64,000 nucleotides of DNA, taken from positions 372,001 through 436,000 of the forward strand of contig VUYT01000003.1 in NCBI GenBank assembly GCA_008802785.1. The letters are read 5' to 3'. Source of the stretch: Symmetrospora coprosmae (taxonomy: Eukaryota > Basidiomycota > Cystobasidiomycetes > Symmetrosporaceae). Numbering within the stretch: position 1 is the first letter of the stretch; each line of letters opens with the position of its first letter. Positions 1 through 64,000 of this stretch are shown in pieces. A program made the position numbers and the translations under genes. A model generated the notes under the pieces. The model was not told the origin of the DNA. It saw only the letters and a list, made by a program, of their open reading frames with translations, and did not search any database.

Positions 1-2
1 CT

Positions 3-840
3 GTCAACGCAGCAGCAGGGCGCAGACGGTCGTCTGCATCGACTTCAGCCTCTGTCACGAAACGTCCGTCCCCGCCGATTAACCAGGCACCCGCGTCAGG
101 TACCCAGTCCTCGGGGCAAGCAGGCGCTTTGGGCGGTGCGTCAGCCTCTGCCGTGAGTCGCGACATGGCCAGCGTACCGTCGACCATCCCGCCTATTCCG
201 CCAGAAGCGCCCGACTTCGCCCACGGCGGCTCCTCCGTGTCCGACGCTCCGCCCGCGCCCAGCCCGGCCGCCTCGCAGCCACCGCTGCCCAAGGTGGTGC
301 TGACAGAGGAGCAGAAGCGCGCAAACCATATTGCGTCCGAGCAGAAGCGGCGCACTGCGATCCGGAGCGCGTACGACGAGCTGTGCGGGGTCGTACCAAG
401 CCTGCGCGCCGCGGTGCAGGAGTACGAGGAGCGCCTGACGCGCGTGCACGGTGCGCAGGCCGCGGCGGCGGCTGCTAGCCGGAGAGGCAGCGCGGGCAGA
501 AGCGATGGGACGCAAGGGACGGGCGGCACTGAGATTGAGACCGTTGCGGGCGTCTTGACGGGCGGGATTGATGTGGGAGGAGAGAAGGTCGATGGGAGGG
601 CCGGACCGAAGAGCGAGGCCGTCGTGCTGGGCAAGAGTAAGTACAGTCTTGCGCTACCTCGACGCGGCTGCATGGATTCAGGCTGACGCCCGTACAGCGG
701 TCGAGTACCTCCGGGATCTCCTGGAGGAGCGAGAGGAGCTGCTCGCGCGCTACACAGAACTCGTTGGCCGCACTGCTTACGATGCTGGCAACGACCTGCA
801 GGCTGTCTGGAATGCGAAATGGAGTAAGAAGCTCACGTAG
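3..840 (+). CDS. bHLH transcription factor, INO4/MYC-like (5' partial)
   Basis: The reading frame is open to the left window edge, so the start lies outside. Exons are <3-636 and 698-840, joined over a 61-nt GTAAGT...CGTACAG intron with a CTGAC branch site; 258 residues are visible. The basic region plus helix 1 (around 309-405) contains NHIASEQKRR followed by YDELCGVVP, with the His-Glu-Arg triad of E-box-binding bHLH proteins. Helix 2 with a leucine-rich continuation (YLRDLLEEREELL) lies at the start of the last exon, so the intron falls in the loop. The loop is unusually long, about 80-90 Ala/Gly/Ser-rich residues. The spacing and the phrase YDELC resemble Ino4-type phospholipid regulators, but family assignment below bHLH is a guess. 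The N-terminal part is Ser/Pro/Ala-rich and probably disordered. Confidence 0.85.
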
Positions 841-1229
841 CATGTAAGAGGAGCACATGCATGCAATTCACGCGCCGCTTCAGTCTTTCAGGCGTGTTCG
901 ATTCACCCTCTCCTGTAGCTTTAGAGACTGGTAGTCTGAAGTGCCGCCATTGTGCAATACATCGCAATCTGCAAGATATATGAACAGCTGTTGCGCTATC
1001 GGACGTTTGGCTTGACTAGTAGACAGTGAGTATCTGATGATTGATGGCCTTGCGAGAGGGCGAGGGGTCTGCTGCACTACTTCAAGACTGCATACGAGAT
1101 TGAATGATCGGGGTATGCAAGTAATGGTTTACGGAGAAGCGGGGGACATAACAGGCACGGTATGGCGGGGGGCACCCGCATCATATTCATCCTGCAAGAG
1201 AGCCGGAACATGGCGCACATCAGACAAGG
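841..1229. other. Convergent intergenic region
   Basis: This stretch lies between the 3' ends of the bHLH gene and the minus-strand Ser/Pro-rich gene. I see no coding frame, RNA gene or repeat in it; it should hold the two terminators and 3' UTRs. Confidence 0.6.
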
Positions 1230-2915
1230 TCAACGAGTAACGAAGTCGGTTGAGGACTCACGTCTCTTTGGCGTGCTGCGGCCAGACTGGCTAGAAGGTT
1301 CCCAGGGCGGCAGTCCAGATAGCGGCGGCAGGTCCCCGTACCCACTCCAGGGCTGTGCAGCGGTCGCCCCTCGCGGCATATCGAGAGGCGTCGCTGGACC
1401 CAGTCCGCGTGTCGATGAGTAGCCGCTACCAGAGCGACCGGTGAGATCCTGCATCCCTCCAATGCTGCCGCGCCTGCGCTGCCCGCTCATTCCACTGGTG
1501 CTCGTGCTTGACCGGTTAAGAGGGGGAAGGTTGCCAAAAGGCGAGTCCATCGGACTGCCTGACTCGGGCAGAAGGATGTTGCGCTGCGAGGGAGAGATGC
1601 CAGAGAAAGGCGGCATGCCGAGGAAAGACTGGTCCTCTCCGCTCCAGTTCGCAGAGGACTTGCGAGAGGGGCCCTGCGGCTGGCGCGGACGACCTTTACC
1701 TCCCAGCTCGAAGAACGGCATCGATGGAAGTGGAGGCGGAGTAGCGGTGCTGCGGCTGCTACCACTGCCACTGCCACTGCCTCTCCGACTATCGACGAGG
1801 CCTGGGAGCTGCGGCAGGCCCCACTCTGCGCGCTGGCGATCGGTGATGGGAGGCAACCCCAGAGCGGCGAGGTCTGATTCCAGCTGGGCGAAGGGCAAGG
1901 ATGACCAAGTTGAGCTTGATTTCAATACAGCAAAAGCAGTCCGAGGCTGGTGAGCTTCACTCACGCTGATATTGCCGAATGACCCTGACAGAGAGTTGCG
2001 CCTTGATCTTCTCCCACCGGGTGGTTCGACAGCCTGCGGGAAAGGCGGTTGCTGTGTGGCTGTTGGGTTTCTGCCTGGCCCCTGCGTAGGCGATGTTGGC
2101 CTGCTTAGACTCGGTAGATTGCTGAAGTTGAAGCTGTTGCGCCGACCGCAGCGACCCCTGCGCGGCTGTAGGTCCTCGTCATCCGAGTCAAAGGCGTCTC
2201 CATCCAACATGCCAGGGTCTGTAGTACCACGTCGCTCGTCAAGAGGCCGTGCGGGTTTCGAACGATTCGAGAGAATGGGACCCACCCAGCTCGCTCTCGT
2301 TCTGCCATCGCTCGAGAGCTTCCTTCTTGACTTGCGCCCGCGTCTGGCGCGAGTTGAAGTCTACGAGAAGGACAAGGAAAGCCACAGAACTTGATGGGCT
2401 AAGCGAGTGTATCAGATGACGATGGATCTGGGAAACATGGAGAGCTTACTGCTGATGTCGCTGCTGAAGAGCCGGCTCTGCTCCAGGCTCGACAGGGGAG
2501 GGAGGCCTGGGATGTCGATAGGTTTCGGACCAGGCGATCCAGCGTAGCCGTGCCATTTCGATGTCGTGGCGAACGGATCTCCAGAAGACGGGTCAAAGCT
2601 GGAAGCCCGGCTTGTTCGAGGAAGCGGCGGCAAGGCAGGCAGCCCGCTGCTCGAGGACGGAAGACTAGGAAGTGGTGGAAGAGTGCTGTACCCGCCAATG
2701 GTGCCCCTGCGGTCCAGCCTGGGTACACCGGTGGGATGGTCGGGACTTGTGACATTTGCGATGAACGGCAAGGGCGGGAGAGGGAGAGAGTCTTTGCTGC
2801 CGTAGGTCCTGCGCGGTGCAGGAGGTCGCGGGTCGAAGAGCTCTGCGTCGGACGTGTTGTGGTAGCCGAGGTTGCCGAATCCAGGACCGCGGATGCGCTT
2901 CTTCTCCCCAGCCAT
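1230..2915 (-). CDS. Ser/Pro-rich protein with repeated LPPL motifs, unknown function
   Basis: Four exons on the minus strand: 2915-2450, 2360-2286, 2218-1965 and 1883-1230, giving 482 residues. The introns are 89, 67 and 81 nt; phases agree throughout. The last intron (1964-1884, GTGAGT...CGCCCAG, CTCAAC branch site) is a multiple of three without a stop, so it could be read through. The N-terminus is MAGEKKRIRGPGFGNLGY. Exon 2 encodes a charged stretch (QVKKEALERWQ); exon 3 starts with an acidic run (DSDDEDL). The rest is Ser/Pro/Gly-rich and contains about ten short LPPL, PPLP or LPxL motifs spread over both halves, plus many RRxS-type sites that would suit basophilic kinases. No folded domain was recognised. 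PPLP motifs bind some WW domains in known cases; that role here is inference. Confidence 0.7.
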
Positions 2916-3146
2916 GTTAGAGGATGATGCTTATCAAAAGCAAAGATGAGGCCCTCTCGAGATGACGACTTCTTCTCTTAACCGTACTACACGTTCACAC
3001 GTTCTGGCACGAGCCTGGTGTGCACTCGTCTCCGTAACGGTCTTCTCGTCTTCCCGTTTCGTGCCCTAGCAACAACTGCAAGGCAATACGTCACATAGGG
3101 CAAGTCAGCTAGGGCAGAAACGGTCATAGCGCGCCCGAGCAGCGTG

Positions 3147-3179
<33 letters not shown>

Positions 3180-4804
3180 AGCTCGCCTACCCACTGACCT
3201 CCTCCGGAGCCGGAGACCCGTTGCTGAGTGGGCCTCTCTGCGAACCTCCGCGAATCCGAAGGCCAGGGAGGCGCCTCGGCCCCGACGCGTCGACGCGCCG
3301 CTAGGCTGACGGAGACGCTTCTCCAGCTTCACGACGCGCACTGGACGTACAGACGCTGCTGGGTACTGTCGAGAAGCGAAGAAGACCATCCTCAGCCTCT
3401 GACGCTGGCGAAGTCGAGGGGGAGAATTCTGAGTGTTTGGGCGCAGCGGAACGGCCATGCCCCGCCGGTGGCTCTGGAAGCTCGAGTACCCCGCACTCAC
3501 GTCAGAGGCGTTGTCTCGGTGGTGCAGGGCACGAAAGGCGCGCGGCTGACGGGTGTCTCGGTGAAGAGACGTGGGTGGAGATGCGCAAGACGAGCGATGC
3601 AAGCGATGCGAATCGAGGGAAGCAAGGATGTCAAGTGGCAGAGGGTGTGAAGTGATGCGTGCAGAAGAGAGGGAAGCAAGCATAGACGGGGCGTTCAGAG
3701 CGTTGTCGGGCTGGCCATCCAGCGCCCTGGTGACCGGGAACCGGTGCCGGGCAGCTGGAATCTCCAAGACGTGCACAGAGCCGAGCCGCGTTGCACACAT
3801 GGCGTCAGTGAGTCCCAGGAGCTCGAGTAGGCATCCGGGTCAGACCCGCAGACCCTGGAGATAGTAGTGAGTTTAGTGCGCGTTCGACAGGACGTACGGA
3901 CGTCTGTCCTTGATCGTTCCCAGGTGGCATGCGATGGATTGGAGCGAGCGCGAGCTGGCCGACGTCAGCCACGTCTGGACCCGCATCCTGCTGGCCCAAC
4001 TCGCAGCACAGAGACCGCCAGACCCGCTCTGACACCGCAGAATCGTAAGGCAACTGCAGCGCGCTTGTCACGTCAAGCGATTTGACCATGTCCAAGTCTC
4101 CGCCTCGACGGATGTCGGCCGCGCTTGCGGACAGCTCGATAGAAGGCCGGTCGGTCGACAGCCGTTGAGCGTGAATGCCCTCTCCTCAGTTGTGCAAGTC
4201 TGGGCGGATCGCAAGCCTTATTCGACTGAAGTGGAGGCTATCAGACGCGTCAGACTGACCGGATGGGTGTTCCGTTCCCACGGGTTGCGTGCTGAGGATG
4301 CAGAGCGGGCGCAGCGGGTGGGTGGTCTCCCGCATCTCCCACGGCCAGTCACATCCGCGAAAGACCTCTGACTGCCGACAGATCACTCGCGTCCCGAACG
4401 CTGTTGCTGTACCGAACATTCGCATGCGCGATGGCCTCCAATGACGCTTTATCGTGCGAAATCGGTTGAATTAGGTGAGAAGCGAGGTGGAGACACAGAA
4501 AGATAGGCGAATGACCGCGACCCCGGATCTGCTGGCACGACTAAACTTGCGAGCCCTTGGCAGACAGCATGGCAACACTAGCGAATTGCTCGCTCCGGCA
4601 GCCGCTCTCCAGACCGTGCGCTTCCCGACTTCCGCGGTGGCGGCAGCGAGCAAGTTCGCCAAGTATCGCACCAGGACAGGACATGACGGCACATCGCTTA
4701 GAGGCTGTCAGGAAAGGCATATGCTCGTTTCCCTGCCTGTCGTGTCTCTATGACTGCAGCCTGTCTACAACGCGGCGTGACCTGGGCAGGAGCGATGGGT
4801 ACGT
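2916..4804. other. Long stretch without a convincing gene
   Basis: About 1.9 kb between two minus-strand genes. It should contain the promoter of the Ser/Pro-rich gene and the 3' end of the eEF1B-gamma gene. Open frames exist on both strands around 3105-3800, with Arg/Ala/His-rich, low-information translations and no recognisable domain. A spliced minus-strand reading using the donor near 3499 is possible but unsupported. I found no tRNA B-box pattern. It also holds a hexanucleotide repeat at 3148-3177. Confidence 0.45.
3148..3177 (+). repeat. (TGTGCC)5 minisatellite
   Basis: Five perfect copies of TGTGCC in tandem, ending at TGAGCT. On the minus strand it reads as repeated Gln-Ala in one frame. 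It lies in a region with no supported gene. Confidence 0.9.
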
Positions 4805-6655
4805 TTACTTGAAGACCTTGCCGTCGGCAACCTCGAGGCCATCGAACTTGTTGGTCCACGCCCAGCAGCCCTCAAGGTACTCGCGGTCCTCAGGCTTGCT
4901 GAAGTCGAGCTTGGTGTACTCGTACGACTCCCAGTCCGGCGCGACCTGGAAGACATCCTCCCAGCTCTGGCCTCGGCAGACGTAAGCGCCCTGGATTTTG
5001 GAGTTGTTGGCGGTTCCGTAGACGCAAGCACTCCCGAAAAGGTGCTTACGCGAACTTTAAAGCAATTCAGAAAGGTATAGAAGTATTTCCAGGTCAGCGG
5101 GGTTGACATCAGGGTGGAGGGGCGTGCTGGATCCGTCCCGGTGGCGGAGGGATGCAGGGCGACGGGTACGCCTGCCCAGGAGAATGCGCAGCGACAGGAG
5201 AAGCTACGAACTCACCCCTCAAGTCGGTTGTGGAAGCCTCCGATCAGGTTCGCAGACATGAATACCTGGGCTGTTGAGGCGAAGATTGCGGGTCAGTCGG
5301 GGCCCGACGGCAACAAAAGGCGACAGCACACTCACTCAGCTCCTCGTTGTACTTGTACTGAACCTTCCAGAGCGAGTACTCGTCCGGCTTGTAGTTCTCC
5401 TCGAACCACTTCATGGCGACCGGGGTGTCCTCGTTGGAGTACTTTCGCTTCCAATCCTCCAGGTTGAGCGTGGGTTTGCCAAGCAGGTCGCACGGGTGCT
5501 TTGCCTTTGGCTCCTGAGCAGCGGCAGACTCCTCCTCTTCCTCCTCCTGCTCGACCTCCTTCTTCTTGGGTGCCTTTGCCGCCTTGGGTGCAGCGGCGGC
5601 AGCAGGAGCGGCGGCGGGTGCCTTCTCCTTCTTGACGGGGACGTACTCCTTGGGCTTGTCAATGATGGTGGGCTCGCCTCCCTGAACCTTTACGACCTGG
5701 GGCTGGCGGAGTACGGTGTGGAAGTATCGGAGGACGTTGGGGTACTGGCTGAAGAAGGCCGGGTCGACAACGTGCTGGGCGCCTCGCTGGAGGACGGTCG
5801 CGACGATGATGTCGGCATAGGTGATGCGCTCGCCAACGAGGAACGTCTTGCTCTCGAGGACCTGGTTCAGGTGCGCGTAGAGGGCGGCGGTGGCGGCCTT
5901 GCCGTCCTCAACGGCCTTCTTGTTGAACGGGCCCTTGACGATCGGGGTGAACCACTCGCCGAGCGCGGGGAGCAGGGCGGCGTTGCCAAAGTTGGCCCAC
6001 TGGAGGACCTTGGTCTTCTCCTCGGTCGTCTGGCCGAAGAGGTTGCTCTTGTTGGCCTGCGAGGCGACTGCGACGGGGGAGCGGACAGGGGTCAGCTGGG
6101 AATCCTCGGGGTGCTGTAGACTGTGCGGAGAGCAACTCACGGTACTGTACAAGGCGTTAATGCAAGCGTCGACATGCGTATGAAGCGGTCAGTTGTGGGT
6201 ATCCGGGCCAGCCGTTCGAGGCGTGCCTCACTCACGAAGGCGATGGCAGGGGTCTCGGTGACGAGGAAGCCGTCGTGGTTGAGAGCGGGGACCTGCAAGA
6301 ATGGAAGACACAGTCAGGATGCGCTCTATCCAGCCTCGTAGTGGCCGTGTCTGGAAGACGTTCGCGTGCTCGGACGCTTGCCCGCCCGCAAGCGCAACCG
6401 GACCCACCTTTGACAGAGGGAACTTCTCCTTGAAGTCGGCGGGGAGGTTGTCCTTGTTGAAGATGTCGGTCTCGACGTACTCGAGGTTGATGCCCTCGTA
6501 CTCTGCGACAATCCTGACGGATGCCGTGCGCGGGTTGCCAGCTGGTGTGGGTGGGTTACGAGTATGCAGCCCTCGTCAGTTTGCCCTGCAGAGGCCGGTG
6601 TCGCCGCACCACCACGGGACGCAGACGCACTGAAACCGTAGAGCTTGAAGGACAT
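4805..6655 (-). CDS. TEF4: Translation elongation factor 1B gamma subunit
   Basis: Seven exons: 6655-6631, 6541-6408, 6292-6236, 6144-6141, 6067-5336, 5270-5216 and 5054-4805, giving 418 residues, the usual length. It scaffolds the eEF1B guanine-nucleotide exchange complex in the cytosol. The N-terminal part is a GST-like domain (NPRTASVRIVAEYEG, then FPLSKVPAL and TETPAIAF). A Lys/Ala/Glu-rich linker leads to the conserved C-terminal EF1G domain (from about LLGKPTLNLEDWKRKYSNED, through NLIGGFHNRLEG and YVCRGQSWEDVFQVAPDWES, to the end KVFK). Exon 4 is only four nucleotides, TACC; it is needed to restore the YLASQAN stretch that follows AIAF in the family. Both flanking introns (91 and 73 nt) have good donors, branch sites (TTAAC, CTGAC) and acceptors. 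Confidence 0.95.
6141..6144 (-). other. Four-nucleotide coding microexon of the eEF1B-gamma gene
   Basis: The sequence TACC sits between an acceptor (TTGTACAG) and a donor (GTGAGT) on the minus strand. Joining exon 3 directly to exon 5 breaks the frame or drops the family-conserved Tyr-Leu/Val-Ala-Ser; including TACC gives AIAF-YLAS-QAN in frame. No alternative donor in exon 3 supplies the needed bases. Confidence 0.75.
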
Positions 6656-7643
6656 GGTGATCTGCTCTGTGAAGGATATGTGCAAGTTTTAGACGTTGCG
6701 ATGCGGGTCTAAGTATCGAGAATGGGGTTGAAGGCGAGGTGGGCCTGTCCAAGCGGGTCCCTTACCCTCAAATTTTCGCCCCCCGGCGCAAGAGGCCTTG
6801 GGGGGACAGCGCTGGCAGTGGGTGGCAAGCACCCTCCGTCCAGACCCACACAGCGGCTGGCACAGTCTCAGCTAGTGGACACTGTAGAAGAAATTACGAC
6901 AAAGCTGCTATGCATCTACAGTCTGCTGCTCGTCGTCGCTCCTGACTGCAGTGTGCTTCCCACAGCCCGCTCTGGCACGTGCATCGTGCAGCTCAACCCA
7001 GACTTCCGGCTCTCCAGCCTTGCAACCGACAGCCTGCTGTGCGAGCTGGAGCTCTTCATACTGAATGATGCTACTGGCTGCTGCTTGCGACTCGCTGTGC
7101 CGCTGTAGACCGGCGTTCCGCAGCACTCGAGCCGGGCGAATCCAGCCCACTCTGGCTGACGACAACGAGCCCTCGAGTGCAGTCACAAGACCCGCATGCT
7201 GCAGGAGTAACGGTATGAGTAGTCTGTCGCTGTGAGATTGTCCCTCTTCTGACTGCTGGGTCTAGCAGAGATCCCCTTCCGCTCTCTCCGGCAGCCCGGC
7301 TCCCGGTCTTGCCTGCCCGTGGAGACGCGCACAGAGGAGACGCGTCGACGCCACTGCGAGAGATATGCGGTCCCTTCTTTTGCCATCGGGAGCTATGGGT
7401 CGTTTACGCTTTCGGCATTTCGTCTACTCTGCACTCTACTGAGGCCCGCTCATTCACACAGTTGACATGCTCGCAACAGGGCTCGCTGGCCGTCCCTGAC
7501 CATCCATTGACGGTGGTCGGATGAGTCCTGCAAGAGCAACAAGCAAAGAGCTCGCACTTTCAGCTGGCGCAACAACAACTAGGAACACCTCTCTCTCTCC
7601 TTGGTAGCGCACTGCCGGCCATTCATAGCAACCATACGCCGTC
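6656..7643. other. Bidirectional promoter region
   Basis: This 988-bp gap separates the divergent starts of eEF1B-gamma (-) and the SGNH-like gene (+). Reading frames here are short and none has a recognisable domain. The last 60 bases before 7644 are CT-rich, as expected for a 5' leader. Confidence 0.5.
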
Positions 7644-9506
7644 ATGGCCACTCCCACCTCGATGTCACAGCTGCCCGGCCGCTCTACTGTCCTGCCGGGC
7701 CAGTACTCCCTGCCTGCAGAAGACAGCTCCTTCCTCAGTGACTCGTCGCATGCAGACGAGGCCAGCGCCAGTCTGCTCTCACACGCCGCCCAGGCTAGCG
7801 GACACCGCAACCTCCAAGATTCGACACCACCCTCGCCGCGCGAGACCTACCGATGGGCGGAACTGGGCAACGCGCACCGTCTCGAGCGCAAGTCTAGGTC
7901 ACGACGGGCCTGGTTTCTTGGGACTTGCATGATCCTCGTGCTCGGTCTCATGGTTCTCGTGCGTTCGTCTGCAGCGCTACAGCCGTCGTCGTTGCTGACC
8001 GGCAGCGCTCTTGCTCGCAGCTCCAATATATCGATGACTTGCGCTCGCTCACGACCGCCATCAGCGCTTCCACAGTCACGCGGAAATGTCGCGATCCGTA
8101 TACTGTGCCCGGATGTGTGTCTGACAGTCCCGGCTTCACCGGACTCCGTGCTGACATGCTCACCTGCCCTACAGTCGTTTGGCGGTCGACAGACAGGAAG
8201 CGCATGCGTTGGATCCCGTTCTCACACGCCAATGCAGATACGCCGACACGCGGCACGCCTGGCAACCACTCTATCGACAACCCGCCTAGCTCCGTCTTCC
8301 TCGGCGCGCCGCCATCGCTGTCCCAGGCCTTCCTCGATGCTGCAGAGGGCGGATCAGACAGAGCAAGCGATCCCCACTTCGCCTTTCTGAGAGGAAGGAA
8401 GGTCGCCACGCTCGGCTGCAGCCTGGACCGGAATGCGCTCGAGTCGCTGTGCACCACGCTTGGGCAGGGGCTGGCGGAGCTGGAGATTGACCGGCATGGT
8501 CGATCGAGCTGTCATTTTAAGGTGCGTCCGGCTGCCTGCATTTATGCAGCCCGGAGCAGAGCGCTGACGTGGATGGCATATGCAGGACCTCGACTTCACA
8601 GCAGAAGTCTGGTTCCACGCTGGGACGCGCGAGTGGGAAGACTTTGACGGCCGGAACTACACTTTCGAGAGCCTCATGAGCGAGGACTACATCCCACGCT
8701 CGCGCGCCTCGGGACGAAAGCCTGATCTCTTGCTCCTTGGTACGTCGTCCGTCCCACTCCAACCCGCAATAGTCGACACGGCTGATTTGGGGGCTTTTGG
8801 ACGTACCAGCCTCGGGCGCCTGGGACTGGGATTGGTTGCAGACCATTTCATTCCCGACAGAGGATGTCCAGCCCCTCCCGATCGACGAGGAATCGGGCGT
8901 CACGGACCGCGACACGCCCATCATGCCATGGGAGGCGTACGCATTCTATCGCACGCGCCTGGTCGACCTTGTCCACTTCCTGCGCGCCCAGTTCCCCGGG
9001 ACCCCGCTCATGTTCCGCACCGAGACGTACATGTCCAAGGGGACCAATGCGCAGATCTACAATATGCGCCAGAGCGCAGAGTACATCATGAACCAGCTGG
9101 ACGTGCCTCTCTTCACTTGTGAGCGGCCCTAGCTCCCAGATCGCGATGCTCTTTCATCTGTACTGACGCGGTTGGCACGCTGCACATCGGCGCATACAGG
9201 GGCAGAGAAGCTAACTGGGGAGAAAGACATGAGTGGGTCGCGTCGCTTACCCGACGGTCAGGCATGGTTTGCTGATGCCAGCGCAACTGTTCATCTCTTG
9301 ACTACCGTATGAGCAGCGGACATGACCCACTTTTCCACTGGTTGTGAGTCTATTCCAGCATGCCCATGCACTAGGTGCGACACGTCTGGCTGACGTCTTC
9401 TTCTGTCACGCTCGCAGCTGCGCCTGACTGGCTGTATGCCGACCAGCTCCTTTACTACCTTCGCCACTTTGTCGAGGAGAGGACATTCTGTGAGGAAGAG
9501 GAGTAG
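7644..9506 (+). CDS. SGNH/PC-esterase-like type II membrane protein
   Basis: Eight exons: 7644-7958, 8021-8114, 8175-8521, 8586-8739, 8810-9118, 9200-9232, 9317-9343 and 9418-9506, giving 455 residues. The first exon ends in one transmembrane helix (AWFLGTCMILVLGLMVL) after about 85 residues, so a lumenal catalytic domain is expected. Block I is RGRKVATLGCSLDRNALESL, resembling the GDSxxRN serine block of the fungal and plant PC-esterase (PMR5/Cas1p) group. LLLASGAWDWDW resembles the central block, and FTWAEKLTGE plus DMTHFSTGSAPDWLYADQLL resembles the C-terminal DxxH block. Exons 6 and 7 are just 33 and 27 nt but carry these conserved residues. The intron at 8115-8174 is 60 nt and stop-free, so it is called from its branch site and acceptor rather than frame. 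The family acylates or deacylates sugars; the substrate here is unknown. Confidence 0.75.
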
Positions 9507-9782
9507 TCGCGTATTCATCCGAGGGATGTCTGTAGTAAGAAGGGCAGTGCAGTGGACGTTGCTGTACAGATAGTCTGCAGTGTTGTAGTGCTGTAGCAGA
9601 ATGGCTGCAAGACTCGACATCTACTTATGTGCGGCTTGCGGCGAGCTGGATAGTCTAGACAGGCGAATTCAATGGCGGGAGAGACGTGTTCGATACAAGG
9701 AGATTCCGAGTGAATGAGAGTACAACGACAGAGACAGCAGACCAAGGGTATATGTTTCGATGTCTGACCGCACTGACCGAAA

Positions 9783-11796
9783 CTACACTTCAGTAGCAAG
9801 CATGCCTTTGCCCTTCAGCTCCTCACTCGGACTGTCCATCTCCCGCAGCCTGACGCTGAAAACCGGCGCGTCACTGCTGTTCCCACTGAGCTCCTGCTGC
9901 CTGCTGTAGCTCGCCTCGGCCGCAATGGCATCGCTGCGTCCCGCCCACCAGGCGCGGCACAGGTTGATGGTGAACCAGCCAACGACGGTGACGGCGCCGA
10001 GAACATACGTCCAGGTGAATCCAGTCAGGACGAGCTCCTGGATGTGCCAGCTGCTGTAGCCCGTCGATCTCGTGCCATCCGTCGCCAGGAACACGTTCGA
10101 CACGGTGAAGACGAGCGCCATGACCGTCGTGATCGGCACTCCATACGAGAGATCCGACGTGAGTCGGGCAAGAGCCACCTCGCGCGACTCGGTCCGCTTC
10201 TGCGTCGTTGCACCCGAGGATGAGATAGCGACGTCCCGCTCGGGTGCATTGACGGGCGCCAGCTGATGCACCGAAGGAGCACGCGGCGATACCAGCGGCG
10301 CGCCCGTTACGGCCACTTCGGACATGTTGTTGAACATTGCGTTGCGCTCGCGGTTGCTCTTGACTTGCCGGCGGAGAATGAGAACAAGCGACAGGCTGTA
10401 CAGGTTCATCTGTCCGCGGCGGTAGCAGGGTCAGACTGGTCCACGAGCAGTGCTGCTGACGTCCCGACTCACCACAATGATGAGCAGACACATGAACAGC
10501 GATAGGCTCGCACTGACGTAGAGGTATTTCGCAAGCTGTGATTGCAGCTGGGGAAGCAAGGTAAAGTTAGCAAGAAGCGTCCGTCGGTGGTCTTACAGGG
10601 TGCAAGAAGCCTCACGCTCTGAATCCGGGCCATCTGCGCTGGGATGCTCAGTAGCACAGTCGGGTCGAACGCAGTTCCCGTTTGCAGACTGCTGTTCACG
10701 CCCTCTAGCTGCTTCAAGAGGACGGTGCCTATCGTGATCGCCGAGTTCGTCCTAGCGTTGGCTATGCAGGAGATGGTCTGCGGGTACCAAGGGACGATAA
10801 GCAGTGTGGACTAGGTCGCAGCATGGACGGTGTACTGACTATGACCGCGATCGCCCAGACGGCTGGAAAGCCGAGCATAGTCTGATGGCAAGGAGTCAGT
10901 GCGAGAGTTAGACGACTACGCACTTCGAGCACAGCTTGATCTGACACGTTGAGGGAGGTCCTCACGAAGTTGGACACCCAAGGGATGGACAGGATGGAGG
11001 GCTTTGCGCCAAGCCGTCGCCTGCTGGTGAGGGTGGCGTGCAGGTTCGAGGCCGAAAAGATCCAGGCCTGGAGAGCCACGACCACGTTGCCTGCAGGTGT
11101 GACAGCTATATAGTGGTAACCGGGCTGTTCATCGATAAGGTTCCGATAGAGGAGGATGCAGCTGGCGCAGAGCAATGGCGCCGACAGGAAGACCAGGAGC
11201 ACAATGACCGGGAGCGAGTTGACGACTGCAACTCGCCGCCCGCTCTTGCCGCTGCGCTGTAAACGGAAGAGCCACAGCGGTCGCCCGAAACGGCGCGAGT
11301 ATAGGATGTGCAGGACCGTGTATACGGCGCTCCCGAGGAACAGGCTGGCGATGAGGGACGCATTGCCGCTGTCTCAGCACCGCCCGCAGCAATGGCGAAT
11401 ACGCAGGTGACCACGCACACGCAGCATAGCACGATCTGGGCCAGCAGGCGGTACTTGAAGCCGTGAGGTACCGGAGCATGGAGCGCCGTTTCCTGCGAGT
11501 GGAAGGTACAGAAGCTGTAAGCTGGGCGGCACCAGAAGGGCTGGTCGAGCCACTCAATCAAGACCCACGATAGCTCGAATACCCTCTTGTACCTGCTCCT
11601 GCAAAGACGGCTGTCCTGCAGCAGCAGACATATCGCCGGAGCGTTCGCCCACAGACGAGCGAGTCGAAGATGGAACTGCTCGTACTGCGAGAGACAAGGG
11701 TAGTTACTACTATGTCAAACTGACAGGAGCGAGAAGAGGGCGAAGCGGCGTCAATATTGCGAGCTGTCCTTGTTGAGCATTCTGCTGCTGCTGCAT
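9783..11796 (-). CDS. Multi-pass membrane protein, family not recognised
   Basis: Seven exons: 11796-11725, 11684-11419, 11368-10966, 10881-10840, 10777-10616, 10547-10473 and 10409-9783, giving 548 residues, with all phases consistent. I chose the ATG at 11796 (MQQQQNAQQGQL) because it splices in frame to the next exon across a 40-nt intron. About eight hydrophobic helices are visible, for example LPVIVLLVFLSAPLLCASCI, AVWAIAVITISCIAN, VSASLSLFMCLLIIVMNLYS, VMALVFTVSNVFLA and TYVLGAVTVVGWFTINL. A long loop (GVNSSLQTGTAFDPTVLL) lies between two of them and a hydrophilic tail follows the last. The tail-to-tail neighbour is the SGNH-like gene. The topology could suit a receptor or transporter; I see no signature that decides it. 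Confidence 0.75.
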
Positions 11797-12591
11797 GTGA
11801 ATTGGATGTGTCCGCGGCAGCGTCACGGGATCCCCTGGAGGCCAGGCTCTCAATCACAACGACGAGCGAACCACGTCGCTGGGATGACAGCGACCCCATG
11901 GAGGGCAATTGCACGCTCTGCTTTGTTAATTGCTGACTGCTCGACCTCGAACTCTTTCTGCTTTGGGGTGCGGCCCGCAAGATGGCAAGAGGTCAACTTG
12001 CCTGATCCGGACAGCCCTACATGAAAGACGCGCAACGCGCAGACATCGCGACATCGCAGATTTCGATGCCGTGCACGCGTATACGAATATCCCAGTAACC
12101 GGAGTGTGACAGTGTACTGAAGGATAGCTGGTGCGACATCTCTTTCGCAAGGCGGCACCAAACGTGCTTCACCGGAGCGGCGCGTTCATGTGCGTGAATG
12201 GCAGCTGTATATACACACCTAGACAGCTCCGTAACGACGGGTCAATCCCATTCGTCACTTCAGCATCTCGGTGCTCACTTGCAATGTCAGGTTGGAAAAG
12301 TTACGTATCCGAAGAGGTAGGACAAGGGTATACATTGCGGGGATATGTGTTGGCAAGAGAGGGAATCGTCGCCAGCATGTAGAGATCGACCACGATACGA
12401 ATGGCTGTGGCCATCCCGTCACCGTGGCCTCAGGACCCCTGCGCCCGGCTGGACGCGGCCTGTTGTACAGTGAAGACAGCAGGCCGCATGCTGCCAGGAG
12501 CTGGGGATCTGGCCACGGCCACGGCATGGACCAAGCAGTCTGCGCGTGAGGCTCTCATCTCTTCAGTCATTCAGTAGCCCCAAATGGCCAG
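11797..12591. other. Intergenic region without recognised features
   Basis: About 800 bp between two minus-strand genes: the promoter of the multi-pass membrane protein and the 3' flank of the first RNase III-like gene. No coding frame with conserved content was found. Confidence 0.5.
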
Positions 12592-13736
12592 TCAGTCCTG
12601 GTACGCCTCGAAAGATGCGCTGCGGTGGAGGAGGCGATGGGGAATCAAGACGTGCCCGGCGTCAGCTCCCTAAGACCCAGTACAGCTTGCAAACATGCGG
12701 GGCTGGGTGACTCACCCCTGTCGAGCCTGCTGCTTATTGGCGCCTTCGCCGGACCCGACTTCAGCTCCTCCGATGTGGATGGTCGAGTAGAACGTGGGAC
12801 AGTGGGATGGTCCCGTCTGCTCGTCTCGGCTGTTGGGGCGGACAGGCTCACGACCTAGTCAGATTACGCGCATCGTAGAGTGTGAGGTTGCTGACATACT
12901 ACTCGATAGTCTTGCCGCGTCTGCCTCGGCACTCATTGTGCTCCTTGACAAGAGAGATGTAGTTGACGCCCGCGACGGCCTGTCCAGCAGCCGGACGGGG
13001 ACCGGCAGCCGTGAGACGTGGACCAGCGACAGGGTGCGGACCGATGAACGAGGTACGGGCGGCAGGCACGTCAGCAGTGAGCGCCTTGCCCGTCTTGACG
13101 TGTGTGTACTCGTGCGCGACGAGCGGTCGGTAAACGGCATGTATGTGGGTGCGGAGGCTGTCTTGGTCCTTCCCGTCGGCAGCCAGGCCGCCTACGTATG
13201 CCTCAAAGACAGTCGCTCGAGCCTCTGTATTGGTACGGATGATATGGACCTGATGTCCGGCAGCCGCGATCCTCGCGGGAAAGCCATACGCGTCGCTGAT
13301 CCTAGCCATGGTCTCGTTGGAGAGCATGGCAGAGAGCACCGTCTGTGGGCGTGAGAGGAGCAGGTGTCAGTGTCCACTAGGGCGAGATGGAGATGGCACA
13401 AGACGAACAGTCTGCCCTCCCTGGGTCAGTCGAGGGTACAGCTCTTGAACAAGCTCGATGAGGGCGAGTCGAAGGATGGCATCACCTCGAAGCTGGTGAC
13501 ACCAGAGCACGACACGGTCAATCGAGAGCGCTCGAAGCTCCCGACAGCTTAGCTGAGCTCACGGCAAGTGTACGGTTGTCCGTCAAGGAGCCCTCCTCGT
13601 TCTCAATGCTGGCGACGGGGCCGCCGTTTAGCGATTGATGGGTGTAGACCTGTGTCTCGATAGCGCTGTCGACAAAGTCGCACTTGGAGGGCACGTTGGG
13701 CGTTCCTCCGACGGCGATGGCGTGAGCGAGGCACAT
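12592..13736 (-). CDS. RNase III-fold/dsRBD protein, mL44-like, copy A
   Basis: Five exons: 13736-13563, 13492-13409, 13342-12900, 12829-12716 and 12619-12592, giving 280 residues. The fold is recognised from LALRGDAILRLALIELVQEL (cf. the LxFLGDAVL helix of RNase III), VFEAYVGGLAADG (cf. the second catalytic helix) and a C-terminal dsRNA-binding domain that starts at YISLVKEHNE and continues over two introns to GPSHCPTFYSTIHIGGAEVG and GANKQQARQGASFEAYQD. Of the RNase III active-site acids only the GD Asp and the FEA Glu remain, so it should not cut RNA; this is as in mitochondrial ribosomal protein mL44 (yeast Mrpl3). Unlike copy B it has no arginine-rich presequence. Exons 2 and 4 (84 and 114 nt) match copy B exactly in size and phase. 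Confidence 0.8.
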
Positions 13737-14134
13737 GTCTCAATCGTGGAGCGGACGGGTGGATGAAGGTGAGCGTGTAAAGCGAACGTGAAAGCGGGAT
13801 GCCAAAGACGGGTAAGGAGAGGAGCGAAGTAAAGCAGCATGCCTCCCACGCGTGCGTCTGCTGCCCCGATTCGGGCGAGAATGCCGAGTCGTTGCCAGCT
13901 CAGGGTAGCCTTGTCGTTCGTGCTGCGCAGCGGCTCGACGGTTGCTACGCTACAATGAAAGTGGAGCGCTGCTGTGCGCAGTTATCCGGTCGACAGGGTG
14001 CTGCGGGAGCTCTCGGAGGCGTACCGTCAGAGCCGTGCAACGCATCCGGCGCCAGTGCCGGCGTCTACCCGGCAGTCAGGACGTGGAGGTCTCTCGTCGT
14101 ATCTGAAGCGGGATTGTCGAAAGATCACCAGGCT
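13737..14134. other. Spacer between the two RNase III-like genes
   Basis: A 398-bp gap with a CT-rich tract just upstream of the copy A start. It carries copy A's promoter and copy B's 3' end. No further feature was seen. Confidence 0.5.
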
Positions 14135-15412
14135 CTATCGGCGACCCCAGACCTTTAGTCGTTTACTGTAGGCCACGGCGCACGCTCTGCAGAAAGTCGT
14201 ATCTGCATTAGCACTCAAGTCGACAGCGGACGCGGACCTGAACTGACGCTTGGCGAGCCGATTTCTTTGAAGTTCCTTGCCCAATCCCTGCTTCGATGCC
14301 GCCAACGAAGAGGGTCGTCCTGTACTCCGAGCGATGAGAAGGTCCCATCTGCACATCTTGGCTGTTTGCCCAAAGGAAGCAGCTGTGTCAGGATGTAGGT
14401 TGCAATTATTCAGCTGGAGGAACTCACAATCGCAGACTCGTTCGACGGATGCCTTTGGCCGCATTGTGCTCTTGCACCTTTGCCATCCAGTTGACGGCCA
14501 GACCGTGTTCCTCCGTACCGCTTCCATCATGCGCAGCAATATCCTGCGTAGTGCTACGTGAAACTGCTAGGGTAGCGTACGCTTGTGCAAGCAGCGCCGG
14601 CTCGTATATCGCGCGAATATGCGCCCGTAACACATCGAGTTCCTTGCCATCGGCCTTCAGGCCGCCTATGTATGCCTCAAACACGGTACCTTGCGACCTT
14701 GTCTGGTTTCTGTCAGTGAAAGACCCAGAGGCGGTAGATGTGAGACGCTGAGGCAGCTTGAGGGCCAGACTGATCTGCGACATGGTCTGGTTAGACTGCA
14801 GGACGGATAGGACCTTCTGCAGGCAGCCAACGCGGTCAGGACGCTGGGCTCCCTCAAAGGGCAATGACCGAGACTGAGCGTACTGTCTGATCTCCGATGC
14901 TAAGCGTCGGGTATCTCTCCTGGACGAGCTCAATCAGGACGAGGCGGATGACAACGTCGCCTTGCAACTGCAAGTATCGGTTGTCAGCCCCGGAGCGTTG
15001 AATGTCTGCGCTGGGCAGAGGGCAGACATACAGCCAAGTTCTGGTTGTTCTTGATACGTCCGCCTCGGTCAGCGGCTCTCTCGTCCGGGGTGGCAGAGTG
15101 TCGGGACACCTCGGACCGGATGGCGTCGTTCTGGATGGGCAGCTCATGGGGGAGTTCGAGGGTGTTGGCGGATGTAGCGGGGGCGGATTGGGTCGGTTGG
15201 GCCTCGGAAGGCGAGACGGTGAGGGTGCAGGAGTGTGGGCTAGATGGCTCGGGGCTGCCTCGATGCGCAGGATGAGCGCTTGAGGAGGATGCTCCGCGAA
15301 GGAGACGAGGAGGCGGAGCGGCTCTGCCGAGATGTGCCACTGGTCTTGTTGACGAGCGAGCGAAGCGGAGGATCCTGCCGTTCACAGCTGTCCCGAGCCG
15401 TGCCTGCATCAT
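14135..15412 (-). CDS. RNase III-fold/dsRBD protein, mL44-like, copy B (probable mitochondrial ribosomal protein)
   Basis: Five exons: 15412-15032, 14967-14884, 14816-14428, 14361-14248 and 14186-14135, giving 339 residues. The N-terminus (MMQARLGTAVNGRILRFARS, followed by more Arg and Ser with no acids) looks like a mitochondrial presequence. The RNase III helix is NLALQGDVVIRLVLIELVQE, the second core helix is VFEAYIGGLKADG, and the dsRBD runs from MAKVQEHNAA to MGPSHRSEYRTTLFVGGIEA and SKKSARQAA. The catalytic acids are largely replaced (Glu to Gln and Ala; first Asp of the second helix to Thr), which fits mL44-type structural proteins of the mitoribosome. mL57 is the alternative. It lies 400 bp upstream of copy A on the same strand and is divergent from DEF1. 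Confidence 0.8.
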
Positions 15413-15744
15413 ACCCGGCCGTTTCACGTCGAACCTGGAAAAGGTCGGACGCCTGCGAGAGCTTCTTCAGCAGGTCAGCAGGAATAGGCGGGGGCGAGAG
15501 CTTCCCCGACCAAGCCAAGCGCGTCTTCCCCAAGCAGCAGGCATGGAACGTCCAGTGAGTCTGTCGGAGAGGCGAGGAGGATGACGCTCTTGACACCGGG
15601 TCCGGCTCTGGCCGTGGGTGCGGTCTCCCTCTGCTCGACACCATATCACTTTCATCTCATCTCTCTCGCCCTGGGCTACGCTTCTCTTCTCTCTCTCTCT
15701 CGTGTTTCTGTTTATCTCGCATACCAGCCCACTCATCGGTCACA
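15413..15744. other. Bidirectional promoter, RNase III-like copy B and DEF1
   Basis: A 332-bp gap between divergent starts. It contains a run of CT dinucleotides around 15680-15715 immediately upstream of the DEF1 start. A longer minus-strand frame reaches 15644 but lacks an obvious splice to the gene. Confidence 0.5.
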
Positions 15745-18700
15745 ATGGCATCCCAGATGGCGTCCAGAGGAGGAGGAGGAGGGATGCGTCGAGGTGCAAG
15801 AGGCGGCGGCGCCGGCTTCAGCAGTGGTGGAGCACGGCGAGCAGGAGGACACTCAGCAGCAGCGGCAATGGCAGAGGAGGCGCCCGAGATTGCAGCACTG
15901 CGACAGAAGCACAGCGATGCGCTATCCTCCGTCAAGGCCATCTTCCCAGAGTGGGACGACGAGTCGCTCCTCATGGCCCTGTCCGAGGCTTCAGGGCAGC
16001 CAGAGGTCGTCATTGGCAGGATTGCAGATGGTGCGTGCAAGTCAGCACAGGGATGAGGTACAGCACAGCCATGAGAATTGCGCATCTCTTGGTGTGCTGC
16101 ACCACCTCGTCGCTGCTGCTGTGGCCTCTCTGTCCAGTCCCTGCGTCCGACACGCTGACCCCCCCTGCCGTGCACCGCGCTGGTCCCCCCGAAATTTATA
16201 CGTTGCAGGTCAGGCAGAGCAGTGGGGAGCCGTAAAGGCGAAGAAAGCACCAAAGCCGGCTGCTGCGCCCACATCATCCAGGCCTGCCGCTGCTCCTTCT
16301 GTGGCCGCCCCCGCAACCTCCTCCACGCTTCCCCTCGAGGCTCAGCAAGTTCCTGCTGGCACAGAGGGCGGCGGCAGCGGCGCAGCACCTTCTAGCGGAT
16401 TCCCGGGACGCGGCGGATTCGCCGGACGCGGCTTTGCAGGACGAGGACGCGGCGGTGCGTGCACGACATTCTGCACTCTCCACAGCGCCAGCGGAGCTCG
16501 AAGCTGATTCCCTTTCGCCCCTGCGCAGACTTCCGGGGAGGACGCGGCGGTGGTGCCTTCCGGGGCGCCTTCAGAGGTGGTCGAGGCGGCGGCGCAGTCC
16601 GGCCTCCAGTCAACGGCCACGCCGCTCCTTCTTCTTCCTCCGCCGACGTAGAGCCGGCCGCAGCTGCCGCCATCGTGTCTGCCATTGACGCTGCCTTGTC
16701 CGCCCCAGCAACCCAGGCAGCAGCAGCGCCAGCGCCAGCGCCAGCAAAGCCCGCCGGTCCGTCATGGGCGGGCATTGCTTCCGGCCTCGTCAAGTCAAAA
16801 CCCGCGCTATCTGCTGCTCCAGTCGTCATCGAAGAGGTGGTCAAAGACCCGACGGACGGCAGCACGACCACCACGCAGGTCGCCGTGACTGAAGGCAACG
16901 GATGGGAGGAGACGGTTCTTGTCCAGACGACGACCGAGGCAGAGCCGGAGCAGGCCCCAGAGCCCGCTGCAGAGACAGTGGCAGAGGCTGCAGCGCTTGA
17001 GGAGGTCGTCGAGGCCATCCAGGAAGCGATCCAGATCGCGGACACGACCGCCGCACCTACCAACGGGCCGAGCGACACAAGCGATCTTTCAGCATCAGCA
17101 GCAGCAGCCGCAAAGCCAAAGGTTACTGCACGTCTCGTCACGCCTGGAATGTCATGGGCGCAAATTGCACGGTGAGTTTGGGTGTTCCAAGCCCTGGGCG
17201 TCTGGCAACATCTTGCTAATGACATCTCACCATCCTCCTCGCAGACCGCCTCAGCCCAAACCCGCCCTCGCCCCCGCAGCACCCCGTCAGCAACCGCCAG
17301 CGGCAACCCAGACCGAGACAGCAGCGCCTGTTGCCGAAGAGGCAGCTGTTGAAGTCGTCGCCGTTACCGTCCCCGAGGAGCTCGCACCCTTGCTCGAGCA
17401 AAGTGCCCAAGAGCCAGCAGCTGCAACCGAGCCGCAGCAGGCATCAGCAGATCCATGGGCGTCGACGCCCGCTGCCGCAGCCGCTGCTGCCATTATCGAG
17501 GCCGCCAGCGAGCCTGCTGCGCTCCAGGTCGGCGAGGGATGGGCCGATGCTATCATTGCTCAGCAGGGAAGCGCCCAGACGAGCGCCGCCGATATTGCGC
17601 AGCACCGTCGCGCAGAGGAAGCCGCCCCTGCTGCTGGCATCGACCCCGCCGGCCCCCTGGACGTGCACACTCCCGCGCCGGAGGCTGCTCCATCGCAGCA
17701 GAGCGCTCTTGCTTCGGACTCGCAGAACCAGACGCTTCCTGAGCAGGCGTCGATCAGCATCAACCCGCCCACCACCGCCTCGTCGCAGCAGCAGCAGCAG
17801 GCCGCACCCGCCCAGCAGGCAGGCCCACCAGGACTCAGCCGCCGTGCGGGACAGATGAAGAGCAACCGCGATGCCGTCGTCATCATGCCGGGCAGCGCAC
17901 AGGACCTCGACAAGGTCGGCGTCCAGTTCGGCTCGCTCAACCTCTTTGGCAACGCCGAGCCAGAGCAGCAGGAGGCTGCACCGGTAGAGCAAGTTCAGCA
18001 GCAGCAGCAGCCTGAGCAACCGCAGCAGAGCCTGTACGAGGCGCCCGCCGAGCAGCAGCAGCAGGTGCAGCAGCCATTTGCACAGCAGGCACAGGCGCCC
18101 ATCCAGCAGGTCGCTTCGACCCAGACGCAGACCGAGTACCCCGAGCAAGCCTCGACGCCTTTCAGTCAGTTCCAGCAGGCGCCTCAGCCGCAGCAGTCCA
18201 TGTACTCTGGCTCGTCCGCCCTCTCCGGCTACGGGCTTCCCCAGCAGCAGCAGCAGCCCGCTACATCGGCCTACGCTAACCGCTACCCGCAGCAGCCTTT
18301 CGCGCAGCAGCACAGCCAGCAGCAGCAGCACGCCTCGGACGCCTTTGCGCCCTTTGGCAGCGCGGGCGTGGGTGCCGCCGCGTCTCCGTACGCGCAGCAT
18401 CTCGGTGGACTCGGCTCGCTCGGTGGTCTGGGTGCCGGCCAGGATGCCATCTCGCCGTACTTCTCCTCGCAGCAGCAGCAGCACCAGCAGCCTGCTCAAC
18501 AGCAGCAGCAGCAGCAGCAGCCGCAAGTGCAGAGCGCCCCTTCGCCTGGCCCGGCTAGCGTGCGTGATGCAGCTAGCACTCCCGCTCAGCAGCCCCAGCT
18601 CCAGCAGCAGGGCATCCCCGGCGGCAATGCGTCGACGTACGGCGGCTTCCAGTCCGCCATCGGCCATCACCAGCAGCAGCAGCACGCGCAGCCTAGCCAG

Positions 18701-19531
18701 GGCTACCCGAACGACTACTCGAGCCTCTATGGCCTGCACCAGCAGGATCCGTCGCGCAATCTGGTGGGTGCCCTGTTTACTCGAGCGAGAAGTTGCCGCT
18801 CCTAGGTCTGACAGAGAGCACAATGCTGACCCATCTTGCCTCGCATACTGTGACAGCACAACTACTACGGTGGTTACGAGCAGCAGCAGTACCAGCAGCC
18901 TCAGCAGGCCGTCTCGCGGCCAGGCACGACAGAGGATGCCACCTCCAAGCTTGGCGGCGGCATCGGCGCTCAGCAGCAGCAGCACTACCAGCAGCAGGCG
19001 CCCCAGCCTTTCAACAGCGGGCCTTACGGCTACCCGAGCTACTACCAGCACTACGGTATGCCGTACGGTCAGCCGCAGCACGGCTACGGCTCGTACGGGC
19101 ACGCGCACCACAACCCGTACCAAGCCTACGGAGGCTACGGCGCGCCGGCCCGGCAGCCGGCTGCTCAGGGCTACCCCGGCCAACAGCAGCAGCAGCCTCA
19201 GCAGCAGGTCGGCGCTGGCGCACAGCCGCAGGGTGCCGGAGCGGGAGCATACAGGCAGCAGCAGCAGCAGCAGGGCGGCTATGGCGGTGTCGGGTCTGGG
19301 CTTGGCAGTGAGCAGCAGCAGGGCCAGCAGCAGCAGCAGCGCGGCCCATACGCCTCGACAGGATACGGAGGCTACGGCGGCTACGGCAATGATGCACGGA
19401 ACGCCGTTCCTGGTCAGCAGGGCCAGCAGCAGGTCGGCCAGCAGCAGCAGCAGCAGCAGGATGCGCGAAGCACCTCGGTCTCGGCCAAGGACCTCTTCGG
19501 TGGTGACCGATTCTTTGGCAACACGTACTGA
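15745..19531 (+). CDS. DEF1: RNA polymerase II degradation factor Def1
   Basis: Five exons: 15745-16030, 16209-16454, 16529-17171, 17245-18763 and 18857-19531, giving 1122 residues. Def1 promotes ubiquitylation and degradation of stalled RNA polymerase II after DNA damage. A CUE domain lies near the N-terminus (about residues 50-95: KHSDALSSVKAIFPEWDDES, then SGQPEVVIGRIADG); it is followed by QAEQWGAVKAKK, a stretch conserved in Def1 orthologues, and by RGG-rich repeats (GRGGFAGRGFAGRGRGD). Three SWAxI-type motifs follow, and the C-terminal two thirds are Gln/Ala/Pro-rich with long polyQ runs, ending SAKDLFGGDRFFGNTY. In yeast the Q-rich part is removed by the proteasome to give a nuclear form; whether that happens here is not visible. 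Confidence 0.92.
17985..19470 (+). repeat. Interspersed CAG/CAA repeats encoding polyglutamine
   Basis: Many runs of 3 to 9 CAG codons, interspersed with Gly/Tyr-rich segments, within the DEF1 coding exons. These purine-biased triplets also keep the antisense strand open over more than 1.7 kb. Confidence 0.9.
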
Positions 19532-19916
19532 GCGAGCGTCTTCTCAGCCGCTCTGATCGCTTGGCTGGGATGCCTACGCGTCCCTGTTCCCATACGGCCA
19601 ACCCCTCTCAACCGAAAACACTGGCTCTCCGTCTCCTCGCGTATTGACCTCGTTCTGCAATGTCTCGATTAAAGTAGCAAAAGTATGAAGGAATCCAGAG
19701 AATGATGTTCCCGAAAGCTGGCATGCGCATCTCGTGGCGGGCGGACTGACGCGCTCGGTGCACTTTGGCTCTGGCGTGCAAGGCAGAAGCTCCCCTGAAT
19801 GCATGAAGAAAAGGCTTGCGCAACGACAGGATAGGCACTGAACAATACAAACAGCTGCGTTTTCCCAACGCCTAGAGCGGCTAACGCTGATGTCGAGGCG
19901 GATGCATCGACCGGGA
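19532..19916. other. Convergent intergenic region, DEF1 and thiolase
   Basis: A 385-bp gap between two gene ends. No coding or structural feature was recognised; it should hold both polyadenylation regions. Confidence 0.5.
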
Positions 19917-21451
19917 TCAGACGCGCTCGAGAACCATGGCGATGGCTTGACCCCCTCCGATACAAGCGCTTCCCACTGCGAGGTTCTTGTCGAGTCGGTG
20001 CAAGTTGTGGGTGAGATTGTTGAGAATGCGCGCTCCGGAGGCAGCGAGCGGGTGTCCCAAGGCTGTCACCGGGGTGAGAAGGCGTCAGGATCTAGATTAG
20101 TGAGCGCTATGAAGCCCGAACGAGGCTCGACGCACCAATTGCACCACCGAACAAGTTGGACTTGTCATTAGGCAGCTCCAGGACCTTTTGGACGGAAAGC
20201 CACTGCGTTGCGAAGGCCTCGTTGACGTCGAAGATGTCGCTGCATGTGCGGAGACAAATTTAGCTGCGAGCCAGACACGGTATCCGCATAAGGTATCTCA
20301 GCCCCACATATCGCCAATTGTCAGATTCGCCCTCTCGAGTGCTGCACGGATGGCCGTGATGGGTGCCTCTCCCATGACGGACGGATCATTGGCAGTGATG
20401 GCATAGCTGACGATGCGTGCCAGCGGAGTCAGACCGTAACGCTTGATTCCCTCCTCAGACGCGATGATGTTAGCCGCTGCGCCGTCCGTGATGCCTGACG
20501 CGTTCCCCGCAGTGACCGTAGCATCCTCGCCCTTGCTGAAGACGGTTGGCAAGCGGGTAAGGCTCTCGAGCGTCGTCTGCGGGCGCGGCCCTTCGTCCGT
20601 GTCGAGTGTGACCTCGGGCCCGCCTTTCTTCTTGCCAGGAAGCTGCATGGGCGCAATCTCGGCCTTGAAGGCGCCAGCTTTGTTCCCTTCTGCCCAGCGC
20701 GTCTGCGACTGCAGAGCGTACTCGTCGGCCTGCGCACGCGTAATGCCGTGCTTCTTTGCGAGGTTCTCCGCAGTGATGCCCATTGGCGTCGCTTTGGGCA
20801 CCTGGTCTACCAAAGCTGCAGCGAGCGAGTCCTCAAGCTTCAGGTCGACGCCGTACCGGTTGCCCCACCTGCTCGCGCCAGACAAAGTGACTGAGAGTGT
20901 ACCGCACTCAGCGGCCTTTCCGAGTTAAGAACGGAAAGATCGCACTCACACGGCGCATGCGACATGGCCTCGGTCCCGCCCGTCAAGACGACGTTGGCTT
21001 CCCCGAGCCGGATCTCCTGGACCGCATTGATGGCTGTCTGGAAGCCAGAGCCGCACAGTCTGTATGAAGCGAGGTGTGATCATTAATCCCCTCCGAAAGT
21101 TTCACAGCAAGGGCGGACTAGCCAACCTGTTGACTGTCAGGCACGGTACCTCGACGGGCAGGCCTGCCTGGAGCGAGACGTGTCGCGCGAGGTATGGGGT
21201 CGAGCTGCGGAGGAAACCGCGAGCTCTCAGGAGACTCTTCGCAACAGTGCGATAGAGAAAGCCGAAACACACTTGTCGGATGCGAGCACACCGCCAAAGA
21301 ACACGCTGTCGACCCTTGTTTCGGCGGGGAGCTCGGCGAGCGCGGCACGAGCGGCGTGAGCGCCCAGTTGGGACGCTTTCAGGTGCTTGAGCGAGCCTCC
21401 GAACGCTCCGAAGGGAGTGCGCTTCGCTGCGACGATAAAGGCGGATGACAT
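19917..21451 (-). CDS. 3-ketoacyl-CoA thiolase, ACAA2-like
   Basis: Six exons: 21451-21273, 21204-21127, 21059-20950, 20890-20308, 20239-20136 and 20062-19917, giving 399 residues, the length of mammalian ACAA2. It catalyses thiolytic cleavage (or condensation) of acyl-CoA with CoA. The N-terminus [19 protein letters not shown], the active-site cysteine in NRLCGSGFQ, the NEAFATQW block, the [10 protein letters not shown] block and the second cysteine in SACIGGGQA are all present. Segments such as [15 protein letters not shown] and [13 protein letters not shown] match ACAA2 better than cytosolic Erg10. There is no C-terminal SKL-type signal and no clear cleaved presequence; ACAA2 itself is imported into mitochondria without cleavage, so a mitochondrial beta-oxidation role is the best inference. 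It is divergent from the dephospho-CoA kinase gene, another CoA-linked enzyme. Confidence 0.92.
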
Positions 21452-21847
21452 TGTTCGCGGAGCCTCGATGCGGGACCGGGGTCGTCTACAAGGTGGAGAG
21501 CCGGTGGGCCGGGAACAGTGGATGCGCTGTGAGGCCTGACCCCAGACGTCTGCAAAGGCCGAGCTGTTCTGAAGAAGGCTGTCAGTGCTCTATGCAGTTT
21601 GCTCTGCTCTGCTGTGACTTGGTATGCGTCAAGGAGAAGTCGCACCTCTTCGTCGGCTGTCCCCGGGCAAGCGGAGCCGGAGGCGATCGACCTCGTACCT
21701 GGAGCTTTGGCCCTGAACGACGTCGACACTTCTCTCTCTCCTCCGCTTCAACAGCAGCAAGCATTCATCGCTCGCATAGTATTGCACTGCACCTGCAAAG
21801 CCACTCCCTTGCAGACACCCGTTCCTCCTTGCCGCTCTTCCACCAGC
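21452..21847. other. Bidirectional promoter, thiolase and dephospho-CoA kinase
   Basis: A 396-bp gap between two divergent starts of CoA-related genes. A CT-rich stretch lies around 21728-21760. No other feature was recognised. Confidence 0.5.
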
Positions 21848-22661
21848 ATGCTCGTCGTCGGCCTGACGGGCGGAATCGCCTCTGGAAAGAGCACAGTCTC
21901 GACGCTTCTGCGGGAGGAGCACCGTCTCCCTCTGGTTGACCTGGATGTGCTCGCACGCGAAGTCGTCGAACCTGGCAGCGCAACGCTCGCCCGCCTGCGC
22001 TCCACCTTCGGGGACGGCATCATCTCGTCGACCGACGGCACGCTCGACCGCCCCGCTCTGGGACGCATCATCTTCAACGATGCCAAGCAGCGCAGCACGC
22101 TCAATGGCATCATGCACCCTGCCATCCGGAAGCTCATGGCGTGGAAGCTGCTCCGCTGCTGGCTCGCAGGCGAGAAGGTCGTCGTCGTCGACGCGCCCTT
22201 GCTCGTCGAGGCAGGGCTTTGGCGCTTTGCTGGCAAGATCATCCTCGTGTACTGGTGCGTGTCGCTCTTCTCCACCCTGCTCACATATACATCGGTGCAG
22301 AGCTGACGGGCGATTGCTCCCATACAGCTCTGAGCAGATCCAGCTGCAGCGTCTCCTCGCCCGCGCAGGGCCCGACGCAGATCCAGAAGACGCACGCGCG
22401 CGGATAGCCTCGCAGCGGCCGCTCTCGTCCAAGCTACCTTATGCAGATTACGTCCTCGACAATTCTGGCGACCGTGCAGAGCTCGAGCGCCAGGTCCGCG
22501 AGGTTGTCAGCAAGGTACAGCACAATTCGGGCGGATGGAGCTGGCTCGCATGCTGGCTCGTACCGCCATTCGGCATCCTTAAGGCAGCTCTCACAGTGAT
22601 GTACCGGCTATACTACAAGGAGATTGGTCAGGAGAAGAAGGGCAGAAAATCAAAGCTGTAG
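21848..22661 (+). CDS. CAB5: Dephospho-CoA kinase
   Basis: Two exons, 21848-22254 and 22328-22661, giving 246 residues. It phosphorylates dephospho-CoA with ATP, the last step of coenzyme A synthesis. The P-loop is GLTGGIASGKST at the N-terminus. LVDLDVLAREVVEPG, HPAIRKLMAWKLL and VVVDAPLLVEAGLW are the CoaE-family substrate and lid segments, and LPYADYVLDNSGD is the conserved C-terminal block. A hydrophobic tail (WLACWLVPPFGILKAALTVM) follows the kinase domain, suggesting membrane association as in several fungal homologues. The exon junction restores YC-SEQIQLQRLLAR, a family-conserved stretch, so the splice is secure. Confidence 0.93.
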
Positions 22662-23360
22662 CAGCTGGGCGGTTGGACTTGCTTCGACAGCAGACCGCTT
22701 CGCGCCGAACCACCTACGAGAGACGCTGCACGGTGCCACATCCGTTGCGTAGCATTCAGAATGGACGTATCTTTTCTGCTTGGCGATGCGCGTTCCTAGC
22801 CTCAACCGGCCTAGACCCTCGACATCAGACCAGAGCACAACATTGAGCTTGTCGAGAACATCGACGGGACGGTGGTGCAGGACATGACTGCCGCGGATGA
22901 TCAGACCTGCCGTCCCGGGCGGGAGATCCGCAGAGAGGATGGCGCAGGAGGACAAGGAAGGCCAAACGGTGGAGCAGCTCGGAGCTCGCTGTATGTTACC
23001 TCAGCAGCAACGTTAGTACGGCTCTATCAGCCAAGCTTCGCAGACCGTCACTGTTGTGCTTTGCACACGTTCTACGCTTCCGATTGCTAGCCGAAAGGTT
23101 ACATGATTCCGGATCCGACCAGAGAACCTGTTCGAGCCTGAAGATCTCGATGCAACGCTCGCCTGCTTACACGCAAAGTCAGGGACAGTTTATGTGGTAC
23201 GCCTTCAGATCGAGTTGCCGTCGGAAACATCGGGAACATAGCCGGGGTCGGAAGTGCTTCTCTATGAGCTGCCTGCGTTGTCTACGTAGTTGACACGGAG
23301 CTTTGCGGTCGGGTTATGTCTGACTGTCAGCGCCGGCCTCGTCAGTTCGGCCGTGAGTCT
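22662..23360. other. Convergent intergenic region
   Basis: A 699-bp gap between the 3' ends of the dephospho-CoA kinase and F-box genes, longer than needed for two terminators. I found no conserved frame, tRNA or repeat in it. Confidence 0.5.
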
Positions 23361-24633
23361 CTAACGCACCTGGACGCCTCTCCGGCCGAGCTCGGTGGCC
23401 AGATCCGCAAGTCGCTTGCGACAGTCACCACCTTCTGCTCCGAACGCGACCGTGCCGTTCCATTCATCACTGAGCACGACAAACTTGAGGCTTGGGGTGC
23501 TGCATGATGTGAGGGCTGAAGCGAAGGCCGAGGTGTCGAGTTTTGCGAGAGCGCACACGACCGAAACAGTCTCGAGCCCTGCTAGCTCCTTTCGGGTACG
23601 GAGCCAGTTGATGAAGAGATTGCCCTCCCACTTGATGAAGCGCAAGTGGTGCAGCGCTGTGTCGGACTGGTGAAGAGGTATGGCGCGCGCCTTCTCGGGC
23701 TTGGCAAAATATTCGTTCACCTCGAGGATCTCGAGCGTGGGCACCCTATCCAGCATGATATTGTGTGCCCGTATGCCGTACTGGCCCGACTGGGTCAAGT
23801 CCGCCTGATCGATGGTGATGCGCTTGCACATGGCGAGATTGAGGACAGGGAGAAATGGCTCGCCCACCGCGCATCCTTCCTCCCAATCGGTCTCCGTAGG
23901 GCAGATGAATTTGAAACTGGTGCAGTGGGCCGAGGGGAGGCCAGACACGGCACGTATCTCCTTTTTGTTGAGCCTGTCGACCATGAGGTGGAGCTGAGCC
24001 GAGATGGGCATCCCCGCATCGAGCATTTCACGGACGAAGCGGACGCAGACCGGCTCCAGGCCCTGCGGCAGGATAGGCTCCTCCCAGACGCGGTCCGACG
24101 ACATTCGCAACTGATCGAGCTGCGGTGCTCGTGGGTGGTTCTTGAAGAGGGCGAAGAAGCGATGCAGCAAAGCGTGCTGAGCCTTAGTCCAGGCGCGAGG
24201 AGGTCCAAAGTGGCCGCCATCGCAATCGAGCATGGTCACGCTGACGGATTCAAGGTTGCTGGCGAGCGACACGAGGGGAGCCCTGCGAATAGAATTACTC
24301 AGGCAAAGCACACATCGCTCCGGAGGGTTGCAGAAGCGACAGGTTTGCTCACAGCCAGTCGAGATACTCTGGCCACTCCTCGGGCATGAATCCAAAGCTG
24401 TTCGTGTGGAAGACAAAGCGACGGCACAAGCCCAGGATCCTCTCAGAGGGAGACGTCTTGCATACCCATGGCAATTTCATCTGGTGGAAGATGTGTGGCA
24501 TGGCCAGCTCGCGCCACTCCTTGTCGACGAGGCTCAGCCCTTTAGCGTCCGACGTGGGGATGCGCTCGATGACGAGGCTGACGAGCTCGGTAGGGAGTCG
24601 CTGCATGATGTGGAGAGACGTGGTTGCGCTCAT
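23361..24633 (-). CDS. F-box protein of unknown target
   Basis: Two exons, 24633-24353 and 24282-23361, giving 400 residues. The N-terminus carries an F-box (about residues 10-50: MQRLPTELVSLVIERIP, then SLVDKEWRELAMPHIF), which in the family binds Skp1 and places a substrate receptor in an SCF ubiquitin ligase. The intron (GTGAGC...TATTCGCAG) joins EYLDWL to APLVSLASN in frame. The remainder shows scattered leucine-rich segments (LRMSSDRVWEE, LHHLRFIKWEG, SLKFVVLSDEW) that could form a degenerate LRR-type receptor, a common arrangement in basidiomycete F-box families. No specific substrate can be named. Confidence 0.8.
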
Positions 24634-25449
24634 GGTGCTTGTTTGGGTGAGGACTGATTACGGAGTTGTGAGCATATCGTCTTGCGCGCTCGCCTCAACA
24701 CAGTCAACGAGATGGGGGACTGACCGACGACGTTCTGGTGTACCCCAGCAGTGCTGGTGAGGATCAGCAGTGAGCGCTCTGCCGATGCGTTCTCTGTATG
24801 TGTTCCGCCTGGCGTCGACGTCAGGACGCAAAGCGGCGGCGAGAGACCCGAGCTCGTCCCGGCCTCATCGACGCGGAGACCACGCGCATGTGATGTACTG
24901 AGCAGTTTCACAAGGTCACAGCTCTCCAGTGACAGTCACTCCAGCACTCTCTGTACAGTACATGGCAGTGCAGCTGTCCGCGCGCACAGCTTGCACCGGC
25001 GCGACTGCCAGGGGACCGAGAAGCGTCACGGTTGCGGATGATGGCGGCGCTTAGCGAAGGTAGGTCATGGACAGTAACTGCGGTCAGTCCGCATCGAGAG
25101 CCGCAGTATATGCACAATTGACAGTTGCTTCAGCAACGAGTTGGCAGGAAGTCTGCTCTCTCTCTCTCCTCTGGAGTGGTATGATCTCGAGGCTTCAGCA
25201 CGCGACTGATAAGTCGCGTCTTGGTGGCGAAGATCCAGATCCGAGTCAACAACAACAACAACCCGGAGCTTTCGCCCCACCTCAGGCTCCATCAATATAT
25301 CGATCGGGGTGGGGGCTCCTTCCCAAGCATAAAAGCGTCCATCGCGCCCTTCTGCCACTCTCTCTTCTCTTTCCTTCTCTCCATCACAACCAACTTCACT
25401 GCGCTCTTCTTCCCCTTTCACCCACCCACCACCACCACTCTCATCAATC
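24634..25449. other. Bidirectional promoter region, F-box gene and histone H4
   Basis: An 816-bp gap between divergent starts. Open frames on the minus strand here have no recognisable content. The part near 25300-25449 looks like the histone promoter and leader, ending in a CT/CA-rich tract before the ATG. Confidence 0.5.
25329..25335 (+). promoter_or_regulatory. TATA-like element of the histone H4 gene
   Basis: ATAAAAG lies 115 nt upstream of the H4 start codon, a sensible distance for a TATA box in a strongly expressed histone gene. Recognised by motif and position only. Confidence 0.4.
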
Positions 25450-26013
<564 letters not shown>

Positions 26014-26681
26014 GCGTTGACTTCGACGAACGACGACGACGACGACACATCACTAGCGACTCCCATCCTCTCCGCGAGCGTGGCTGCGCGCCTAGTGTCC
26101 GGCATCCCTATTCCACTTTCGTCTTTCTCTTTCCGCGGTCGAGAGTCGTCTAGCCAGGTTGGCCATCTGTCCTTCCTGTCGCTTCTCGCTGTCGTCTGCG
26201 CTGTTCTACGACTCGCTCCTGCTGCAATGCAAAGCACTCATGACCATATGACGGCACTGCCCTGGGTCTCCTTGCACTCTGCTGCTCCATGCTCTGTCTC
26301 TGACGCGGTGGCACACACGCCACAGCATAGCTGCTCTGCGTGCATCTCCCTAGGGAGGCTTCGGTGTCGTGCGCCTGCAGCAGGTGCCTGCATGAACAGC
26401 TTGTCTGTTGTCTCAGTCGACTGTGCTGCATCGACTCCTCGTCAATATCGCTGCGCATCCATCCTCGCCGTCCAGCAGCCCTGCTCATCCTCGCCCCTCC
26501 GGATCAAAGGGCAGCCGGGCACCGGGCGGGCAGAGGGAGGGAGGGCGATTCTGCCCATTCGTCGTCGTCGTCGGTTGTCCCTTCTTTCGCTCAACTGGCA
26601 CCACCAGTCAGAGTGTGCACCAGGAGGGAGAGATACACAGCAGCAGGACAGTCATCACTCTGGCCATCACAGACACACGCC
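26014..26681. other. Intergenic region, histone H4 to PEX13
   Basis: A 668-bp gap on the plus strand containing the H4 3' end and the PEX13 promoter. Open frames cross it on both strands but without conserved content. Confidence 0.5.
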
Positions 26682-28238
26682 ATGCCCGCTGCCCCTCCTA
26701 AACCTTGGGAGAAGCACGGCGCTGGTGGAGGCGTCTGCCCCGTGGCTGGGGCAGCCTCGACGGGAGCCGCGACAACGACAGCAGCAACAGCAGCACCGGC
26801 AGTCCCGCCCAAGCCAACTGCAATGACGAGCACAGCGGTCCCCGCAGTGGCGCCAACGACGGCGCTCGCTGCCGATAGCGTGAGTCTGACGGGCGCCAGA
26901 CACGATGCCGGCGGCGTCAACGGTGTCGGACAGGCTGCCCTGCCAGGTGCAGACCGCTGATGTGCAATCCCCCTGCTATTCCTGCGAATGATCATTCAGT
27001 ACGCAAATCGATATGCCGCATCCGCAGCTACTACAGGCTACGGCACGGGCTATGGCGCTACCGGGTATGGATCGACCTATGGCTCAGCGTACGGCTCATC
27101 TTACTCGCCCTACAACCGCTTCGGAGCGACAGGGTGCGTTTTCCACTGTCAGGGTATAGGTGCGCAGAGACTCGGTCGCTGACCTTGGCGCGTGGATGAC
27201 GTTCCCAGATACGGCGGCTACGGATCTGGGTATGGCTCGTACGGCTCTCCCTACGGGATGCAGTCCGGGATGGGCATGGGGATGGGCGGGATGGGAATGG
27301 GCATGGGCATGGGCCCGAACGGCGCTTCTCTGACACAGCAGATGGAGTCTGGGACAGCCGCGACGTTCCAGCTGCTCCAGTCGGTCGTCAGCGCGTTTGG
27401 CGGGTTCAGCCAGATGCTCGAGAGCACCTTCATGGCGACCCACTCGAGCTTCTTTGCCATGATTGGCGTCGCCGAGCAGTTTGCACACCTGCGCAACTGG
27501 CTCGGAGAAGTTCTCAGCGTCTTTACCGTGCTCAGGTTCCTCAAGCGCATGCTGGGCCTTGCGCGCGGCGAGGATGCAACAACCGCAGCAGCAGGAGCAG
27601 CAGGAACGGGAGGTACGCTCAGCGCTGAGGGCTTCCGCGCGTTCGAAGCCAACGGCGGCAAGCCAACCGCAGCAGCTGCGCCCCGCCCGTCAAAAAAGCC
27701 CATCGTCATCTTCCTCCTCACCGTCGTCGGCCTGCCGTGGCTCATGACGCGGCTCGTCCGCCTCATCACTGCCCGACAAGAAGCCGAAGCGCGCCGCCTG
27801 GGCCTTCCACCGGGCGCCGTCATCCCCTTATTTGACCCGGCCGGCCAGCCCCTGCCGCAGCACCTCCAGCCGCCCGGCGTCGACCTCGCCCTCTTCCACC
27901 AGGCGCAGCAGCCGCAACCTCTGGCACAAGGCGCGGACGAAGCGGCGGCGCTCGACCCGTCCAAGCTCACGTTCGTCCGCGCCCTCTTCCCGCACGCTAG
28001 CACCGCCAACGACGAGTTTGAGCTCAGCTTTGAAAAGAACGACGTCATTGCCGTGCTCACGCCAAAGCACGAGCGCACCGAGCCCGGCTGGTGGAGGGGA
28101 AGGCTGCGCGATGGCAGGATTGGATGGTTCCCGAGCACACACGTCCAGGAGGTTCCGATGGCGAATAGGGGCGAGAAGGACAAGATGGGCGACGCCGTCG
28201 TGCAACAGCAGCCGGCGCGGGAGGGCGCGAAAGCCTAA
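26682..28238 (+). CDS. PEX13: Peroxisomal membrane docking protein Pex13
   Basis: Three exons, 26682-26879, 27000-27133 and 27209-28238, giving 453 residues. Pex13 sits in the peroxisomal membrane and helps import PTS1/PTS2 cargo with Pex14 and Pex5. The N-terminus MPAAPPKPWEKHGAG carries the PKPWE signature of Pex13. A Tyr/Gly-rich region (YGTGYGATGYGS) and a Met/Gly repeat follow. The conserved core reads TFQLLQSVVSAFGGFSQMLE, SFFAMIGVAEQF and NWLGEVLSVF, and a second membrane segment is IVIFLLTVVGLPWL. A C-terminal SH3 domain starts at VRALFPHASTANDEFELSF and includes EPGWWRGRLRDGRIGWFPS. The first intron was placed at 26880 because it joins the frames at phase 0; its exact donor is the least certain point. 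Confidence 0.93.
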
Positions 28239-28730
28239 AAATGCGGTCCGACCTCTGTTTGACGTCTGTACTGTAGCGATCGAGCCCATTCGTGTTGTCA
28301 GTAGTCCGTTCTGATGGGGCGCACGGTGCGCAATGCTTGAATTTGGTGCACTGCCTCGGTTTCCTCGGGCTAGCCTCAGCTCCGAACCCGGCCGGAGGAC
28401 GGCATTGCAGTGTCTCCATGCTTGACAGACGAAGCAAGTCACAGCGAACAGCTCTGATGCATGCGAATGTGCGAATCCATTTTTGCACTGGGCTTATCTC
28501 GACACAAGCCGCAGTACGGGGGTTGCGCGGACGACCACGACTACACCAAAAACCGCGACATGTCGCTAAGCGCCGCGCATGTCGGAGTTCTAGCATGCCC
28601 GCATCTGCCAGTCCACGGACGGGCAGCCTTCCAGCTCCCACCTGTCTCTCGTCTCCATCTCCTCGTCGCCGTCCATCTCGCAGAAATCACAAAGACGTCA
28701 TCCGTTTCGCTGGAAAAGGGTGATGTGCAT
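28239..28730. other. Convergent intergenic region, PEX13 and RPL34
   Basis: A 492-bp gap between two gene ends. Nothing beyond 3' flanks was recognised. Confidence 0.5.
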
Positions 28731-29947
28731 TTACTTCTTGACGGGCTTGGCGGCGGTCTGGGTGCCAATGAGTCGCTTGACAATCTTGGCCTCCTCAACC
28801 AGGAACGCTCGGACGATTCTGTACGATAGAGCCGCAGATCAGCCTGGGCGTACCTGACAGGAAGGAGGCGGACGACCACGCACCTGTCACGGACGCATGA
28901 CGAGCATCGCGATCCACCGTATGCGCGCGAGACAGTCTTCTGCCTCCTGCTGATCCGCGAGTACTCGGCAGGGCGGAGCGCAGGGATCTGTCGCGTCATC
29001 GGAGCGCTTCATCAGCTTGGTTCGCCGTTGCGGACAAAATCATCAGTTCAGACGTACACCGGCGAGCTTGGTGCCGCAGTCACCGCACTTGGGTGCGGTT
29101 GCGAGCTTCGAGATGTGGAGGTATCGGAGCTGGCCGGCTGTGTGGGTAGACGCAGGACAGTACTTCAGTTCGGGCTCGCATCCTGGGCGTCCCAAGGACG
29201 GATGGACGGCATTGGGCTGGACTGGGCGACGGAGCGGCATGATTGAGCGTGGCGAGGCACGACTTGGCATGGCACGGTACGCTGGACTGGCTGGCCCTAG
29301 CTCGGGGTTGGCTTCGTCGGTTCAGGCCGTTTGTCGGAGATCACGGAGGGCATTCCGGCGCGCCAAAGCTGAACGTGCGGTATGCGAGTCGCTAGCCAGC
29401 AAGCTCTGTGCTGAACATCCTTCCAGCAGGGATCATGTTGATGGAAGCCGCTGCCGCTGCTGCTGCTGCTGCGATGGCAGATTCTGAGCTCCTGCAACGG
29501 TCGGCAGCGCAGCAGGCCTCGACGGCAAGCGTATTGCAGTGCAGCCGAGCCACTTCCTGTTGACTGCACAGCTCATCCTTCTTCTCCTGCTGCATATGCT
29601 GCTTACACTGCCTGACGCTTTTGTCGAGTGCTGTCGCTGCTGCCGACCGAGATCCTCACTGTCCCGAACTGTCGATTCGAGTACCGAGCCGGAGCCGGGC
29701 CATGCCATGCCAGCCGTCGTGTGCCATCCCTGCTACAGCCTGTATGCCCTCCTGCGCATGCGTATGTTGCCATGCTCGCCCATGCTGCTCCTTCCTGCCT
29801 GCCTGCCTGTCCGCCCGCCGTGTGCCATCGCAGTCCATCCTGCCTTGAGCGGCAGCGCGCAGGCTCACAAGGCGTCTTCACGATGCGCCTCCTGTTCGAG
29901 ACGGTGTTGTACGACTTTCGCGTGCGCAACTGAACTCGCTGAACCAT
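28731..29947 (-). CDS. RPL34: Ribosomal protein eL34
   Basis: Four exons, 29947-29869, 29137-29058, 28987-28884 and 28818-28731, giving 116 residues, the family length. It is a component of the cytosolic 60S subunit. The start MVQRVQLRTRKSYNTVSNRR, the zinc-site pairs KCGDCG and RCSSCVRDR, the stretch RQKTVSRAYGGSRC and the end LVEEAKIVKRLIG are diagnostic. Exon 1 joins exon 2 as VKTP-SGQ-LRYLHISKLAT, using the acceptor CTACCCACACAG. The first intron is about 731 nt, roughly ten times the local norm, while the other two are 70 and 65 nt. Confidence 0.95.
29138..29868 (-). other. Long first intron of RPL34
   Basis: A 731-nt intron, GTGAGC...CCACACAG, in a gene whose other introns are about 65-70 nt. 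It contains a short CAG/CTG triplet run near 29450-29472. Ribosomal-protein introns often host snoRNAs in fungi; I looked for C (RTGATGA) and D (CTGA) boxes on the minus strand and could not find a convincing pair. Confidence 0.7.
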
Positions 29948-30917
29948 CTTGAGGGATCTGTAGAAAGTGCTGGGTGTACTGGATGCAGGCGTCTCTGAGC
30001 GGGCGTTGGAGCTGTCGCAGTCCCGACCCTCAGGCGTCGCCTCGCCCCGCTCCTCGATCGAAAAATTCGAAGGGAAGGGGATCTCGCCCAGCCACGGCAC
30101 AGACCAGACCGGGGCGACCCGAGACAACGCTCAAAAGTGCATCGAGGGAAGCGGCACATTCGCGGTGTTGGTACAAGAGTGCACATATCCCTCGCTGCCT
30201 CCTTCTAGGACCTCTCTTGGGACGTGCCGATCCCAATTTGGAGCCAGCATCTTGCCGCCAGACAACGCAGTCGCTTGAACCATTACCGCCAATCTGTCCA
30301 CAACCTCATCAATGCTACCCTCTCTGCTGACTTGCTCAACGCTTTTCGCGATCTCTCTTCCGGCCACGCTCTCGAGCGCGTCATGCATTGCGGCAGGCAT
30401 CCCCCTCTTCCGTCCTTCCCATGCCACGAATACAAACACTCCGCTACCCCCGCACTTTCACTTTCCTGGTCGATCTGTGACATTCAGGCTCTCAGAGATG
30501 CTCGCATCCTTGAACCTGTATACGCCACCCAGGTCCATGCCAGACGTCCCTCGTCCCGAGGGAATGGGGTCAGCTATAGAAGATCTGCCTGCTCTTACTC
30601 ATCGAGGCGGATTGGACGGGACTTTGCGCCCTGCAGTGCCGCGCTCAGATCCATATTATGGCGTACACTCGTGTCTGCTCAACTTTCCCTGTACATCCTA
30701 GGCTGCGGTTGGAAACTCGAGACGTTAGCGTTCCAACATAGTTCGAGCGGGGATGCCTTAGATCGCGCGCAAGCAGGCACCATGCCTGGACTCGCGCAAT
30801 GCTATCCTTGCTCTGGACGCATACATCTAGGCAATGCAGGGCATTGCTGCATGAGCAGGACAGGGCATTTGATTCCGCTGAACTGGCCGCAGGCTCGTAT
30901 AAATCCGCTTCAATTTT
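29948..30917. other. Intergenic region with one doubtful reading frame
   Basis: About 970 bp between the RPL34 start and the DUF3140 3' end, both on the minus strand. It should carry the RPL34 promoter. The doubtful minus-strand frame at 30131-30538 is described separately; nothing else was recognised. Confidence 0.4.
30131..30538 (-). pseudogene. Possible small gene or pseudogene with an in-frame TGA
   Basis: From an ATG at 30538 (MDLGGVYRFKDASISESL) the minus-strand frame runs to 30131 with a single in-frame TGA at 30460-30458. After that stop it continues as KCGGSGVFVFVAWEGRKRG, then a helix-like segment (EIAKSVEQVSREGSIDEVVD) and the end ANVPLPSMHF. The composition of both parts looks coding rather than random, but I recognise no family. 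No intron consensus removes the TGA. It could be an unrecognised splice, a decayed gene or chance. Confidence 0.25.
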
Positions 30918-31646
30918 CTACATGTTCTTGAGCGGGTCGTGTCCCCAGTTCTTGAGCGACTTTGTGCTCTTCGTGTCCTCGAGCTCCTCCTTGCTCTTCG
31001 TGTCCTTCATCTTCTCCTCCTGGGCGAGGTGGCGCTGTGTGCGGGGCCGGGAAAACAAAGCAGCGAGTGTGTTCAGCAGCGTCTCCGTGAGCAGCGTCGA
31101 AGGGGAAGATGGGACGGCACGCACCTTGCAGTACGACACGACCTTGCGCATGTGCTGCACGTCCTCGTCCGTGTACTTGTCCTCTGCCTTCTTCGGGTTG
31201 CGCTTCAGGATGTTAACAATCTTGCGCCCGCTCTCGTGGCCTGCCCGAGTAGTTGCACCGGGCGTCCAGTCAGCAGCTATTCGCCCGCGCAGAGCTCCTC
31301 AGGGCACTGATGCTTCCTCGATGCCACGCACCGACCGTCTCGCCTTCCTCCGAGCCGCCCTGCCACCCGCTCGACGTAGAGTCGCCCGTCTTCAGCCAGG
31401 CCTCGAGCTCATCCGCCGACATGTTGACGAGCTCATTGAACTCCTGTAAGCGGACGCTCCCATCGTAAGCACAGTCTCCGGGCTCTGCCAACAGCATCGA
31501 GGAGCCGCGGGACACACCGAGATGACTTCGCTCTCCGGCTTCATGGTGCTGCGCTGTACACGTGCTGTGGAGAAGGTGCGGGATGCGGAGAGGGTAGATG
31601 AAGACGCAGATGCTGAATAGTAAGGGCGGATGAGAGCTCTGAGCAT
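30918..31646 (-). CDS. DUF3140 family protein, with possible mitochondrial presequence
   Basis: Four exons, 31646-31518, 31443-31332, 31240-31125 and 31034-30918, giving 157 residues. DUF3140 (PF11338) is a small family of unknown function, sometimes annotated as DNA-binding. Its hallmarks are all present: EFNELVNMSADELEAWLKTG, GWQGGSEEGETVGHESGRKI, DEDVQHMRKVVSYCKRHLAQ and the C-terminal SLKNWGHDPLKNM. A second in-frame ATG at 31544 starts right before the conserved domain. The 34 residues before it (MLRALIRPYYSASASSSTLS, then RTFSTARVQR) are rich in Arg, Ser and Ala without acids, like a mitochondrial targeting peptide. Dual start use is an inference. Confidence 0.85.
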
Positions 31647-32394
31647 GTAAGGACGGCAAGAGCAAGGGAGACATTGGGCGAGCTGGCGACAGCACTCCCG
31701 CGCGATGGTTACAGCAGGCGCACGTGCGCATTACGTCATACTCGTACTGCCGTAGTCGTCACGTCGAAACAGAGCCTACGAATTAGGCAAGGAAGGGACT
31801 GCACCTGTAGCATTGGAAGGCATACTTGGCCTCGGAGGCTCAGCAGAGCGGTTGCTGCTCGACCGCGAGGTATAGCTCCGCGAATCTGTCGGGTAAGCAA
31901 GGCACACAGCCTGTGCGAATATCGATGAAAGCGAGAAGAGCTCTTGCATTGACGAGCGTACCGGTACGTCGTAGGGCTAAACATGCACGTCGACAGGGTC
32001 GTTGTGAAGGCCATGACAGCCTCCCGATCCAGCCATCACAGGCCATGTCCGCGCAGTCAAGCTCTACGGTGGAGGAGCACAGCAGCTCTGAGGCCTAGGA
32101 CTGCAAGACGCGTATGTGCTCCGCCTATCACATAGGAGCTGACCTGTCTCCTTCTTCGAGCGGGCAGTCCTGCAGGCCCAAGGCTTGCGTCGTGATTGAC
32201 CTCTCAGGTGGACGCGGGTGATCGTGAGTGGGATCAAGCTATTCCATGCACCTGCGGTGGTCGTTAGCCCGCGTTAGACAGTTGCATCGAGTGCCCTAGC
32301 CGCTCGAAGGGTCTGAGTCGAGCTCTTGTGAGCATGTGACGCGATAGCCTTCCTTCCAACAGCTGTCTTCCCTCGACTTGTGAGAAGTGCGCCT
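31647..32394. other. Intergenic region, DUF3140 gene and phosphatase gene
   Basis: About 750 bp between two minus-strand genes: promoter of the first, 3' flank of the second. No conserved frame or repeat was seen. Confidence 0.5.
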
Positions 32395-33679
32395 TCATCC
32401 CTTGACCTGGCCCTGCTGCTTACACCATGTCCGGGCCGCCTCGTAGACAAATTCCACCTGCGCTGGCGTCTGCACCATTGTCGTCCGCTGGTCTCTGCAC
32501 CCGTCGATGACGGCCATGACGGGATCTCCTCCCTCTTCGTGGTCCCCACCTTTTGCAATGTGCACCAAAGACGAGAGCAATGCCGTGCGCTTCTGGCTGA
32601 CAGGCGCCAGAGGACCCAGTGGAGATATCGGCTCGATCGTGAGGTTTCCCCTTCCGCCGCTTGCACGATACGCTGCCAGAAGCGGAACTAGCCAAGCTAT
32701 GCTGATGAAGCTTCCCGTGCGGCCGACGCCTGCCGAGCAGTGCGTGACGACAGGCTCGTCTGGTTCAACGAGAGTGTTGAGGTACTCGAGCAGGCGCAAG
32801 ACCTCCGCAGGCGAGTCGGGCACGCCGTGGTCCTGCCACCCAAGGTACTCGATATGATTGATGTCGACCGGGTCTGTACCCGAGGTGGATAAGCGCAGCC
32901 TGTTCGTCCTCCACCCGCGATTTGCCCGTGCGTCTTCAGAAGACGATGGCGTGCAGTCGAGGTACTCGACTTGGATGGATGGGAGCGGGCCTGGGACCAG
33001 CTCGGCTCGCTGGTTCTTCCGGCGGGGAGAGCCCGCCAAGACAGTGTAATGCTTGAAAGTGAGCGACTCGCCGACGTCTTCAGGCCAGTAGCGTGCCGAC
33101 TTGTGCCGTCCAGACTCCGTGCACGCCGTGAGCATGAGGATCGTCCTGGGTGCTCTTCTGGCAGGTGGCCCGGAGACACTGCCAGGAGGATGGAAGAACA
33201 GCGAGAGGAAGTCGTGTACGGTGTGCTCTGTCGGTGCCTGTGCGGCTATCCAGCTTCGCGAGGCCGGTCGGTCAGGGAGCGTCCCCGCAGCTTGGGTAGG
33301 CTCGCGAATCCAGGACGCGTTGATGTAGGATTCGGGCGAATCCCCTCGACCGGGTAGAGTCACTCGCGTTTGATCGTAAGGGACGATGTCGGTATCTGAG
33401 AGGACTCATACATCTCAGCTCCGCTTGGGGAGTGGCCGTCCACAGCACACGCGCCGCCTCACACCTGTTCTTTGACGCGTTCTCGGACGAGGTCGCTACG
33501 TGCGCGCTGAATGCATCCCGCACGCGCTGTGGCAGAACGTCGAGCGACACGGTGGCCAGCTTTTCTGGATCCGAAAAGCACACTGTGCGTCTCTGTGACT
33601 CGCGGCGTGCGAGGACGGCCTGGATGCGCTGCATCGACTGTGCGCTGTGGCTGAGGAAGGGCGGCATGGGCGTAGACAT
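32395..33679 (-). CDS. Classical protein tyrosine phosphatase
   Basis: Two exons, 33679-33463 and 33395-32395, giving 405 residues. It would remove phosphate from phosphotyrosine, possibly on MAP kinases as yeast Ptp1-3 do. The splice restores the family motif KNRYTDIVPYDQTRV (usual form NRYxDIxPYDxxRV). Then come YINASWI, SWIAAQAPTEHTVHDF, the WPD-loop equivalent LGWQDHGVPDS, and the P-loop VVTHCSAGVGRTGSF with catalytic Cys and Arg. The Q-loop region reads RTTMVQTPAQVEFVYEA. The WPD loop has Gln in place of Pro while the catalytic Asp remains. The N-terminal 80 residues have no recognised domain. It is divergent from the GTPBP-like gene. Confidence 0.93.
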
Positions 33680-34061
33680 GGTGTGAGAGGACGCTGGAGA
33701 TATTGCCGTTGACGATGCGTCACCGTCGTCAATGAGGTGGCCTTTGATGTAGATGTACGAGTGAATTGGAAGGAAGCAGAAGGAGCGCGACCGGCACATG
33801 TCCCACGTCGAGGTCGCCTCGAGTGGCGTCGACGGGGACCCCTTGGACGTGCTCGTCGGAGTCATCTGAGAAGGCAACCTCTCTTCTTCTCTCCTCCACA
33901 GCCCCAACAGCAATATCCATCAAATAGCAATGATCACTCGCATACGAAGCTGAACCAGCTGCAGCCAGGCACCATCAACCCCAACGTAAACCCTCCTGCG
34001 CCGCCGCCGCTTCAGCAGAGATCCACTTGGGACCGATACCGGGCAGTGCAACATCTCAACC
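33680..34061. other. Bidirectional promoter, phosphatase and GTPBP-like genes
   Basis: A 382-bp gap between divergent starts. A plus-strand frame is open across most of it, but the splice-based start at 34062 is preferred. No other feature was recognised. Confidence 0.45.
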
Positions 34062-35915
34062 ATGTTCGGGGAAGACTACTCCGAGTCTCCCAGGCTGCCT
34101 TCGGTGAGGACTGCCATGACCGACTGAGTCGCCTGTGCGGCCGGCCGTGCGGAGCTCCCCGCTTATCGTCACCGCGTCGACCACCCCGCTCCGTTCAGCC
34201 TTGGGAAGCCGCCGAAGGGGCCACACCACCCTCGCGACGCGCGATGCAACCCCCGAGATGCCTCATCCCGGAAGAAGATCTCTCCGGCCACATCGAATAC
34301 AAGCTGCGACTGCCAGCGTGCCCATCCGTCGACCGCCTGGCACGCCTCACGAGCCAGCTCAAGTGGCGTCTGCTCGAGGGCGGAGGGGTGCGTGCAAGAG
34401 TGCGAGCTTGTGTGCAACCTGCTATGTAGTGGACCAAAGGCTGATAAAATGTTTCCCTACCCTCACCGCGAACCTCAGGAGGCAATGTACGAGATCGGCG
34501 TGTGCGACAACGGCCTGCTGCTCGGCATCGACAGGGAGGAGATGGACGCATCGCTACACACGCTGGGCCGCATGGCAGATGGACTGGGTGCCGCTGTCCG
34601 AGTCGTGCGCGAAGTCGAAGTGGCACCAATTGAGTCGCAAAAGACCGCTGTTGCGAGAGCTCCGCCTGCACCAAGCACACACCAAACGTCGCAATCGCCA
34701 GATCAGCCTCAGATGCTGGTCGCCGCCTCCATACCCGCCAACCTCCCACACCTCACGAAGCAGATCGACCCAGCCTTGTTGAATGTGACGCGCAGAGGCC
34801 CGTCAAAGAAGATGCAACGGGCCATACGGCGAGAAGCCGACTTTGCCCAGCGCTTCGGCGATAGCGTAGAATCGGTCGCCGCGTCAGGCCTGTCGGTCTC
34901 AATGGACAGTCTCGATGAGGATGAGCAGGGCTTCTTCCACTCAGGCGACGATGAAGCTGGCGAATCCGCGCCTGACACGCATGCCGGGCCGTCACCCAGC
35001 ACAGACGACGTGCCTGCCCTTTCGCACTCGCCATCCCCACCTCGCTCCGCGTCGATCGCCACGCACAGCAGCGCACCATCTCCTCGCCGCTCGTCCTCGA
35101 GCGCGCAATCAGCATCAGAGAGCCATGCACAGGAGCCCGCAACCTCCGATGGTGACGCCGCCCCATGCCAGTCTCCACACGAGACGGATGATACAGTAGA
35201 TGATGAAGCCGCGCGGATACGACGGCACCTCCGCAAGCAATGGAAGAAGGAGCGCACGCGGCAGAAGCAGGAGGAAGCGCGTGCTGCCCGGGAGGCGGCG
35301 GCGATGGCCGTGCATGGGCGGTTCTACAAAGCGAGCGCCGAGGACCGGTTCATGGACGGCCTCGTCTGCCTCTTTGATGGAATCGAGCTAGATCCGCTCG
35401 CGATCCGAGCGGCGGAGGCGGACGCCGAGGCGCGCGCTATCGCCACTGCAGCTGCCGCGGGACAGCGCACGAGCAAAAAGGCAGGGAAGAAGCTCAAGAA
35501 GTGGCGGCATCGCGTCAACGAAGAGAAGACGCACGCGGCGTTCCTGGGAGCCCTGAGTGGAGATCAGGCTGCTCCTGTCGACTTCGTTACTTCGGGCCAG
35601 ACCTCGATGAACCCGGAGCCAGTGCAGCACAGCGAGCCGCAGGAGTACTTTGCAGTGCCTCCACCGAGAGACCCAGCACTACGCCGCTACGTCGTCGAGT
35701 GCCTCGTCTACTACAGGGAGGAGGCGGAAGCGGAAGAAGGCGAGGCATTCTCGGGCATCGGCGAGCTTGAGGAGGACGAGCTGGCCCTCTTCCCGCTAGT
35801 GGACGAGGGGCTGCCCGCGCATACAGCAGCGGTCAGACCGCGCCTACGATCGACAACATCAAGCAACGGCGCGCTGCGGAAACCGAGCTACATCGATTTT
35901 GAAAATGCTTTCTGA
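34062..35915 (+). CDS. Protein with GTPBP1/2 N-terminal-like domain but no GTPase
   Basis: Three exons, 34062-34103, 34199-34387 and 34479-35915, giving 555 residues. The segment IPEEDLSGHIEYKLRLP, LTSQLKWRLLEGGGEAMYEI, GVCDNGLLLGIDREEMDASL and HTLGRMADGLGAAVRVVREV matches the pattern at the N-terminus of eukaryotic GTP-binding proteins 1 and 2. No Walker A or other G motifs follow. Instead there is a Lys/Arg-rich segment (TRRGPSKKMQRAIRREADF), a long Ser/Pro/acidic region, an Arg/Lys-rich coiled segment near 35220-35320 and a conserved-looking end (RFMDGLVCLFDGIELD; KKLKKWRHRVNEEKTH). The 14-codon first exon is chosen because the intron GTGAGG...CCGTTCAG joins it in phase to PWEAAEG. Function unknown. 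Confidence 0.7.
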
Positions 35916-36148
35916 GATGGCAAGACGCGTTCAATTAGGGCAAAACAAAGAGCAGATTAATCTGTAGCATGAGGTGTATCATTCTTGTACAAGTAGTTCG
36001 GGCTGATACAACATAGCGGTCGCGTTGAGACGAGAGATCGCACCTTCACGGCCCGGTGACATCTTCGGCAGGTCGATCAAGAGAACCGTAGACGTCCCTG
36101 TCTGCCTCTCGACGGCTTCCTCCTTTGCATATCTCGCCAATGTGCCTT

Positions 36149-36924
36149 TTACTCGAGCAACATGAAGACCAGGCGGCCGCAGCACACAGCCGTGGCTATG
36201 AGCGTGGCAAACATTAGATACGCGATGACTGTGATAGCCAGCATCTGTTGAGCAGCCAGCCGACCATTTCAGCATCGGCTTGTGTCGCAATGTTGCGTCT
36301 GGGGTCTGCGGTGACGGGACTGGCGGACTCACATCAGAACAGGCGGCTTGGTCTGCGACGCTGCTGCAGAAGCTCCCGTCGATCTTGACAAAGTAGTTCA
36401 AAGCATCGTCGAGGATGATATACATCACAAATGTCCAGAGCGCGAGCCCAAACTGGGTAAACAGCAGGTATGGTTTCCGGCTCTGCGCATGCGAGTGCAG
36501 AATCGCGGCGTACGTGGCAGGAAGCAGGAGAATGGCAAGCGCCATTCCGGCCATTCCTTCGAAGTAGAGTCGACGGTATGTCATGTCCAGTTCGGGCCGA
36601 GCAAAGAAGTCTTGTTGATCATACCGGCTGCGAATGTAAAAGAAGTCAGACAAGTCGGCGAGATTGACCGAGCGTGTCGCGGATGTGGCTCACCGAAGGC
36701 AGCGAGCATAGAGAGTCAATTGCACCGCAGCAAGCAAGGTCATGATGGCGACAAAGACCCCGAGGCTGCAGCAAAGGATGGTGGAATAGGGTTGCGCAGG
36801 TCAGTGACGCTCAAGTAGGAAGCCAGCCTCTGTAGGTGTCTTTGCCTTACACGTTCCGGGAAGTCGGGGCCGGCATCGTCAAAGCTGTCAGCGAAGAGTA
36901 GGCGTGTGAAGGGGCCATTTGCAT
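36149..36924 (-). CDS. Small four-helix membrane protein, tandem paralogue D
   Basis: Four exons, 36924-36851, 36765-36694, 36627-36333 and 36244-36149, giving 178 residues. Four hydrophobic segments are visible: VFVAIMTLLAAVQLTLYA, GMAGMALAILLLPATYAAIL, YLLFTQFGLALWTFVMYIIL and MLAITVIAYLMFATLIATAV. A short Cys-containing loop (GSFCSSVADQAAC) lies between helices 3 and 4, giving a tetraspan-like layout. Exon 2 is 72 nt and starts and ends in the same phases as in the neighbour upstream, and exon 3 is 295 nt against 298, so the two arose by duplication. The family is unrecognised; similar layouts occur in many small fungal membrane proteins. Confidence 0.75.
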
Positions 36925-37294
36925 ATAGCTGGAAGGAAAGAAGAGGGCTTGACGGGAAAGAGTGCGCTCTTGACCAGCTCGGCCATCCAAGGAGACGGAT
37001 GTGGTTATCAGTCGTGTCAGTGGGAAGGTCAGTGGGCGGTACTGCGAGTGTGTTGCAAGCTCGTCGCACGGGCTTCCGCAGCTGCAAGACTCGCCTAACT
37101 GACAACCCGACACGGGGCAGAGAGCTGGTATATATTACCAGTCGGAGCAGAAGGAGCCAAGCGAGGCACGGTATCGGAGAATTGTCTTCGCGCCAGGGGG
37201 ACGGGACGCGATTATTCGGTGCAGCATCGACGCACTGCAGGCCTACTGAGTATGTACATGTCTAAATTGCACCGTCGTGCTCCTGACCTTGAGG
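36925..37294. other. Spacer between the tandem tetraspan genes
   Basis: A 370-bp gap carrying the promoter of paralogue D and the 3' end of paralogue C. No further feature was seen. Confidence 0.5.
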
Positions 37295-38205
37295 TCATCT
37301 GCCTTGCTTGCCAGCTTGAGGCGCTCCGGGCTGAGTGTAGTACGCCGGTGGCGGCGGCGCGCTGACACCGGGCTGATAGCCGCCATGTTGATGCTGGTGC
37401 CAGTGTGCATTCTCTACGTCTCCAGGGTGGCCATGGTGCGTCTGCGGCATTGCGAACTGCGGCTGCAGACCGCCACTGTGCCAGAGCGCACGATCCTGGC
37501 GGTGCAGGTGCGACCAGAGGCCGATGCTGATGATGGCGGCGACGAGGACGAGCGCGTTGAAAGCGATGATGGCTTTGAGCTGAGGAGCAGGGGAGAGAGC
37601 AGAGTGACTCGCGGGCATTTAGCAGGAAAGTAGAGCGGCGAGAGCGTACTGCATGGAACCCACCTCAGCGCAGCTCCCGTCTCCCAGCACGCGCCCGCAC
37701 AGAAAGCCGCCGACGCGCTCGGGCAGGTTCTGCACGCGCCAGAGCGAGATGATGGCGTACGCGAGGGTGAAGCCGAGCGTGAGGCTGACGCTCCACTGCT
37801 TGTACAACGGGCGGTTGTGCTTCTTTGAGCGGAGAAGCATGGCGTACTCGAACGACGGCAGGAGGAGCGTGTACGCTGCAAAGACTAGAGGGGTGATGAA
37901 GTCGGCCCCGCGCGAGAAGCCAGGGTTGCCCCTGCTGAATGTCCCATCCTGGTCGAAGCGGCTGCGGCGAGATGGGTGAATCGTCAGAGGCCGTGTCGCT
38001 GGCCGAGCTGGCGCCAGCTGGGAACCTGCAGGCAGGCACTCACGCAAGAGAGTGAGCAAGGAGGGCTAGCTGGACTGCAGCGAGCACGCTCAGTGCAATC
38101 AGGAGAGCGCCGAGGCTGCAGGTGTGGCAGTGAGCAGAAGAACAAGAGGGGACGGATGCAACACCCCGGAGAGACGCACGAGTGGAGAAGAGTCGGAATC
38201 TGCAT
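37295..38205 (-). CDS. Small four-helix membrane protein, tandem paralogue C
   Basis: Four exons, 38205-38180, 38115-38044, 37961-37664 and 37579-37295, giving 226 residues. Helices are LGALLIALSVLAAVQLALLA, FITPLVFAAYTLLLPSFEYA, WSVSLTLGFTLAYAIISLWR and LKAIIAFNALVLVAAIISIG, with a Cys-containing loop (GGFLCGRVLGDGSCAE) before the last. The C-terminal tail is His/Pro/Gly-rich (HHGHPGDVENAHWHQHQHGG) and is absent from paralogue D. The first exon encodes only MQIPTLLHS and was chosen by analogy to paralogue D and by phase; it is the weakest part of the model. Confidence 0.75.
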
Positions 38206-38505
38206 TTCGCTGCGGTCGCTTCAGCTGGTATGTTCTGATGTGGCTGGAACAGTCGAGAGATGCGAATACCGTCGCGCTCTGCTTCGCATTGCATTGCACT
38301 GCACTGCATGGCCTGCCCGTTCCGTCAGTCACGTCACCGGTGCCGCCACAAGACAACTTGAAGATGCTTGGCCCCCGGGTTCGGCGTGGTCTTCGGCATC
38401 TCTCTAGCAGTACACACACAACAACCGCAATGCACTGATATGCTGATACTGTTGCGACTGATTCTAATACTAAGGTCCGCTTTCATGGGAGGGAATGAAA
38501 GCGCT
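38206..38505. other. Intergenic region upstream of tetraspan paralogue C
   Basis: 300 bp between the start of paralogue C and the 3' end of the MFS gene, both minus strand. A short tract rich in GCA/TGCA repeats lies around 38285-38310. Nothing else was recognised. Confidence 0.5.
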
Positions 38506-40537
38506 CTACTCCCGCTCCTCGTCTCCATGCCCCGCAACCACTGCCTTTTGCTCGTTCCTCCACGCGGGCGGCTCGTCCGACACGAGCCAGGCCGTGCAGC
38601 ATAGTCCGCAACCCATGCACACGAGGAAGAGCCAGATGGCTTGCCCGCCGAGAAGGTTCTTGTCGATGCTGACGGCGAACAGCGATGGCGCAACGGCGAG
38701 CGCCAGTGTGCGGACGAGCGAGGCGAGCATCTGGGCCGCGCCGTTGAGGCTGTGTGGTGGTGCATGAACGGCGTCAGCCTTGGTTCACCCTTCCTCCCAA
38801 GTGCGCAGGAAGAGTACCCACGTTCCGAGCGCCCGGGCCGACGGCGCCGACTGATTGACAATGAGCATGTTGCATCCGTAGCAGATGTTGGCCAGGCTGA
38901 GTATCATGAGCTGGACTGCCAGACAGATCCACGTCCTCGTGCGCGGCGCATCGTCCCCTGCGTACTCGGTGCGCGCGATGTAGCTCGTGAGCGGAAAGAA
39001 GGCGCACGAGATGGGGTATGCAAATGCCGAGATGCGGAACGTGCGCGCCGTCCCGAAGCGCCGCTGGATGGGAGCGAAGAGGAGGAGATGCACCGACGCG
39101 GTCGTGATGGCCTGCGCGGAGAGGGCAGTCCCGATCTGCGCCTCGTCGAACCCGAGGCCGCCGAGGTGCACGGGAGTGAAGAGGAACAGGGGCAGGATCC
39201 CGGCAATTGACATGCTGGTGAAAGCCAGCATGGCGTAGTTGACGAGGGTGCGGCGAACTCGGCGAGTGATGATGTCGCGGATGCCTGGGATGGCCTCGCT
39301 GTCGGCTTCCTTGGTCCCGTCGAGCGGACTGCCCTCTGTTGGCGCTCCTACGGCACCGCCCGTCTCTGCCTCTTCCTCCTGTGACTCGCTTGCCGCGACA
39401 GGCGTGTACCCAGAGCGCACTTTGCTCGGGAGTGACTGCATAGGTGTATCCATCAGCTACTGTCTCGGACGCGTTGGGACCAAGCAACGCACCTCCTTCA
39501 GGAACAGCGATCCGACAATGATGCCGAGCACGGGAAACAAGCCTCCGACCAGACAGGGAAGGAAGTACTTGTACTCCTTGAAGAAAGTGGAGTGCCCAAA
39601 TACCTTTGGGAATCGCTTTGCCGGGTTGGCCAAGGTGCCTCCGATGAGCGGGCCCAGAGAGGCCCCGGTGGTCCAGGCCAGCGGTAAGAAGGAGAAGGCG
39701 CGCGCCTCGTTCGTCGAGTCGGTGAGCTCTGACATGCTTGATTTTAGAATGCCGATGTTGCCGTTGAGCGAGCCGGCTCTGTGCGTGTGAGGGGATAGAG
39801 GCGAGTCAGCAGGATTGTTCGCGAGATCTGGGGAAGCTAGAAACACCTACAGGACTCGTGCGACGACCATGGCAGTAAAGGAACGGCTCAGTCCGAATGC
39901 AAAGACGGAGATGCTGCACCCTGCGAGGCCGAAGAGCTGTTGCATGGGCAGATGGGTTAGCAGATGTCCTTGAGCAAGCCTATATAACTACACCCACAAT
40001 GACGGGTTTCCGACCGACGCGGTCAGACAATCGTCCCCACTGCAGGATGGTGCAGAACTGCGCAAAGGTGAACAAGCTCTCGAGCAAGCCAGAGTAGAAT
40101 CCAACGTCCTGTGGGCGGACCGAGCCAAAGTCGCTGATGGCCTGCGTCGGTCAGACGTGTCAGCGGGGTCGCAGCAACCCGGGTAACACTGGCATAGGGA
40201 AGACCCACCTGATTGATGAATGGAAAGATGAGAGTGAGGGCGATGGGCTCTGTGCTGTTGACGTTGCAGCACGTCAGCTTGGGAAAAGCCGCGAACGCCA
40301 CTGACGACGGACGTACAGCCGACAGAAGCAGATAGCGAGGACGGATGCCCAAGGCACGGGGGTTGCGGGCTTGGCTGCGGGGACGGTTGGTGTCCCGTTC
40401 CCAGGCTTGCTCAGCAGAGGTGTCCGCTCAGATGGTGCTGCTGTTCTTGACGTCGACGGCGCGGGCTTGACGACATTTCGGTTCTCGTGCTCGGGAGCCG
40501 CCGTGGCAGCAGCGGCAGCAACACCAGGACCAGCCAT
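38506..40537 (-). CDS. Major facilitator superfamily transporter, DHA1/ZIFL-like
   Basis: Seven exons, 40537-40317, 40254-40209, 40141-39998, 39936-39851, 39778-39493, 39435-38822 and 38749-38506, giving 546 residues. It is a 12-helix proton-driven carrier by family. The N-terminal tail ends in a dileucine-type SERTPLLSK. Then come CRLTEPIALTLIFPFINQ, the loop motif GRLSDRVGRKPV, RVLAGSLNGNIGILKSSMSE and LGPLIGGTLANP, which together match the zinc-induced facilitator (ZIFL)/DHA1 group. A hydrophilic central loop (GYTPVAASESQEEEAE) separates the halves, and the second half has NQSAPSARALGTLNGAAQML, the repeat-equivalent of the LNG motif. Substrate is not predictable; zinc, drugs and organic anions are known for relatives. 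Confidence 0.9.
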
Positions 40538-40588
40538 GCAGGGGGAAGACGGAGACTGTTTGAATGCGCAGTGCGTGTGTATATTATA

Positions 40589-40608
40589 TGTGTGTGTGTG
40601 TGTGTGTG
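40589..40608 (+). repeat. (TG)10 dinucleotide repeat
   Basis: Twenty bases of uninterrupted TG in the divergent promoter between the MFS gene and NDUFS2. Likely length-polymorphic between isolates. Confidence 0.9.
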
Positions 40609-40778
40609 CTTGTCTGCCAGATCAGCAATATTGTATGTGATATGGTCGCCCTAGTCGTCTATTGCCAGGCTGGTCTGCTCCATCTGCCCTCGCGCTCCTC
40701 CACCGCGCTCCTCGGCTCCCTCAGCTCTTCGCCATCGACCACTGGCATAGCATATCAAGCAACAGCACCCCCATCGCG

Positions 40779-43160
40779 ATGGCTTCCCTCCGCCGCCTCG
40801 CATCCAGCACATTCAGGCCATCCATCCTGGGCAGCAGCAGCGCCGCGACCGCATCCACCTCGACCCTCTCTGCAGCCACTCGATCCCTGCAGCAGCAGCA
40901 GCACCGTCGCAGCTATGCCACAGAGGCCCCAGAGACGCCTGCGCCCATGATGGGATTCAAGCAGACAACCGTCGAGGAGCTCCACAACACGTCGCCTCAT
41001 GAGGCTCTTGCTGGTGCGTCTGCTGCATTGTGGCGGGTGTGAATCCCAGATGCTCGGATTGGGCGGGACAGCGGATGGATGGGATGCTGCTCGACGAGAA
41101 GCATCGATGAGGAAGATCGGGTGCGGTCGCAAAGCAGGAAAGACGTAGCCGCTGACGCTACCTCTGCCTCTGCTCGTCTTGCCCCCATCCGCAGACAAGA
41201 AGGGCCAGATGCGGCACTTCACCGGTGAGTGCACGATGGCGACAGTCCTGCAGGAAAGCTCCGAGATGGTGGCACGGGCTGAAGCTCTCTCATGGATCTG
41301 ATGCCTTCTTCTGCACAGTCAACTTTGGGTGAGTGCTTGCACACTTCCTTTTGCAGCCTCCTTTGACTCCAGCTGACCCTCGTCCGCTTGTCCCGCTTGC
41401 AGACCCCAGCACCCAGCCGCGCACGGAGTCTTGCGACTCATCCTCGAGCTAAACGGAGAGGAGATCCGTGGGTGGCATGCTCGAGAGCAGCTTTCATTGC
41501 TTCCCTGTACGCAGGAGCTGATCTGCCGTGGTTCACCACCGCCCGCAGTCCGCGCCGATCCCCACATTGGCCTCCTGCACCGCGGCACGGAAAAGCTCAT
41601 CGAGTACAAGACGTACACGCAGGCCCTGCCGTACTTCGACCGACTCGACTACGTGTCCATGATGACGAACGAGCAGTGCTACTCGCTCGCCGTCGAGAAG
41701 CTGCTCAACATTGAGATCCCCGAGCGCGCAAAGTGGATCCGCACCCTGTTTGGCGAGATCACGCGCGTCCTCAACCACCTCATGGCCATCCTCACGCACG
41801 CCATGGACGTCGGCGCCCTCACGCCTTTCCTGTGGGGCTTCGAAGAGCGCGAAAAGCTCATGGAATTCTACGAGCGCGTTTCGGGCGCCCGCATGCACGC
41901 TGCGTACGTCCGCCCGGGGGGCGTCGCGTTTGACCTGCCCCACGGCCTCCTCGACGACATCTTCAAGTGGTCCACTGCGTTCAGCCAGCGCGTGGACGAG
42001 TTCGAGGAGCTCCTTACGGAGAACCGCATCTGGAAGCAGAGGACTATCGGCGTTGGGTCCGTCACGGCTGAGCAGGCCCTCGACTACTCGTTCTCCGGCG
42101 TCATGCTGCGCGGATCGGGCATTCCGTGGGACATCCGCAAGGTCGCGCCATACGATGCGTACGACCAGGTCGAGTTTGACGTGCCCGTTGGCAAGAAGTG
42201 TGTCCGCGCTTTCTCGTGTCCGACTTGCGCTTCATGCTGAACTCGACGGGCGTCTCACAGCGGCGACTGCTACGACCGGTATCTCTGCCGCACAGAGGAG
42301 TTCCGACAGTCCCTCCGGATCATCAACCAGTGCCTCAACAAGATGCCGGGCGGTCACTACAAGATTGACGACTACAAGATCACAGCACCGCCCCGTGCGA
42401 GCATGAAGGAGTCCATGGAGGGTCTGAGTGAGTGCTTTGTGATTTGACGCTGTGAAGAAGGCGGGCTCGGCTGACTTTGCCACCGCCGCCACCACCACCG
42501 CGCAGTCCACCACTTCAAGGTAGATCATGCACATGATAGATGCAGTACAATTGGGTGTGCCAAGACGACATGTGCTGACTAACTCCTCTTCTGCCGCGCC
42601 ATAGCAATTCTCGGAGGGCTTTGCCGTCCCGCCCGGAGAGACGTGAGTCGAGCAACTCACAAGCACCAAAATGTCAATGGTCATATAGACCGTTGCTGAT
42701 CACACTCTCCTTGTTCTATATCATAGTTACTCTGCTATCGAGGCGCCAAAGTGAGTCTTTGGCCCCCGTCTCGCCCAGAACCCGCCGTTTCGCCCAAATC
42801 CCGCCGCCGGTGGCTGACGCCTCTTACTTAACACAGGGGAGAGATGGGAGTCTACCTCGTATCTGATTCAAGTAGCCGACCCTACCGATGCTCGAGAAAG
42901 TTGCCTTTGTAACTGTCGAGCGATCGTTTTCATCAATGCGCTAACTTTGGCTCCTTCCCGTTTTCTCTCCTGTAGTCCGAGCACCAGGTGAGGATCGGTC
43001 GCTCCGTATGCGCAGACCCGCAGCACGCTGACCGTTCTTTCGCTCGACAGGCTTTGCACACTTGGCTGGATCCGACTTCATGATGCGCGGCGCGTTCCTG
43101 CCGGACGCGGTCGCCATCATCGGCACGATGGACCTGGTGTTTGGAGAGGTCGACCGATAG
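40779..43160 (+). CDS. NDUFS2: NADH:ubiquinone oxidoreductase 49-kDa subunit
   Basis: Twelve exons: 40779-41013, 41195-41224, 41319-41328, 41403-41467, 41549-42197, 42261-42427, 42506-42519, 42605-42642, 42727-42750, 42837-42895, 42976-42987 and 43051-43160, giving 470 residues. It is a core matrix-arm subunit of complex I near the quinone site. The N-terminus ([20 protein letters not shown]) is a mitochondrial presequence. The core reads [74 protein letters not shown] and the end [14 protein letters not shown]. Three internal exons are only 10, 14 and 12 nt. The intron after exon 10 appears to begin GAAAGT instead of GT; using it gives SRPYRCSIRAPGFAHLAG, exactly the family form. The 3' end is 110 bp from the convergent protease gene. 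Confidence 0.93.
42896..42975 (+). other. Probable GA-AG (non-canonical) intron in NDUFS2
   Basis: The conserved protein requires the splice Arg-Cys-Ser-(A|TC)-Arg-Ala-Pro, which puts the donor at 42896, reading GAAAGT, one base away from GTAAGT. GT dinucleotides nearby (42900, 42909) are in the wrong phase. The acceptor is a good CTCCTGTAG, preceded by GCTAACTTT as branch site. Confidence 0.6.
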
Positions 43161-43270
43161 GGCTCGTACGGAATCATTGGCCTGTATCTGCATCGCTGTT
43201 TCAGTATGTGCAATGTAAGATGGCATTGGGATTTGCTACAGTATCAGAAGGCTGCCCGGACGTCACGCTA

Positions 43271-46200
43271 CTATGGGCCGTTTTGTGCACCGGGTGGCGA
43301 TCGATGCATGGCTGACACTCGATGAGCTGCGTTTTGCGACTTGCGAATTGGCCTTGCACTGACTCTCTGGTAGAAGAGTAGGTAAGGCGTGAAGCGGCTA
43401 CGCTCGGATATGACGTCGGACAGGTAAATCGGTGTCTCTACTTCGTCGTCGAAGCGATACCAGGCACCATCCGGCGCGCAGACCGCTGCTACGTAGTGAC
43501 CTGATTGTAAGGTGCCGCTGTGAGACGTGACTCCATATAGGCGGTAGTCTCCACGCGTGCTTGCGTCCTGTTTCCGTCCGGTTCTCGTCAGCACAATAAA
43601 TGATGGACATTAGGCGCTGGGCACCAGTCAGAAGATGACCCACATCGATGTGTAAGAACTGGTCAACTTTGATGTGGTCCTCACACTTTCCTTCACCTCG
43701 AGACTTGAAACGCTGCAGTTGTATGCACAGTATCTGTGGCGCTCTTGCTATGCGTTCTGAGGTCGAGCTCCATCTATCTCCGCACCTGGAACCACGAAAG
43801 TCAACCGCATCGTCAGTGCTGCACTTTGCTCGAACATGTCTATTTGCCTGCATCTGTTCTGTAGCTGACCTCTCGCAGTGGTAATCGTTAAGGATTCCGG
43901 ACGGTTTTCCGTACGCCTCTCTGAAGGCCGCTGCGACACTGGAATGGGTCTGCACGCTGACGTCCAGGCTGCGAAACGGCGTTTCCTCGGTCTTCGAATG
44001 ATGCTGGCAAGCATTGCAGACCGTGACTGTCCTGGTTGTGCCCTGAAAAAGCGTCTCAACCGTGGGTGTGCGGCCCTGCTCCTGGGATATCCGGTCCAGC
44101 ATCCCTATGAAGAACTCATGGGCGTCCTCTTGTCTGCCCTTCCGCAGGCTTTTGTGTATGCCTGCCGACCAGATTGCAGACGTAGCTCAGCGTCCAGCAT
44201 TAACGGCATGTCAACAAGGATACACAGGCAGAAGAAACGACACATACCTCCGATGTTGTCTCGAATGCTCGTCAGCTCTCGTCTAATGCTTGACATGTCG
44301 CCTCTGTCGTCCCAACGACCGTGGAAGTCGAGCGCCAGCTCACTCAGAGTGCAGATGAGGCAGAATCCTCCCTCATTCCCCACCTCGCCTATTGTAGCAT
44401 CGTCTCAGAGTCAGCTTGGATCCCATCGCACCTCAGCATGAGCTGTGTAGTGGTTGCTCCAGGCTCACACGTCTTCCAATAGTGGTATTTCTTGTCCATT
44501 AGGTACTCGACAAGACCGCCTGTATGCAGGAGTACTTGCAAGATCGAGTTGATGTAGCATGTGTTGCCAAGATTCGGGAGGCCGTATCCGACCGTCTTCC
44601 GTTTACGAATCCAATCAATTGGTACGCTGTCTGCATCTGCGCGGTCGAGATCATGGACGCAAGAGTCCGATCAGCGTGTGGCAGAGCAAGTCAGGAATGG
44701 TAGTGATACGCCACTCACTGCTGCTTGGTGCCCTGCTAGTGCTTTGCGTGAGACTCGGACGGCGAGTTTGACTGGACGGGGCACCGGAATGAACTGGTGC
44801 TCTAGGAGCCGTCTCTGCTGTGCCTTGCTGTTCGACAGGCCAGTCGCCCGTTTGTCCTATCGGATTCGAATGCTGCGGCTCTGAAGGGAACGCGGGGGGC
44901 GGGGGCACCTGTTGCTCTAGTTGATTAGGCTGCTTCGATGGCTTAGCCTTAGACTGCTTAGTTCGCTTCTTAGGTTGCTCAGGCCCTTGCTCCTGTTCTG
45001 GCGCAGCCGGCGAGACGCGCGTGGTTTGAGGTAGGCCTTGTGGGGTAGGTACCGCATGGGCTGCTGTCGCGACATTTCCAGTGGGGTCCCTCGTTCCCGT
45101 GCGGCTTGGAGACACTCGCTGCGAGCCGTTCGCACCCGTCCGAGCGCTAACGGAGCTGCGGCGAGTGTCTGAAACAGCTGAAGGCGGCTGCGAAGTCCTT
45201 AGCGAACTGGAATGGCGGTTTGCGTTCGAGTCGAAGGTCGCTGGCTCCTGTGGCACGCCCCCATCTGTATGTACCTGCTCGTGAGATAGTCCAGAGCGAT
45301 GCGAGCGGGGCGCTCCTGCACTCTCCAGAGCGGAACCGGAAGCGCTGCTCGGATTCGAGCCAGGACTGCTCGATCGGCTCCTGCTGCTGCTTTTAGTGCC
45401 ATGGAGTTTCTTCGCGCTCAGCAAATGCTCGCACCAGAATTGCTCGGTCAATCTGCCCTTGCTGCGCCGACGGCGGAAGAGCGCATCTTCCCGAAATATG
45501 AAGATGTTGCGCCGAGAGTACCAGCGAGACGGCAAATTGGTATCCTGGAAATGCAGCTAATTGTCAAGGTCAGCGGCCTAGCATCGTCCTGGCGCACTCG
45601 CCTGGTCACCTCATGCGACGCTCACCAGATAGACGTGGTTGCCGATTTGAGAGCGCAATTTGCGAGAGCGTCCAGGCAGCCATGCACGAAAGCTGCTTGC
45701 TCTTTCCTCAACGCCGCTTGCAATAGTAGCCTGGCACACTATGTACCGCCACTTTCCCGTCCGAACAACAACGAAGACGACGACACCAGGCTGTCGAAGT
45801 GTTGCCGGTCATTCGTTGGGTTAGAGGAGCCGGGCAAGATCAGCATGCACAGTACATCTATCAGAGCGGAAAGACCATTCTTACGGAGAGATTGTCGAAG
45901 TTGGCCGAGGCCAGCTCGACCTGATCGACTATATCATGTCGCGATATGCACTTGGCTTCCGCACTGTAGTCTCGAAGATGGTGGCCTTTGTTCCGGTCGT
46001 CTGGTGTGTCCACCTCGGCTTTGTCTGGCAGGATAACGATGCTGTCGTGTGCACGCCTGCTGGTATCCCGCTTCCAATACCATGCTGATGCAAGGCTTCT
46101 ATCGCTTCGCCGATAGACGATGTAGTCCCACTGACGCAGGGCTGGGAAAGGGGTGGTATCTGGTAGTCCTAGCTGGTCGATATGGCGGTAACGATAATTG

Positions 46201-47747
46201 CCAGCTGCCGCCTGCCTGGCGTCCACCAGAGCCCTTACGTCGTAGATAGCGATGTCTCGCTCTGTAGGCGCGGTGAGGGAAGGAGACCCGTCAGCCTGGT
46301 GTTCAGATCAGTTACACTGCAATGCAAGACGAAATGCCCCACGCTTTGGTGTCCGCTTGTCGCTCGGTCGCATGCCTTCTACGAGGTTGGTGAGCGCTCC
46401 ACGATCTGCGCCCGACGCTTCAACATTGCGCCGCGTGGAGATGACCAGCTCATAGATCCTTCCGGAAGCGGTTTGACGAATGTCGTGCACAAGTCCCCAA
46501 TGGAGGACGCCATGCTTGTCTGACCCGGAATGGCTATCGCTGTAGAGTATCCAGGAGAATCTTGGGATTTTTGGGAAGAGTTGCGCCCGATGAACGATGA
46601 CGGCGGATGTGAGGAAATGCCGCTTGACGCGCACGAGAGAGAAGTTGTCGCGGCCAAAGTAGGGAGTCGTGCGCAGTCGAGCACGCTCCAATGCCCGGTG
46701 CAACGCGAACCCAATCTTCCGCTGCTGCACTTCCAGCCCAAAGGAGTCACGATTTAAGATGTAGTCTGTACTCTCGAGGGTAGCCCAGTCAACCCCTGCT
46801 TGAAGCATTACGGTGTGATGGGGCATGTTGGGCTCCACGTGCGTTGCTGTCTTGCCTCTCATTATCCTCTGGACGTTGGGCTTCATTGGGAGCAAAGCCA
46901 GCTTGTGGAGCAGATGGGCCGAAGCGGTATCAGCACAGACCCTTGTCCGTCGTGTGAGAAGAGGAGGGAGGAACCGGCAGAGGCAGGCGTCTCACCGGAC
47001 CCAGAATTACGAGATGGACGTCGTTACTTCTCTCCCTCTCACGGCCGTTCCATTCGCCTGGTCCTATGGCCATAATGCGAGCGACCATCTTGATCCACAT
47101 TGTCGACCTCTCACTAGGGTGTAAGAGCACGTTCTGAGCTCGCACCGGAATTGACAGCTTCGTCAAGGAGTCAGTGGTTTGAAGGGCGAGATCGTAGGTC
47201 CATCGCGACGACGAGTCTTTCGCCAGTGCTGATGGAAACGCTTCCCGATACGCTATGTAGTTCCCTGGTCGAGCGCCCTGAATGAGATGGGATACAGTGA
47301 GTTAGACTCTACCTGTTCCGAGACCTGACACTGCCACACACACCGGCAAACACGCGGGCTGGACAATCTTACTTAGGATCCGTCTCTGGTTGAGCATGCT
47401 GACAGGCTGGCTCTTGACGCGCACCTGTCGCGTGGAGAGCAGAGGTCGAGAGGGTGCAGGAGGTGCTGCGGGATGACTCAGGCAGAGGAGGAGGAGAGCC
47501 TAGATTTGCAGCAGCGAGTGAGCTGATCCAGCGCAGTCGAGTGTGCAGTGCATGCCCTCCCCTCAGAATCAGCAGGCGGTGTCACATCAGCATCGTCAAA
47601 GGGAGTTGGATTGCCCTCTCGCAGCAGAGGGGCACAGCTGACTCGGAGCGCTAAGGCGTCTGGAACGGCGGACGGTGATGGATAGGGCTTAAAAGCGCCA
47701 GACCTGCCAATTTTGAGCCCGTCCTCTATATCCAGGAGGGGTAGCAT
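43271..47747 (-). CDS. Fusion of an unrecognised N-terminal region with a ubiquitin-specific protease
   Basis: Secure exons: 47424-47344, 47277-46996, 46901-46343, 46261-45885, 45790-45626, 45556-44719, 44636-44469, 44388-44248, 44161-43644 and 43567-43271 (1141 residues). A first exon from 47747 (MLPLLDIEDG) is tentative. The C-terminal third is a USP: Cys box GLPNLGNTCYINSILQVL, then EDAHEFFIGMLDRI, RAPQILCIQLQRFK and His box SHSGTLQSGHYVAAV with WYRFDD, so it should cleave ubiquitin. The first 800 residues match no domain I know; recognisable pieces are GNYIAYREAFPS, MWIKMVARIMAI, LFPKIPRFSWIL, WDYIVYRRS, ISRHDIVDQVELASANFD and WYSRRNIFIFRED. All of these recur in the neighbouring gene, which lacks the USP. 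A phase-1 intron at 44718-44637 joins the two regions through a Ser/Pro/Gln-rich linker. The Zn-site stretch near 43880-43850 reads atypically. Confidence 0.8.
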
Positions 47748-48294
47748 CTCGGAGCCCCCCTCCCATCACGCTCCCTCTTGCGGTGGCAAGTCAGGCAGCA
47801 TCCTATGTAAGGGGCACCCCACATGTGGGGTGCCAGTCCATAACGGCGCGCAGTGCACTGTGCTGAGTAGCCACGCGGAGGTTCCATGGGCAGATTGCCT
47901 GCTCAGTGATGTGACACTCGAGCGACGCCACACATCTCGCGGGTCCAGTGCCGGTTCATCAGTCGCGTCGGTCGAAGGTGTGCAGCAGAGGCATCATGCA
48001 CTCCTCCCTGTGTGCAGCGCCATCGCAATGGAGCACGCCGGCTTGTGCTGGAACGACAGCGCGCAGGCGAGTACGCCAACCAGTTGTCATGAAGCTGACA
48101 GGCAGCTTTCTGTGACTCTCCCGCATGCCCATGGCGGGTTCACAGCCGAAATCTGGCAGGGAGCTCGGGTCGCGAGGTGAAGGAGGGCGACGTGAAGGAA
48201 GGCGCGAGGGCATTTGTGCGTACAACATACTTCTCTACTCTGTCTCTCTCTACCTTGCCACTACGTTTCGGGAGACCCTCGTGCCTGAGCTGGC
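47748..48294. other. Spacer between the two large paralogues
   Basis: A 547-bp gap holding the fusion gene's promoter and the other paralogue's 3' end. It contains a perfect 22-bp palindrome (47813-47834, listed separately). Open frames in it show no conserved content. Confidence 0.5.
47813..47834. promoter_or_regulatory. Perfect 22-bp palindrome upstream of the protease fusion gene
   Basis: Two 11-base half sites, GGCACCCCACA and its reverse complement, meet in the centre at CACATGTG, an E-box-type core. It lies about 65 bp upstream of the tentative start at 47747. It could be a dimer-bound operator; this is inference from symmetry and position. Confidence 0.45.
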
Positions 48295-50573
48295 TCACTC
48301 CGGATCCTCCGTGACGTGTATGTACTGATCTGGTGGGTAAATGGTTTTCAAGTTACTGCTCGTATTACGGCGTATCGGTGGTCGGCGGGGTGGTGGTGCG
48401 GGCATGCTGTGCGAACGAGCGCGCTGGGTCGGGGGCGTCACGTATCCTGTCCGAGTCTGCGAGGGTGGGTTACTCCGAACTGCGGGCTGCGAGCCCAAAC
48501 CATTAGGTCCTGGTCCTGGTCCTGGGGGACGCCGATTGCTCGGCCTTGCGCCGGGGCTGCTCGACCGGCTACTGCTGTTGCTCTTTGTCCCATGTTTCCT
48601 CCTCACATCGAGTAAGCGCTCGCACCACCGTTGCTCGTTCAGATATCCCAGGCTGCGCTCAAGGCGGACTTGGGCATCTTTCTCGAAGGTGAAGATGTGT
48701 TGCCGCGAATACCATTGCGGTGGAAGGCTGATGCCGTCGAAGTGGAGCTGGAAAGGCAAGTCAGCTACGTCTGTCTGATATGAAGGCACGGAAGTCGGCT
48801 CACGAGGTAGCGGTAATTCCCTATCTGCGAGCGCAGAGAGGGCATCTGACGAGGCCATAAAGCTGTGACTGTGTTCGCAAGCTCGTCTGCGCGTGTTCCC
48901 ATGGATGCTTGGCGTACAGTGAGTCGACCATGCCGGCCGCGATGCACGACGTAGACAATGTCGTGTGGCTGTAGGTAGGGCAGCTACCGCATCAGCGCGT
49001 GATGTGCGAGGATGAACGAGTAAAGAGGGTGTCCCTACTCTAAGTCGGTCAAAGTTGGCCGAGGCGAGCTCGACGAGATCGACAATCTGGTGACGACTGA
49101 TCATCTCTCGTTCCTCTCCTGGACGTGCGTTCCTGTGGTCGTCTGGTGCGTCCGTCTCTGCGTAATCTCTTTGTACGATGATGGTGTCCGGGTCCGCCTT
49201 CGCCCCCCTTGGCGGGGAGCAGTCGTACACCCAAGCTGAGAGTAAGGGTCCGCGCCTGGAGCGCTGGTAGACGATGTAATCCCAGTTCCGCAGCGACGGG
49301 AAGCGGATGGTCGGTGGCGGACGTGTCGGAGTTCCCAACCGATGCCTGTATTTGATCTGAACCGCCTCGGCACCCCGAGCACTTACGAGTGCTCGAACGT
49401 CGGAGATGTCGATCTTGATCGCTGTGTCGGGGGAGGATAAGGTGTGTGTGCATTAGTCTGGTTCACTTGTCTGGTAGCTCGGTAGTATCCCAGACCCTTC
49501 GCATCGTCCGGCTATGCTCACCGGACAGCTCGCGTTCATCGACTGGTTCCAGGCCAAGCTCCCCGTTGGTCGAGTACCCTCCGTATCCTCTCGCCTTAAC
49601 ATCGCTCCGGACCGTGACAGTCAGCTTTCTGGTGAGTCGGTCAACCTTGCGTACGCATGCCCATAGGAGAGTGCTATGCCTCGCATCGGGAAGTCTGCTA
49701 CGACAGAGGATCAAGGACGACATGGGGATCTTGGGAAACAGTGACGCCGAATTGATGATGACTGCCGATGTGAGGCGGCTTCGCTTGACCGTCATCAGTC
49801 GAAGATCGCTGCTGTTGGTGCCGTAGACTGGGTCTGCGTATCTGCCCAACGCGTGATGAAGCTGGACCCAATCCTCGCGCTGGGCTTTGGTGAGATGCTT
49901 CGAGGTGCTGCGATTCAGGAGGTAGCCCACTGTCTCCAGATGGGCCCAGTCTATCGCTCCTCGCGATTTCGAAGCAGTGTTTGCCTGCAGCCAGTCCCTC
50001 ATCCACTCAAGCGGATACACGTTCTTGATCTGCTTCAGACTCCGGAGGAACTCAGCCCGGAAGGGCATCAGTGCCAACTGGACAGGATGCACATGATGTG
50101 AGGTGAGCGCGTACGTCATGCTCACCCTAGCGTCTGCCACCACAGACTCACGGGACCTAGGACCAGGAGAGACACTAGATCGCACTTGACCCTGCTGTCC
50201 CAGTTTATAGCCATCACCCGGGCGACCATTCTGATCCACAGCTCGCTCCTTGAACGCTCAAATACGTTATTATTCCTGACGGGGATGGCTAAATTCGCCA
50301 GCTCGTCGGTGGTGCCAATCGCAAGTCTTGCGTACAGCGAACCGCTGTCCGGGATGACGGCTGGGAACGCCTCCCAGTAGGCGATGTAGTTGCCTGGTTT
50401 GACGCCCTGTGGATTGAAACACGGAAACGAGAGGCAATGAGCTGCTGTTGTGCGGGGATTCGCGTGCCAGAGGCGAGCGACAAGCACGTACGGGTATGTA
50501 AGTTCGGCGGTCCGGCTTGACGATTTCACGAAGGATGCGCTGCATAGATGGCATGCTGCTCTTCGACGCGTAC
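48295..50573 (-). CDS. Unrecognised large protein, paralogue of the protease-fusion N-terminus
   Basis: Supported exons: 50573-50492 (5' limit uncertain), 50406-50152, 50077-49522, 49421-49039, 48968-48804 and 48747-48295; about 630 residues. The true start is unresolved; a plus-strand start at 51041 limits how far it can extend. Exons correspond one to one with the downstream gene in order and phase (255 vs 282, 556 vs 559, 383 vs 377, 165 vs 165 nt). Shared pieces are GNYIAYWEAFPA, LWIRMVARVMAI, SAVIINSASLFPKIP, WDYIVYQRS, ISRHQIVDLVELASANFD, LRSQIGNYRYL, WYSRQHIFTFEKD and KHGTKS followed by Ser/Arg. It ends at 48295 in a Pro/Arg-rich tail (ending YIHVTEDPE) with no protease domain. No catalytic motif or membrane segment is obvious. 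Confidence 0.7.
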
Positions 50574-51040
50574 CTGTTGCGTATCCAGGAGACGTCGGAG
50601 GATGGAAGTTCGTTTGCAGAGAGTTGTGTAGCTTGATTGGGAGCACGGAGAGGAGAGGGGCGCGAGCAGACGGCGGGACCGAGATAGCTGGCCCATCGCA
50701 ACCAGAGATGCAGTGCAGATCTTTGCCCGCACTCCTACATGGCCGGCGGTGTTCGAATCAGCAGTTCAGCGCCTGTCAGACCCTTTTACCGCTCCGAGCT
50801 CGCGCAGGACAACGGGTTGCCATGGGAATTCTGGATAGATTGCCAGCCGCTTTCCAGCGTGTCTCAGGGTAGAAGCTGATCCAGTCAGTAGTCTATAGCT
50901 GAATTGCACATTGTCAGAGTCATCAGTCGCCTTCTCGGTAGGGATTGTGCTGCCGCTCCGCGTCCTCTTGCCCTGCAGCGCATCGCAACCGCTCTTCATC
51001 AGTAACAGACCATCTGACAGCGCATCAGAGACAGCAAAAG

Positions 51041-53775
51041 ATGCAGCTGGACGAGTCGTATACGTTGGATTGCTGCAGTGCATCTCCTGATATTCCCGAG
51101 CATGACGAATTGGAGTCGGACTCCGAGCAAGAGCCGGAGTGTGCGGGCGAAGCTGCGACAAGCGAGCAGCGGCAGCAGCAGCAGGAGGACGACGACGGAG
51201 AGGAGCAGGGCATGCTGCAGAAGGACAGCGACATGCAGTGCAGGCTCACGCTCGAGCACAATGCGCTGTCTGCGAGAGACGTGAGTGACCCGGCTTGACG
51301 CGTCGCTGGGTGGCGGAGGAGCTTCAGAAGCAGCACGCTCGTCTACGCGACAGGCGGTACGCAGGCTACGTATCCGTATCCTGACTATGCTATGATCCTG
51401 CGTGCTTCAGTCTATGGCGGTCGATCACGCAAGCAGCACGCCCTCCGATTCCCCAGATGCACGTCCTCTTCCAGGCATCGAGCGTGACAAGAACGGCGAA
51501 GCGGAGACTGCAATGATGCAAGACACCCCGGCACTGACGAGCTCACAAGCTGCCGAAGGGGACGAGCTCGACGAGATCGAAGAAGCAGATTCTCCTGGTC
51601 TCTCTTTCGTCGTCGACGAGACCCTCCCAACTCCCCGCACATCCCTTCCTTCCTTCGCTCCTCCCGACAATGCGCACATAGTGCACCCTCCCAGCCTCTA
51701 CGACCGCGAAGCAGACGAGCAGATAGATGAGTTGTGGTCCAGCGACAGCTCGCAAGACTCCATCGAGTACACGCCGCCCGAAGACCGCGTTCAGGTCGAG
51801 GTTGGCGTCAAGGTAGTCAAGCAGAGTCCGACAAGCCGGAAGACAGCCAAGAAAGAAGAGGAGGACACTGGCTCCTCACTTCCTACTACCCAGCGAGACA
51901 TCGGCGACGTTGCTGAGAAGAAGCCAGGCCAGTCAACGCCGAGAGCCGCCCCTGCCGCTCTAACCCGCCATACCCGGGCTATCACGGCCCCCGCGTACAC
52001 GCAATCGCTCGTCAAGAAGGAATTATCCGAGAAGTTCCCCAGTCTTGTAGCGAACAAGCACAAGGCCAAGGCAGAAAAGGCGCCCAAGCCTAACATGTTC
52101 AAGCCGGCTGCGGCGGTGGAGAAGCCCGATTTATCCCAGCTCGTAAATGCGCAGAAACAGAAGCAGATAGTCCCTCCAGCTACGCCGAAGACCATCAAGC
52201 CAACTCCTATTCCGAGCCTACCAGATCTCGCTTCTCTCGCTCTGGCTAAGAAAGCCAACCATCGCAAGACTGCAGCCGCCTCTTCCGCCACGCCAAAGCT
52301 GAAGAAGCACTCCATGAATGCCTTCCTCTCGCTCGTGGGCAGGACCGATTTGCACGTTACCCCTGCAGCTCCTCTGCCCGCCAAGGCCGACAGTGGTCCG
52401 ATGACGCCGAAGATCGAGAAGCCTCGCTCAGCGAAACTCGCAGCGCCGATCGATGTCCGCACCCTCGTGGCAGACGAGGGCTACGAATCTGCCGAGAAGG
52501 GCCAGAACACCATCGCCGAACACCTCCCAGTCTTTCGCTGCTTTGCGTCGAGCCGCATGCTACAGAATGTCACCATGGACCGGGCGCTGCTCGATTGTTC
52601 GGTCGACCTCATCTACCCCGAGGAAAACGCCCGTCAGCTCACAAAGACGCAGCAGGCCAAGGGTGCCCTTCCGGCGTCCGAGATATACATAAGTGAAGCA
52701 GACGTCGTGCTCTCTCCAGCAAGTGGAGCCATCTTCTACCCGCTCGACAGTGTGTACCGGCTCGCTACGCTCCAGCAGCTCGATGGGAGCATCGAGAAGG
52801 TGCCCCACTCGCGCGTCCTCCTCCAGGCCATTCAGACACTCTCTCATACTCTAGACAAGGTCGTCCTCGTCTTTGAGGCTTTCTCACGCCCGCATCCTAT
52901 GACCGGCGCCGTCAAGCCCGCAACCGAGGCCTTCACTCCCGCCGTGAACCGGGCGCTCAAGACGCTGCAAGACAAGATTGCCGAGATGCGGCATGCAGCA
53001 TTAGCTGCAGATGGGAACGGGCGCGTAACGGCCCTCGCTGAAATCGAGATCTGCTATGCGGGGAGCGCCGGGCAGGCTGCCCAGCTAATCCGAGAGCGGA
53101 TTGAGCCGCGATACGCGACGCACGACAGCCTCGGCCACGTCAAGCTCGATTCGGCTATGCTGGCGCGACTGCCGCTCAACAGGCTCTCTGCGCACGTTGT
53201 TGTCGTGCAGGCCGACTCATTCGACGATTTCGTTGCGCTACCGGTGGACGAAAGGACGGAGAACTACGGGCATCTCTTCGGCCAGCGGCGAATGGTGCGT
53301 CCAGTGTCTCAGCTGAAAGCCGGCTAGCTTCCCGTGGCAACATGCTGACTCAGAAGCACCATGGCAGACCACCATAAACGAGCTCTGTGAGCAGATGCAC
53401 CGGCCGCATGTCGTCGGCCACCCCAATCATGATCAGCAAGCAGCCCCGTCGAGGCCGAGCTACGCAGCAGCGCACGAGAACGCAGCAAAAGTGCCCGGTC
53501 CTCCAACCTCCACCCAGATGGCGGCCGCTCGCCATGCAGCCGAGCGAGCGCGGTTCACCGGCGATCTCGACGGGGAAGCAGGGCAGGCTACGCTCCAGCG
53601 GCAGATGGAGGAGTGCTACGCGGCGCAGCGACAGGACTACGAGGCATCGCTACAGCAGCAGGAGGAGCAGGCGTCCTCCTCCTCGCCGAGCGCGATGGTG
53701 CAGCATGCGCGCGCAGTCAAGCGCGAGGCTGAGAGCGACAGAGATGCAGGACAGGTGAAGAAGCGCAGGCGGTAG
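51041..53775 (+). CDS. XPF/ERCC4-fold protein, possibly ZIP2/SHOC1-like
   Basis: Exons 51041-51280, 51411-53298 and 53354-53775 give 849 residues. The first 350 residues are acidic and low-complexity, with Lys/Pro/Ala-rich linkers. The region from about VFRCFASSRMLQNVTMDRAL to the second exon's end has the shape of a degenerate ERCC4 nuclease fold: DLIYPEENARQ, then ISEADVVLSPASGAIFYPLD, LLQAIQTLSHTLDKVVLVFE and EICYAGSAGQAAQLIRERIE, followed by a helical piece (NRLSAHVVVVQADSFDDF; ERTENYGHLFGQRRM). That order fits the meiotic ZIP2/SHOC1/SPO16 group, but the active-site acids of true XPF nucleases are not evident and this naming is tentative. The last junction is ambiguous: donor 53299 gives the long form ending KKRRR, donor 53295 (GTGCGT) gives a short form ending soon after. 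Confidence 0.55.
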
Positions 53776-54279
53776 CCGGAAGGACGCAACGGACATTCTG
53801 ATTGGCGATGCTGAATGTGCAGCAGGGAGGGCGAGCACGCCCGGGAAAGCAGATCTCGTTTCTGAGCGCGTCTGCAAGACGGGTACTGGGCGAGATATGA
53901 GTCAGAGGAGGACAAGCAGAGACAATGGCTACTTTCAGGTCCAATTTCATTAGCTGGCGTGGGCGGGCCAGGGCTCTGATAAAAGGGAACTTAGAGGCCT
54001 CAATTTGTAGGCGGTCTGTGTGCACTAGTACAACAAGAGCTATGATCTACTTATCTCACCTGGCTAGCAGAGCAAAAGTCCGCGCGCGGACTTTTTGTGG
54101 ACAGACTGGGCGGCAGCAAGGCGGGCTGATGTCGATGAGCGGAAGGCAGGATGGAAACGGGAGGCATTGCAGGAGAACCAAGCTAAATGGCGAGAAGAGG
54201 AACTGATAACAGAAAGAAGCTCAGATGTATGCAGATCGATGTGAGGATGGGCAGGGAAGGCGAGGGCAATCTGCGCTCA
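53776..54279. other. Convergent intergenic region with a 22-bp palindrome
   Basis: A 504-bp gap between the ERCC4-fold gene and the SSP120-like gene. It contains a perfect palindrome at 54074-54095 (listed separately). No coding frame was recognised. Confidence 0.5.
54074..54095. terminator. Perfect 22-bp GC-core palindrome between convergent gene ends
   Basis: Half site AAAAGTCCGCG and its exact reverse complement abut. Transcripts from either side would form an 8-10 bp GC-rich hairpin followed by U-rich sequence. A role in 3'-end formation for both genes is inference; fungal pol II does not need such hairpins. Confidence 0.35.
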
Positions 54280-55758
54280 TCAGAAGTCACCAAAGAAGCT
54301 TCCCCGAACGCGGTACCTGCGATTCTGCACCGTCAGCGCAACTCTCTAGCCGGAAGTGAAGGCAGGGTGGGAGGCAGTCCTCACTTGTATGGAATCCGGT
54401 CGCGCAGCCTGTCCGCCTGGTCTTTGGGCTTTTTGAACCCGCTATCTCCGCCCTCGCCCCACGCGCCGCGGTTCTGCGCCTCCTTCTTTGCGTCGCTGAG
54501 CCGCTTGCTCTGGTCTCTGGCCTGCTTGGCCCTCTCGCGCCGCGCGGCCTCCTCCGGTGTCGGGTCGTCGAGATCCGCCTGCGCTTTTCCCGTCCCGGAC
54601 CCGCCGGCGACAAAGACCTGCTGGCGCTGCTGGTCGGCCTGGGCGTTGCGCGCGTCAATCGCGTCGTGGTCCGGCTGGGCCGTCTGATCGTCGAGCGGGA
54701 TGTTGGGGTCCGTGGGAGGGAGACCTTGCGCTTTGCGCGCCTTGTCCTCCTCCTCGCGCTCAATGTCCTCGTGGTGCTCAAAGTGCGCCAGATCCTCTGG
54801 GTGCGTGTAGGCCTCCTCCGTCTGGGTCTCTGGCGTGTTGTGGTAGAGTTCCTCGTGGTGCTGCGTGGCGGGGACAGACACACACAGAGAGAGAGGGATG
54901 AGTGTGTCAGCTCGTGCCTGGCTGCTCCTGGCGAACCGGGCATCGGAAAGGGGAGTAAGGAGCGCACCAGGAAGTACTCCCCCTCTGAATCATAGTGGTG
55001 ACCGAGGCCTTCGTGGTCCGAGAACTCTGGCAGCCCTTTCCTGCCCGCGCTCACAAACTCCGTCTTTGTCACAATGCCGTCCCCGTTCCTGTCCAGGGTC
55101 GCGAGCACTTTTGCCATGATTTCGTCTGCCTTCTTCTGGTGCGCTGCGTCCCCGCCGGATTTCTCGCGGCTCGTCTCGTGGTGCACGCCATAGATTGCTT
55201 CGAGCTCGGAGCGGTCGAGGATGTTGTCGCGGTTCAGGTCGTGCAGCTTGAAGAAGGACTCTGTGGTTCACAGCGCGCGTCAGAGGGGGGGCACCCTCGG
55301 TTGCACACGAGCGTCAAGGCGCAGACCGAGGATGGCTCACCTAGGTCAAAGCTGCGGGATGATCAGATGAATGAAGAAGCAGAGGGGTGCACTATAATCA
55401 GCCTCTGCCTCTGTTGGCCCGATGCGACCCCGCTCTGCTCCCTGGGCCTCGCTGGACGTGGGGCCCTCCAGTGCACGCGACCGAGCAGACACGGCAGGCA
55501 GCGCCGTCCCCGTCCCCGTCCCCGTCCCCGTCACAGGCAGGCCCGAGCGCACCCGATGCTCGTCAAGCCCACTCACGAGTCAATGTGGTGCTCGGTGGCC
55601 ATGTGCCTCTCTGCGTAGGTCATTCCGGACGTGTCGCCCTCTCCGCCATCGGCACCACCGTGACCGCCATGGGCGCTCGTTGATCCCACTGCTGCTGCGA
55701 GGAGCTGGAGGGCGACGAGGGCGAGGGATGCGGATGATCTTGTGGTGGATGAGCGCAT
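54280..55758 (-). CDS. SSP120: SSP120/nucleobindin-like EF-hand secretory-pathway protein
   Basis: Five exons, 55758-55577, 55351-55341, 55260-54968, 54860-54385 and 54316-54280, giving 332 residues. A signal peptide is clear (SLALVALQLLAAAVGSTSA, then HGGHGG). The domain begins MTYAERHMATEHHIDSFDLE, as in yeast Ssp120 and nucleobindins. Two EF-hand loops are DLNRDNILDRSE and DRNGDGIVTKTE, followed by FSDHEGLGHHYDSEGEYFL and an acidic, Gln-rich helix. The end is RLRDRIPYKYRVRGSFFGDF after a short last exon. Exon 2 is 11 nt (reading Phe-Asp-Leu plus part codons) and is required to bridge HIDS to ESFFKLHDLN. Yeast Ssp120 cycles in the early secretory pathway with lectin-type cargo receptors; Ca2+ binding is expected. 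Intron 1 contains a hexanucleotide repeat. Confidence 0.88.
55506..55532 (+). repeat. (GTCCCC)4.5 repeat in the first intron of the SSP120-like gene
   Basis: Four and a half perfect copies of GTCCCC, intronic. Likely polymorphic. Confidence 0.85.
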
Positions 55759-56701
55759 GGTGGTGGCGATGAGGGTGTGCTGTTGTGCCTGCTATCCCTT
55801 CCCTTTATATGTGCCCTGAATCGGTGGCAGGGAGCAGAGGTTAGTGCGGGCGGGCGCACGCGCACACAGAATACGGACACGGAGGCGAGCCCACTGTGCA
55901 GTGAAGCTCACGATGGATGGACGGCGCGTTGGAGAAGGATGCTGCTGTGTTCCTCTACAGAGATGGCAGCACAGGCATAGCGAGTCAGCGTTCATTGTCC
56001 ATATCCATCCAGGTCGCCCGCCGCCGCGGTCACGTTCGTTCGCTTGCCTGTCCTCGTTCGCGCCCTGTGCACTCACCCTGATGCGATGACGACGAGAGCA
56101 GCAGCAGCAGCAGCAGCTCAGATGAGACGAGGGCACAAAGGACAAAGGACAGAGCAGTAGTAAGCTGTATACGAAGGATGGATGGTGCTCTGGCAGAAAG
56201 AGGAGTCCGAAGTCGAGCAGCCCTGCCCAAGTCCAACGCTGTCCCGAACTGGCAAGAGGTGGCGAGCAGGAGCGAGCACACGCGCAAACGAGGTCGAGCA
56301 CACAAGAGGAGGCAGCGCAGGCCCAGGCAGGCAGCGCAATCATACGTGGCATGCATTGAATATTGTCTAGATGCACAGCCGTCTCTCTCTCTTTCCCTCT
56401 CTCTCTCTCTCTCGCTTTCTCTGGCTGCTCTGTGCCCCCTTCCGAGAGCTGTCCGGCTGTCAGACACGGGCATCAACCAACCCAACCATCCTGTGAGGCT
56501 GAAGGCGCAGCTCTGTCGGACCGCCTCCCTCCAGTTCTCCTCCATGTGCATCTCCTCCCGTCGTTGTATACCATAGCTGCTGTTTATTGGTGCCGTCAGT
56601 CGAAGAGAAGAGCCCCTTCCCAGCTTCTGCGTCATCGTTGTCCTCCTGCGCAGTATAGACAGTATAGACGAGCCAGCTCCACGGCAGGAACAGGCACCGC
56701 C
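55759..56701. other. Bidirectional promoter, SSP120-like and FLX1 genes
   Basis: A 943-bp gap between divergent starts. It holds a CT microsatellite (about 56382-56420). Frames crossing it on both strands have no recognisable content. Confidence 0.5.
56382..56420 (+). repeat. (CT)n microsatellite
   Basis: A nearly pure run of CT with a few interruptions (TTTCC, CGCTTT), about 280 bp upstream of the FLX1 start. Pyrimidine tracts of this kind are common in fungal promoters and 5' leaders. Confidence 0.85.
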
Positions 56702-58440
56702 ATGGTCTCGGACGACGAGAAGCCTGTGATTGCCTCTGTCGCTGTCGCTGCTGCTGCCCCTCCACCACCCTCACACCCATCCTGGAGCGGCTCGTCGTCC
56801 ATTGTGCGTGTCTGACCGATGACAGGATATGACACCCTACTGCCCAGCTCCCGCTATGCCTGTGACTGACTGACTGGCCGATGCGGAACACCGCGTCCAC
56901 CCCACTCGTCTCGTCTCGTCTCGTCTCGCCAGGACCAGGCCATCTGCGGGATTGGCGCAGGGATCGCGTCCACCTTTTGCATGCAGCCCCTCGACCTCCT
57001 CAAGGTCAAATTCCAGGTCGCAACGGGGACAAGGCGGTTAGGGATACGCAGCGCCTTGAAGGACATTGTCCGGAAGGACGGCCTCACGGGGCTGTACAGG
57101 GGAATCGGCGTAAACATGCTGGGCAACTCGGCAAGCTGGGGCCTGTACTTTTTGTGGTGAGGGCGGGGGCGGGCGCCGACGGTAGAATGATACTGGAAGC
57201 GACTCGGAGCGAAGCTGACACGCTTGCTGTACTGCTGACATGCATGGCAAACAGGTACACGATGCTGAAAGAACGAGCGAGCGACAACACGGCCGGAGGC
57301 AAGCTGAACGCCGGGCAGCACCTCGTCGCATCGGCAGAGTCGGGTGTGTCTAATGCAAAGAATGGCCTGTGACGTGCGCTGGGCAGTTTGAATGCAATTG
57401 CCGACGCGTCGTACCATCCTTGCCTTTCTCTTATGCGCCTCCCACAGGCGTCATCACGGCCTTCATGACGAACCCGCTCTGGGTCGTAAAGACGCGCATG
57501 TTTACCACGTCGCGCTCGGACCCCCGCGCGTATCGCAGCGTGTTTGGTAGGGCTCCGCCTCTCCTTCCTGGTTTCCCTTGACTGCGCTGACTAGGCATTC
57601 CACATTCTGCCTCTGCGTATGCTACACGCACAGACGGCCTCCGCCGCATAACCGCACACGAAGGCCTCCCCGGCCTCTACAAAGGCACAGTCATGGCCTT
57701 GATCGGCGTCAGCAACGGCGCCATCCAGTTCATGGCGTACGAAGAGCTCAAGAAGCGCGCACGGGAGCGCAAAGTCCGGAAGGGCATGTCGGAGGACGAG
57801 GCCATGGACCTGGTGCGTGCCGCCCAGTCCGGGCCGCGACGACCGGCGCTGCCCCGTTTTCCCCATATCAGCTGATCATACGGCACTCGCCGCCTCTCGC
57901 CTCGCCCCGAATCAATCACCAGAGCAACCCCGAGTATATCGCCATGTCTGGCGCGGCGAAGGTCTTAGCCATCGGCCTGACGTACCCTTACCAGGTCGTG
58001 CGGTCGCGGCTGCAGGTGCGTCCGAGCGAGCTGCCCTCCGTCTGCCGCCATACCCGTGCAGCAGCTGATCTCGGAGCTGCCTCTGCACCGACAGTACCAA
58101 GAGACACGCGTCTCCGCCCTCGCCAGCGCCACGCCGCCCAGCACCACCGCCAGCACAGCAACTGGCGCAGTCTCGCCCTACACGTCCATCCGCGATGTCG
58201 TAGCGCGCACGTACCGCGGCGAAGGCCTCAAGGCCTTCTACAAAGGGCTGGCGCCCAACCTCGTGCGCATCCTGCCGGGGACGTGTGTCACTTTCGTCGT
58301 GTACGAAAACCTGAGCGTGAGTGGGGCAGTTGATACACCATCTCCTCTCTTGTGTCTCCGTCGGAGAGCAGTCGCCGGATTCCGCTGACGGGCCCGCAAT
58401 TTCTCGACAACAGGCCCTCCTGCGGAGGAATGCGGCGTAG
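56702..58440 (+). CDS. FLX1: Mitochondrial FAD/folate-type carrier
   Basis: Eight exons, 56702-56803, 56933-57156, 57255-57343, 57448-57546, 57634-57812, 57923-58015, 58062-58316 and 58414-58440, giving 355 residues. It belongs to SLC25 (six helices, inner mitochondrial membrane). The three repeat signatures are [22 protein letters not shown] and [11 protein letters not shown]; the tryptophan in the second and the PYQVVRSR form of the third are typical of SLC25A32/Flx1, which carries FAD or folate. Other blocks are [55 protein letters not shown] and VVYENLS. A linker rich in Thr/Ala/Ser (about 40 residues) is inserted before the last repeat helix. The final exon encodes just ALLRRNAA. Confidence 0.93.
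56906..56928 (+). repeat. (TCGTC)4 repeat at the end of FLX1 intron 1
   Basis: Four perfect TCGTC copies form the polypyrimidine tract directly before the acceptor GCCAG at 56929-56932. Copy-number change could affect splicing efficiency. Confidence 0.85.
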
Positions 58441-58705
58441 CTCGCACGCGCTCTTCACGCACGATCGACCGAGCGAGCCTCCAACTAATTAATCACCTCG
58501 TCCGCCTACGCCTCGCAAGGGCATACATACAAGACCGCATCCTCCGACACGCAACATACCCACTCGTTCAATGCCCTCTATTCCAGGCCTGACCTATGCA
58601 GTCATTCATCAAAATCGATCTTGCAGAAAAACGACCACAACAAAGCATACTTGTTCGTCTATGATAGAAGTACTGCTGCACACATCGAGCCACGCATTCG
58701 CAATA

Positions 58706-61700
58706 CTAGTCGTCTCCACCTCCTAACCCTTTGAGCGCCTCCTCGATCCTTTTCTGCCCTTCCTCGATCCGCTCCAGGCGCTCCCGCAACTCCTGCACAT
58801 CGTCCGCGCTCGCCGCTGCACCACCCGCCGTATTGCCGCTGCCATCCGCGCCCGCAGCGCCGAGGCTCCCATACGCACCGGCACTGGCATTGGCGTACGC
58901 GTTTGCATTCTCTGCAAAGAACTGCCGCCAGCTCTCCTTGATGTCCTCGAGTGCGTCCCGCTGGAGGACCGTCTGCAGCCCAGCCTGCACCTGCACCTGC
59001 GCCGCATTCTGCGTCTGCGTTTGAGCCCGCGCAGGAGTAGACGCGCCCAACCGGCGCTCCCGCTGCTCGCCGAGGAAGCTGTCGTTGCGCTGCGCATACA
59101 GCTTGGACAGGATTGTTGGCCGCGCGGCTTTGATGGTGCTTCCGCCTCCGCTCCGCCCGGACGAAGCGAGCGTCCCGCCCCAGTCGCTCATCGAGTGCGT
59201 ACGGCGCTTCTTCTTGTGCTGCAGCACAGCCTCGGCTTGCGCGTCCGCGCGCTGCTGGGCGGCAGCGAGCGCGCCATGTGGCTGCTGGTCCTGCTCGTCC
59301 TCGTTGCCGTTGCCATTCCCGTGCTCCGCTCGCATCGGCTCGGGACTCGCCGCTCTGCTCTGCCCTTCGCCCGCAAAGACGCTCTCGGGCAGATAATCCT
59401 CTGCGAGCTCCTCTTCGCACTCAAATACAGCGTTGATGTCGGTCCGCGTGCCCTGCCACCACCACCCCGTCTCCGGCAGGCCCAAGCTCGCAAGCAGCCC
59501 GCCTGTCCCCGCATCGGCCCGCTTGCGGCTACGATGCATGGCTGGGCGCGCAGGGTGCTCGAGCGACTCGTTCCCATGCACATAGGCATAGTCGTTTCGC
59601 TCGTGCCCCGCGTGCTTCACGTCCTCCCGGAAGAGCACGTATCGCTCCACTAGCCGGATCAGCAGCAGGAGAGGCAAGTTCGTCGCGCGCGCAAAGAAAA
59701 CGATCACACTGTGGTATGTGTGTGCGTCCACGACGAACCGCAGTGGCCAGAGGAAGACCAGCGCGAGGATGTTGATGGGTGGTTGCTGTCGAGCGTTGGC
59801 GATGGACGAGGAGCGGGTGAGCTCTGCCTCCGCCTCAAGCACCAGAAATGAGCCGACTCACAAAGCTGAAGATGCCGTCACTCTTGTTCCCGTGAAAAGT
59901 GGAGACCGCCCGCCGGTACATCTGTTCAGCGATGGCATCTTTGTTGATGGCGTTGAAGGTATTGGACAGGATTGACACTAAAACAGTTACGAGGAGCGTG
60001 TTGGACAGGCACGCATAGATGACCTGCAAGGACAGGAAGGGCTTTCAGAACAGTCCACATATAGCAGCATGGTTGAAAGGAGGACGGACCATGAGTGTGG
60101 GTCCGAGGATATTGTGCAGATGCGCTGCTTTGATCAAACCGGTAGCATCCAAGCCGAACCTTGATGAGAAAGGGATGTCAGCACACCCGGCCGCCCCTGC
60201 GCAATGTGTGATCTCGCCCGCCAGCTCACCAAATCCAGACCATCCACTGCATGACTTCCCACGGCCCGTACTTGCCCCCGCCGAGCGTGAGGAATGCGAC
60301 AAAGAAGCCCGCAAAGCACCACACGGCGAGGACCATGAGTCGCCCGAATTGTGCCAGCATGCTCCGCAAAGAGAGGATGAGCAGGTTGTCGGACAGCGTG
60401 GTGAAGGCAAATCGAGGGAACAGGACGACTCCGCAGCAGGCTGGTAGAGACAGGCTCGTCAGCGCATGGCTTTTCGCAACCGGGCCTCGGATCGCACTCA
60501 CTCAGGATGCTCAACGCCTCCACAGCTGCTGCATCGTGGTCGACTTTCAGCCCGACTACGCGCAGCGGCAGGTAGACGAGGAACATTAGGACGAAGACGA
60601 AGTCTAAGCCGTTCCTACGACCGAAGGAAGAAGAAATGGCATGTCAGACTGGCTCCGAACACCGGACACGGCCGCAAAAGGCTTACCAGAGATTTTGATT
60701 GAAGATGGTCCAGCCAAGTTCCATAAGGGACGCGACTGCATCGGGAGCCAAGCGACAACGGTCAGCACAGTCACGCCAAGCAAGACGGGAGGTGAACAGG
60801 ACGCACACTTGTCGAGTGCGAACCCAAACCCATACACGACCCAGAAGATCTCATATCCGTTCATGGTGTGCTTCTGCATAGTGCGAAGGACAGCCAAATA
60901 GGCGGTAAAGAGGATAGCGAAGTGCAGCCATTCCAGGGCTGCTCGTATGCGGGGTACACGCAAGCGGTAGTGGTCGAGGAGCGGGGCATTCTCTACGCCG
61001 TACTTCATGATCTGGCGCTTCTTGTAGACGTCCTTGATGAGGTAGCGGAAGCTCATGCTGCTGTAGACAATCTTGCCGCGCCAGATGGCGAGAATGACCT
61101 TCTGCGTGGGCACGGCGCGGATGAAGCGCTTGCTCTCGCTCACGATCGCGAGCTCGAGCGCCGAACTCGCAATCTTGCGGTGGTCGCTCTCGAGCGCAAG
61201 GGCATGAGCGCCCGTGAGCCGTTCGCCGTACGGAAAGGCCGCTGCCGCTGCGGACATTCCAATGCCCGCGCTGATCCCGGGCGCAGCATGTTGGCGAAGA
61301 TCATTCGGGATGCACCACTCGGGTGCACCCTGAAAGGGCGACCACGAGCTCGCTAGTATCGTCGCCAATTTGAAGATGCCATCTTCGGATGGGTCCGCTT
61401 CATATAACGCGCGCAGGATCTTGATGGCTAAGATCTCGCAAACCATGGCGCGAGTATTGTTGACGGACAGCGATGAGAGTGTGTATGTCTGCGACGCAAA
61501 GTAGACGCGGTTGATAAACAGTGCGTATACTAATTGGCCAGTAAAGCGGGCCGCGCGTGGTCAGCCACATATCACGACAGGAAGCAGGAAACAGCACGCA
61601 CTCGTGCATGGCGAATTGAGCCGCATGTAGGCATCCTGAAGCGGGCGCATGACGCTAAAGACAAGGCGTGGCGAATTCGCCTGCTCGTATGTGAGAGCCG

Positions 61701-62158
61701 TCTCTATGCATTTCTGCGGCACGGCACCGAAGGAAAGTCAGTCTGGGTACGCTCAGCTTGCTTGTCCTCTTGTGGGCAGCTTCACCTTGAGATCTCTGCG
61801 TACTACGAGTCAGCAAGGAGATAACATGCATCAGATCTGGGTTTTCTTTCGCCAAAACGGACCACGGGCAACCCAACCCACTCCTATGAATGATGCCAAA
61901 CACCTCGGCACGGTCTAGATCCTCCTTTGCGAGCGTCGCGAAGCTTTTCGCATACCGCGGTCCAGCAGGGGTGCTTGGAGGGCGCCTCAGCAGGGGTGTA
62001 GTCACGCCAGTCCCACTGGTCGTCCGCGGCGCGCGGTTCCTGGCGGGCCTGAGGAGGGTCTGCGCTATGGACACGCCCGGTCCGCCTCGCCGGCCTGTCG
62101 GGGTCGAGTTTCGGCTCGTGTTGGACTCCTGAAAAGACGAGTCTGCATCTGAGTACAT
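58706..62158 (-). CDS. YVC1: Vacuolar TRP-type cation channel Yvc1
   Basis: Ten exons: 62158-61882, 61802-61786, 61713-61602, 61529-60807, 60735-60687, 60614-60502, 60440-60230, 60159-60090, 60023-59862 and 59785-58706, giving 937 residues. Yvc1/TRPY1 releases Ca2+ from the vacuole on osmotic or mechanical stimulus. Recognised segments are DRAEVFGIIHRIRRDLK, ALTYEQANSPRLVFSVMRPL, YALFINRVYFASQTYTL, ESKRFIRAVPTQKVILAIWR, WHLFAIL-type helices before ALDKFASLMELGWTIFNQNL and WNGLDFVFVLMFLVYLPLRV, the pore-side WIWFGLDATGLIKA, NILGPTLM and LVTVLVSILSNTFNAI. PPINILALVFLWPL and YHSVIVFFARATNLPLLL follow in the TRPY C-terminal part. The tail ends in a predicted coiled coil (ELRERLERIEEGQKRIEEAL). 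Exon 2 is 17 nt. The start at 62158 is the first ATG after an in-frame stop; an upstream exon is possible. Confidence 0.9.
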
Positions 62159-62839
62159 CTTCGAGGCCTCGCGGAGCTGGCCAGCGGTCTCGGTGAGCTC
62201 GGAGCTGGCGGGCTGTCCGACCACTCAGGAAACGGCCGGTGCCGAGCTGTGATTGTCCAAATGGCTTCGAAGGCGATCGTTTGGTATCTTCTGCCCGTGT
62301 TTAATGCTTCTAGAGCTGCGAGCGCCCGGTTTCGGGAGTGATTTGTGACTGTTGCGGAACCCCAGGGCGTATACAGATTTCGAGGTCTCTATGCCCGCAA
62401 CGTCGACCTGCGGCGCCGCGTAGATCAAGCTGGCGGATCGCGGACACGAGCGATGTCGCCAATTGCCGTAAGGATACTCGCCTATCGACCCGCCAGTATG
62501 GCCTTGACGTTGCGCAGAGGAAGACCTTCGAGCGCGTTCGGCCGGACGCGTCCCGCCCTGGCTCGCCACCGGAGCAGCCATGTACTGTGGCCAGCCTAAA
62601 GACGCTCAGAAGCAGATGATGGCTATCGCGCGTGTTTCATTGACAAAGGAGCACAGTAATGAGCAGAGAAAGCTACGATACAGGGTGCAGATGTGTGAGG
62701 GACATGATGCGGGAGGGGGAGACATCTCCATGACGAGCTCAGACAGACAGACGGGAGTGAATACACGAGATGGGCATGATACAGTAGTAGTACGAGAGGA
62801 GGGGAAAGAGGCCACATGGCAGGCGACTCACTCGAATCC
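62159..62839. other. Intergenic region, YVC1 and NBR1-like gene
   Basis: A 681-bp gap between two minus-strand genes. A minus-strand frame at 62225-62581 (Arg/Ser-rich, MAAPVASQGGTRP) has no recognisable content and could be leader sequence. It should contain the YVC1 promoter and the NBR1-like 3' end. Confidence 0.45.
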
Positions 62840-64000
62840 TCAAGCTCGGCTAGCACCGCTTCGGGCACTGTGAGCCTCGATGTACAGGTCATCGTCCTCC
62901 TCGTCCGTGAGCAGGACAAAATCATCGTCGCTGTCCTCTTGCTCGCGCATGGGCGATCCGAGCGGAGGAGCGCCCGTCGAAGCTTCGCCAAAGTCAAAGT
63001 CCGAGACGTTGGTGCGGGGCGAGAGGAGGTCACCGCTGATGTCGGTGGGAGCCGCGGACGAAGCTGTAGCCGAGGCGGGCACGTTCGCGGGGAGCGATGG
63101 TGCAATCACAGCGCTGTTGCGGAGGGACTCGTGCGAGGACGAGCTGATCCGGTGAGCGGCGTGCGTGAAGGAGGAGGCGGCGGACTGCTTCGTCGTGGTC
63201 GACTGGTCCTTGCTGCTCTCCACGTGCTCGGCGACGGTGATGTCAATCCAGAGGCGGTCCCCGAAGCGGGATCTGCACCCGGACATATCAGCATCTCACA
63301 TTACAGGCAAGCCAGGCAACAGCGCACTCACCCGTCAGGAGAGACGAGGCGGAAGTAGCTCATGCATCGGCCGAGCGCATCCGGCGCGACGACATCCTTG
63401 GCAGTCAGGAAGAGCTCCTCGCCCGTGTGAGCCTGGGCGACGTCAAAACTGGCAGCTCCTCCAGCAGCGACTGCGTTGCTCTTGCCGAAGCCAGAGACGC
63501 AGACGAGCTGGGTACCTTCAGGCCAAGCGGCAGATCCAGAGTTGGACACACGCCAGATCTTGTTGAAGACGGTACCGGGCGCAACGACTGCGCCGTCCTC
63601 AAAGGTGACGTCGGCGATCCAGGTAGCATCCAGGTGGTCCTCCTCCTGCCTGACCTCCACCTTGGCGACCGCAGGGAAGACATCCTTGGCGTGCTTCTGC
63701 TCGTATGATGAAGTTGAAGCCTCGATCTGCGTCTGCTGAGCTTGGACATGAGTCTCAGCTCGGGGCATCTCAGTCTCCTTCTTGACGACCGGGACGACTG
63801 GAGCCGTGAGGTCCTGAACCGGACCGAGGACGACCGTCTCGCCCTTGTCGTTCTTGCCAAGTCGAAGCGGGATGCTAATCTCCTGCTGTCCATTGATCAG
63901 ACCAAAGGGCAGGTCGACATCGACAACGAGGGTCTGCTCGTTCTTGCCAGGTCCGTCGAACAGACTGTCCGGCGAGACGCTCTTCTGCTGGTGGTGAGAC
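62840..64000 (-). CDS. NBR1-like autophagy receptor (5' partial)
   Basis: Two exons are visible, >64000-63332 and 63272-62840, about 366 residues; the frame is open to the right window edge. The FW (four-tryptophan, NBR1) domain is clear: ATWIADVTFEDGAVVAPGTV, FNKIWRVSNSGSAAWPEGTQ, LGRCMSYFRLVSPDGSRF and GDRLWIDITV. In NBR1 family proteins this domain binds cargo such as hydrolases. The C-terminal tail is Ser/Ala-rich and then acidic, with DSDDDFVLLTDEEDDD; FVLL flanked by Asp/Glu fits an Atg8-interacting motif. Sequence before the FW domain (LVVDVDLPFGLINGQQEISI) may belong to an upstream beta-rich unit. PB1 and ZZ domains, expected at the N-terminus, would lie beyond the window. Confidence 0.85.

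Follow-up and report, generated by a model that had tools for sequence, protein, structure and literature searches.

Two neighbouring genes on the minus strand

Two adjacent genes on the minus strand, here called A and B, occupy positions 50554-48295 and 47397-43271 of the window, i.e. the whole stretch of 64,000 nucleotides that was analysed (C33:372001-436000 of a 20.05 Mb assembly in 77 contigs, with a GC content of 60% in the window). Both gene models were built only from sequence and homology, including splice signals, and predict a protein of 624 amino acids from six exons for gene A and one of 1104 amino acids from eleven exons for gene B (Table 1). A Pfam scan of nine open frames in the window gave a match for six of them and none for the other three, the matches being to EF-hands, protein tyrosine phosphatase, the TRPY1 linker domain, the complex I 49-kDa subunit, PEX13 and EF1-gamma. 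One of the three frames without a match is 51396-53324, the divergent neighbour of gene A. Genome size, GC content and the style of the introns, together with the TRPY1-type gene, suggest that the DNA is from a fungus and probably from a basidiomycete.

Table 1. Positions of the modelled exons of genes A and B and of the intron at the fusion point.
Feature	Position in window	Strand	Remarks
Gene A exon 1	50492..50554	minus	ATG at 50554
Gene A exon 2	50152..50406	minus	
Gene A exon 3	49522..50077	minus	ends in phase 1
Gene A exon 4	49039..49421	minus	carries the ISRHQIVDLVELASANFD block
Gene A exon 5	48804..48968	minus	165 nt
Gene A exon 6	48295..48747	minus	shared region ends here; Ser/Pro/Arg-rich tail with TGA stop follows
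Gene B exon 1	47344..47397	minus	ATG at 47397
Gene B exon 2	46996..47277	minus	
Gene B exon 3	46343..46901	minus	ends in phase 1; weak donor GTGGGG, set by homology to A
Gene B exon 4	45885..46261	minus	
Gene B exon 5	45626..45790	minus	165 nt
Gene B exon 6	44719..45556	minus	shared region ends here; low-complexity linker; without Met
Gene B intron 6 (fusion intron)	44637..44718	minus	phase 1, GTGAGT...CAG
Gene B exon 7	44469..44636	minus	USP Cys box; codon of Cys785 from 44559
Gene B exon 8	44248..44388	minus	USP
Gene B exon 9	43870..44161	minus	USP, GRQEDAHE box, zinc Cys 910, 913 and 957
Gene B exon 10	43644..43785	minus	USP, zinc Cys 960; weak donor GTGGGT
Gene B exon 11	43271..43567	minus	USP His box (codon of His1030 from 43498), Asp1046/1047, stop

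Two donors of gene B are poor, and that of intron 3 (GTGGGG) was picked from the alignment of A with B whereas that of intron 10 was picked for continuity of the USP domain. With the GTGGGT donor of intron 10 the frame is unbroken and B aligns with USP36 and Ubp8 throughout the core. A CTRAY motif was absent in three of the 15 introns of the two genes (A1, A2 and B8). The first-pass annotation had placed the end of the upstream copy in a Pro/Arg-rich tail, and the stop of gene A (TGA, 48297-48295) does lie within a tail of this kind, which is rich in Ser as well. A donor-like GTGAGC (48298-48293, minus strand) overlaps this stop; it is in phase 2, which is a mismatch with the phase 1 of B exon 7.

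A and B are diverged tandem paralogues

The two genes had been described as tandem paralogues with at least five exons in common order and phase, and the comparison of the models agrees with this and raises the number of homologous exons to six. By blastp 241 of 556 positions were identical between A and B (43%, E = 2e-106), a similarity far beyond chance. All five introns of gene A match the first five introns of gene B in both alignment column and phase (column/phase 21/0, 115/0, 312/1, 446/0 and 501/0). The amino-acid identities for exons 1 to 6 were 44, 55, 36, 55, 40 and 55%, respectively, and the exon pair previously singled out as identical at 165 nt (exon 5) is equal in length and 40% identical in amino acids.

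Among 507 aligned codons 106 were identical, and the differences at codon positions 1, 2 and 3 numbered 221, 180 and 306. The dN was 0.54 and the dS 2.4 according to NG86 and the dS was 1.7 according to LWL85, where the dS values apply to the alignment as a whole, and the synonymous sites look saturated. Given that six homologous exons are open in both genes despite this apparent saturation, the comparison points to purifying selection on both A and B. The GC3 of A and of the parts of B was 0.56-0.67, lower than the 0.69-0.82 of six neighbouring open frames, and this might be the pattern of weakly expressed, fast-evolving genes.

The tail of A and the linker of B both contain the motif HGTKSxSxSRSSSPGxxPS, beyond which their likeness is only such as results from biased composition, and comparison of the flanks of A and B gave only short chance matches besides the intergenic stretch, which is at the same time the 3' flank of A and the 5' flank of B. 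A perfect 22-bp palindrome (GGCACCCCACATGTGGGGTGCC) is found in this intergenic region at 47813-47834, and its core (CCCCACATGTGGGG) was found nowhere else in the 20-Mb assembly; the palindrome could be a binding site or form a hairpin in the transcript.

Gene B contains a complete USP domain

The downstream copy had been reported to contain a USP with intact Cys and His boxes, and what was found is a complete UCH domain (PF00443) that also has the Asp and the Cys of the zinc ribbon. The full B protein scored 146.5 bits against a curated cut-off of 23.9 (E = 1.4e-42), with the match extending over residues 777-1072 and profile positions 2-254, and the E-value for the protease part alone was 9.1e-44. 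UCH and UCH_1 were the only Pfam families found in B at E up to 1. C785 is located in GNTCYINS, H1030 in SGHYVA and D1046/D1047 in RFDDE, and these we take to be the catalytic residues, their positions aligning with those of USP36 and Ubp8; the four Cys of the zinc ribbon are residues 910, 913, 957 and 960. With UCH above the curated cut-off and the catalytic residues in place, B is a member of the USP family (peptidase family C19), and as predicted from these residues it is most likely a deubiquitinase.

In a search of PDB sequences with the USP of B, human USP36 (PDB 8bs9, E = 3.2e-28) and the yeast SAGA deubiquitinase Ubp8 (PDB 4fip, E = 3.4e-28) were leading among the best 60 of 100 distinct sequences matched, and the catalytic core of Ubp8 is as similar to B as that of USP36. 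A scan of the genome gave 31 UCH exon matches at about 15 places (grouped by eye). The B domain was 31-43% identical to single exons of a gene at C11:398-399k and 25% identical over 305 residues to a gene at C44:153k (USP7-like by eye). One exon of the C11 gene matched USP36 with an E-value of 7.3e-26, the best other molecule reaching 1.8e-8, and this gene is clearly the USP36-type member of the genome. B has in common with the USP36/USP42-type proteins, represented by human USP36 and the C11 gene, the USP core with the Cys, His and zinc residues kept, but it differs from them in that the core is preceded by about 530 orphan residues and a linker. In a seven-row tree with junctions made by eye B formed a long branch outside the starred pair of USP36 and the C11 gene, and it was connected with Ubp8 and with this pair through an open fork (85/87). 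The USP of B is probably a diverged member of a USP36/Ubp8-like type, the tie in similarity and the long branch not fixing the subfamily.

Unlike Ubp8 and USP22, which have an N-terminal zf-UBP, B showed no zf-UBP match in Pfam at E up to 1. When the genome was searched with yeast Ubp8, a single-exon USP7-like locus came first (2.6e-23) and the best exon of B reached 1.9e-6, a ranking in which the exon-by-exon scoring disadvantages split genes such as B. Given the missing zf-UBP and the low rank in this search, a derivation of the B domain from Ubp8 was not supported. Elsewhere in the genome zf-UBP was above the cut-off at three places, none of them at B (C8:301k, USP5-like by eye; C11:761k, USP39/SAD1-like by eye; and C44:629k), EnY2/Sus1 had one match above the cut-off and Sgf11 had two, both below it. 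No clear Ubp8/USP22 gene was seen in the assembly with exon-by-exon searches, which can miss split domains. Another unusual open frame resembling a USP is present at C49:35500-38500; its His box is of the GHY type and is followed by a long stretch lacking annotation.

The shared region lacks a significant match in four collections

The region of about 530 residues that A and B share, referred to below as the module, had been described as lacking any recognisable domain, and this held when Pfam-A, NCBIfam, PHROGs and PDB sequences were searched. For the module of either A or B Pfam gave no family at E up to 10 (with one 256-aa piece of A, Raptor_N reached E = 0.17, which is below the cut-off of that family), the single NCBIfam line at E up to 1 had an E-value of 0.28 and fell far short of its cut-off, and no match was obtained with PHROGs at E up to 1 or in a profile search of PDB at E up to 10. 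DUSP, MATH, UBL, zf-UBP and rhodanese were not found in the module with Pfam, and a USP N-terminal family, to which the whole region might have been assigned, was not mapped onto it in any of the profile searches.

In the 20-Mb assembly the module is, as far as found, carried only by A and B. Searches of the genome with the module, which score the best candidates only and proceed exon by exon, gave seven and 12 matches, of which six and 11, respectively, were exons of A or B. Two candidates for a further copy were rejected as chance matches: C12:225658 (E = 0.0625) did not return when full-length A and B were used at E up to 20, and C26:102523 (E = 0.254, or 1.65e-4 when only three loci were searched) was off-frame with respect to the 764-aa open frame at that place and had no further exons after it. 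Scans of viral_contigs and genome_contigs gave 28 pattern matches each, none of which was confirmed by tblastn; these sets consist of viral and prokaryotic DNA and have little bearing on eukaryotes. AlphaFold2 models of the exon-4 and exon-3 pairs had mean pLDDT values of 37.0 and 35.2 and contained nothing usable for the fold.

A weak repeated motif can be discerned on the minus strand in exon 2 (PGxxPGNYIAYxEA, 50406-50365), exon 3 (FPKIPxxSxILY, 49738-49706) and exon 4 (FPxLRxWDYIVYxR, 49302-49261). Internal repeats are not claimed for the module: two of six unit pairs gave p ~0.01 by column shuffling (uncorrected), and with hhalign the best of the six (P = 0.033) was another pair than these two.

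The first-pass annotation regarded this arrangement as the best candidate in the window for something undescribed, which is right in so far as the module has no match in the four collections named above. In fungi it is common for a USP to have no other recognised domain, and a passage of a review (PMC9599802) lists six yeast UBPs of this kind, which makes the setting less strange than had been implied. The same passage assigns MATH to UBP15, DUSP to UBP12, rhodanese to UBP5, UBL to UBP6 and zf-UBP to UBP8 and UBP14, and terms such modules possible regulatory domains (PMC9599802). B is like these module-bearing proteins in consisting of a module and a USP core and unlike them in that its module matches none of theirs in Pfam and that a tandem paralogue carries the module without the protease. 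A narrow search of the open-access literature did not find the combination of this module with a USP.

Fusion to the protease and origin of the pair

The downstream copy had been proposed to cross a phase-1 intron into the USP, and the model of gene B has precisely such an intron, which joins phase 1 to phase 1 and has CTRAY branch-like motifs 58 and 38 nt from its end. The alternative, in which the USP exons form a gene by themselves and the fusion is a modelling error, is highly improbable. In its favour, intron 6 is a prediction from the sequence; against it, this intron is canonical and in phase, and the frame of exon 6 is open for 838 nt up to its donor. The Met residues of B are found at positions 1, 78, 82, 87, 118, 126, 138, 144, 289, 805, 846, 882 and 1093, so that there is no in-frame Met between residue 289 in exon 3 and the catalytic Cys785, none in exons 4, 5 and 6, and none before the Cys box in the open frame of exon 7. 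Because no in-frame Met lies between that of exon 3 and the catalytic Cys, the protease exists in the gene B model only as a fusion. In the modelled frame no separate start is available to the USP exons, the fusion is forced by the predicted gene structure, and a protease-only start would require an exon beyond those seen.

For gene A a Pfam search with all 624 amino acids at E up to 10 gave no family and hence no UCH, and when the USP was compared by tblastn with 47398-48900, behind gene A, no relic was found with an E-value better than 0.62. Whether the protease was gained in B or lost in A is not readable from the locus itself. We lean slightly towards loss in A, given that a duplicate can be truncated in fewer steps than it takes to capture a USP. 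The reading that we regard as somewhat more probable than not is that a fast-evolving gene was duplicated in tandem long ago and that B is a deubiquitinase steered by its module and A a module-only competitor, protector or scaffold. A distinct possibility, though one that we would not favour, is that the ancestor had the module only and that after tandem duplication a USP gene next to the downstream copy was captured by it, in which case A would keep an old function unrelated to ubiquitin and B would be the later recruit. Gene A does form a complete unit that runs from a start through six exons to a stop, and the junction in B falls within a phase-1 intron and a stretch of low complexity, which makes capture easy. 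The lack of a USP relic behind A also agrees with capture, but it says little, as relics would be erased at such divergence, and there is no donor to point to, the closest USPs of the genome being those of C11 and C44 with at most the identities given above. It is quite improbable that A is a functionless duplicate in the course of decay. The missing protease, the low identity of exon 3 and a GC3 that is low for the window would fit with decay, but A has retained six open exons and intact splice sites at a dN of ~0.54 with saturated synonymous sites, and a pseudogene of such age would carry stops.

Possible function of the pair

The bare architecture of B is modest, as it is common for a USP core to come with further modules, and USP modules direct substrates or location. 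In B the low-complexity linker joins the module, made up of the first ~530 residues, to the USP, and the module would most likely bring the predicted deubiquitinase to a particular partner or place. Gene A, with the module only, would most likely bind the same or a related partner and act as a non-catalytic competitor, protector or scaffold. We infer the folding of the module, the enzymatic activity of B, the targeting role and the role of A, and by analogy with USPs carrying MATH, DUSP, UBL, rhodanese or zf-UBP modules it is most likely that module and linker would place the protease and that A would be the module-only competitor or scaffold. At 43% identity A and B may have different partners, and the function of A could be unrelated to ubiquitin. 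A more far-reaching proposal, which we regard as unlikely, is that the module constitutes a new domain family and that the two proteins form an antagonistic pair, in which B would strip ubiquitin from the target of the module and A would block the same site.

Should both the fusion and the stand-alone copy be confirmed, the way in which a deubiquitinase is steered by a non-catalytic module could be studied on a natural example that possibly includes its own competitor, and the pair would put a name to a domain family absent from the profile libraries searched.
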